From: Actinomycetes bacterium
GTDB lineage: Bacteria; Actinomycetota; Acidimicrobiia; Acidimicrobiales; JAJZXF01
Direction: 5' to 3'
DNA: 48,481 nucleotides
NCBI GenBank assembly: GCA_021802485.1
Contig: JAJZXF010000011.1
Location: 1 to 48,481, forward strand
The notes beneath the pieces were generated by a model. The model did not search any database and was not told where the DNA came from. It saw only the letters and a program-made list of their open reading frames with translations. This document shows positions 1-48,481 of this stretch, piece by piece. Position numbers and translations under genes: made by a program. Positions within the stretch are counted from its first letter, which is position 1; each line of letters starts with the position of its first letter.

Positions 1-212
1 GCTGAACGGCTACATACTGCTCCGGCAATGCCGAGCGACACTATCGCATACAGACCTTCCAGAAATACAGCAGTCGGGCGAACCTGACCCAGTTGGCACG
101 ACTCCAGGGAGTCCACCCCCGACCGCCTACCGCCGCGTGAACCTCGCCCGCGCCGCCGGACGGGGAGGTTCACCGCACCTTTCTTTGCGAAAAGAGGCGG
201 CCACCACTGAGA

Positions 213-248
213 GGTGCCATAGGTGGTGCCATAGGTGGTACCATAGGT
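213..248. repeat. three tandem 12-bp units (GGTGCCATAGGT x2, GGTACCATAGGT) directly upstream of the antitoxin start
   Basis: Read directly: ggtgccataggt ggtgccataggt ggtaccataggt, ending 2 nt before GTG at 251. Confidence 0.9.
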
Positions 249-250
249 CT

Positions 251-472
251 GTGAATAAGACCACGGTATATCTTCCAGAGGATCTGAAGCAGTCACTACG
301 ACGGATGGCTGCGGTGTCAGGCCGCTCGGAAGCCGAACTCATTCGTGAAGCGCTCAAAGCTCATCTCCGCACTTCGGACTGTCCTCGCCCACGCGGCAGC
401 CTCTTCGCGAGCGGCGATCCCTCATTTGCGGAGCACGCCGAAGAAGCCCTCGCTGGCTTTGGTGAGCGCTAA
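251..472 (+). CDS. ribbon-helix-helix antitoxin (VapB/CopG-like)
   Basis: VNKTTVYLPEDLKQSLRRMAAVSGRSEAELIREALKAHL is a typical RHH antitoxin N-terminus. GTG start at 251 preferred over the ORF-track start at 137. Confidence 0.8.
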   Translation: MNKTTVYLPEDLKQSLRRMAAVSGRSEAELIREALKAHLRTSDCPRPRGSLFASGDPSFAEHAEEALAGFGER

Positions 473-474
473 GA

Positions 475-885
475 ATGCTCGTATGCGACACCAGCGGTCT
501 TCTCGCCTACTTCGACGCTAGCGACGCGTACTGCGCCCGAGTTAGCTCTGTCATCGAAGCCGATCCGGGCCCATTCGTCGTATCACCCTACGTGGTCGCG
601 GAACTAGACTACCTCTTGGCCACCCGTCGCGGCGAGGTCATCGCTATGGCAGAGCTGTCCGAAGGAGCTTGGGAGCTACCATCGTTTGGGCAAAGCGACC
701 TTCGATACGCCTGTAACGTGATCGAGCGATACCAGGACCAAGGGATCGGTGTCGCGGACGCCTCGTTGGTGATCCTCGCCAAACGTTACCGAACAGACCG
801 CTTGCTCACCCTGGACCATCGTCACTTTCGGATGATCCGCACAGTGGAGGGAAGGCCGTTCACGCTGCTGCCTGCGACGTCGTGA
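475..885 (+). CDS. PIN-domain toxin (VapC-like)
   Basis: MLVCDTSGLLAYFDASD...VVAELDYLL...GVADASLVILAKRY...LLTLDHRHF is PIN-domain-like. It follows the RHH gene by 2 nt. Confidence 0.85.
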   Translation: MLVCDTSGLLAYFDASDAYCARVSSVIEADPGPFVVSPYVVAELDYLLATRRGEVIAMAELSEGAWELPSFGQSDLRYACNVIERYQDQGIGVADASLVILAKRYRTDRLLTLDHRHFRMIRTVEGRPFTLLPATS

Positions 886-945
886 GAGCGGAGTTACTAG
901 CGTGGCGTTTCGCAAATACCTTGGTGGTTGTGACGGTCTCTGTTC

Positions 946-1704
946 ATGAACCACGCCGCTCCCGCTCTCGAGTTGGCCGAAGGCCAGCGACCCATCTTGG
1001 AGACATTGACGAAGTCCAAGACGGCGTGGCACCGCGATGTGCTGCGGGCGCGAGCCCTGCTGTTGGCTGCTGACGGAGTGGCAATCACCCGTAACGCCGA
1101 TCAGGTAGGGGTGTCGGCAATGACGGTGCGGGCTTCGCGGATTCGCTTCGCCGCAGACGGTGTGGCGAAGTTTGGCCAGGTACGCGAGGGCCGCGGACGC
1201 AAACCGTCCGTCTCTTCGCAGAAGATCGAGGAGATCGTGCGCGCCACGCTGTATGACAAGCCGCCTGGCGAGATGCATTGGAGCTGCCGGTCGATACCTT
1301 AGGCCACCGGAGCAAGCCCTGCGACCCTACGGCGGGTGTGGTCCGCGAGGGGGCTAAAGGCGCACCTCGTCAAGACCTACAAAGTCTCCAGCGACAAACG
1401 CCTCGAGGAGACGCTCACCGACGTGGTCGGTCTGTATCTCAACCCGGCTGACAAGGCGGTCGTGGTTTGCATGGAGAAGCGCCAGATCCAGGTGTTGGAG
1501 CGCACGCTGCCGACCCTGCCGATGAAGAAGGGACGGGCCGCTACGATGACCCATGACTACTCACGCAACGGCACCACCACGCTGATCGCCACGCTCAATT
1601 CGCTGACCGGGGTGGTGATCGGCCAGTGCCTGCCTGAGGCTGCAAGCAACATCCACCACTGGGTCGGTGAGACATGCTGCATCGAGGCTGCGGGGTGTAG
1701 TTGA
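946..1704 (+). pseudogene. IS630-family transposase remnant, frameshifted and truncated
   Basis: N-terminal HTH part in 946-1302 and the DDE region 'GLKAHLVKTYKVSSDKRLEETLTDVVGLYLNPADKAVVVCMEKRQIQVLERTLPTLPMKKGRAATMTHDYSRNGTTTLIATLN' in another frame (1336-1704). The expected D-E-K-SQ is altered to ME-KRQ and the C-terminus is lost. Confidence 0.75.
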
Positions 1705-1826
1705 TAGGGGATTTCCCCGATGTTGTCCTTTCTCGACTCGGTCAGGCTACTTGTTTGTGGAGGTCGCCTAGCTCTCAGTTGTAGCGAGCGTCGCGACATG
1801 ACGAACAGACGAGTGAGGTATCTGCC

Positions 1827-4682
1827 ATGAGACTGCAGCGCAGCGTGAATGCGCTTATTCGTTCGCTCACCAGCACCGGGAATCGCTCTCGGGCCGTGCG
1901 GGTATCTCAAGAGGAGATGCGCGAGACGAGATCGAGCTGGAAGACAACCAGCCCTTCGCCGGTTGTCTTCCAGCGGGCAAGGAATAGCTTTGCGGTGCTC
2001 GTTGCCACGCTTGCGCTCTCACTTGCCAGCGTCATCGCTATTACTCAGCCTGCCACCGCAACTTCGGGGGGCTCGTGGTCGATCACGCCTACCCCGAACG
2101 CGGCTACCTCGGAATCAAATGCTCTCAATGGCATCTCGTGCGTCTCGGCGAGCTTCTGCGTCGCAGTTGGCCGCTACTACAACGGGACCGCTAACCAGAA
2201 CCTGGTCCTCACCTGGAACGGGAGCTCCTGGTCGCCAGAGTCCGCCGCGTCGTTCTCCACTTCCGCGTCCGAGTTCAACCAGCTTTCCGGTGTCTCGTGC
2301 GTCTCAGCAAGTTACTGCGTCGGGGTCGGATACCACTGGAACGGGACCGCTAACCAGAACCTGGTCCTCACCTGGAACGGGAGCTCCTGGTCCCTCGACT
2401 CCGCGACATCGCTGTCGACGTCTGCGTCACAGAACAACCTCCTCAACGCTGTCTCGTGCGTCTCAGCAAGTTACTGCGTCGCGACCGGGGAATACTTCAC
2501 AGGGACTGCGTATCAGAACCTGGTTCTCACCTGGAACGGGAGCTCCTGGTCACTCGACTCTGCACCGTCGCTGTCGACGTCCGCTTCGCAGAACAACCTC
2601 CTCAACGCTGTCTCGTGCGTCTCAGCAAGTTCCTGCGTCGCGACCGGGGACCATTGGAACGGGACTGCGTATCAGAACCTGGTTCTCACCTGGAACGGGA
2701 GCTCCTGGTCGCTCGACTCTGCCGCATCGCTGTCGTCGTCTTCATCACAGGACAACTTCCTTGACGGAATCTCGTGCGTCTCTTTTAGCTTCTGCGTGGC
2801 TGTTGGCAACTATTACAACGGGACTGAGTACCAGAACCTGGTTCTCACCTGGAACGGGAGTTCCTGGTCGCTCGACTCTGCCGCGTCGCTGTCGACTTCG
2901 GCGTCACAGCACAACAACCTCCAAAGCGTCTCATGCCCGACGGCAAGCTTCTGCGTGGCTGATGGCAACTATTACAACGGGACCGTGTACCAGAACCAGG
3001 TGCTCACATGGAATGGGAGCTCATGGTCACTCGACTCTGCCGCGTCGCTTTCGACTTTGGCATCACAGACCAATGTCCTCCTCGGCGTCTCGTGCTTCTC
3101 AGCGAGCTCCTGCGTCGGGGTCGGATACCACTGGAACGGGACTGTGTACCAGAACCTGGTGCTCACCTGGAATGGCAGCTCATGGTCACTCGACTCTGCA
3201 GCGTCGCTCTCCATGTCATTGTCACGAAACAACCACCTCTATGGCGTCTCGTGCGCATCCGCGAGCTTCTGCGTGGCTGTTGGTAGCTATTCCAACGGAA
3301 CAGTGGACCAGAACCTGGTGCTCACCTGGAACGGCAGCTCCTGGTCGCTCGACTCCGCAGCATCGCTGTCAACGTCTTCATCACAGTACAACGTTCTGAC
3401 CGGCGTCTCGTGTGCGAGCACGAGCTTCTGCGTGGCTGTTGGAGCCTATTCCAACGGAACAGTGAACCAGAACCTGGTGCTCACCTGGAACGGCAGCTCC
3501 TGGTCGCTCGACTCCGCAGCATCGCTGTCAACGTCTTCATCACAGGACAACTACCTCGACGGCGTCTCGTGCGTATCTGCGAGCTTCTGCGTGGCCGCTG
3601 GAGCCTATTACAACGGAACAGTGGACCAGAACCTGGTGCTCACCTGGAACGGGACCTCCTGGTCGCTCGACTCTGCAGCGTCGCTCTCCACTTCGGCATC
3701 ACAGGACAATGCCCTCGACGGTCTTTCGTGTGCTTCAACAAGTTTCTGTGTTGCCGCCGGCTACTACACAAAGAGCGTTGCGGCGAACCAGAACCTGCTG
3801 CTCACGTGGAATGGCAGCTCCTGGTCGCTCGACTCCGCCGCGTCGCTTTCGACGTCCGCATCACAGGACAACTTCCTAAACGGCATCTCGTGCGTATCTG
3901 CGAGCTTCTGCGTGGCCGACGGATCCCACGCAGGCTCGTCCGCCTACCAGAACATCATGCTGACCTGGAACGGCAGCGTGTGGTCACTGGATGCAGCAGC
4001 GTCGCTTTCAACTTCGACCCTCCAGGGCAACGAGCTTAATGGCGTCTCGTGTATCTCAGCGAGTTCCTGCGTCGCTGCCGGCTCATTCAAGAACGGGGGG
4101 GCAACGTGGCAATCCCTGCTTCTCACCTGGAACGGGACCTCCTGGTCGCTCGACTCAGCAGCGTCGCTTTCGACGTCCGCATCGCAGTACAACGACCTCA
4201 AATCCGTCTCATGTGCATCAGCGTATTCCTGCGTGGCCGCCGGCTACTACGACGGGACCGTGCACCAGACCCTGGCACTTTCGTTCAACGCGACCCCTCC
4301 ACCCATCCACGCTGGATACTGGTTCGTCGCATCCGATGGAGGCATCTTCTCCTTCGGCAACGGACACTTCTACGGCTCGATGGGTGCGAAGCCGCTGAAC
4401 AAGCCGATCGTCGGTATGGCGTCTACCCCTGACGGAAAGGGGTATTGGTTCGTCGCATCCGATGGAGGCATCTTCAGCTTCGGGGATGCTCACTTCTACG
4501 GCTCGATGGGTGCGAAGCCGCTGAACAAGCCGATCGTCGGTATGGCGTCTACCCCTGACGGAAAGGGGTATTGGTTCGTCGCATCCGATGGAGGCATCTT
4601 CAGCTTCGGGGATGCTCACTTCTACGGCTCGATGGGTGCGAAGCCGCTGAACAAGCCGATCGTCGGTATGGCTGGCGCCTAA
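1827..4682 (+). CDS. large secreted repeat protein: 14 Cys-pair repeats plus three 42-aa SDGG repeats
   Basis: Hydrophobic signal segment [24 protein letters not shown], then 14 copies of (L-x-x-V/I/L-SC-x5-C-V-A/G-x-G ... TWNGSSWS), then [15 protein letters not shown] repeats. The start may be ATG 1827 or ATG 1917. Confidence 0.85.
1937..1973 (+). other. perfect 13-bp inverted repeat with 11-nt loop near the 5' end of the repeat-protein gene
   Basis: CTGGAAGACAACC (1937-1949) / GGTTGTCTTCCAG (1961-1973). Confidence 0.85.
4315..4675 (+). repeat. 126-bp (42-aa) in-frame repeats, almost identical at DNA level
   Basis: [42 protein letters not shown] x3; e.g. gacggaaaggggtattgg recurs at 4431 and 4557. 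Confidence 0.9.
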
Positions 4683-5284
4683 CCCAATTGTCGTCGAGCG
4701 AAAATCGGGACGATGATGTCAGCGCCAACATCAAGAGCCGCTTCTGCGTCACCGGCGTCACAGTCGAGGACCCATGGACCGGGATCCGCTCCGGCTCGTG
4801 CACAGACAACGGTCCATGGTGAACGACCTCTACTGAGTTCGAGACGAGACGTAACCCTTGGCAAAGACCTGTCCCAGGTTTGAACGGGGACCCTCCCGCG
4901 TCCTTTCGACTCTGCACAACCTTACGATCGTTGTGCCAATCGGTTATGAGAGCCATAACCGAGCAGAGGATGTCATGATAATGGCGTTGGCCAGACGTGA
5001 TACCCCGAGGTTGCTTCCCGGGACTCTGATAACGCTGCGGAGACCCGAGTAGCAGCGTACACGGCAGCCATGCGCAGCATGAGTACCGTACCGTACCGTA
5101 CACTTGGTTAGCTACAACCTCCCGCCGACAGTTCGCAGCTTCTCGCCCACTTTGCGCGGCTCGCCAGCCAAGTTGATCCTTCTTTTCGGATCGTTCACTG
5201 CGTACCGCAGGTCCTGCGCTTTGCGCACTGCACACATCAGTACGCTGGAGTTCCAGCAGCGTGAGCCGCTCGGCGCCAATGGTG

Positions 5285-6052
5285 CTATTTGGGCTGCAAC
5301 CGCAGGGCCCCGTCCAAACGTATGACCTCGCCATTGAGGTAGCTGCTCTCGCAAAGATCCACGACAAGCTCTGCGTAGTCCTCGGGAGAACCTAGACGCT
5401 TCGGGAATGGTATCCCAGACGCCATGGCCTTTCGCTGGTCCTCAGGCAGAAGCGCGAGCATCGGGGTGTCCATCAAGCCAGGCGCGATAGCAAGAACACG
5501 GATCCCTGCAACCGAGAGGTCCCTCGCCACTGGCACCGTCATGCCGACTATCCCACCCTTGGACGCCGAATAGGCCACCTGCCCGACCTGGCCTTCGAAG
5601 GCCGCTACCGACGCCGTGTTGACGATTACACCGCGCTCGCCGTCCTTTAGCGGCTCGGTCTTCGACATCGCGGAAGCAGCTAGGCGAATAACATTGAAGC
5701 TTCCGATGAGGTTGACACTGATAACGTTCTTGAAAGCCTCAAGGTCATGCGGCGTCCCGTCTCGCCCCACAGTCCGCATAGCCCAGCCGATCCCTGCGCA
5801 ATTTACGACTATGCGCAGAGGACCTGCCTGTGACGCCTTCTCGACCGCGCCCGCTACTACCTCCGGATCTGTGACATCTCCGGCCGCGTAGCTCGCAGCA
5901 GGACCCAGAGAGGCCGCAAGCTCGCCAGCTCGCCCGGCGTCCCTGTCCAGGATCGTACAGGCTATGCCGGCCTCACTCAGCCGCCGAACAGTCGCAGCCC
6001 CGAGGCCGGAAGCTCCACCACTTACCAACGCTGATGCACCTTGATATCGCAT
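5285..6052 (-). CDS. short-chain dehydrogenase/reductase (3-hydroxyacyl-CoA dehydrogenase type-2-like)
   Basis: [14 protein letters not shown] nucleotide-binding motif, NCAG, YSASKGG catalytic motif, APGLMDTPM. Confidence 0.9.
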
Positions 6053-6146
6053 GGCTCAGAACCCTACTACAGCCCGTGGCGTCGACGCATCACCAGCGTC
6101 ACCAGGAGATCGCTACCCGCGACTCTGCTTCACGCGGCTCGGAACT

Positions 6147-6716
6147 CTATCTCGAACCAGCTGATGTGCCTGAGCGGCCGACCTGATTCTGTGCCGCCTC
6201 GAGCGCTAGCCGGTCGACCATCGCGTTCATTGAGCTGTTGGAATGACCCTTCACCCAGCGAAAGCTCACCTGCCCGGGCCCTCGCAACTCCACCTCTTCA
6301 AGCAGGGGCCTCCAGAGATCCTGGTTCGCTACAGCATCCCCTTTTGAGTTGCGCCATCCACGCGCCAGCCAACCCTTCCACCAACCTTGCCGAAAACAAT
6401 TCACCACATACGTCGAGTCGCTGACGACCGCCACCGGGCCGGAAATGGATCGCAAGGCCTCGAGGACAGCCGTTACCTCCATCCTCTGGTTCGTCGTGAG
6501 CTTCTCAGATCCGCTCGCGAACGCGCCTGCGGGGACTGCCCAGGCCCAACCGCCGGGACCCGGATTGCCCAAGCATGATCCATCCGTATAAACGGTGGTA
6601 GAACACGCGGATTCACCTTTACCGGGTTCGGGCCCAGCTGACGCGCTCAAAGCGCCGACGCCAGAGTGCGCGATTCGCGAGCCGGCGCTCAGATCCTCGC
6701 CACCATCGATCTCCAC
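6147..6716 (-). CDS. rnhA: ribonuclease HI
   Basis: VYTDGSCLGNPGPGGWAW, TTNQRMEVTAVLEAL, VVSDSTYVVNCF, WVKGHSNSSMNAMVDRLA. Confidence 0.92.
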   Translation of the reverse strand: MEIDGGEDLSAGSRIAHSGVGALSASAGPEPGKGESACSTTVYTDGSCLGNPGPGGWAWAVPAGAFASGSEKLTTNQRMEVTAVLEALRSISGPVAVVSDSTYVVNCFRQGWWKGWLARGWRNSKGDAVANQDLWRPLLEEVELRGPGQVSFRWVKGHSNSSMNAMVDRLALEAAQNQVGRSGTSAGSR

Positions 6717-6933
6717 TAACGTCCCTTTCTACTACTGCCCTGGTTCTATAGCTGCTGGCACACCAAGCGTAACGCCTCGACACGCACACGGGAGCCTAGC
6801 GCGACGCCACAAGCAAACGGTCTTCGCCAAGCACGTAATTCGGGCACGCTGTGAACCGCGCAACAAGAACGAGGATCCCCGGGGAACGCTGCGAGATCGC
6901 GTCCAACCAAACCCCGCGCACATATGAGAACAT

Positions 6934-9852
6934 GTGTGGGTGATATTCGACGGATTCTCCCACCAAGTCCCTGACATAGACCCCGACGAGACACACGAGT
7001 GGGTTGACTCCTTCGACTCCGTCATCGAATCACGCGGGAAGAACCGGGCTCGCTTCCTGCTCATGAAGCTTCTCGACCGAGCGCGGGAGTCCCAGGTCGG
7101 CTTCCCTGCAACAGTCTCGACACCGTATGTGAACACGATCCCCGCTGACCAGGAGCCGTGGTTCCCCGGCAATGAGCACCTTGAACGGCGTATCCGCGCG
7201 TACATCCGCTGGAACGCTGCCGTGATGGTGACCCGAGCGAACATGCGATCCGAGGGAATCGGTGGGCACCTGTCGACCTTCGCTAGCTCCGCAAGCCTCT
7301 ACGAGGTCGGCTTCAACCACTTTTTCCATGGCAAGTCCGATGGAAGCCATGGTGATCAGGTGTTTTTCCAGGGCCACGCATCACCAGGCATTTACGCTCG
7401 AGCCTTCCTGGAAGGGCGCCTCAGCGAAGCACAACTTGACGGGTTCCGTTTCGAGATCGCGGGCAACGGGTTGGCGAGCTACCCGCATCCTCGCCTCCTT
7501 CCCGAGTTCTGGGAGTTTCCCACGGTCTCGATGGGACTCGGCCCTCTCATGGCGGTGCAGCAGGCCCACTTCAATCGCTACCTCCACAATCGCCACATCG
7601 AGGACACGAGTTCCGCCAAGGTCTGGTGCTTCCTCGGCGATGGTGAGATGGACGAGCCGGAAAGCCTCGCAGCGGTAGCGGCTGGAGGCCGTGAGGCTCT
7701 GGACAACCTCATCTTCGTTGTCAACTGCAATCTCCAGCGCCTCGACGGTCCTGTGCGCGGGAACGGAAAGGTAATTCAGGAGTTCGAGGCACTGTTCCGC
7801 GGAGCAGGATGGAACGTGATCAAGGTCATCTGGGGCTCCCGCTGGGACGACCTGCTCGCACGGGACGTCGACAGCGTCCTGCTGAACAAGATGAACACCA
7901 CCGTGGACGGCGAGTTCCAAAAGTACGCCACCGAATCAGGAGCCTACATTCGCGAACGGTTCTTCGGACCCGACCCGCGCCTTCGCCGGATGGTAGAGCA
8001 CCTTTCGGACGAAGAGCTCCAGGCGCTTCCCCGCGGTGGACACGACTATCGCAAGCTTTACGCAGCGTACAAAGCTGCGGTCGAGCACACTGGTACGCCA
8101 ACTGCAATCTTGGCGAAAACCATCAAGGGCTGGACCCTCGGCCCAGAGATCGAAGCACGAAACGCGACCCACCAGATCAAGAAGATGTCCAAGAAGCAGC
8201 TTGCTGCACTTCGCAACCGGCTCTACCTCTCGGACGAGATACCTGACTCCGCACTCGATGCGGACCTCCCGCCCTACTACCGCCCGCCAGCGGGCTCCGA
8301 TGAGTACGAGTACCTTGCGCAGAGAAGGAGGGCGCTCCAGGGGCCGGTGCCATCACGCGTCGTACGGCACAGGTCTATCCCCTCCCCCGACGCGAGCACC
8401 TTCGCAGACCTGCTCGCGGGCTCCTCCAAGCAGGAGTTCTCCACCACGATGGCCTTTGCAAGGCTAATGCGCAGCCTCATACGAGAGCCTTCGATGGGCG
8501 CCCGCGTCGTGCCAATCGTGCCGGACGAGGCCCGTACGTTCGGCCTCGACGCGCTCTTCCCAGAGGCGAGAATTTACTCCCCGAGCGGCCAGCACTACAC
8601 GCCGGTTGACGCGGATCTCATCCTTTCATACACCGAAAGCCAGTCCGGCCAGATCCTGGAGGAGGGGATCACGGAGGCGGGTGCGATGGCGACCTTCATG
8701 GCCGTAGCCACGTCCTACGCGACGTGGGGCGAGCCGATGCTTCCATTCTTCATCTTTTACTCGATGTTCGGCTTCCAAAGGATCGGGGACCTGATCTGGG
8801 CACTGGGGGACATGCGGGGAAGGGGCTTCCTAATGGGGGCCACCGCTGGTCGGACCACGCTGAACGGAGAGGGGCTCCAGCACGAGGACGGCCACTCGCT
8901 CCTGATCGCGTCCGCAGTCCCGAACGTACAAGCATACGACCCCGCATTCGCCTACGAACTTGCAATTATCATCCAGGACGGGATCCAACGTATGTACGGC
9001 GACGCTCCCGAAGACATCTTCTACTACATCACCTTGTACAACGAGAACTATTCGATGCCGCCAATGCCCGGAGTCGAAAGCGCATCGAACGGATCCCCAC
9101 AGGGATCCTCGATCGTGGCAGAGATGAACCTCGCAACGCGCGACGCGATCTTGAAGGGCCTTTACCTCTTCGCCGCGAGGCAATCCGAAGCCCACCCTGA
9201 TGCGTCAAGCGCCGTCAGCGGAACAGAACCATCACCCCCTGGTCGGTCTTTCGACCTTGGCGAGCGAGACAGGCAGGAGAGCTCACACCAGAACGCCCAG
9301 AACTCAGACGACTCGCACCTTGGAGCGAAACTGCTATTTTCCGGCACTGCATGGAAAGCGGTAATGGAGGCTCGCGATATGCTAGCTGATGGCTGGGGAA
9401 TTGAGTCCGAGGCTTGGTCCGTGACCTCCTACAAGGCGCTCCGGGAGGAAGCTCTCTCGGTCGAGAGGTGGAACCGCCTGCACCCGGAGGAGCCAGCCAG
9501 GACGCCGTTCGTAACCCAGGCGCTCTCGCAGGCGGAGCGGGACAGCAGGCAACCCCGCGGCGCTATGCGGGAGCCGATCGTAGCGGTGACGGACTTCATC
9601 AAGGCAGTTCCTGACCAGATCGCTCGCTGGATACCCTCGACGTCGAGCTTCACCTCACTTGGAACGGACGGCTTCGGTCGCTCCGACACACGCCCCGCGT
9701 TGCGCCGCTACTTCGAGGTCGACGCCGCTCAGATCACCGTCGCAGTGCTCGCAGCGTTCGCAGCTTCGGGAAACCTGGGAGCCGATGCCGTCAGTGCCGC
9801 TATCAAGAAGTTCGGAATAGACCCCGAGGGCATGGACCCCCGCCTGCTGTAG
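6934..9852 (+). CDS. aceE: pyruvate dehydrogenase E1 component (homodimeric type)
   Basis: GHLSTFASSASLYEVGFNHFF, CFLGDGEMDEPESLAAV, ATAGRTTLNGEGLQHEDGHSLL, VLGTDGFGRSDTR-like C-terminus. GTG start. Confidence 0.93.
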   Translation: MWVIFDGFSHQVPDIDPDETHEWVDSFDSVIESRGKNRARFLLMKLLDRARESQVGFPATVSTPYVNTIPADQEPWFPGNEHLERRIRAYIRWNAAVMVTRANMRSEGIGGHLSTFASSASLYEVGFNHFFHGKSDGSHGDQVFFQGHASPGIYARAFLEGRLSEAQLDGFRFEIAGNGLASYPHPRLLPEFWEFPTVSMGLGPLMAVQQAHFNRYLHNRHIEDTSSAKVWCFLGDGEMDEPESLAAVAAGGREALDNLIFVVNCNLQRLDGPVRGNGKVIQEFEALFRGAGWNVIKVIWGSRWDDLLARDVDSVLLNKMNTTVDGEFQKYATESGAYIRERFFGPDPRLRRMVEHLSDEELQALPRGGHDYRKLYAAYKAAVEHTGTPTAILAKTIKGWTLGPEIEARNATHQIKKMSKKQLAALRNRLYLSDEIPDSALDADLPPYYRPPAGSDEYEYLAQRRRALQGPVPSRVVRHRSIPSPDASTFADLLAGSSKQEFSTTMAFARLMRSLIREPSMGARVVPIVPDEARTFGLDALFPEARIYSPSGQHYTPVDADLILSYTESQSGQILEEGITEAGAMATFMAVATSYATWGEPMLPFFIFYSMFGFQRIGDLIWALGDMRGRGFLMGATAGRTTLNGEGLQHEDGHSLLIASAVPNVQAYDPAFAYELAIIIQDGIQRMYGDAPEDIFYYITLYNENYSMPPMPGVESASNGSPQGSSIVAEMNLATRDAILKGLYLFAARQSEAHPDASSAVSGTEPSPPGRSFDLGERDRQESSHQNAQNSDDSHLGAKLLFSGTAWKAVMEARDMLADGWGIESEAWSVTSYKALREEALSVERWNRLHPEEPARTPFVTQALSQAERDSRQPRGAMREPIVAVTDFIKAVPDQIARWIPSTSSFTSLGTDGFGRSDTRPALRRYFEVDAAQITVAVLAAFAASGNLGADAVSAAIKKFGIDPEGMDPRLL

Positions 9853-9961
9853 ACACAAGGACTGCTTAAATTGCCTGGATTTGCCAACCCGATCCAACCG
9901 CTTCACTGACGCAGCACCCATGCTCGTAAAGCGCCTTAAGCCTCGTGTAACGTTGCCGGCT

Positions 9962-12900
9962 ATGACCATTGGAGCCATAACTCGCTCAACAGCAGCGAAA
10001 TGCCTGCTCGCCTGCATAGCTGCATCACTTCTCGTGCTACAAGCAGCTGTAGCGTCAGCGAGCGTCGGTGGAGGTGCTTCACGCCCCAACGAGATCCTTC
10101 CTACTCAAGGAGCGATCCTGAGCGGCTACGCAAGCATGGTCGTGAGCCCTGGGGGAGCAAACCTCGAAGGATGTAGCGGAGCATCCACCACCATCACCGT
10201 TACCAACGCTCAGGGCCAAACCGTCGCACGCTGGACGAACTCGGGAGGTTCGCTGTCGACGAAGTGGCTAACCGACACTGTCCCAAACGGCGCCTACACC
10301 GTGTCCTCCTCGTGGGTCACCTCACTGCTGAGCGGCACCTCCTGTACACTCGAGCCTGCCCAGAGCAGCACTGCGAGCGTCACGGTCACAAACGGCCCAA
10401 AGCCGTATGTCGGCTCGCCTGGCGCGACACCAAGCCGCCCGGTGACCTGCCCACCACTGCGCCACGACCCCAACACTGCAAGCTCCGGTGAAGTCGCAAC
10501 CCAGACGGGGACCTTCCCCTGGCCGCCAGCGCCGGCTGGCGCCAACCCCGAGCACTACTCCGCCTACGACCACACGCCAGCGATGTTCCCTCCGCTCCGA
10601 CCTGCAAACTGGGCAAATGGCGGCAACAACTGGAAGCTCACAAGCGCCCGCTCACCGAACCCTCAGGTCGCTACCAACCCCCAGGAACTCTGTGGGGTAC
10701 GCGGGAACAGCGTTGACACCGCCTGGCAGACCACCACAGGCAGGCCCACCACGGTCATTGCCGTTATTGACTCGGGAATCGAGTGGTGCGACACCGGCAT
10801 AGTGAACAAGATTTTCTTGAACCGCCAGGCGCTGCCGTACCCGGAGAACGCTCAAGGTCTCACCAAGCCACAGCTCGAAGCCCAAGGGGTCAACTTCGCA
10901 GACTCTGACCCCTACGACCTCAACAACTCGGGGGTGCTGAATGTTCTCCAGTACGCAAACGACCCAAGAGTCCAAGCAGTTGCAAAGGCTTACGGCGGGC
11001 TCTTCTGCTCGGTAGCCCGAGGATCGTACCCAGCAGAGCCGGGACTCGTATCACCAATGGATCTCATTCGCACCTTCGGCACACCGACGATGCCGGGGCC
11101 AAACGGCACCGTGGTCGCCAATCCCTACTATGACCCCAGCCAGTCCCCTGCCGGCTTCACTGCAGCGATCGCAGGTTGGAACTTCGTCGACAACAACAAC
11201 AACGCCTACGACACAGTCCACTATGACCACGGCACTGGAGAGGCCAAGGACATGGCGGGGACAGCGAACACCCTCTCGCACGAGGTGGGAGCCTGCCCGA
11301 ATTGCATGATCCTTCCCATTAGAGCCGGCGACTCGTTCATGACCACCGGCAACCTCTTTGCCCAGGGAGTCCTCTTCGCGGTCGACTCCGGGGCGACCAT
11401 CGTATCTAGCGCGCAAGGCTCTATGGACATCACCGCGCCTGCCCGCGAGGCAATTGCATACGCAAACGCACACGGAGTACCGGTCGTAGCAAGCGCAGCC
11501 GACGAGGCATCCCAGCACCACAACCTCCCCGGCGTGTTGTCCCACACCATTGTGGTCAACAGCGTGACGAGCATAGCGCAGCGAACAGGGTTCAACGCCT
11601 ATAGCCCACCTAGCTACCTCTACCTAAACGGCTGCACAAACTACGGAGCCAACATCGCAGTTAGCGTCGAGAGCGCGTCCTGCTCCTCAGAGGCGACAGG
11701 CAAAGCAGCGGGTATCGTCGGGCTCGCAGAGTCTGCTGCAAGGGATGCTGTATCGAAAGGCATCATCACGAACTATCCGGGGCTCACCTCTGCAAGCGGA
11801 GCACCCGTGCCACTTTCTGCAAACGAGCTCAAGCAGCTCGTCACGATGGGGGCGAGCTCCGTTAATTTCGCGAACTCTGCAGGTGCGTTCCCCTCGAACA
11901 ATTACAACGTCACCACCAACCCCGGCTACTCCTTCATGCCCCCGACCAGTCGCTACCCGTCCCAAGCTGGCTACAACATCTACTTCGGCTACGGACGCAT
12001 CAACGCGTCCACGATCGTGTCGAGGATCTCGCAAGGCTTGATTCCCCCCGAAGCCGAGCTTTACAGTCCGTCCTGGTTCCAGCCCTTCAGCCCGAACCAG
12101 ACCCTTCAGGTAACAGGAAGAATCGCAGCAGTAAGAGCTGCTTCGTACCAATACCAGGTTCTGATATCCCCGGGAGCGCAGCCGCAATCGAACAGCTGGA
12201 CCCTCGTCGCAAGCGGGTCGGGAACCGGTGGGCTCTCCGGCGCGATCAGCGGAACGCTTGCAACGATACCGATGTCGAAGATTGCATCCCTGTTCCCACC
12301 AGGAACCAATTTTGCGGCCCCGCCTGTGCTTGCAAACGGAAGTCCGAACCCGAATGCAGGCGCGTTCACGGTCCTCGTGCAGGTGAAGGACTCTCGGGGA
12401 CTGGTGGGCATGGCCCGGCGAACTGACTTCATCCACTCGGACCCAACACTGCTACCCGGCTATCCACGCAGGTTTGCAAGTTCGCTCATCGCGCCACCGA
12501 AACTCGCTCCACTCGGCCCGGGGGGAAAGAACGTCCTCATCGTCGTCACCGCTGGTGGAACCATCAACGCCTTCCTCCCGAACGGGACCGAGCTGCCTGG
12601 CTGGCCAGTGCATACGAACCCGCTCCCCTACCACGCGGGCGAGCAGGCGTTCACCTCAGGAGCTATTACAGCTGTTCCGAGAGGCGAGATCTTGGGCGGC
12701 GTCGCAGTAGGCGACCTTTCCAACGCTAAAGGAAGCGCTCTCGACGTCGTGGCAACCGACATGGCGGGAAACGTCTATGCCTGGAACGCGAAGGGACAGC
12801 TCTTGCCCGGGTTCCCCGAGCACACAAATCCGCAGTTCTCTGCGCCGTCAGCGGTTGGACCCAACAACAGGCTGCTGCCTGGAATCGGCGCCGCGCCAGC

Positions 12901-15049
12901 ACTTGCGGACCTCCAGGGGAACGGGACCCTTGACATCGTGGCCGCGGCGATGGACCGCCATGTGTATGCGTGGCAACCTAATGGCCAAGCGGTTCCCGGC
13001 TGGCCGGTGCTAGTGGTGGACCCAGCGATGGTCTCATCTGTCAACCCCGTGACCAACAAGGTCACCTTCAAGCCAGGCGCCAACCCGATAATCGGCACGA
13101 AGCTGGTCGACACGCCAGCTATCGGCAACCTGAACGGATCGACTGGACCGCCCGACGTCATCGTGGGCTCAAACCAGGAGTACCCAGGACCGATGAACGC
13201 AAACGTAAACATTGGGGTTCTGGGCAATGTCTTCGGCGTCGGCACCGGCAACGGCCGCGTCTTTGCCATCTACCCAAACGGTTCCCTTCACTCCCCGGCC
13301 ACCAACGCGCCAAACCCCCCAGGATTCCCAAACCCCGGAGCATTCCTGCCGGGTTGGCCAGCGCATATCGGAATCGTCGACCCGGGAGTGCTCCCGGACA
13401 TCGGCGACGGCATATCGAACTCGCCAGCTCTCGCTTCTGTGGCAGGAAACGGCCAGCTTCAGGTTGCAGTGAACAGTGAAGCCGGCCCCGCGTACCTGCT
13501 CAACCCGAACGGCACCTCCTGGCTCGGCTCCACGGGAGGCCTCGACAACGTTATGGCGATGAGGGGTTACGGGCCCCGGTCCAATTCCAACCCCCTTGCA
13601 GGCAGTACCCTGCCTGCGCTCGGCGGCGCAATCCTTGCTCCGCTGGGAGGCAAGGGCGCTCCTGGAATCAGCCTGATCAGTCCAGCGATCAGCAGGGAAC
13701 GGGCACTGGACCAGTTCCTGCCCGGGAATCAGGCCTTGCATCAGTCCCAAGTCGACGCGTGGAACGTCTGGACCGGCAAGCTGCAGCCCGCCTTCCCGCA
13801 ACAGATGAACGACATGATGTTCTTGAGCCAGCCGATAGTTGCGAACGTCGCCTCGAATGGACCTTACGTGGTGGCCGGATCATCGCTGTACGACCTCAGA
13901 GCTATCAACTCAAGTGGCCAGGAGGCCCCTGGGTTCCCGAAGTTGACTGTTGGTTGGATCGCTAGCAGCCCGGTCTTTGGTCCGTTCGGGAACCTCCCAG
14001 ACCAGGTGTTGGCGGCGGGCACCAGGGAAGGCTACCTCTTCGCTTGGTCGACAAGCACCCCAGCATCTGCGCCAAGCGGCCCGTGGCCACAAGGCCACCA
14101 CGATCTGTGGAACACGAACAACCTCAACTCGCCGGCCACCCCTGCACCGACCAGGTCCCCAGCAAGACCTCGCTCCCCAATCGTCGCAATGGCTGCTACC
14201 CCTGGCGGGAACGGCTACTGGGAGGTCAGCTCGGACGGCGGCGTCTTCAGCTTCGGCTCCGCTGTGTTCCACGGTTCGCTTCCCTCCAAAGGCATCCATC
14301 CGAGCGCACCGATAGTTGATATCGTCTCGACCCCGAGCGGGAGCGGCTACTGGCTCATCGGCTCAGACGGTGGTGTCTTCAGCTTCGGCAACGCTGTGTT
14401 TCACGGTTCGCTGCCGTCCAGGGGCATCCACTCGAGTGCACCGATCGTAGGCATGGCCGCTACCCCTCGCGGGAACGGCTACCACATGGTCAGCTCGGAC
14501 GGCGGAGTCTTCAGCTTCGGTGATGCGGGCTTCCACGGCTCGCTTGCATCGGTCGGCGTTAGTTCGCACTCGCCAATCGTTGGTATCGCAAGCACCGTAT
14601 GCGGCTGCGGCTACTGGCTCGTCAGCTCGGACGGCGGCATCTTCAGCTTCTTTGGCCTCGGCCCGTTCTCGTTCTTTCTCGGCTCGCTGCCTTCTCTCCA
14701 CATCCATCCTCGCTCACCTATCATCGGCATCGCAGCCGGCCCCGGAGGCCTCGGCTACTGGCTGGTTGGCTCCGATGGAGGCATCTTCAGCTTCGGGGAT
14801 GCTGGTTTCCACGGCTCGCTGCCAGCGCTTGGCGTGCATCCCACTGCGCCGATAACAGGGATCACACGGAACCCTGCGGGTGGTGGCTACTGGCTGGTCG
14901 GCTCTGACGGAGGCATCTTCAGCTTCGGGGATGCTGGTTTCCACGGCTCGCTGCCAACGCTGATCGACAACCTCAAGTCCTCAGCGCACGTAGTTTCTTC
15001 ACCGCAAGAGGGAAAGCCTCAGAGAAAGCATCAACGTCGGCATCGGTAG
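9962..15049 (+). CDS. secreted subtilisin-like (S8) serine protease with FG-GAP-like segment and six C-terminal SDGG repeats
   Basis: Signal peptide from ATG 9962 (MTIGAITRSTAAKCLLACIAASLLVLQAAVASA). Asp motif TVIAVIDSGIEW, His motif YDHGTGEAKDMAG, Ser motif CSSEATGKAAGIVGL. Repeated LPGYP/LPGWP...VYAWNAKGQ segments, then GYWxVxSDGGxFSFG repeats. ORF track start is 9881. Confidence 0.8.
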   Translation: MTIGAITRSTAAKCLLACIAASLLVLQAAVASASVGGGASRPNEILPTQGAILSGYASMVVSPGGANLEGCSGASTTITVTNAQGQTVARWTNSGGSLSTKWLTDTVPNGAYTVSSSWVTSLLSGTSCTLEPAQSSTASVTVTNGPKPYVGSPGATPSRPVTCPPLRHDPNTASSGEVATQTGTFPWPPAPAGANPEHYSAYDHTPAMFPPLRPANWANGGNNWKLTSARSPNPQVATNPQELCGVRGNSVDTAWQTTTGRPTTVIAVIDSGIEWCDTGIVNKIFLNRQALPYPENAQGLTKPQLEAQGVNFADSDPYDLNNSGVLNVLQYANDPRVQAVAKAYGGLFCSVARGSYPAEPGLVSPMDLIRTFGTPTMPGPNGTVVANPYYDPSQSPAGFTAAIAGWNFVDNNNNAYDTVHYDHGTGEAKDMAGTANTLSHEVGACPNCMILPIRAGDSFMTTGNLFAQGVLFAVDSGATIVSSAQGSMDITAPAREAIAYANAHGVPVVASAADEASQHHNLPGVLSHTIVVNSVTSIAQRTGFNAYSPPSYLYLNGCTNYGANIAVSVESASCSSEATGKAAGIVGLAESAARDAVSKGIITNYPGLTSASGAPVPLSANELKQLVTMGASSVNFANSAGAFPSNNYNVTTNPGYSFMPPTSRYPSQAGYNIYFGYGRINASTIVSRISQGLIPPEAELYSPSWFQPFSPNQTLQVTGRIAAVRAASYQYQVLISPGAQPQSNSWTLVASGSGTGGLSGAISGTLATIPMSKIASLFPPGTNFAAPPVLANGSPNPNAGAFTVLVQVKDSRGLVGMARRTDFIHSDPTLLPGYPRRFASSLIAPPKLAPLGPGGKNVLIVVTAGGTINAFLPNGTELPGWPVHTNPLPYHAGEQAFTSGAITAVPRGEILGGVAVGDLSNAKGSALDVVATDMAGNVYAWNAKGQLLPGFPEHTNPQFSAPSAVGPNNRLLPGIGAAPALADLQGNGTLDIVAAAMDRHVYAWQPNGQAVPGWPVLVVDPAMVSSVNPVTNKVTFKPGANPIIGTKLVDTPAIGNLNGSTGPPDVIVGSNQEYPGPMNANVNIGVLGNVFGVGTGNGRVFAIYPNGSLHSPATNAPNPPGFPNPGAFLPGWPAHIGIVDPGVLPDIGDGISNSPALASVAGNGQLQVAVNSEAGPAYLLNPNGTSWLGSTGGLDNVMAMRGYGPRSNSNPLAGSTLPALGGAILAPLGGKGAPGISLISPAISRERALDQFLPGNQALHQSQVDAWNVWTGKLQPAFPQQMNDMMFLSQPIVANVASNGPYVVAGSSLYDLRAINSSGQEAPGFPKLTVGWIASSPVFGPFGNLPDQVLAAGTREGYLFAWSTSTPASAPSGPWPQGHHDLWNTNNLNSPATPAPTRSPARPRSPIVAMAATPGGNGYWEVSSDGGVFSFGSAVFHGSLPSKGIHPSAPIVDIVSTPSGSGYWLIGSDGGVFSFGNAVFHGSLPSRGIHSSAPIVGMAATPRGNGYHMVSSDGGVFSFGDAGFHGSLASVGVSSHSPIVGIASTVCGCGYWLVSSDGGIFSFFGLGPFSFFLGSLPSLHIHPRSPIIGIAAGPGGLGYWLVGSDGGIFSFGDAGFHGSLPALGVHPTAPITGITRNPAGGGYWLVGSDGGIFSFGDAGFHGSLPTLIDNLKSSAHVVSSPQEGKPQRKHQRRHR

Positions 15050-16160
15050 TTGACCACCCTACGGAGACGCGCAGCGAGCGCGCTGCATCGACCCCCATTG
15101 CCTCGAGGACAGGGGACGGCGTGAGCGACTCCGAGGAGCAAGCAGATCCGGAGTGAACTGCAATTCCAGCCTGGTCAAGCGCCAGCACTAGCGCCTCTGC
15201 TTCGATATCCTCGACCCCAAAGCACACGATGTTTGCCAATCTGTTCTCCTGATCGCCATAGACCTGTGTGCCTGGAACAGACTGCACGACCTCGAGAATC
15301 CGCCTCGTCCAAGTGCCAGCGATCTCCACTTCAGTTTCGAGGCGGGTGCGCTGAACTCCTTGGGAGTCAACGGGATCACTCAACAGCTCAGCAACTTTGC
15401 CAAACCCGACGATTGCCGGGATGTTCTCCATGCCAGCACGCCTGCCGCGCTCCTGCTCGCCGCCAAGTACGAGCGGCTCGATCCGAAGGCCAGGACGGAG
15501 CACAAGGGCACCAACCCCTTTCGGCCCGCCCATCTTGTGTGCTGTAACTGAGACGAGGTCGGCCCCGAGTGAGCCCAGATCCATCGCTACGTTCCCGATC
15601 GCAGCGGACGCGTCGACATGAACGAGAACGCCACTTGTCCTGCACACCTCGACAATCTCCTCCACGGGTTGCAGCGAGCCGACCTCGTGGTTCGCCCACT
15701 GGCAGCTTACGAGCCCAAACACCTCCTTAGGGGAGCCCGGTGAAGCTGCAAACACGTTGCGAAGTCCTGCGACGCTAATGCGCCCAGAGCCTGATACCTC
15801 CAGACCGAGCAACTCGGCACCCGTCATCTCCGCTGCCCGCCGGGATGCCTCGCGGACCGAAGAGTGCTCGATATCGGAGCACACAATCGCTCGACCCCTT
15901 GAGCGTCTTACACCACCCCAAACCGCGGCGTTCGCGGCCTCGGTACCACCGCTGGTAAAGACGACCTGTCTCGGCTTCACGCCAAGGAAGCTCGCGACCC
16001 TGTCCCGGGCATCCTCGATCACATCCCGAGACGACCTGCCCTCGGAGTGAACGCGTCCCGGGTCTGCCCAGTACCCACCCGATATGCACTCCACCACGGC
16101 CTCTGAAACCTCTGGGCGCAACGGGGAACTCGACGCATGATCCAGGTAGTGGCGGACCAC
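14973..16160 (-). CDS. cysteine desulfurase (NifS/IscS-type, class V aminotransferase)
   Basis: YLDHASSSPLRPEV, TSGGTEAANAAVWG, SVTAHKMGGPKGVGAL (PLP lysine), HSGSACSSESLTPSPVLEAMGV. Confidence 0.93.
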   Translation of the reverse strand: MVRHYLDHASSSPLRPEVSEAVVECISGGYWADPGRVHSEGRSSRDVIEDARDRVASFLGVKPRQVVFTSGGTEAANAAVWGGVRRSRGRAIVCSDIEHSSVREASRRAAEMTGAELLGLEVSGSGRISVAGLRNVFAASPGSPKEVFGLVSCQWANHEVGSLQPVEEIVEVCRTSGVLVHVDASAAIGNVAMDLGSLGADLVSVTAHKMGGPKGVGALVLRPGLRIEPLVLGGEQERGRRAGMENIPAIVGFGKVAELLSDPVDSQGVQRTRLETEVEIAGTWTRRILEVVQSVPGTQVYGDQENRLANIVCFGVEDIEAEALVLALDQAGIAVHSGSACSSESLTPSPVLEAMGVDAARSLRVSVGWSTTDADVDAFSEAFPLAVKKLRALRT

Positions 16161-16210
16161 CTAGCGCTCCCCGACAGACGCCAACGTTGCGGGCATCCTC
16201 GCTACTGTGC

Positions 16211-16981
16211 TCAGATGACTGTAGCGCAGGCTGAGTCACCCTTCGCTCGCGAAGAAAAGGTGACCGGCATCGGCCCAGCGCACATACCAGACAACATCCC
16301 CCTAACTATTCCCCGGTCAACCGCGCAGACTACCGGGTTCTGAGCTACCGCCTCGCCAAAGGGGCAGCTTTCCGAGACGACAGCGACAGACTCCCCCCTC
16401 TTTTCTGCACGTGCGGAGAACCCGTGAGCCGTGAGCGCATCAGCGAGCGCGGCCACCGCTTCGTGGGCAGACTGCCTTGGCGTCTTTCCCGGGTCCTCGA
16501 CGATCTGCGAAGCGAGCGCGCGCCCGTACTCCTCGCCTACGCGCTCTGCCATCTCCTCCGCACGCTCTGGCCCAAGCATCGACAGCGCCTGGTTCAAGAG
16601 CGCTAGCAGCAACTCTGTTCGACCCGCGAGGAAGTCCACGGTCGCGTCCATCGCGGATGGCCTGTAGTGCTTGGACGGCCTCCCTGCTCCGCGCGGCAAG
16701 GGCCAATCGCGCGCTATCTCGAGGTACCCGCTATTTACCAGCCGGTCCAGGTGGTGGCGTGCAACGTTTGGGTGAATGTCGAAGAACTCCGCGACCTCGG
16801 ACGCGGTTGCGCCTGCATTCTCCCGCACGTACAGGTAGATCCCCCTGCGAGTCGGATCCCCGAACGCTGAGGTGACCGCTGCTACGGTCGCTGAGAATCC
16901 CTCGGCATCCTCAGGGGGAACTACGCTCCGTACTCGAGAAGACTCACCGAGAGTGCCCATGGTATGCGTGACAACAGCCAT
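16211..16981 (-). CDS. SufR/ArsR-like winged-HTH regulator with C-terminal cysteines
   Basis: FGDPTRRGIYLYVRENAGATASEVAEFFDIHPNVARHHLDRLVNSGYLEI; C-terminal C-x12-C-x14-C and a fourth Cys. Start at ATG 16981 (MAVVTHTMG); the ORF-track extension to 17686 overlaps mrp and is rejected. Confidence 0.85.
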   Translation of the reverse strand: MAVVTHTMGTLGESSRVRSVVPPEDAEGFSATVAAVTSAFGDPTRRGIYLYVRENAGATASEVAEFFDIHPNVARHHLDRLVNSGYLEIARDWPLPRGAGRPSKHYRPSAMDATVDFLAGRTELLLALLNQALSMLGPERAEEMAERVGEEYGRALASQIVEDPGKTPRQSAHEAVAALADALTAHGFSARAEKRGESVAVVSESCPFGEAVAQNPVVCAVDRGIVRGMLSGMCAGPMPVTFSSRAKGDSACATVI

Positions 16982-17078
16982 CGGCACTATTCTACCGTTG
17001 GTCGCAGCGAAAATAGCTAATAGCTGATCAAGGCCGAGCGTTGGAAGGAGCACAATTATCATCCATGAGCGAAACTCC

Positions 17079-18185
17079 GTGAACGAGAGCGATCTGGTTG
17101 ATGCCATTGGACAGGTCATTGACCCTGAGATCCGCTTGCCACTCGCAGACCTGCACATGCTGCGCTGGGCAAAGGTGCGTCGCAGCCGGGTTGATATCCA
17201 GATCGACATTCCCGTCCCAGAGCATCCGGCCCAGCTCGAGCTGGAAAATAGGATCCGCCAGGCTGTCAGGAACGCCGGAGTCGATGGGGATGTCAACGTG
17301 AGGACCGAGATCATGGACGCATCCGAGCGTGCAGTGCTTCGCGCCGCTCTTGCCAGCGACAATGAAGACGGCCACGGACAGGAAAGCCTTCCCTTCGCCG
17401 ACAAGACATCGCACACCCGCGTGATCGGCATCTCCTCGGGCAAGGGTGGGGTGGGCAAGTCATCGATCACAGTCAACCTCGCTCTTTCCCTTGCTCGAAT
17501 GGGAAAGTCGGTCGCAATCCTGGATGCAGACGTGTATGGGTTCTCGGTACCGAAGATGCTAGGGGTAGACCACGACCCTATGGTCATCGACGATATCATG
17601 ATCCCCCCGATCGCACACGGCGTAGCCTGCCTTTCGATGGGCCTGTTTGTCGAAGACTCCCAGCCACTTATCTGGAGAGGTCCCATGCTTCACAAAGCAC
17701 TACAGCAGTTTCTCTCCGACGCACATTGGGGAAAGCCCGACTACCTCGTCATCGACATGCCTCCCGGCACTGGGGATGTCGCACTCTCCATGGCGGAATA
17801 CCTGCCACGAACGGAGATCGTGGTGGTCACCACACCTCAGCCAGCAGCGCAACGGGTAGCCCAGCGGAGCGCTATCGCTGCAAGGAAGATGAAGCTAACG
17901 GTGCGCGGCGTGGTTGAGAACATGTCCTGGTTCACCGGTGATGATCGAAAACGCTACGAAATCTTTGGCTCAGGCGGTGGACAAGATCTCGCCCACTCGC
18001 TCGGAGTTGAGCTCCTAGCGCAGGTGCCCCTAGTCTCAGCCCTGCGCTCGGGCGGTGACTCCGGAGTACCCGTGGTGGCCTCAGATCCAGGATCCGAGGC
18101 CTCACAAGCCTTCGAACGCCTCGCTCAGAGGATCGACGACATGGGCCCTGCGCGTGTTTACCGAAAGGAGCTGACCATCCGCTGA
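17079..18185 (+). CDS. mrp: Mrp/NBP35-family P-loop ATPase, Fe-S cluster carrier
   Basis: GISSGKGGVGKSSITVNLALSLARMGKSVAILDADVYGFSVPKMLG, DYLVIDMPPGTGDVALSM; N-terminal MIP18-like domain. Confidence 0.93.
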   Translation: MNESDLVDAIGQVIDPEIRLPLADLHMLRWAKVRRSRVDIQIDIPVPEHPAQLELENRIRQAVRNAGVDGDVNVRTEIMDASERAVLRAALASDNEDGHGQESLPFADKTSHTRVIGISSGKGGVGKSSITVNLALSLARMGKSVAILDADVYGFSVPKMLGVDHDPMVIDDIMIPPIAHGVACLSMGLFVEDSQPLIWRGPMLHKALQQFLSDAHWGKPDYLVIDMPPGTGDVALSMAEYLPRTEIVVVTTPQPAAQRVAQRSAIAARKMKLTVRGVVENMSWFTGDDRKRYEIFGSGGGQDLAHSLGVELLAQVPLVSALRSGGDSGVPVVASDPGSEASQAFERLAQRIDDMGPARVYRKELTIR

Positions 18186-18195
18186 CCGCGCCAGC

Positions 18196-18222
18196 GCTGG
18201 GAGCTCAGCGTGGGCTCCCAGC
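18196..18222. terminator. GC-rich hairpin between convergent mrp and the AbiEii-like gene
   Basis: GCTGGGAGC (18196-18204) / GCTCCCAGC (18214-18222), 9-nt loop; no clear U tract. Confidence 0.5.
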
Positions 18223-18741
18223 GGATAACGACGATAGCGACGACCAGGCGTGGATCCCTCGCATGGATGCCTCACCACCGATCCTCGCCCGAAACGTTTG
18301 CAAAGCCCAGTCCCTCAAGACGAATCCGGTCCCTCGCAGGTTGACAGCACCGAGGGCGTCGCAATTGTCGAATTCGATGGTTGCTCCAGCGGGCGCAGTG
18401 TCGAGATCGGACAGAAACTCGAACTTGACGACAGCACGAGTGCCGCCGTCGTCTCAGAGCCAACGCCACGCGTGATTGGGATCGACCTCGAATTCCGCGT
18501 TTGCGAGGGCGTTCTTGAGCCGTTTCGCATTCGCCGAGCCAGCGACGATCTCGAGGTCGATCTGCACGTCGACATCGGTCGTTCCAGCGTGAATGACGCT
18601 GCTCTGCGAGCACAGCAGTTCGGGAACCAGTCCACCAAGGAGTACGAACTCCGGCGTCTTCCCATAGTGGTGAACGACGCGTACGAGCGCTGCCTCGGCT
18701 GCAACACGAGCCACCCTGCTGCGCTCTGTGTCTTCAGGCAT
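18205..18741 (-). pseudogene. AbiEii-like nucleotidyltransferase toxin interrupted by an in-frame TGA
   Basis: FVLLGGLVPELLCSQSSVIHAGTTDVDVQIDLEIV (GG...DVDV motif). TGA at 18456-18454, then the same frame continues DDGGTRAVVKFEFLSDLDTAPAGATIEFDNCDALGAVNLRGTGFVLRDWALQTFRARIGGEASMRGI... to TGA at 18205. Confidence 0.7.
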
Positions 18742-19777
18742 GGCTCAGTTCGACCTCTTTGAGGTGCTCGGCGATTTCTTCACCGCGCACGCCGACATGA
18801 ACAATGTCCGCGTAAACGCGCGGCCAGGGGGCGATGCAGAGACCACCCTGTTGCGACGAGAGCTTGTTCGTGGCCATGGTAGGGAACGGTCGTAGCAGCA
18901 AGCGGCCACCTTCTATCGGTCTGATGTCCGCGACAGAGGCTACCTGCTCGAGTTCGGTGATGCTCACGGCGTCGACGTATACCTCGCCGAAGCTCACGAC
19001 GGTCGCGAGCGGCGCGAGCACCTGGGCCGCCATCGCACCGCTGACCGCCCACTCAATCCCATTCTCGTCCCACCGCTCACCTATCGTGCGCAAGGCGCCG
19101 AACGGTTGGTTCCAGGAGACGCCACAGGTGAGCGAGAGGGGCTTGCGTTTGTTGGCAGCCGCGTCAGCGTATTCCACGACGAGACGCTCGACGTTGACAA
19201 GCCTTCGGGCTGACTGGGGTCCTCGGCGAACTCTTGACTCAAGATGACCGCTGTCCTCGAGAAATCGCAGAGCGCGCGTTGTTGCCTCGGTCGAGTACCC
19301 CGTGTGCTCCCGAACGCTTGCCACGGTGACTGCCTCATCGGCGTAAGTGAGGAGCGCCTCGGCGGCACCGAGGACTGCTTCGGTCCACCGAGGCGCTGGC
19401 CGAGATCGGGGGCCGTCGACCCCGGGACGTGAGACCTCGATCACCGCGCCGTCTCTGACGAAATGAAGTTCAGCACCGCCAGTCTCATCGACCCAACCAA
19501 GGCCCGCGTTCCATGCCTCCTCACGCGCTCCTCGTGAAATCTCGGTACCGATGATGATGTCGGGTCTTGGTTGCGCAGCTAGAACCTCGCGAACCTTTTT
19601 CAGGCCGCAGCGCCCAACCCACCGCGCGCGAAACTCGATCGAGGCGATCTTGACGCCCACATCGAGGGGATGGGTTAACCCTTGCTTGATCGAGCACCCG
19701 CTCACCGCCGCAGATGTTGTCACTTGGAGGGCGGCTAGGAGACGGCGAGTCGGAGCCTGGGTATCGTTCTCATACAT
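18734..19777 (-). CDS. type IV TA AbiEi-family antitoxin/transcriptional regulator
   Basis: Winged-helix-like centre (VASVREHTGYSTEATTRALRFLEDSGHLESRVRRGPQSARR) and C-terminus APWPRVYADIVHVGVRGEEIAEHLKEV. Overlaps the AbiEii-like gene by 8 nt. Confidence 0.7.
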   Translation of the reverse strand: MYENDTQAPTRRLLAALQVTTSAAVSGCSIKQGLTHPLDVGVKIASIEFRARWVGRCGLKKVREVLAAQPRPDIIIGTEISRGAREEAWNAGLGWVDETGGAELHFVRDGAVIEVSRPGVDGPRSRPAPRWTEAVLGAAEALLTYADEAVTVASVREHTGYSTEATTRALRFLEDSGHLESRVRRGPQSARRLVNVERLVVEYADAAANKRKPLSLTCGVSWNQPFGALRTIGERWDENGIEWAVSGAMAAQVLAPLATVVSFGEVYVDAVSITELEQVASVADIRPIEGGRLLLRPFPTMATNKLSSQQGGLCIAPWPRVYADIVHVGVRGEEIAEHLKEVELSHA

Positions 19778-19824
19778 CGGTAACGAGTATACCTTGGTGA
19801 TTCACCAAGGTATACCTATTACCG
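19778..19824. promoter_or_regulatory. 47-bp dyad upstream of the AbiEi-like gene, likely autoregulatory operator
   Basis: Perfect GTATACCTTGGTGA-T-TCACCAAGGTATAC (19787-19815), flanked symmetrically by CGGTAA (19778) and TTACCG (19819). Confidence 0.8.
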
Positions 19825-19908
19825 TTCGGCCCTATTCGCGGTTGGGACTGACCTTGGCCGAATGAGTCCGGTTACGGCTGCATAACCCAGAGATCCCCAC
19901 ATGCGGAA

Positions 19909-20591
19909 CTACCGCACGGGGCTCCTGGCTCGGGTACGAACGCCGAAGCGCGCGTTCGAGAAGGGGTGCTGCACACGAGCGGGCGGGAGCCACCGGGTCG
20001 AAATGCGGTTCATCCGTTCCCAGTTGAGACGGCTTCGCTGGCTGCGAAGCAGTAGCGCCTTGAACCAGAGCCGTGTTAGCCGGCTACGCAAGGCCGCAAC
20101 TGCGCCGGTATTGCTAGGCACCGCGTAGTGGGCGAGGTGCCCTCGCACCACGTTTGCGAGCCAGCGCCCTTGCTCCGGTATCGGGAGATGCATGCGTCGT
20201 TGGAGTTGGTCTTTGACCTTGGTCGGCTTCGCCAGCATCCGCTTCGAGATGGTCTTGCGCCTTAGCCAGAACCGTCCATTCTTAGTCTTTGCGCAAAGAT
20301 GCGTGAAGCGCCAAGAAATCAAACGTCTCGGGTTTCCCGACGCCACGGGCTGAACATGCTCGGGCAGCATTGCACCCGAACTCGATGAGTCTCGTCTTGT
20401 CGGGATGGGCTCCAGGACGACCTTCGCCAATCGCTCACGAAGTCCGTAAAGGAACTACTGCGCATCGTCCTAATGCTCGAATCCGGCCACGAAGTCGTCA
20501 GCAAACCTTACGATGATCACGTCACCGTGGGCGTGCTTGCGTCTCCACTGCCGGATCCACTAGTCGAGGACATAGTGGAGGTTCATGGTCC
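19909..20591 (-). pseudogene. group II intron reverse transcriptase/maturase remnant
   Basis: Frames read as LHYVLD*WIRQWRRKHAHGDVIIVRFADDFVAGFEH (RT ADD box), then ISWRFTHLCAKTKNGRFWLRRKTISKRM...RRMHLPIPEQGRWLANVVRGHLAHYAVPSN...LWFKALLLRSQRSRLNWERMNRISTRWLPPARVQHPFSNARF. Several stops/frameshifts. Confidence 0.8.
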
Positions 20592-20859
20592 GCGAAGCTG
20601 AGCACGCCCAGCACATGCACATGAGCGCCCGGGAGTTGCTCAACACCCTGGCCGACATCGAAGGGGACGTTGACGCTCTACCAAGGCGAGCAAAAACACC
20701 CAATTTGAGCAATTATTGCACGATAGCAGCATAATAGCGGGTCGCAGAGATCTCGTAGCCAAAGCTGCGGCCACCATTGGGTGTCCAATGGCCTTGTTCG
20801 CCTTCGGATGGCCGATGCTCCCTGCGGGGAGGTGGCGCTGTGGGCGGTGGCCCAGCCTC

Positions 20860-21417
20860 CTAGATGCCAGAACCTGGCGTATTTGGCACTCTCGCCCTCA
20901 CCCAACTGACGAGGCGCTGCCGCTGCTTGGACTGGATCGGGAGGGCCTCGGTCCTTTCTATGAGTACTGCCGGGTCAAGTAGTTCTTCTCGGAGCAAGGC
21001 GGCAGCGAACTCGAAGTCCTTCTCGCGGGCAGCAGCAAGCTTGGCTGCAACACAATCGTGGGGTTCGAGGCATAACCCTCGTCCGGGCTTCGTACTTTCG
21101 TTCTCGAAGACCACAAGGCGGCCCTCCCAGCCAGGACCAAGCACGGCCGTCGAGGCACTCACGCCTTCGGCATAGTAATGGTACATCTCGTGGAACGGCG
21201 AAAACTCACCGAGCGCCCCTTCGACCGTGTCTGACTTCTCGTTGGTGGGATCGTCTAAGAATGTGATGTCCACCTCGATCGAGCCGATCACTTCCTCGGG
21301 CAGCACCTTGTCATCGAACGTTCCAAGCACTGACTGGCTCCCAACGACTACAACGTCTGATACTTCGGCGATTTGCGATGCAGCGCGGAGGATATGCGCG
21401 AGCTGCTCGCGGGTCAC
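20860..21417 (-). CDS. nucleotidyltransferase-like protein (DUF6036-like), possible TA component
   Basis: VVVVGSQSVLGTFDDKVLPEEVIGSIEVDITFLDD followed by AAKLAAAREKDFEFAAALLRE. Confidence 0.65.
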   Translation of the reverse strand: MTREQLAHILRAASQIAEVSDVVVVGSQSVLGTFDDKVLPEEVIGSIEVDITFLDDPTNEKSDTVEGALGEFSPFHEMYHYYAEGVSASTAVLGPGWEGRLVVFENESTKPGRGLCLEPHDCVAAKLAAAREKDFEFAAALLREELLDPAVLIERTEALPIQSKQRQRLVSWVRARVPNTPGSGI

Positions 21418-21938
21418 GCCGTTTGCCTTCGGAAGTTATCGAGGATGCGTCCCCGCTCGCGCTGGGTCAGCGCCCCGGCGAACGGTGAGTTCTGCCGCAA
21501 TTCGCATCCTCTTTCCGTCCGCGAGGTCAGGGCCTCAAGCACTCCATCGACAGGATCATCGAGAAGCCGCTCCCACTCACCGAGCCAGCGGGCTGCCACA
21601 CCCCGGGGGTGCGCTGCTTTGAGGCCACGGAGGTTCGCACGAGCGCGGCGCAGAGTCAGGTCGGGGTCGATCACCATCCGCCTCGCCACCGCCAGGTGGA
21701 GCCAGAGGCTCCGGATCTGCTTCTCGGTAAGTTTGCCGGCCGGCTCATGTCCCTCCTTGAGCCTCAGGACCTCATCCAGACGTACTCGACGGTGCGTCCC
21801 GACCGACGAGTACGGCAGCTGCCCGCCGTCGCAAAGGTCCACGACGTGCTGTCGGGACGTACCCAGGATCACAGCGGCACGGCCAGTAGTGACGAGATCA
21901 AGATTGCGGGTTCCTGGCTCCCTATCGGTCCTGCTCAT
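21414..21938 (-). CDS. excisionase/MerR-type HTH protein, likely partner of the 20860-21417 gene
   Basis: LVTTGRAAVILGTSRQHVVDLCDGGQLPYSSVGTHRRVRLDEVLRLK (HTH). 4-nt overlap (21414-21417) with the downstream gene. Start M at 21938. Confidence 0.75.
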   Translation of the reverse strand: MSRTDREPGTRNLDLVTTGRAAVILGTSRQHVVDLCDGGQLPYSSVGTHRRVRLDEVLRLKEGHEPAGKLTEKQIRSLWLHLAVARRMVIDPDLTLRRARANLRGLKAAHPRGVAARWLGEWERLLDDPVDGVLEALTSRTERGCELRQNSPFAGALTQRERGRILDNFRRQTA

Positions 21939-22285
21939 TACTTGGATTGTACTACCAACCACAAGAAACACAACGGCGAATCGCGGGCATCCACACCGTG
22001 CCTTCCGATGTCGTGAATGACGCGCACTTCCGGTTGTCTTCATCGGGACGCCCCACCGGACCCAGAGCGATGGGTAGGCGACGACGCGTTCGGTGACACC
22101 TGTTCAGCGACAAGGGGCACCGGCTGGTCCGTTATCGGGGGTGGTTGCTGTGATGGTGCTCCGGCACCGACATGCGACGCGGAGTTACCGCGAGCCCCGC
22201 ATCGACACTCTCAGAAGCGTCGTTCATGGGTAGGGGTTTGCCTCGCAAAGAGCTGCAGTCGCGCCAGCCTGCGCGCTGTCTGGAC

Positions 22286-23491
22286 TCAGCTAAGGCTCCC
22301 GCGTTGCTCGTCAGCCAGCCTGAATGCCGGCAGGTCGATGCCCAAGGGAAGCTTGCCAGGCGACCAACCTAGGTGATCGAGTGCCATATCGAACGCATAC
22401 CGATCGGTCATTCCCGCAACGTACGCTACCGCAGAACGCACCTCACCCAACTCGCTCCCAGCGAAGGACCTCTGCCGAGATCCAGCTGGCACAAGGTCTG
22501 GGTTTTCAATGAAGTACTCCACCAGAGCTCGCAGCACTGTAACTACTGAATTTCCTTGAGCGATCGATTCCGGCCGGGTATAGATGCGCTCGTAGTTGAA
22601 ACTGCGAAGCGCAGCCAAACACTCTGCGGCACCCTGCTCCATTGCCACTACTCCCCTACCTGTAATACAGGAGATCAAGGCATCGATGAAGGTCGAAAGC
22701 TGCGACGATCTGGTCACACCAATTACATCGACTAGATCTCTAGGCAGCTCAGAAGTGGCTACGATCCCTGCTCGGACTGCATCTTCAAGATCGTGCGCGC
22801 AGTAAGCTATACGGTCCGCCCAGGAGACCACGAGGCCCTCGGGCGTCGCAGGAGACGGTCGTGACCAGGAGTGGTTCCTCACTCCGTCCAGAGTCTCGCG
22901 ACACAGGTTCATCGGGGCAAACACCACGTCAGCACCCCAGACAGCATGATCGTAGCCCTCTTCGAGGAAGGGGCTGAAGGCGGACTCCGAGGCATGCCCA
23001 CCCGGGCCGTGGCCACAGTCGTGACCAAGTGCCATAGCTTCTGTCAAAGCGACGTTGAGCCTGGTCGCACGAGCGACCGCAGTGGCGACCTGCGCGACCT
23101 CCAAGGCATGAGTCAGCCTCGTCCGCTGGTGATCTGCCGGATAGACGAAAACCTGAGTCTTGCCGGCTAGGCGACGAAAGGCTGTCGAGTGCAGGATCCT
23201 GTCACGATCTCGCTCGAAACACGTACGGAATGGATCAGGATCCTCAGGCGTGCCTCGATTACCCGCTCCTAGAGCCCGGGTCGCACCACGCGCAAGAGTT
23301 GAGTCCTCACTTTCTTCTCGCTCTGGACGCTCCAATAGTACGGAACGAACAGCGCGCGCTCCGCTCGTTCGATGCGACGACACGACGCCCAAGCCGCTCG
23401 GAACACCTTGGTTGGTGGACGCCCACCGCTCAGCCCGATCATCTACTGCCCAAGCATTACCTGCCGTATATGCCACAACACCAGTATGCAC
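22286..23491 (-). CDS. dgt: dGTP triphosphohydrolase-like HD-domain protein
   Basis: DRDRILHSTAFRRLAGKTQVFVYPADHQRTRLTHALEVAQVATAVARATRLN, ALGHDCGHGPGGHASE, SWADRIAYCAHDLEDA. Start codon uncertain. Confidence 0.88.
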   Translation of the reverse strand: MHTGVVAYTAGNAWAVDDRAERWASTNQGVPSGLGVVSSHRTSGARAVRSVLLERPEREESEDSTLARGATRALGAGNRGTPEDPDPFRTCFERDRDRILHSTAFRRLAGKTQVFVYPADHQRTRLTHALEVAQVATAVARATRLNVALTEAMALGHDCGHGPGGHASESAFSPFLEEGYDHAVWGADVVFAPMNLCRETLDGVRNHSWSRPSPATPEGLVVSWADRIAYCAHDLEDAVRAGIVATSELPRDLVDVIGVTRSSQLSTFIDALISCITGRGVVAMEQGAAECLAALRSFNYERIYTRPESIAQGNSVVTVLRALVEYFIENPDLVPAGSRQRSFAGSELGEVRSAVAYVAGMTDRYAFDMALDHLGWSPGKLPLGIDLPAFRLADEQRGSLS

Positions 23492-23521
23492 CCCGGGTGT
23501 GTCATCGATCCGGTCGGTTCT

Positions 23522-25603
23522 CTACGGCGTAGGCGCCATTGAGAACACCGGCGCGTCAAGGGTGTGACCTCCCATCGAGCCAAAGAACCTTGCATCGCCA
23601 AAGGCGAAGACCCCTCCGTCGGACGCCACGAGCCAGTAGCCCTTGCCGTTCGGGGTGGTCGCTATGCCTACGATGGGGGCATTCAGGTGCCGTCCGCCCA
23701 TCGAGCCATAGAACCTTGCATCGCCAAAGGCGAAGACCCCTCCGTCGGATGCCACGAGCCAGTAGCCCTTGCCATCCGGCGTAGGCGCCATAGCTGCTAT
23801 CGGTGCGTTCAGGTGCCTTCCGCCCATCGAGCCATAGAAGGGCGCATGAAAGCTGAACATGCCGCCATCTGACGCGACGAGCCAGTAACCGCCGGTGCAG
23901 TAGTCGCTCGACATGGCCTCCACCGGGGCCTTCAGGGGCCTCCCGCCCATCGATCCGTGAAACACAGCGTCTCCAAAGCTGAAGATACCGCCATCCGATG
24001 CTACGAGCCAGTAGCCCTGCTGACCAGGAGTTGGCGACATGCCAACGACTGGCTTGTTGAGGTGCCTTCCACCCATCGAACCGAAAAAGCCCGCATTGCC
24101 GTAGGCGAAAACACCTCCATCTGCTGCACCAAGCCAGTAGCCGAGACCGTGAAATGTCGTGGCCATCGCCACTATCGGAGCGTTCAAGGGCTTTCCACCC
24201 ATCGAGCCGTAGTAGTGCGCAGCACCGAACGAGAAGATGCCACCATCGGCAGCTGTCTCATAGTAGCCGGTCCCCCCAGGTGGCGGGACGACAGGTGACC
24301 CGGTCACATCACCGCTCGCCTGCATAGCAAACGGCTCTGAAGCGTTAGCGTTGGCACCGGTTCCCCCCGCTACGCCAGAGAGAACACAAAACGACACCGA
24401 CGGACACGACACCCCGACGGTGTATCCCGGGTTCTTGGTCTTTGCGAAACTTGTCACAGGTTCGACAGACCATGCGTTGCCGTTGTAGGTCTCTATGAAT
24501 GACCCCTCAGACAAAAGCGGTCCGTCAGCTACGCACGAGGTCGATGAGGCGCACGACACGCCAAAGAGGTAATTCCTCAACAAACCCATAACATTCGGGG
24601 TAGAGGCCACCTCCCAAGAACAGCCCTTGTAGACCTCGATGACACTCTGCCAGTGGCTTGTACTTTGACTAAAGCCCACTGCGACACAGAATGTGGTGCT
24701 CGTGCACGAGACACTGAAAAGCTCATACCCAGACGGCGTCCCCTGGGCCGGAGTGAGCGACCAATCCCTGCCGTTGTAAGTCTCCATCATGGGTTCGATT
24801 CCGGCGGCATTTTCATTTATCCCCACCGCTGCACAGAACGTCACCGATACACACGACACGCTGAACAACTGAGAACTGCCGGCCTGCACCGGACCTGTCG
24901 TCATAGCCCATACCCTACCGTTGTATACCTCGATAATGGGCTTGAAGTTCGCGACGCGGCCTGAGAAGCCAACCGCAACGCAAAACGTAGTAGTCACGCA
25001 CGACACGCCGTTCAGGTAGCTGTTTGTTCCCCCGACATCAGGGCTCGACAACACGGACCATGACGAACCGTTGTATACCTCGATGAGCGTATCGACGAAG
25101 CTGGGTTTCGAAGTTAGAGCTATAGACCCATAGGTGGTTCCAACTGCAACACAGAATGTTGTGGAGATACACGACACGCCATCCAGCCCATTGTAGTCAC
25201 TACTCGAGACACCACTCGGCTCTGGGATCGAAACGAGCGACCACTTGGAGCCGTTGTAGGTCTCGACGACCGCATAAACACCCTGTTGGCCGGTGTTCGG
25301 GTTCGGAGGGAAAAATGCAGAGCCGACCATGACGCAAAAGGAGCTACTCACGCATGAAACACCGTGGAACGACTGGTCATTTACCCCGATGAAAACGGTT
25401 GGATCATATGGAAAAGGACCGAAAGCAGTATTCTCCCCCGATGGGAGGGGCTGTACGGTATCGACCTTCCAGAGGCTCGCCTGGCTAGTGAACACGCTCG
25501 CTGTCACAGCCGGGATGCCAGCAGCAAGTGTCACTGCACCTATCGAGAGCACCGCTACCAAGAGTCGTAGGAGCAGGCAGCCGAGGAACCGTGATCTCCT
25601 CAT
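23522..25603 (-). CDS. secreted repeat protein: 7 Cys-pair repeats plus 6 SDGG repeats
   Basis: Signal peptide MRRSRFLGCLLLRLLVAVLSIGAVTLAAGIPAVTA from ATG 25603. Seven SVSC-x5-C units, then GYWLVASDGGVFAFGDARFYGSMGGRHLNAPIVGIATTPNGK units. Confidence 0.85.
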   Translation of the reverse strand: MRRSRFLGCLLLRLLVAVLSIGAVTLAAGIPAVTASVFTSQASLWKVDTVQPLPSGENTAFGPFPYDPTVFIGVNDQSFHGVSCVSSSFCVMVGSAFFPPNPNTGQQGVYAVVETYNGSKWSLVSIPEPSGVSSSDYNGLDGVSCISTTFCVAVGTTYGSIALTSKPSFVDTLIEVYNGSSWSVLSSPDVGGTNSYLNGVSCVTTTFCVAVGFSGRVANFKPIIEVYNGRVWAMTTGPVQAGSSQLFSVSCVSVTFCAAVGINENAAGIEPMMETYNGRDWSLTPAQGTPSGYELFSVSCTSTTFCVAVGFSQSTSHWQSVIEVYKGCSWEVASTPNVMGLLRNYLFGVSCASSTSCVADGPLLSEGSFIETYNGNAWSVEPVTSFAKTKNPGYTVGVSCPSVSFCVLSGVAGGTGANANASEPFAMQASGDVTGSPVVPPPGGTGYYETAADGGIFSFGAAHYYGSMGGKPLNAPIVAMATTFHGLGYWLGAADGGVFAYGNAGFFGSMGGRHLNKPVVGMSPTPGQQGYWLVASDGGIFSFGDAVFHGSMGGRPLKAPVEAMSSDYCTGGYWLVASDGGMFSFHAPFYGSMGGRHLNAPIAAMAPTPDGKGYWLVASDGGVFAFGDARFYGSMGGRHLNAPIVGIATTPNGKGYWLVASDGGVFAFGDARFFGSMGGHTLDAPVFSMAPTP

Positions 25604-25607
25604 CTCG

Positions 25608-28023
25608 CTAGCTCCACTCTTCCGCAAGCGTCTGGGGGATCTGGGTAGCTGATGAGAAGTTGGTGGTAAAGGCGGAGCTGTTCGCTTCATACCCGAGACC
25701 ACTACAGCTCGTCGAGCTCGCGCACGACACACCGTAAAGCACATTGTTTCCCGACCCTACGTCGGGACTCGAAACGATGGACCACGACGAGCCGTTGTAC
25801 TCCTCCGTGAGAGTGCCAGTAACTCCGGTGATCGTATCCGCAGCATACTCGCCGGTTGCCATGCAGAAGTTGGAAGACACACACGATACGTCCGTGAGCG
25901 CGTTCTGGCCGCTGCCAGAGTCGACAGAGGTCTGCTCGGACCACGAGGAGCCGTTGTACGCCTCCACGAGTGCCTGCTCGACCCCTGAGGAGTCAACGTA
26001 ATTGCCGACTGCCTCACAAGACGTAGACGATGCAGACGATGCACACGATATGCCCATCAGCATGCTGCCGGCCGTGCTCGGGCTCGTAGGGCTGTTAGAA
26101 CTCCAGGAGCTTCCGTTGTAATACTCTGTGAGGACGCTCTCGGTCGGGGGGCTGAGTGATGCGAAGTACATCCCGACCGCGACGCAACTCGTTGAGCTCG
26201 TGCACGAGATGTCAAAGAGGGTGTCGCCGTAGGAACCCTGATTCGCAGGCGTGACGGTCGTCCAGGACGAGCCGTTGTAGACCACAGCAAGGGTCTGGGT
26301 CTGGGTGCCCGAGCTAGTCGATTCAAGGTAGGAGCCAACCGCAACACAGCTTGTCGAACTCGCGCACGACACGCCGTCCAGCGCGTTCTCCCCAGCCGAG
26401 TTCGCTGGGTTCGAAAGCCCCGTGACCTCGCTCCAGGAGGTGCCGTTGTAAGTCTCGATGAGCATCTGTTGGACGTTGCTCGAGTCAACGTAATAGCCGA
26501 CTGCGACACAAAACGTCGACGACTTACACGAGATGCCGTAGAGATCGCTCTGCGTCGTAATCTGCGCTGGAGAAAGAGACCACGAGGTCGGTGTATAGGA
26601 CTCGGCGAGACTGAACGCCACGCTGTAGCGGCCCACGGTGAGACACGACGACGATGACACGCACGCTACGCCAAAGAGGCGATTGCCATTGACTGTCTGG
26701 GATGAGCTCGAGAGGCCTGATGGAGAAGACCAGCTGGAGCCGTTGTAGATCTCCGCCATTGTCGCAGAACTCAATGTCAAGGGGTCTTGGCTCCAATAGC
26801 CAGCGCTCGCACAGAACGATGCAGACACACACGACACCCCGTAGAGGTAGTTTGTCTGGGACGAAGAGGTATCGGTAGAAGCTGACGCAGTCCAGCTCGA
26901 GCCGTCGTAGGTATCTGCAAGGGTCTGTGCGACGCCTGCCGAGGCGATGTAATAGCCTACCGCAGCACAGAACGAAGTGGACGTACACGACACCCCGTAG
27001 AGGTAGTTGTTTCCCGACCCGGAATTCGGGCTCGAGGCGATGGACCAGGACAAGCCGTTGTACTCCTCTACAAGGGTCTGTGCGACACCAGAAGAGTCCA
27101 CGTAGTTGCCGACTGCTTCACAGAACGAAGTGGACGTACACGACACCCCGTAGAGGTAGTTGTTTCCCGACCCGGAATTCGGACTCGAGACGATGGACCA
27201 CGACGAGCCGTTGTACTCCTCAACGAGGGTCTGTGCGACGCCAGAAGAGTCCACGTAGTTGCCGACTGCTTCACAGAACGAAGTGGACGTACACGACACC
27301 CCGTAGAGGTAGTTGTTTCCCGACCCTGCGTTCGGGCTCGATCCAATCACAGGACTCGTCGCTGACGGGTAACCAATGAGGGTTTGTGCGACGCCAGAGG
27401 AGTCCATGTAATAGCCAACCGCTGGGCAGAAATCAACTGAGTAGACGCACGACACCCCGTAGAAGAAGCCATCACCGGGTGGCTCATTGCCGAAGCTGGC
27501 AAGCAGACTGCCAGATGAGCCGCTAGGGTTACTATTCCACGCAAAGACCTGGTAGCTGCTTGGGCTTAAGGAAGTGTCGTAGTAGTACCCGACAGACCAG
27601 CAATAGCTCGAGGACGAGCACGAGGTCGCGTGAAACGAATTGTCCACGTACGAGCTGTTCTTGCCAAGCTCGTCAGGGGTAGCCTGAGGCTGGCTCCAGG
27701 ATCCGAATCCGCTGGAATTGACCGAGTACCCACCAGCAAGGGTCTGACGCACACCGTAGCGACCGGTAGCGATACAGGTCGACGAGGAGCTGCACGAGAC
27801 CCGGTGAAACAAGTTGCTCTGGGTGGTACTCGATGACTCGCTGCTCGCATTTGCACTCGAAACAACGCTCCAGGACGGCACAGCAGCAAAGGCTAGGCCA
27901 GCGTCAGCCAGCACCACAGCCAAGCCAAGTACCCCGGCAGCTAGTAGGACCCCCCCCCCGGCTCAGGTTCCGCACGGTCCCCCCGATGCGTCCCATAACT
28001 CTACGTCCCGTAGCACGTCCCAT
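25608..28023 (-). CDS. secreted Cys-pair repeat protein (14 repeats), out of frame with its start because of a G10 tract
   Basis: Main ORF 25608-27923. True start proposed at ATG 28023 with perfect AAGGAGG SD at 28034-28028. G10 at 27950-27959 breaks the frame; G9 gives MGRATGRRVMGRIGGTVRNLSRGGVLLAAGVLGLAVVLADAGLAFAAVPSW. Confidence 0.75.
26968..27340 (-). repeat. 153-bp (51-aa) near-identical tandem coding repeats
   Basis: cagaacgaagtggacgtacacgacaccccgtagaggtagttgtttcccgaccc recurs at 26968, 27121 and 27274 (period 153). Confidence 0.9.
27950..27959. repeat. homopolymer of 10 C (10 G on the coding strand)
   Basis: gga-cccccccccc-ggct read directly. Confidence 0.95.
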
Positions 28024-28140
28024 AGCTCCTCCTTCCTGCCACGAGAGCAAGGCTCCTGCAGCAAAGGCAAGTACCCGCCAACACTGCTCGATGTGAGCAT
28101 TCCAGCAACCACCCGGGCCTGCCCACTTCGAGCTGAAACT

Positions 28141-28170
28141 ATTGTACGCGCCTCATGACGCTAATGTCAA
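28141..28170 (-). promoter_or_regulatory. sigma70-type promoter driving the 28023-23522 operon
   Basis: Minus strand: TTGACA (28170-28165), 18-nt spacer, TACAAT (28146-28141). Confidence 0.7.
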
Positions 28171-28215
28171 AGCACTTGGCGGAGTTTCTTCCTCAGCGAC
28201 CACTCAAGTTCTGTC

Positions 28216-28249
28216 CCGTTGTGTCACTACAACCGTTGTGTCACTACAA
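28216..28249. repeat. 17-bp perfect tandem duplication upstream of the promoter
   Basis: CCGTTGTGTCACTACAA x2 (28216-28232, 28233-28249). Confidence 0.95.
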
Positions 28250-28338
28250 ACCCAGCATGCGGGGCCGCACAACAGTGCCAGCTGATCACGGTCTTGCCGC
28301 ACGCATTACCAATGCGAACCCTGAGGCTTCGACGCAGG

Positions 28339-29127
28339 TCACACCTTCTTGATGAGAACCTTTAGGATTCTGTGCACGACACGTGGCTTACCGCTCGGGC
28401 TACCGTCCGCCGCGATCTTCTCGACCACAGGCATACCGGAGATCACCTTTCCGAACAGCGTGTACAGGTTGGGCAGCGCCTCGCCCTGTGAGCCAGACAC
28501 GACAAAGAACTGGCTGCCGTCAGTACACGTACTACCCGAGTTGGCCATCGCCAAGGAGCCGAGCTTGTACGGATGAGTGACAACGCGAGGTGGCGCGCAG
28601 CCGGTCCTCGAGACAGTTCCCGGCCCTACGTAACGCCCGTCAAAGCTGTAGCCCGGACCGCCTGTGCCGGTCCCCGTCGGGTCGCCACCTTGGACCACGA
28701 ATCCGGGTATCACCCGGTGGAAGATGGTCCCATCGAAGAAGTGATAGCGCGCAAGAAACACGAAGTTGTTCACCGTGCGGGGCGCGTCCTTCGAGTTGAG
28801 AGCAACAGTAAAGGAACCCACGTCAGTTGTGAAGACAGCTTGGTAGTGCGCAGATGGATTAATGCACGTCGGTGGGGGTTTGGGGAACGATGTTCTTCGA
28901 GGCGAGCTACCATTCGTAGCAGGACACAGTCTGCTGCGGTGCACCACAGCCCCGGTCGAGGACTTCTTGCTATGGCTGTTCAATATGGATATGCCCACAA
29001 TCGCGGCCACGACAACAACCGCAATACCGCCCCAGCGTATGCGCTTTGAGCGCCGCTGGGCCGATTGGATCTGGGCGGTACGGACTTCGCGAGCCGCACG
29101 CTGACGTTCACGCTTTGCAGATGGCAC
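28339..29127 (-). CDS. membrane-anchored peptidyl-prolyl cis-trans isomerase (cyclophilin type)
   Basis: VNNFVFLARYHFFDGTIFHRVIPGFVVQGGDPTGTGTGGPGYSFDG; N-terminal TM segment. Confidence 0.92.
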   Translation of the reverse strand: MPSAKRERQRAAREVRTAQIQSAQRRSKRIRWGGIAVVVVAAIVGISILNSHSKKSSTGAVVHRSRLCPATNGSSPRRTSFPKPPPTCINPSAHYQAVFTTDVGSFTVALNSKDAPRTVNNFVFLARYHFFDGTIFHRVIPGFVVQGGDPTGTGTGGPGYSFDGRYVGPGTVSRTGCAPPRVVTHPYKLGSLAMANSGSTCTDGSQFFVVSGSQGEALPNLYTLFGKVISGMPVVEKIAADGSPSGKPRVVHRILKVLIKKV

Positions 29128-29338
29128 GGTGGGATAACTTATCGCAACAGAGCGTCATGCATCACTCGCACCACTAGGAGCTGGGCTTCGAGGCCCGCTG
29201 TATCGTTGGCACTGCGAAACAGCACGGCCGCAGAACCCTGTTGGATGACCCTGTGGAACCCAAGACTGGGAGAGAGCACGCTGTGCGCCGTATCCTTGAA
29301 ATCATGAGCCGACAAGCGTCGAAGAGACCATAGATACG

Positions 29339-30550
29339 GTGGCCCTTGTAGTCCAGAAGTTCGGCGGAACATCCGTTGCGGATCCCGAGCGCATCAAGAC
29401 AGTAGCAAGCCACGTTGCGCGCACAAAACGAGAGGGAAACGAAGTCGTCGTCGTCGTCAGCGCAATGGGCAGAACCACTGACGATCTGATCAGGCTGGCT
29501 GCAGAGATTGGCCCCGTCAGGCCTGGTCGCGAGCTTGACATGCTCCTCACCGCGGGGGAGCGGATCTCGATGGCGCTGTTGTGCATGGCTCTCGGTCACC
29601 TAGACATACCATCGATCTCCTTGACGGGTAGCCAAGCCGGCATCATCACCGACTCAACTCATGGCAAGGCAAAGATTCTCGAAGTAAAGGCTGACCGGAT
29701 CCATGAGGCGATGAGCGGTCACAAAGTGGCAGTCGTGGCCGGCTTTCAGGGAGTCTCCGAAGCCCATGACGTGACTACCCTTGGTCGCGGAGGATCGGAT
29801 ACGACAGCGGTGGCCCTGGCCGCTGCTTTGCATGCAGGATCATGTGAGATCTATACCGACGTGCCGGGCGTGTTCAGCGCTGATCCCCAGATCGTGCCAG
29901 CTGCTAAGCGCATAAGTCGGCTGTCTTTCGAGGAGATGCTGGAAATAGCGGCCAGCGGTGGGCGGGTTCTCGCTCTACGCTCGGTCGAGTTCGCACGTAA
30001 CCATGGGGTCCCGCTGGAAGTCCGTTCCAGCTTCACCTGGGAACCAGGAACTATCGTTGACAAGGAGAATCCAGAGATGGAACAAGCAATCGTGTCCGCG
30101 GTGACGAACGACGCATCCGAGGCCAAGGTCACCGTAACTGGCGTGCCGGACCGGCCCGGGATTGCCGCGTCACTGTTTAGAGCACTCGCCGACAGGTCTG
30201 TGAACGTCGACATGATCGTGCAGAACACGTCCAGGGAAGGAACCACCGACATCTCGTTCACCGTCCCGAAGGACGACTTGGAAGAAAGCCTCGAGATCAC
30301 GATGTCTCTTGCTCCCGTTATCAAAGCGAGCGCTGTGTGCTCTGACTCCGATATAGCCAGAGTGTCCCTAATAGGAGCAGGCATGAAGACCAACCCAGGC
30401 GTCAGCGCGACGATGTTCGAGGTCCTCGCTCGCGAGGGCATAAACATCGAGATGATCTCTACCTCCTCGATCCGCCTCTCGTGCGTGGTAAAGGCCGCTG
30501 ATATGGAACGAGCGGTACAGACACTTCACAACGAGTTCGGCCTCGGCTAA
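29339..30550 (+). CDS. lysC: aspartate kinase
   Basis: [42 protein letters not shown]-terminal ACT domains. Confidence 0.95.
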
Positions 30551-30661
30551 AAAGCCGAACGCTTTCACCTTGGCAACAGCCGATATTCCAAACAAGCGAT
30601 CGCGGGTCTCTGCCTGAGAGATAGCGATCTCCGCAACACCGCTCAGGTGAGAGCGAACTAG

Positions 30662-31696
<1,035 letters not shown>

Positions 31697-31720
31697 ACAA
31701 GTCAGACTACCTAGCGCGGG

Positions 31721-32434
31721 CTACTCCGCTACGTCGCGAAGGACATCGCCCAGGTAACTCGCAACCCGGCGAGAGAGGTTCACGGCATGATCGCCAAAGC
31801 GCTCATAAAAACGCGCTACCAGTGCGAGCTCGAGCGCCACAGGTAGGGACATCTCGCCAGCTACGAGTTCTGCCGTCAGGGTGACATGCAGATCGTCCAT
31901 CTCGTCATCCAGCCGTTCCAGCTGTTCCGCCAGGCTCGCTGCGCGATCCACATAGGCGTCTGTAGCCATCCGCCACATCCTGGTCGCCACCTCACCCATG
32001 CGCTCTACAAGTCCTCGGCTCCGAGCATTCATCTCCCGACCCAAGCCACGCACGCCGCGCTGGGCGATATGCTCCGCCAGGTCGCCACTACGCTCCAGCT
32101 CCGGCAGCATCCGCAACACCGTAATGAGGAAGTGAAGCTCTGCGGGCGACGTTCGACCCAACGCAAGCTGCCTCAGAACGAGCGATTCGATGTCACCGTA
32201 GAGGGAGTCCACCGCGCTGTCCCGCTCCACCAGCACCCTTCCAAGCTCACGATCACCACTCAACAGAACATCGGTAGCTCCGACCAACGCCTCCCCCACC
32301 AGGGCAAACAGCTGGATAACTCGCCTCTCGATCCACACCGCATCATCGCCCAACGAAGCACTCCCGCCTTGGAGCGGATCCAGACGACCCTTCAGGCCTT
32401 CCTCGATTCCTGCGCTATCAGGGATGTCTTCCAC
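31721..32434 (-). CDS. phoU: phosphate signalling protein PhoU
   Basis: DSAVDSLYGDIESLVLRQLALGRTSPAELHFLITVLRMLPELERSGDLAEHIAQR, ERFGDHAVNLSRRV. Confidence 0.9.
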   Translation of the reverse strand: MEDIPDSAGIEEGLKGRLDPLQGGSASLGDDAVWIERRVIQLFALVGEALVGATDVLLSGDRELGRVLVERDSAVDSLYGDIESLVLRQLALGRTSPAELHFLITVLRMLPELERSGDLAEHIAQRGVRGLGREMNARSRGLVERMGEVATRMWRMATDAYVDRAASLAEQLERLDDEMDDLHVTLTAELVAGEMSLPVALELALVARFYERFGDHAVNLSRRVASYLGDVLRDVAE

Positions 32435-32467
32435 GTAGCTACCGTAGCTTGGCGCGACTCTGCCAGG

Positions 32468-35400
32468 TCAGCGCTTCAAGCGCTCATGCACCTCCCGTTT
32501 GCGCACTTCCAGGTCGGATACCACCTTCTCCCTTGCCTGACCACCCCCGAGAAACACGAGCACACACTGCGAAACGCTCGCTCCGAGTGAGGACTCGATC
32601 GCAACCGCGTACGCTGCCATCTGTAGCGAATACCGGGAAACCGCTGCCTCGACATCGCGGTCTGTGACGAGACGATCCGTCTTGTAATCAACGATCTCCA
32701 TCCCGTCTGGACCTTCGATGAGCAGATCGATGAACCCCTCGAGAACCCCTTTGCCGATCGGCGCGGCAACATACACCTCGCGCCAGTGCCGCAGAGAGCG
32801 CGCTCGCCTCACCACTGTCGTGTCAAGAGCAGCCCGCGCCATGCGATCCACGTCCTCTGCGTGGGCCGGAATGCACTCGTGTGCTGCACTGGCCAGCGCG
32901 GCCTCCCTGATGCCCCGAGGATCCGAGAGGTCAATCTTCTCGAGAACCGCATGAACAGCACGACCTATCGATGCTCCGACCCCAACCCGATCCCACGACG
33001 GAAGCTCCTCTGTCGAGTCGTAATCAGCGCTCGCAGCACTCTGGGAACTCATCACCATCACATCAGATGCCGGACTGCCCAATGACAGCAAGGAGGAGCC
33101 AGCTGTCCCACTCTGATCCAGATCACTGTGCAATGACCTCCACGAAGACGACGGCTCCAACGCCGCGAGCGCTGTAGCAGAAAACCACGGCGCACTTCGC
33201 ATCGCAGACACGAGCCGCCCGCGCTGCGCCAGCCACTCATTGCGTTGTTCAGGCGAGAGACCAGGTGATAGCTCCAGCGACGGACCACTGCGCTCAGAGG
33301 AAAGTGCGGGCGCTGGCTGGCCTTGTACGGGATCGCCAGAGTAATCCCCGATCCGTCGCCACATCTGCGGGTGCTCCTCGCAAACCTCCAGGAGCTGCGC
33401 TGCCTGCGAGCGCTTGCCGCTTGCATGGTGAACGCTCACCAGCAAGTAGTCGCGAGCTCTCGTCGCAGCGACATAGAGCAAGCGCAGTTTCTCATAGTGC
33501 GCCGCTCTTGCCTCTTGTTCAGCTAGCTCGTCATAGTCCCCAGACCGCAGTGTCGCGTCCAGCCGGAGTGACGGCATCCCTGAGGACGCCCAGAGTACAG
33601 GGGGATTCACCACACGGTCGGCCACGTTGAGACCTGCAAGAAACACCACAGGGAACTCCAATCCCTTGGAGCCGTGAATAGTGAGGATCCGCACGGCATC
33701 GCGATCGGCATCGTCCGATCCGATCAGCCTCGATCGGCTGTTCTGATCCATCTGGCGGGCCATCCACTTCACCAGCTCGCCGAGCGTAGCGTGACCTGAG
33801 TCTTCGAACCATCTCGCCTGATCGAGTACCCAACGCATCCTCTCCCAGCGGTCATGGGTCGGACCGTAACCGAGAATCAGCTCGAAGAGTCCCAGCCGTC
33901 TTACAATTTGCTCCAGAAGCTGCGATGACGGAGTCCATAATCGAGCATCATGCATCTCGTCCAGAAGTCGCATAGCTACAGCAACGGGAGAATCGTCGGA
34001 AATTCCGTCAGGCAAGGGTGCAGACGGGTCCCAGCGACCGCCAGATGCACGGAATCGCACCAGATCGTCGTCTGCACACGCTAGAAACGAAGAGCGCAAC
34101 GCTGCAACAACTGACACCTCGTCGCTTGGATCATCGATTGCCTTGAGGATGTTGACAAGATCAACGACGTCCTGGGATCTCCACACGAAGCTGACACCCT
34201 CGATCTTGTATGGCACCCCCGCAGCGTCCAGCGAGGCTTCGATCTGGCTCAGCATGACCCGAGTCGGCAAGAGCAGCGCAATGTCTCCCCACCGAGCGGG
34301 TCGCGTCAAAGAGGCATCCCGGACTCCAGAGGCCGCTCCGGAAGCTTCAAACGATCCCAGTGCGGCCTCATGCTGCATGAGCGCGACCGGCCAGCCCTCT
34401 TGGACAACGCGCTTCATCGTTCGCACGACATCAGCCGCTTCGACCTCACGTACTTCGCTGATCCGAGCTTCCTCACCGCCGCCCAACAGCACAACTGGGG
34501 GCTCAACACATCCTTCAACGCGCTCACGGCTGGCTGACAAGGGTTCGTAAGGGGGCTGAGAGCCCTCGACGCCGCTGCCCAGCAGCTCTCCAAAGACCAG
34601 GTTGACCCACTCGAGGACCCCGGGAACCGAGCGGTAGTTGCGACTAAGCACTACTCGACGGGCCACGCTCGCACTCACGCTTTCAAATAGCTCGACATCA
34701 GCTCGCCTGAAGCGGTAAATCGACTGTTTCCCGTCACCTACGAAGAACAGCCTCCCCCCAAAATCGTCGCCGATACCCGCATCTGTGGGAGCTGTGCCAG
34801 ATGCCAGCAGATAGACGAGCTCGACCTGCAGCGGATCAGTGTCTTGGAATTCGTCAACAAGTAGATGCGTGAACCTTGATGCAATCTCCGCCCGTACCGA
34901 TGGGTTGCCACGAGCAAGCTCGCAAGCCAAGACCAGAAGATCATGAAAGATCAACCTTCCTTCGCGCTGGCGATCACGGGCCTGCTTGACGCTGAAGTCC
35001 GCAAGCACCCGGATGAGGTCGCGAACCACCAGGCCAACAACGCTGTCCACAAGCTGCCGTCGGGCGTCATCTGCAACACCGCAGGCGTCACGAACCTCCA
35101 CGACGGGACAGGACCAGTTGTGTTTGACGCCTTTGCTACACCGGATTGAACGTTTCGCAACCACACTCAGGATCTCAGCTGGTTCCGGGGCTATGCCAGA
35201 AGACCCGTCGATCCAATCGGCGAAATCTCTCAGACCCATAAGATGTGAATACAGAAGATCGCTATCGTTCGAACAGCGGTCCGCCATGCCAACCGCATCC
35301 CTGATGCTCTCCACAACTTGAGCAATTCCCTGCTCAGCGAGGCCCGTGAGGCTCACGTCGACATTCGTACCCAAGGTTGACGATCCCGCGTCGGTGTCGT

Positions 35401-36007
35401 CGCCATAACCAATCCTTGCGAGACGATCCCAGTCGTCTCTGAGGTCAGCAGCAGTGCTTCGAAGCTTCTCGAGGCGCAGGCCAAGCGCAAGAGCGAACAA
35501 GAAGAGCTCTTCGTACTCCGGAGCCTCCATCAGCGAGCCGAGCATCTCGCGCCAGCTCCGGTCGAACTCGACATCAACTTCTGCGTCATCAAGAATCTCG
35601 ATCGCAGGAGGCAAGCCCGCCTCGAACGAATGCTCCTTTAAGATCAGCAATGCAAAAGCGTGCAGCGTGCAGATTGCTGCATCGTCTACCTCTGAAAGCG
35701 CGTCCGGGGACACCTCGCCCGTGCGGACTGAACGTTCGATCTCCGAACGGACGCGCTCTCTGAGCTCTGCCGCCGCGGCTTCGGTGAAGGTGATCGCAGC
35801 GATATCCCGCATCCTCGCAACTCGACCAGCAACTAGCGAGACTATGCGCCTCACGAGCGATGTCGTCTTTCCCGTTCCTGCGCCTGCCTCCACGAAGAAC
35901 GTCACGTCGAGATCGGACTCGATCGCCCTTCTAGCAGCTGCGTCCGGATCGTCTGCGTCGGCGGCCGTCTCGAGGCCCACAGCAGCGGACCCACCAGTCC
36001 CGATCAT
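32468..36007 (-). CDS. UvrD/RecB-type helicase-nuclease (AddA-like)
   Basis: FFVEAGAGTGKTTSLVRRI (Walker A), AAITFTEAAAAELRERV, LLVDEFQDTDPLQ, TIHGSKGLEFPVVFLAGL, C-terminal nuclease motif GFIDLLI...EIVDYKTD. Confidence 0.9.
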   Translation of the reverse strand: MIGTGGSAAVGLETAADADDPDAAARRAIESDLDVTFFVEAGAGTGKTTSLVRRIVSLVAGRVARMRDIAAITFTEAAAAELRERVRSEIERSVRTGEVSPDALSEVDDAAICTLHAFALLILKEHSFEAGLPPAIEILDDAEVDVEFDRSWREMLGSLMEAPEYEELFLFALALGLRLEKLRSTAADLRDDWDRLARIGYGDDTDAGSSTLGTNVDVSLTGLAEQGIAQVVESIRDAVGMADRCSNDSDLLYSHLMGLRDFADWIDGSSGIAPEPAEILSVVAKRSIRCSKGVKHNWSCPVVEVRDACGVADDARRQLVDSVVGLVVRDLIRVLADFSVKQARDRQREGRLIFHDLLVLACELARGNPSVRAEIASRFTHLLVDEFQDTDPLQVELVYLLASGTAPTDAGIGDDFGGRLFFVGDGKQSIYRFRRADVELFESVSASVARRVVLSRNYRSVPGVLEWVNLVFGELLGSGVEGSQPPYEPLSASRERVEGCVEPPVVLLGGGEEARISEVREVEAADVVRTMKRVVQEGWPVALMQHEAALGSFEASGAASGVRDASLTRPARWGDIALLLPTRVMLSQIEASLDAAGVPYKIEGVSFVWRSQDVVDLVNILKAIDDPSDEVSVVAALRSSFLACADDDLVRFRASGGRWDPSAPLPDGISDDSPVAVAMRLLDEMHDARLWTPSSQLLEQIVRRLGLFELILGYGPTHDRWERMRWVLDQARWFEDSGHATLGELVKWMARQMDQNSRSRLIGSDDADRDAVRILTIHGSKGLEFPVVFLAGLNVADRVVNPPVLWASSGMPSLRLDATLRSGDYDELAEQEARAAHYEKLRLLYVAATRARDYLLVSVHHASGKRSQAAQLLEVCEEHPQMWRRIGDYSGDPVQGQPAPALSSERSGPSLELSPGLSPEQRNEWLAQRGRLVSAMRSAPWFSATALAALEPSSSWRSLHSDLDQSGTAGSSLLSLGSPASDVMVMSSQSAASADYDSTEELPSWDRVGVGASIGRAVHAVLEKIDLSDPRGIREAALASAAHECIPAHAEDVDRMARAALDTTVVRRARSLRHWREVYVAAPIGKGVLEGFIDLLIEGPDGMEIVDYKTDRLVTDRDVEAAVSRYSLQMAAYAVAIESSLGASVSQCVLVFLGGGQAREKVVSDLEVRKREVHERLKR

Positions 36008-39000
36008 GGACGCTCACCCTCACGAGACCTTGCGGTGTCATCAGCTTTCCGAGCAGCATCACCGGTTTCACGAGGAGTCTCTCCGCATAACTCCAGATAC
36101 GCAGCAAGGCGCGGATCTTCTCGCTTAGCTACCCACTGGCGTTCCCGATCCAGCGGGCACGCAGCGTTGTAGTCGCATATCCTGCAGTGCTCCCAGGCTC
36201 CACCCTGCGTAGGCTCTCCAGGACGAGCCGGAAATATGCCCGCTAATATACCGTCCAGGATCGTCTCGAGGACCTCGCTGAACCTTTCCAGCACACGACT
36301 ATCCACCGTGTATCCAATTTTCGCGAACTCTCCCCGCTGCGAAACGAACCAGTAGCGAGAATCAACAGGCGCTTTCGCTTCGAATTGCTCAGCGGCAGCG
36401 AGCGCGTATAGGGGAAGCTGGAGCTTTGTTCCCCCCAGCACGCAGTCGTCACCTAGTTTCACTAGATCTGCATTCGATCCGGTCTTGTAGTCGGTCACGA
36501 CAAGCGACCCGTCAGCCCTTCGATCCACGCGATCCGCCCGGCCACGAAACCTCACTTCCCGGCCATTTCCCAGATGAAGCCTCACCGGCGGAGCGCAATC
36601 CATGCCAAACGGAAGTTCTGCTGCAAGTGGCTCGAGATCCTCCACGACGTCTTCAGAGTGAAAACGCTCCAGCTCACGCTCGATAACCATCCTCTCGTAA
36701 CGCCAGGACGCACTCCGGCCAAGCAGTCCACGATCTGCATACTCTGCGATCACCTGTCCCGCAATCCCCAAGAGCAGCCCCAGGTCGGGATCAGACCCTG
36801 CAATGCGGGCTTTCGTAAAGCGCTCCAGCACATCGTGGACAAGAGAGCCTCGATCAAGTGCGGAGATCGAAAAACTGTCCTCTGGCAGATTGCGAACTGT
36901 GACGTCGAGAACCTTCGAAAACAAGTAGCGCATCGGACAGCTCGCGTAGCTCTCAAGGCTCGTCGCCGAAAAAATACCCCCGTTGTCCAATATCCCTTCC
37001 ACTGCAGAGCCAACCAGACCATCAAAGCTCGTGAAACGCCTGTTCGATCTGGCGCGAGCCAGGATGATCCCGCGTCCCACCGACGGCTTGTTGGACATGC
37101 TCCAATGCCGGAGTGGATCGCTGCCCCCCAAGACCCAACTCAACAAGGTCGCCGCGTCGAGCTCCCACTCCGAGGAGGGGGAAAGTCTGAGATTGATCCC
37201 ACTCGGTCGTGGCACTCGCAGCGTCACCGCCAGGCCTGCGGTTTGCGGCTCCTGGGACGCCTTGGAAGTGGCAGCACGCATGCGCTCACCCGAAGCTTCG
37301 GTGGTCGATTGCGGAAAGGGATCTGTCACTAGCTTGGCCAACTCGCCAATTGACGACCCGGCATTGGCCAAGACGTCGGGGCGCTCCCCTGCCAGGAGGG
37401 AAAGCTCAACACTGAGGACCCCGCTACGATCCGTCAAGCGAGAAAGCTCCGCGAGCAGCCATCTCGATACCACGTTGGCTCGACCCTGACGGGGATCGGT
37501 CCTCGGCCAAAGTAGCCAGTACCCCTCACGCCCGACTGCGATAGCAGCGCGAAAGTCATCCTCCAGCATAGCGATCCTGTCATGGCGAGTATCGAGCTCA
37601 CCATCTGTTTCACGCCTGACAACCTCTGGTAGCAAAGAGCTCATCGCCTGCTGGCCCGGCAGGTAGGACTCTGCCAATCCCACGATGACCACATCGTCGA
37701 AGTCCATTCCCCTAGCGGTCGCAATGGGAGCAACAAACACACCTTCGCCAAAACGCATCCCATGCTCGACTCGAGAGCGCAGCTCAGTGGCGATAACCTC
37801 CCTGAGCGACTCAACGCTTCCCGGTGGACCAAGAACATCATCGATATCCGCGAGTGTCCTCAGTATCTGCTGCACCTGTTGGTAGTCATCTTGCTCACGA
37901 GCAGGCCAGCGAGCGCGCTCGGAGACTGGATCCAGCAACCGCTTCATGACCGAGATAGCCCAACCGCACGCTGCTCGCCAGCTCTGATGAACTGGCGCTT
38001 GCGCTACGGAGTCAAGCAACCTCTGAATGAAATCGGAAAGCTTGCGAGTCTCGAGGAGCTCCTCGTGCCGGCTAGCGCCCAGCGCTCGTGGTCCACCGCT
38101 ACGCGCAGGACCTCGCGCCTGCGGAGTAGGTCCCCGGGGACCATCCGCCGCACTGCCGTCACGTCCATCGCTCGCGATGGCCATATCGATGCTCGCCGCA
38201 TGCTTCGCCAGCTGCTCCAACCAGCTCGGTGCGCCGTCGGTCACCCCTGCGCTAATAGATATCGCGTCCCATGCCGCAACTGGAACACGGGATCCTCCTT
38301 CAGACACGACTATCGGGTTGCCGGCCAGCCAGGAGATAACATCCTCTCGCCTCCACCCGCCGAGCGACAGGTCAAACAGACCGAGCAAGAACCGTCCGGG
38401 CATACTTCTGTCAAGCGATCTGCCACTGGGCCCGCAGAAGGGGACACCAGCTGCTTCAAGTTGCTGGCTGATGATCGTCGGGTACGGTCCGTGGCGAGGG
38501 TACAAGATCGCCTGCCTCCACAAGGGAATACCCTCTTCCATCCTTGCTGACACATGACGTATCGCGAGGCGAACCTCCTCATCGGGATCAGCGCATGAAA
38601 CCACCATTCCGGGAACCTGTTGCGGGCCGATATTCGCAGGCACCTCGATCGAAAACACGCGCGCCTGAAAAAGATCGAACAATGACACAAGCCGCTTATG
38701 AAGGCCTCCGAGGCAGTACAGCACTACAGGATTGCCGCTCAAAGACGCTTGATTCCCGCTCGCAGCGACCGTAGCCGCCTCGACGACATCCACCTCGTCG
38801 TAGAAGAGCGGAGCAAGCTGAGAACGGATCCTGCGATACAACCGGATCAAGTGTTCGAGCCGTGGACCACTCCCTCCAATGCGCTCAAGCATCGCATCAG
38901 AGCACCATCGCAGTTCTCGCACAACATTGCGCACCTCTGAGGCAGTGCCCACATGGCGCGCCAGATGCAAGAATGGGCCGGGGTCATCGATCAAAGCATT

Positions 39001-39333
39001 CCTCACGGCCGCAAGTTCCGTGCCAGCCGCCAACGGCCTCATCCCGTCAGCAGAAAGCCGCCCGCCAACCAAGCGGTCGAGGAACGCCCGCATCGTCAAG
39101 AACCTCACCCCGAACAGCCCGCTACGCCCTTGAGGCCCCGTGGGTCCAAGCTCCCCAGAACCCAGGAGATGCCTGAGGGAAAGCGACGCGTACCCAGACG
39201 GCACGACAACCTGGATCTCGCAAAGAGGGTCGTCTTGTCTCAGTTCACACACGAGACCCGCCAATGCCTTTGCTGTGGGCCGGCCTCCAGGGGCCCTGAT
39301 AACGCGCTCCATCAGTTCGTTCCGGAAAACCAT
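36004..39333 (-). CDS. AddB-like PD-(D/E)XK nuclease/helicase-like subunit
   Basis: RFRGRADRVDRRADGSLVVTDYKTGS nuclease motif. Cys set SYASCPMRYLF ... HCRICDYNAACP (putative Fe-S). 4-nt overlap with the AddA-like gene. Confidence 0.85.
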   Translation of the reverse strand: MVFRNELMERVIRAPGGRPTAKALAGLVCELRQDDPLCEIQVVVPSGYASLSLRHLLGSGELGPTGPQGRSGLFGVRFLTMRAFLDRLVGGRLSADGMRPLAAGTELAAVRNALIDDPGPFLHLARHVGTASEVRNVVRELRWCSDAMLERIGGSGPRLEHLIRLYRRIRSQLAPLFYDEVDVVEAATVAASGNQASLSGNPVVLYCLGGLHKRLVSLFDLFQARVFSIEVPANIGPQQVPGMVVSCADPDEEVRLAIRHVSARMEEGIPLWRQAILYPRHGPYPTIISQQLEAAGVPFCGPSGRSLDRSMPGRFLLGLFDLSLGGWRREDVISWLAGNPIVVSEGGSRVPVAAWDAISISAGVTDGAPSWLEQLAKHAASIDMAIASDGRDGSAADGPRGPTPQARGPARSGGPRALGASRHEELLETRKLSDFIQRLLDSVAQAPVHQSWRAACGWAISVMKRLLDPVSERARWPAREQDDYQQVQQILRTLADIDDVLGPPGSVESLREVIATELRSRVEHGMRFGEGVFVAPIATARGMDFDDVVIVGLAESYLPGQQAMSSLLPEVVRRETDGELDTRHDRIAMLEDDFRAAIAVGREGYWLLWPRTDPRQGRANVVSRWLLAELSRLTDRSGVLSVELSLLAGERPDVLANAGSSIGELAKLVTDPFPQSTTEASGERMRAATSKASQEPQTAGLAVTLRVPRPSGINLRLSPSSEWELDAATLLSWVLGGSDPLRHWSMSNKPSVGRGIILARARSNRRFTSFDGLVGSAVEGILDNGGIFSATSLESYASCPMRYLFSKVLDVTVRNLPEDSFSISALDRGSLVHDVLERFTKARIAGSDPDLGLLLGIAGQVIAEYADRGLLGRSASWRYERMVIERELERFHSEDVVEDLEPLAAELPFGMDCAPPVRLHLGNGREVRFRGRADRVDRRADGSLVVTDYKTGSNADLVKLGDDCVLGGTKLQLPLYALAAAEQFEAKAPVDSRYWFVSQRGEFAKIGYTVDSRVLERFSEVLETILDGILAGIFPARPGEPTQGGAWEHCRICDYNAACPLDRERQWVAKREDPRLAAYLELCGETPRETGDAARKADDTARSREGERP

Positions 39334-39520
39334 CCGGCGTCAACCGGCAAGAAATTCACCACACTGCAACCATATAGCCCACCTGTTGGACCGACGCTCT
39401 TCGAGAGCCCCGTGCGCTCGGGCCAGCATGCGATCAGGGATCGATACTCGGGCAACTCCTTGGCTTCAGCTCCGAGGAACTATGGCAGTTGGATGGGATT
39501 GGCTGCCACCAGGATGCGTT

Positions 39521-40195
39521 TCAAGAAACCAACGGTGTGTCCGACGACGGTTGTGGCGCAACAACGTTCTCGTCAGTTGTTTCCCGAGTATGTTCTCGGA
39601 GATTGCGCTGCGAAGAAGGCGCCACGAAGAACCATAGTGGCGACGATGCTGCCCACTTCGCAAGTGGACGAAGAATCGCAAGCCCCGGCGGACGCAGGAC
39701 CAACACCACAACTGCTCCTAAGCACAGCCCTCCCAACACGTCACCTGGATAGTGAGCGCCTACGTACACACGGTCGAACGCGAGAAGGAGTCCGACCACA
39801 GTAGCGCTCCAGGCAAGCAGGCGATCACGAGACAGCCAAAGGCCGCAGATCACCGCACCCGCCACGGTCGCGTGATCGCTTGGAAATGTGTAATCATGAG
39901 CCTTCGGAACCAGTAGCTCGACATGGTGCAATGTGTAATACGGACGTATCCTGGCAACAATGTGGTTGATCGGCTGTGCTACGCCAACAGCTATGATAGT
40001 TGCTGCTCCCGCCCAGATAGTTGCTGGAACGCGCTCTGAGAACTGACCTGAGGACCGCGCTCGCCACCATGCAACGATTAGAAGCAGTCCCAAGATTACA
40101 GCACCGCCATAGATCGCATACACGCTCGCGACTCCGTGAGCCCATGGCGTATTGCGTGCAAAGTGATTTATGTCAAGGTAAATGCGCGTGTCCAC
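39521..40195 (-). CDS. PAP2-superfamily lipid phosphatase
   Basis: DYTFPSDHATVAGAVICGLWL and FDRVYVGAHYPGDVLGGLCLG. GTG start at 40195 with GGGAG upstream preferred to the track start at 40228. Confidence 0.85.
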   Translation of the reverse strand: MDTRIYLDINHFARNTPWAHGVASVYAIYGGAVILGLLLIVAWWRARSSGQFSERVPATIWAGAATIIAVGVAQPINHIVARIRPYYTLHHVELLVPKAHDYTFPSDHATVAGAVICGLWLSRDRLLAWSATVVGLLLAFDRVYVGAHYPGDVLGGLCLGAVVVLVLRPPGLAILRPLAKWAASSPLWFFVAPSSQRNLREHTRETTDENVVAPQPSSDTPLVS

Positions 40196-40571
40196 GATGA
40201 TCTCCCAGAGAAGTTGGCGTACTTGCAATTATTCATGTCCATGTCCATGTCCCCTTCCCGCTGCGCGCCTGCGTCACGGGTCTATGACGGTCGGTCATGA
40301 CCATATCATTACCGCTTCCCAGCGCATTTTCGGTTCATACTCAGCATTCTCCAAGGTTGAGCGGTCAAGATCAGATTTGCAATGTTCGACGAAGGATGTG
40401 TTGCTCAGACTACGGTAGTACGTAACCAGGAACGATCGTCGAACAGCAGTAAGCGATTAGCAGACGTGTGCCAAGCAGGTAGGCGTGTGCACCAACGATT
40501 TTGAAGAGCGCTTGCACTGGTCGGCTTGAACTCGATACCAGTCGCAGAGATGCGCTCACGAAGAGATATGA

Positions 40572-41807
<1,236 letters not shown>

Positions 41808-42432
41808 CCGCAGCGGGACCTACTCCCGCGAACGGAGTCGCACTCGTTCTTGGCACTTTCTTCGCGCCCCTTAGGCCCCTTGTCTCGCCGGGCTGGCCAC
41901 GGTGGGTCGTAGACGGACGGGTGAGTCCAGGACACCTGAAACAGCAGCCGGGTCTACCGCTGACATTCGACCCTGAGCAGGGTGAAATCTCCAGAAGGCG
42001 CTGGGCTTTCGATTTCAGACGTGATCAACGCGATGTGTAGGAGTCAACTCAACTGACCCACCAACACAACGGTGTGATTGGCGAGCGGGCCGCGCCCGTG
42101 ACAACTGCGGTGCGATGCGTACACGCTTCTTTGGGCAACGCGCGTCGCTGAGATGGCCGCTAGTGTGCTCTGAATCTGCATCGACCCACTCTCCGCAAAC
42201 CCGGCGCACTCGAGCGATTGCAGCTCTCTGTGAGAAGCTCAGCTCTTTGTGAGAAGCTCACTGATGCGGCGGAGATCGCCTAACCCGCGACGAACCTCGT
42301 ACCACACTATTCGGCGAAGGACGCCTCTGGCATCACGTGAACTTGATCACCATGTCCGCTGTCCTGGAGTCGCAGATCGACACAGCACCAAGGGATGTCC
42401 CGATCCAGTGGTCGGGCCTCAAGGCTGTGCGC

Positions 42433-43989
42433 TCAGGAACCCGCCGAGATAGGGGCCGGGCCACCGGATGCTGTGCAACCTCTTGGGTCAAAGGACGGGT
42501 AACTAGTATGCGAGGCGGTGGTTTCACTTGCCAGGTTGCTCACCGCCTGACTAGATGCTCCGCTGTTCGAACTCGGTGGCGCGCTCGATGTCGAGGTCGA
42601 GCTAGATGGCTGCGAAGACGATGGCGACGCGATCGAAAAATTCGTACCCGTGACCAAGGTCAGATCTGCACCATCAGCGGTTGTCATGGGAACCATGGAA
42701 ACCTCACCGGAGATATTCGACGCAAGGTTTTGCGCTTCTTTTAGCTGTCCAGGCGAGTACCTTATGACCGTCTCCGCTGGGTTCCCGACCACAGTTGCAT
42801 TGCCCACTCCCACCGTGTGGTATCCGAGAGCCTGCAGTTGAGCTGCGGTATCGGTGGCCTGGTTGTAGACACCGCTGCCGTTGAGAACCGAGACGGTGAT
42901 AGACGATGGGCTTAGGCTCGATCCTGGCGGCGTGCTGCGGCCGAGGAACTGATCGATCACCTGCTGGTCAAGGGGTTGGATCGGAAGAACCACGGCGCCG
43001 TAGTCCGCTCCGCGATAGTAGTAGTTGAAGCTCGAGTCGATCACGATGGGAAGCGTGGCTGTTGGGATGGTGCTCGGGTTCACGGAGTGGTAGGTGAGTG
43101 CGAGATGGACCATGTCGCTAAGCGAGAAGTTGGCGTCCACCTGCAGCTGCGGCAGCACAGAGCCAACCAGCGCGTTGACCGTCGCCAGATTCGACAACCC
43201 CTTCTTGCGCACCGTCGCTGCAAGAACCTTCAAGAACTCGTGGTCACGCTTGATGCGGCTCAGATCGCCCATCGGATCGTAGTGCCAATATCCGTTCTTG
43301 TAGTAGTACATGTGACGAGCCCGCACGAGCGCGAGCGCTTCGAAGCCATTCAAATGATGACAACCAGCGGTTGGGATGTTCAGCTGAGAGTAGGCGTCCT
43401 TCACCGGGACCGGGAAGTACATGTTCACCCCGCCAAGGGTGGCAACCACGTTCTGGAACGTATCGAAGTTGAGCTCCACGAAGTGATTGATGGTGATACC
43501 CAGGTCATCCTCGATGGTCTTCACGAGCTGAGCTGGGCCCTGGTTGAGCGCCGAATCAATTCGGTTCTGCTTGTTGGTTCCCGGAATCGGGAGAAACAAA
43601 TCTCGAGGGAGCGACAACACGGATGCCTGGCGTGTCGCTGGGTTCAGATGCAACAGCATCGTCACATCACTACGCGCCCCACCGACCTGGCTGCAGCTCC
43701 CAAACTTCGCAACCTGCTGACCGTTCAGAGCGCAACGGGAATTATTCCCCACCAAGAGGATGTTCATCGGGCTACTTGGGGGAACGTAGTGCAGACCCGC
43801 AACATGCTTGTGATGAATCTGGCCATTGCGGTAGAGGACGTAGCCATACACTCCCCCCACAAGGAGAAGGCAAAAAGCTAAGAATGAGCTGACCACGACC
43901 GTAAGCCGGCGGACGCGCCTACGACGTCGCTTGCGGGCCAGCGCCCTCGCGCTGGCACTTGAGATTCCTGAAGGGGGTTGAGCTTGCAC
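42433..43989 (-). CDS. LytR-CpsA-Psr (LCP) family protein with C-terminal LytR_C-like domain
   Basis: N-terminal TM helix, MNILLVGNNSR, GGARSDVTMLLHLNPATRQASVLSLPRDLFLPIPG, INHFVELNFDTFQNVVATLGGVNMYFPVPV; VSVLNGSGVYNQATDTAAQLQALGYHTVGVGNA. Confidence 0.92.
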   Translation of the reverse strand: MQAQPPSGISSASARALARKRRRRRVRRLTVVVSSFLAFCLLLVGGVYGYVLYRNGQIHHKHVAGLHYVPPSSPMNILLVGNNSRCALNGQQVAKFGSCSQVGGARSDVTMLLHLNPATRQASVLSLPRDLFLPIPGTNKQNRIDSALNQGPAQLVKTIEDDLGITINHFVELNFDTFQNVVATLGGVNMYFPVPVKDAYSQLNIPTAGCHHLNGFEALALVRARHMYYYKNGYWHYDPMGDLSRIKRDHEFLKVLAATVRKKGLSNLATVNALVGSVLPQLQVDANFSLSDMVHLALTYHSVNPSTIPTATLPIVIDSSFNYYYRGADYGAVVLPIQPLDQQVIDQFLGRSTPPGSSLSPSSITVSVLNGSGVYNQATDTAAQLQALGYHTVGVGNATVVGNPAETVIRYSPGQLKEAQNLASNISGEVSMVPMTTADGADLTLVTGTNFSIASPSSSQPSSSTSTSSAPPSSNSGASSQAVSNLASETTASHTSYPSFDPRGCTASGGPAPISAGS

Positions 43990-44137
43990 GGGTCACCAGG
44001 ATACCCGACCGTGAGCCCCCTGAGCACGGCAGGCCCTACAAGACGCTCTATCGCCACCCCAGCACACGAAGCCCAAGCCGCATTTGTGTCCTTTCAAGAG
44101 GCATCAACCAGCACATACGGGTGCCACCAGGATCTGA

Positions 44138-45196
44138 GTGGGCCAACAGCGCTATCGTCAAGAGAGGATGGCACCGACCCGACACCGGGGCCTGCGGTGG
44201 CGCTTCGTCACGATTCCCGTGGCTCTCTGCTTGATGGCGTGGATCATCACCACGATCGCCATAGATGCAGGGCGCTCCCAGAGTCCCTACAGGAGAACCA
44301 CCAATCAGATCTATGCCCAGCTGGCTTGGCTAATTGTGCAACGCTCGAACCAGTCGTCCGGAGATCTCCACAACATACGAAATAATGCCACCGCTATGAG
44401 CCGCACAGCACTGGAAGATCAGCTGTCCCGGCTTGCAGCCACCAGCAGCCTCATCGCCTCACAGGCAAGATCGATTCCAGCGCCAGCCGGTAACCCGCTC
44501 CTTCGCTCCCAACTCCTAGCCGCTGTTCGCGACCGCTCGGACGCGACCAGGCTGCTCGAGCGGGGAATCGATAAGATTCTCAGAGCGGGAGCAGTAAGCA
44601 CAAGCTCCACTTCGCTGCTCGACAAAGCTGGCCGTTATCTCGCCCGCGGCGATGCCGCCTATGCGCGCTTTCGCAAAGACATGCAGCGCTCCCCTGGTGG
44701 ACGCCTCCTGCCCAGATCAGCGTGGATAACAAACCCTGCAGCGTGGAAAGCAGCAGGCCTTGCCACTTTCGCCCAGTCGATCGCGTCGGCCAGCAACCTC
44801 TTCGGCGTCCACGACGTAGTTCTCACAACGGCATCCATCACGCCGTCGGCGGAAACCAGCGCGGGGGGCATCTCGGTGCTGCCACCCACCCACAAGCTCT
44901 TAGTCCGCCTGGTCATCTACAACAACGGGAACCTCACGGAGCGAAAGGTTCCCATCCAGGCAACGCTCGAATCGCAAGGCTCCGCATCCGGCACCCCCTC
45001 GCCTGCCACTGCAAAATCCGAGACCTCCCGAAAGGTCGTTGCGCTCCGGCCGACTCAGTACCTTGCGATCGACCTGCCGGCATTGGCGATCACCCCAGGC
45101 AAGACCTACCTTCTCACCTTGCAGGTCGGCCCAACACCATCACAACCTCTGACCTCGTCGAACCAGGAGACCTTCACAATCCAGGTCGCGCCCTGA
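44138..45196 (+). CDS. secreted/membrane-anchored protein of unknown function
   Basis: Single N-terminal TM segment RFVTIPVALCLMAWIITTIAID; long ORF between the LCP gene and larC. Start could be 44138 (GTG) or 44168 (ATG). Confidence 0.6.
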   Translation: MGQQRYRQERMAPTRHRGLRWRFVTIPVALCLMAWIITTIAIDAGRSQSPYRRTTNQIYAQLAWLIVQRSNQSSGDLHNIRNNATAMSRTALEDQLSRLAATSSLIASQARSIPAPAGNPLLRSQLLAAVRDRSDATRLLERGIDKILRAGAVSTSSTSLLDKAGRYLARGDAAYARFRKDMQRSPGGRLLPRSAWITNPAAWKAAGLATFAQSIASASNLFGVHDVVLTTASITPSAETSAGGISVLPPTHKLLVRLVIYNNGNLTERKVPIQATLESQGSASGTPSPATAKSETSRKVVALRPTQYLAIDLPALAITPGKTYLLTLQVGPTPSQPLTSSNQETFTIQVAP

Positions 45197-45267
45197 TGTC
45201 CCAGCACACACCGGTGACTCGAAAGGAAGGAAAAGGACGAACCGGGAGGCTTGTGCCCACAACCGAG

Positions 45268-46548
45268 TCAACTGCTCGGGCTCTCGCGCGGCTTGCGCGA
45301 CTGTGCCACCAGGCGCTCGGCTAGACCAGCCATCTCCCTTGCCCCCCTACCCGTGAGCTTCGAGGCCGCCGCCACGTCGGCGAACTCAGCCTTGAGGCGC
45401 TCTGGGCTCACTTTTACCCTTATCGGAATCCCGTCAACCTCCACGGTTTCTACGCTCCGAGGTGACGCCCAGCGATCCACCTCGTAAGCCCTCACACCCA
45501 GCGAGCCTGTCGCTTGTGTGATTACCTGACGAAGAACTCCGAGGAGTCCCGGGTCGCAAAGGACGCTCAGTGTATGACCTGGTCTTCCCTTCTTCATCAC
45601 GATCGGCGTGATCCACGCGTCTATTGCCCCCGCGTCAATGGCCAGTTCGAGCGCGTGCCCGAGAAGCTCGCCCGTCACGTCATCGAGGTTCGTCTCCAAT
45701 AGCGCCAGCTGCCGCACACCCACCGAAGCCGGATCACGAGCCCGGTCCTCGCTCGCGACCAGATTCTCCTCTGCGGCCAGTTGGCCAATGATCACCTGGG
45801 TGCAATTGGGCAGTTCCTCCAGATCGCGGCTTCCGGCGCCAAAGCCACTAGCGACAACAAGCATCTCCGGTGCTGCACCGAAGCCGCTCGCGAGAGCCGA
45901 TAGGAGAGCTGCTCCGGTAGGTGTCGTGAGCTCCGCGTCGACATCATGTCCACGTACCGGTACACCATGAAGTAACTCGACCACCGCGGGAGGGGGATTC
46001 GGAATAACGCCGTGCGCACTCGTGATCATCCCCACCCCGCAAGCCACCGAGCTGGCTCGAACCTCGCTGACGCCAAGAACTTCGAGCGCTGCTGAGGTTC
46101 CAACGATGTCAATAATCGCGTCGTCACCTGAGATATCATGCAAGACCGTCTCGGTGAGAGGCGTTCCGTGCACCCGTGACTCTGCGCCCGCAAGCGCAGC
46201 GATCACCGCAAGCGACCGCTGGGTAACTCGCTGCGGCAGGCCCGCGCCATCGATCAAGGAGACTAGGTCGGGATAGGTGCGAACCGGCGATGCGTCACTC
46301 ACCGTTACAGTTGCCCTGGTCGCCGATATGCCACCACGGCTAACAGACCGAACATCCAGTGACCATCCCTCAATCGGGAGCTTTGAAAGAATATTGATGA
46401 TGCCGTCCAGATCCGCCCCCGCGTCGACGAGGCTGCCAATCGCCATGTCGCCAGAGATTCCCGCAAAGCAGTTGAACCATGCGACGCGAAGGCAACTGGA
46501 TCCCGTTGGGATCGCCAGGTTATTGACCTCCTCCCAGGCTAAAGCCAT
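45268..46548 (-). CDS. larC: LarC, nickel-pincer cofactor biosynthesis protein
   Basis: LRVAWFNCFAGISGDMAIGSLVDAGADL, VHGTPLTETVLHDISGDDAIIDIVG, TTPTGAALLSALASGFG, LLETNLDDVTGELLGHALE, KKGRPGHTLSVLCDP. Cut from the 999-aa fused ORF at ATG 46548. Confidence 0.88.
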   Translation of the reverse strand: MALAWEEVNNLAIPTGSSCLRVAWFNCFAGISGDMAIGSLVDAGADLDGIINILSKLPIEGWSLDVRSVSRGGISATRATVTVSDASPVRTYPDLVSLIDGAGLPQRVTQRSLAVIAALAGAESRVHGTPLTETVLHDISGDDAIIDIVGTSAALEVLGVSEVRASSVACGVGMITSAHGVIPNPPPAVVELLHGVPVRGHDVDAELTTPTGAALLSALASGFGAAPEMLVVASGFGAGSRDLEELPNCTQVIIGQLAAEENLVASEDRARDPASVGVRQLALLETNLDDVTGELLGHALELAIDAGAIDAWITPIVMKKGRPGHTLSVLCDPGLLGVLRQVITQATGSLGVRAYEVDRWASPRSVETVEVDGIPIRVKVSPERLKAEFADVAAASKLTGRGAREMAGLAERLVAQSRKPRESPSS

Positions 46549-46588
46549 GGGATTCCGACGTGTCTCCCTGGCTGTCTCGTCGAAGGCA

Positions 46589-48267
46589 TTACGCCGCCTC
46601 CGATGCCGTAAGCGAACCACCGGCGGGTGCCGGTGCAGGGATGGTTGCGCCATCTTCGGTGGCGTTGCCGTCTTCGGGCCGAACCGCTCTACCGGAGCGC
46701 TTGGATGCCAAGCGCTTGCGAATCCGTACCAGCGAACGACGCCCAGGTGGGTGCCGACGCCGGACTTGCGGTTTCTCCCCGTCGCTTCCGGGGGCTCTCT
46801 CCGGCCGCGCGCCGAGATCTTGGCGCTGTGGTCCAAACGCACTAGAACGCTCCGAAAGAGCGTTTCGTGCTCCCACGAGGTCGAGAACATCATTGTTGTC
46901 TTGGTGCTCCACATGGAGCCCGAGGAATGCCGAGAACAGGTCGCGGTCCACATCCAAGTTGTGTTCCTCGCAAACGTGCCTGCGCTCGGACAGTGGCTTC
47001 TTCTTCCGTTCACCGCCGATGCAGGTCTGGGAGAGAGAAGGCGCGGGTTGTACTCGTAGAGGGACTTGCCTATCGCCTTCCCGCGCTGGCGTTCTCTCTC
47101 GACGAAGGCACCCGGAGCGCGGTTCCGCATCGAGTGCGGCCACTGCTTCTGCCAGACCACATAGTTGAGTCCTTCGCACCTGTGGTCGTCTCCGAATGCG
47201 TAGAGCCTGTTCACGAGGTTGCCGTGATCCCGGTCCCTACCAGCAGCCATGGTTCGGTGTATCTCTGTAATCTTCTTCTTCGTCGCTTCGGCCGCTTTGG
47301 ATCGCTCCCGCCAGTAACAGCGGCCCTTGATGTGGCGTCCCTGGGAATCGAAGCACTCCGGGCTTCCTGCCCTGTGCTTGCGGTCGAGATGTCGCTGCAG
47401 CCGCCGCAGTTCCTTTGCCTTGTCTGTGACACTTGGAGCAAGTACCTCATGGAAGGCAGGTGCATGCTCGGGAACGACATGTACCCAACTCGGCCCGAGG
47501 TCGAAAGAGACTGTGCCACTGCTTACCTCATGGCGAACCGGGGCAGGCCCATCGAGGACGAGCTGAAGATACAAAAGAGCCCTACCACAGACCTGATCGA
47601 AAACCACTCGGCAATAAAGGATCTTGTCTTGCGACACGAGCGTCTCGATGCGCCTGCGCTCCAGTTCCTCGTCTTTCGTCTTCGGCTCGGACACCGAGAT
47701 GTGGGTGGTCTTCCCCCATTGGAGAGACGTGATCTTCCCGTCTTCTGCAATGGGTCTCATCGAGCCGTTCAGGTCCTTGCAGGAAAGTGAGTGGAGACCG
47801 TCTCTCGTGCGCTTGAAGTGTGGCTCGCCGCGCTTACCCAAATGCCACATCCATACGGCGTTAAATGCCCGTGCAGAGAGCTCCTGGGTTTCTTGCGCGA
47901 AGACCTGCTCGCGGATAAAGGACCTGCGTAGCGATGAGCCATACGACAAGACAGCGTTTTTTGTGAAACCGTGAGCCCTATCCAGTGACTCGAATGCCTC
48001 CTTGCGCCGTGTGCGTTCGGGCGACTCGGGCTTGCCTTTTGGCATCTTACGAGCCTTCTCCCACACAGGGTCTGTCTTCACCGCGCGCGAGCGCTTCTTT
48101 GCCTCTGCGAGCACGGCGTTATACAGCCTGAGCCCGGCACGGTTCCTCGTGAGTGAAAGGGATAACTCTGCTGGTGTCGGGTCGAGGGGAATGGTGGCGA
48201 CGTGGGTAGGCGCGCCCTTTTTTCGCTTGCGCTTCCTCGTACCGGTCGTCTGGTAACGGCCAATCAT
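46589..48267 (-). pseudogene. tnpB: TnpB/OrfB of an IS200/IS605-type element, frameshifted near 47035-47050
   Basis: RuvC-like SFDLGPSWVHVVPEH and EGLNYVVWQKQWPHSMRNRAPGAFVERERQRG in one frame; zinc-ribbon-like SLSQTCIGGERKKKPLSERRHVCEEHNLDVDRDLFSAFLG in another. Confidence 0.8.
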
Positions 48268-48481
48268 GCAACCTTCTGGTTCTCGACGTAAGCCTTTATG
48301 ACCGAAAGCGGTGCACCGCCAACTGTGGAGACGAACCAGGACGGACTCCAGAGCACTCGCATCCTCTGTAGATGAGGGAACTGCTGGCGGAGCAGACGGG
48401 ACGACCGGCCTTTCAGTACTTGCATGAACCTAGAAAGAACGACACCCGGAGGGATTTCGGCGAGCAAGTGCACATGGTCCG
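48264..48481 (-). CDS. tnpA: TnpA, IS200-type Y1 transposase (partial, truncated by window edge)
   Basis: HLLAEIPPGVVLSRFMQVLKGRSSRLLRQQFPHLQ...WSPSWFVSTVGGAPLSVIKAYVENQK. 4-nt overlap with tnpB. Confidence 0.85.
   Translation of the reverse strand, partial: DHVHLLAEIPPGVVLSRFMQVLKGRSSRLLRQQFPHLQRMRVLWSPSWFVSTVGGAPLSVIKAYVENQKVA

Follow-up and report, generated by a model that had tools for sequence, protein, structure and literature searches.

Poly-G contingency loci are best known from bacteria adapted to a host, and host immunity or attachment is the usual explanation for them there; poly-G/C tracts also form phase-variable promoters of the porA and fetA type in Neisseria. The closest described counterparts of the locus considered here are the sortase-pilus loci bbr_0113 and bbr_1889 of Bifidobacterium breve UCC2003, in which an ORF carrying a Sec signal and an ORF for the pilin body are joined at a G-tract (Penno et al. 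2022, PMC9187656). The B. breve body ORF has no start, the sequenced state is OFF and the productive change is -1+3n; at the G10 locus, which is switched ON by -1, G9 accounted for 6.5% in culture, and G-tracts in promoter spacers are also mentioned for that work (PMC9187656). Phase variants that arise through homopolymeric-tract indels and are associated with ESX-1 are described for Mycobacterium tuberculosis (PMC11898584), and a survey of poly-A/T put forward homopolymeric tracts at the 5′ end of genes as frameshift switches of a general kind (Orsi et al. 2010, PMC2831843). Among open-licence papers we found none on phase variation in Acidimicrobiia or Acidimicrobiales.

The locus lies on the minus strand of the window, by which we mean the whole stretch of 48,481 nucleotides that was analysed. 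Like the B. breve pili, it has an actinobacterial poly-G tract that would join a Sec-signal leader to a body ORF without a good start of its own, and it was sequenced OFF. In contrast, the B. breve loci belong to gut commensals, encode LPXTG pilins together with a sortase and have had their switching measured, whereas the window gene comes from what appears to be an uncultured acidimicrobial lineage and encodes an apparently unanchored repeat protein, with a switch that is predicted from sequence. The placement in Acidimicrobiia follows the closest relatives of the aspartokinase encoded nearby. The M. tuberculosis case is likewise one of actinobacterial switching by homopolymeric-tract indels, although those tracts are not in signal peptides of secreted repeat proteins (PMC11898584). 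As in the survey of Orsi et al. 2010 (PMC2831843), the window tract is near the 5′ end of its gene and the frameshift leads to a very short product, but it is a poly-G rather than a poly-A/T tract. Our reading is that the window locus is probably a poly-G simple-sequence contingency (phase-variation) locus that was assembled in its OFF state (Table 1). The first-pass annotation had regarded a switch of this kind, if real, as notable in an actinobacterium; since poly-G switches are already established in B. breve (PMC9187656), the case is less unprecedented than that implied, in that the mechanism and the architecture were known and the lineage and the target protein are new.

Table 1. Features of the poly-G locus, in positions of the window
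Feature	Position	Strand	Remark
Sigma70-type promoter TTGACA-18-TACAAT (predicted)	28141..28170	-	11/12 consensus; 0.1 expected in shuffles
Shine-Dalgarno sequence AAGGAGG	28028..28034	-	5′ of ATG 28023
Leader ORF as assembled (10 G), 39 aa, truncated OFF product	27904..28023	-	Ends at TGA 27906-27904
G10 tract, proposed slippage site	27950..27959	-	Full-length gene at 6/9/12 G
TGA closing the repeat frame, 3 bases before the tract (upstream side)	27963..27965	-	Leaves TTG 27923 as the sole start
14-repeat ORF, 771 aa from TTG, predicted beta-propeller blades	25608..27923	-	Body of the secreted protein
Complete ON-phase gene (804 aa with 9 G), Sec signal peptide and repeat body	25608..28023	-	In silico G change

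The tract consists of exactly ten G and stands within the signal-peptide codons, between the predicted promoter, Shine-Dalgarno sequence and ATG on one side and the 14-repeat ORF on the other. As assembled, the frame from the ATG stops after 39 aa. A TGA on the leader side of the tract closes the repeat frame, which is left with the TTG at 27923 as its sole start. When the number of G was changed in silico, 6, 9 and 12 G gave products of 803, 804 and 805 aa from the ATG and the remaining lengths within 5-13 G gave 25-40 aa, so that the single-G change from 10 to 9 takes the predicted product from 39 to 804 aa. Because full length needs 6, 9 or 12 G, the gene was assembled OFF. The N terminus predicted at 9 G has a net charge of +6, a hydrophobic core LAAGVLGLAVVL and A-x-A sites; its n-region is encoded upstream and its h-region downstream of the tract, which means that the signal peptide itself is split by the tract. 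The TTG was rejected as the true start, having neither a basic n-region nor a ribosome site. On all of these points, from the ribosome site and ATG ahead of the tract to the early stop at 10 G, the joining of signal peptide and repeats at 9 G and the OFF state of the sequenced form, the first-pass annotation had read the locus as we do.

G10 is the longest mononucleotide run of the window, the runner-up being 7, and runs of nine or more G occur in 7 places across the 2.86-Mb draft genome (a cluster on C53 counted once). Since 5 of 100 dinucleotide-shuffled versions of the window also contained a G10, the run by itself is just mildly surprising and its position is more telling. In the mechanism that we propose, replication slippage would add or remove G in the tract, the length of which may vary in living populations. 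At 9 G (also at 6 or 12), translation from the ATG would give the repeat protein in full, presumably exported by Sec when ON, and at other lengths it would end after 25-40 aa with no protein body. The 10 G of the sequenced majority would then be an OFF state from which the loss of one base leads to ON, and switching may be of some benefit.

Pfam and PDB sequence searches with the repeat body, in which we counted 14 motifs, returned no match. An AlphaFold model of the protein is all-beta with repeated four-stranded units, at low confidence (mean pLDDT 57), and almost all Foldseek matches to this low-confidence model were beta-propellers, with GH74, sortilin and YCF48 at the top (E about 1e-6 to 1e-8; TM 0.2-0.5). 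The earlier description of the product as a surface protein was not supported: we sought an LPXTG motif in the window ORF and a later membrane-like or hydrophobic segment in the protein and found neither, so that 'secreted', as a prediction, is better supported than 'surface-anchored'. Two more members of the repeat family are present in the window, at 23522-25744 (minus strand) and 1785-4679 (plus strand), both with starts that have no poly-G; the protein of the former also carries YWLVASDGGxFxFGDAxFxGSMGG repeats.

A protein search recovered many family members in the same genome (G000) and in a sister species (G001, the one other genome of the genus, one genome per species being compared). 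All homologs came from this search; blastn with the 5′ region across 40 relatives found no related sequence, and a plasmid search and a contig scan with the repeat protein found no relatives. Two full-length homologs, 42-44% identical to the window protein, have a tract of the same kind in their signal-peptide codons: a G8 in the same genome (C56:17217-17224), between MRKRAFPRSIATAAIAASALLTL and ASATSPSW, and a G10 in the sister species (G001:C94:2449-2458), between MAHATSVTRASAKALAFAGSVLLTATAAVFL and IASASSPSW. The two are just 56% identical to each other and so are not close isolates. Each of the three genes is full length at 6, 9 or 12 G only, and the assembled lengths of 10 (window), 8 (C56) and 10 (C94) are all OFF and fall on both sides of 9; the tract has thus been retained with differing length, and no ON copy of the family was seen. 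The remaining family members with visible starts have no poly-G tract there. With about 35 repeat-family genes (counted by eye, approximate) and 52 tracts of G8 or longer in the two genomes, 0.05 such coincidences would be expected by a rough Poisson estimate, and P is about 0.001 for the two beyond the window gene. Homologs that share the kind of tract, would be ON at 9 G and are all OFF are not easily accounted for by one sequence error or by the death of a gene, and they lend support to the candidate phase-variation switch of the first-pass annotation. In an unrelated secreted protein of the same genome (C21:1939-1946, minus strand; L174), a G8 in the signal-peptide codons is in frame (ON).

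Downstream of the tract the three ORFs run for 753-774 codons without a stop, and dN/dS among them is 0.24-0.35, a rough value with synonymous sites near saturation. Open frames and such dN/dS values argue against dead genes and fit genes that are in use at least part of the time.

The main rival explanation is an error of consensus or assembly, in which case the tract would in truth be fixed at 9 G and the protein constitutive. Homopolymers are error-prone in short reads, those of 8-10 G included, poly-G sequence that looks like an artefact surrounds an N gap on C53 of this draft, and the B. breve study cautions against trusting the annotated lengths of G-tracts (PMC9187656). We nevertheless consider such an error unlikely, as it would need three genes in two separate assemblies to be wrong, and in different directions around 9, and tract-free members of the family show no frame split of this sort. 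The three tracts do not all deviate from 9 by +1, their lengths being 10, 8 and 10. It is very unlikely that the frameshift is a recent loss-of-function mutation in a gene on its way out: the sequenced state cannot make a protein with a signal peptide, and the sister species has the cyclophilin neighbour but lacks the window gene at the syntenic site after it, yet all 771 codons are free of stops with dN/dS well under 1, the promoter and ribosome site are intact and the homologs share the OFF-by-tract state. Homopolymers can cause transcript slippage. That RNA polymerase or the ribosome slips at the G run, and some full-length protein is made from the 10-G gene with no change in the DNA, is most improbable even so, for although the tract joins two overlapping frames and the downstream ORF is conserved, the three homologs would need shifts of -1, +1 and -1 where a programmed frameshift is expected to be one-directional, and the tested B. 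breve case was ascribed to replication slippage in DNA (PMC9187656).

Elsewhere in the two genomes, several long poly-G tracts fall between the TTGAC and TAnnnT of likely promoters, as in the Neisseria porA and fetA type, and the genes behind them have N termini resembling export signals; the tracts on C65, C95 and C135 gave no clear assignment. The lineage and the genes differ from those of Neisseria, the effect of the spacers on expression is a prediction, and the window's own tract is coding and not part of a promoter. In the genome of the window, one promoter (C56:58378-58405, minus strand; L226) reads TTGACA-N7-G9-TACCCT, with the G9 at C56:58384, and the ortholog of its gene in the sister species (61% aa identity) has a G10 spacer (G001:C182:4759-4788, minus strand; L225); with a -35/-10 spacer that is mostly poly-G, these orthologous secreted-protein genes have a candidate for a phase-variable promoter that is kept across the genus. 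A G17 follows TTGACG, with no clear -10, at C68:9271-9287 (L158), and its ortholog in the sister species is a G9 (G001:C50:26013-26021; L173); both tracts are intergenic, follow a TTGAC box and lie downstream of a conserved gene, and their upstream flanks are 84% identical. At C53:13552-13676 (L160) a scaffold gap lies within a very long poly-G region that is situated between TTGACT and TAATCT before the gene of a secreted protein, and assembly of this promoter tract probably failed.

Promoters of this kind are also present in further genera of the order. Among its 397 genomes examined, 15 had matches to the promoter-spacer pattern, 18 in all, whereas the reversed control had 5 matches from 3 genomes; about two thirds of the 18 precede genes with signal-peptide-like starts, as judged by eye. 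In two genomes of the order (L217 and L220) the 1,224-bp upstream flank is 99.8% identical, yet the tracts are G13 and G12, which suggests that promoter poly-G changes length faster than its surroundings. Downstream of these two tracts, identity between the genes is only 84% (over 747 bp), so that divergence changes sharply at the promoter. One genome (G098) has three promoters of the form TTGACA/poly-G spacer/TACnTT, with G11, G16 and G10 (L223, L230 and L231). An unbiased order-wide sample of exact-G11 tracts was heterogeneous, with many low-complexity or assembly-junk sequences and a few percent with promoter architecture, and a promoter role for all long poly-G tracts of the order is thereby ruled out.

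The repair genes of the draft, which is 97% complete, include two MutS-like proteins that have domain V only, and neither NucS nor a MutS with the mismatch-recognition domain was found in it. Such a gene set would agree with a weak correction of indels in the tracts, although genes missing from a draft are no proof.

Taken as a prediction, the window gene is a credible phase-variable gene that is OFF in the assembly, with a known mechanism in a new lineage and acting on a new target protein. It is possible, and we propose it tentatively, that Acidimicrobiia have a lineage-wide poly-G phase-variable secretome that works through signal-peptide frameshift tracts and -35/-10 spacer tracts in presumably free-living, environmental bacteria, where switching would serve something other than escape from host immunity. 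Environmental metagenomes are where this lineage is known from, and its target proteins form a large family of secreted repeat proteins. If mixtures of tract length prove true, the locus would be a non-host case of stochastic surface or secretome diversity, of possible use in phage avoidance, aggregation or mineral attachment, and seemingly broken genes for secreted proteins in metagenome assemblies would be explained as OFF phases.
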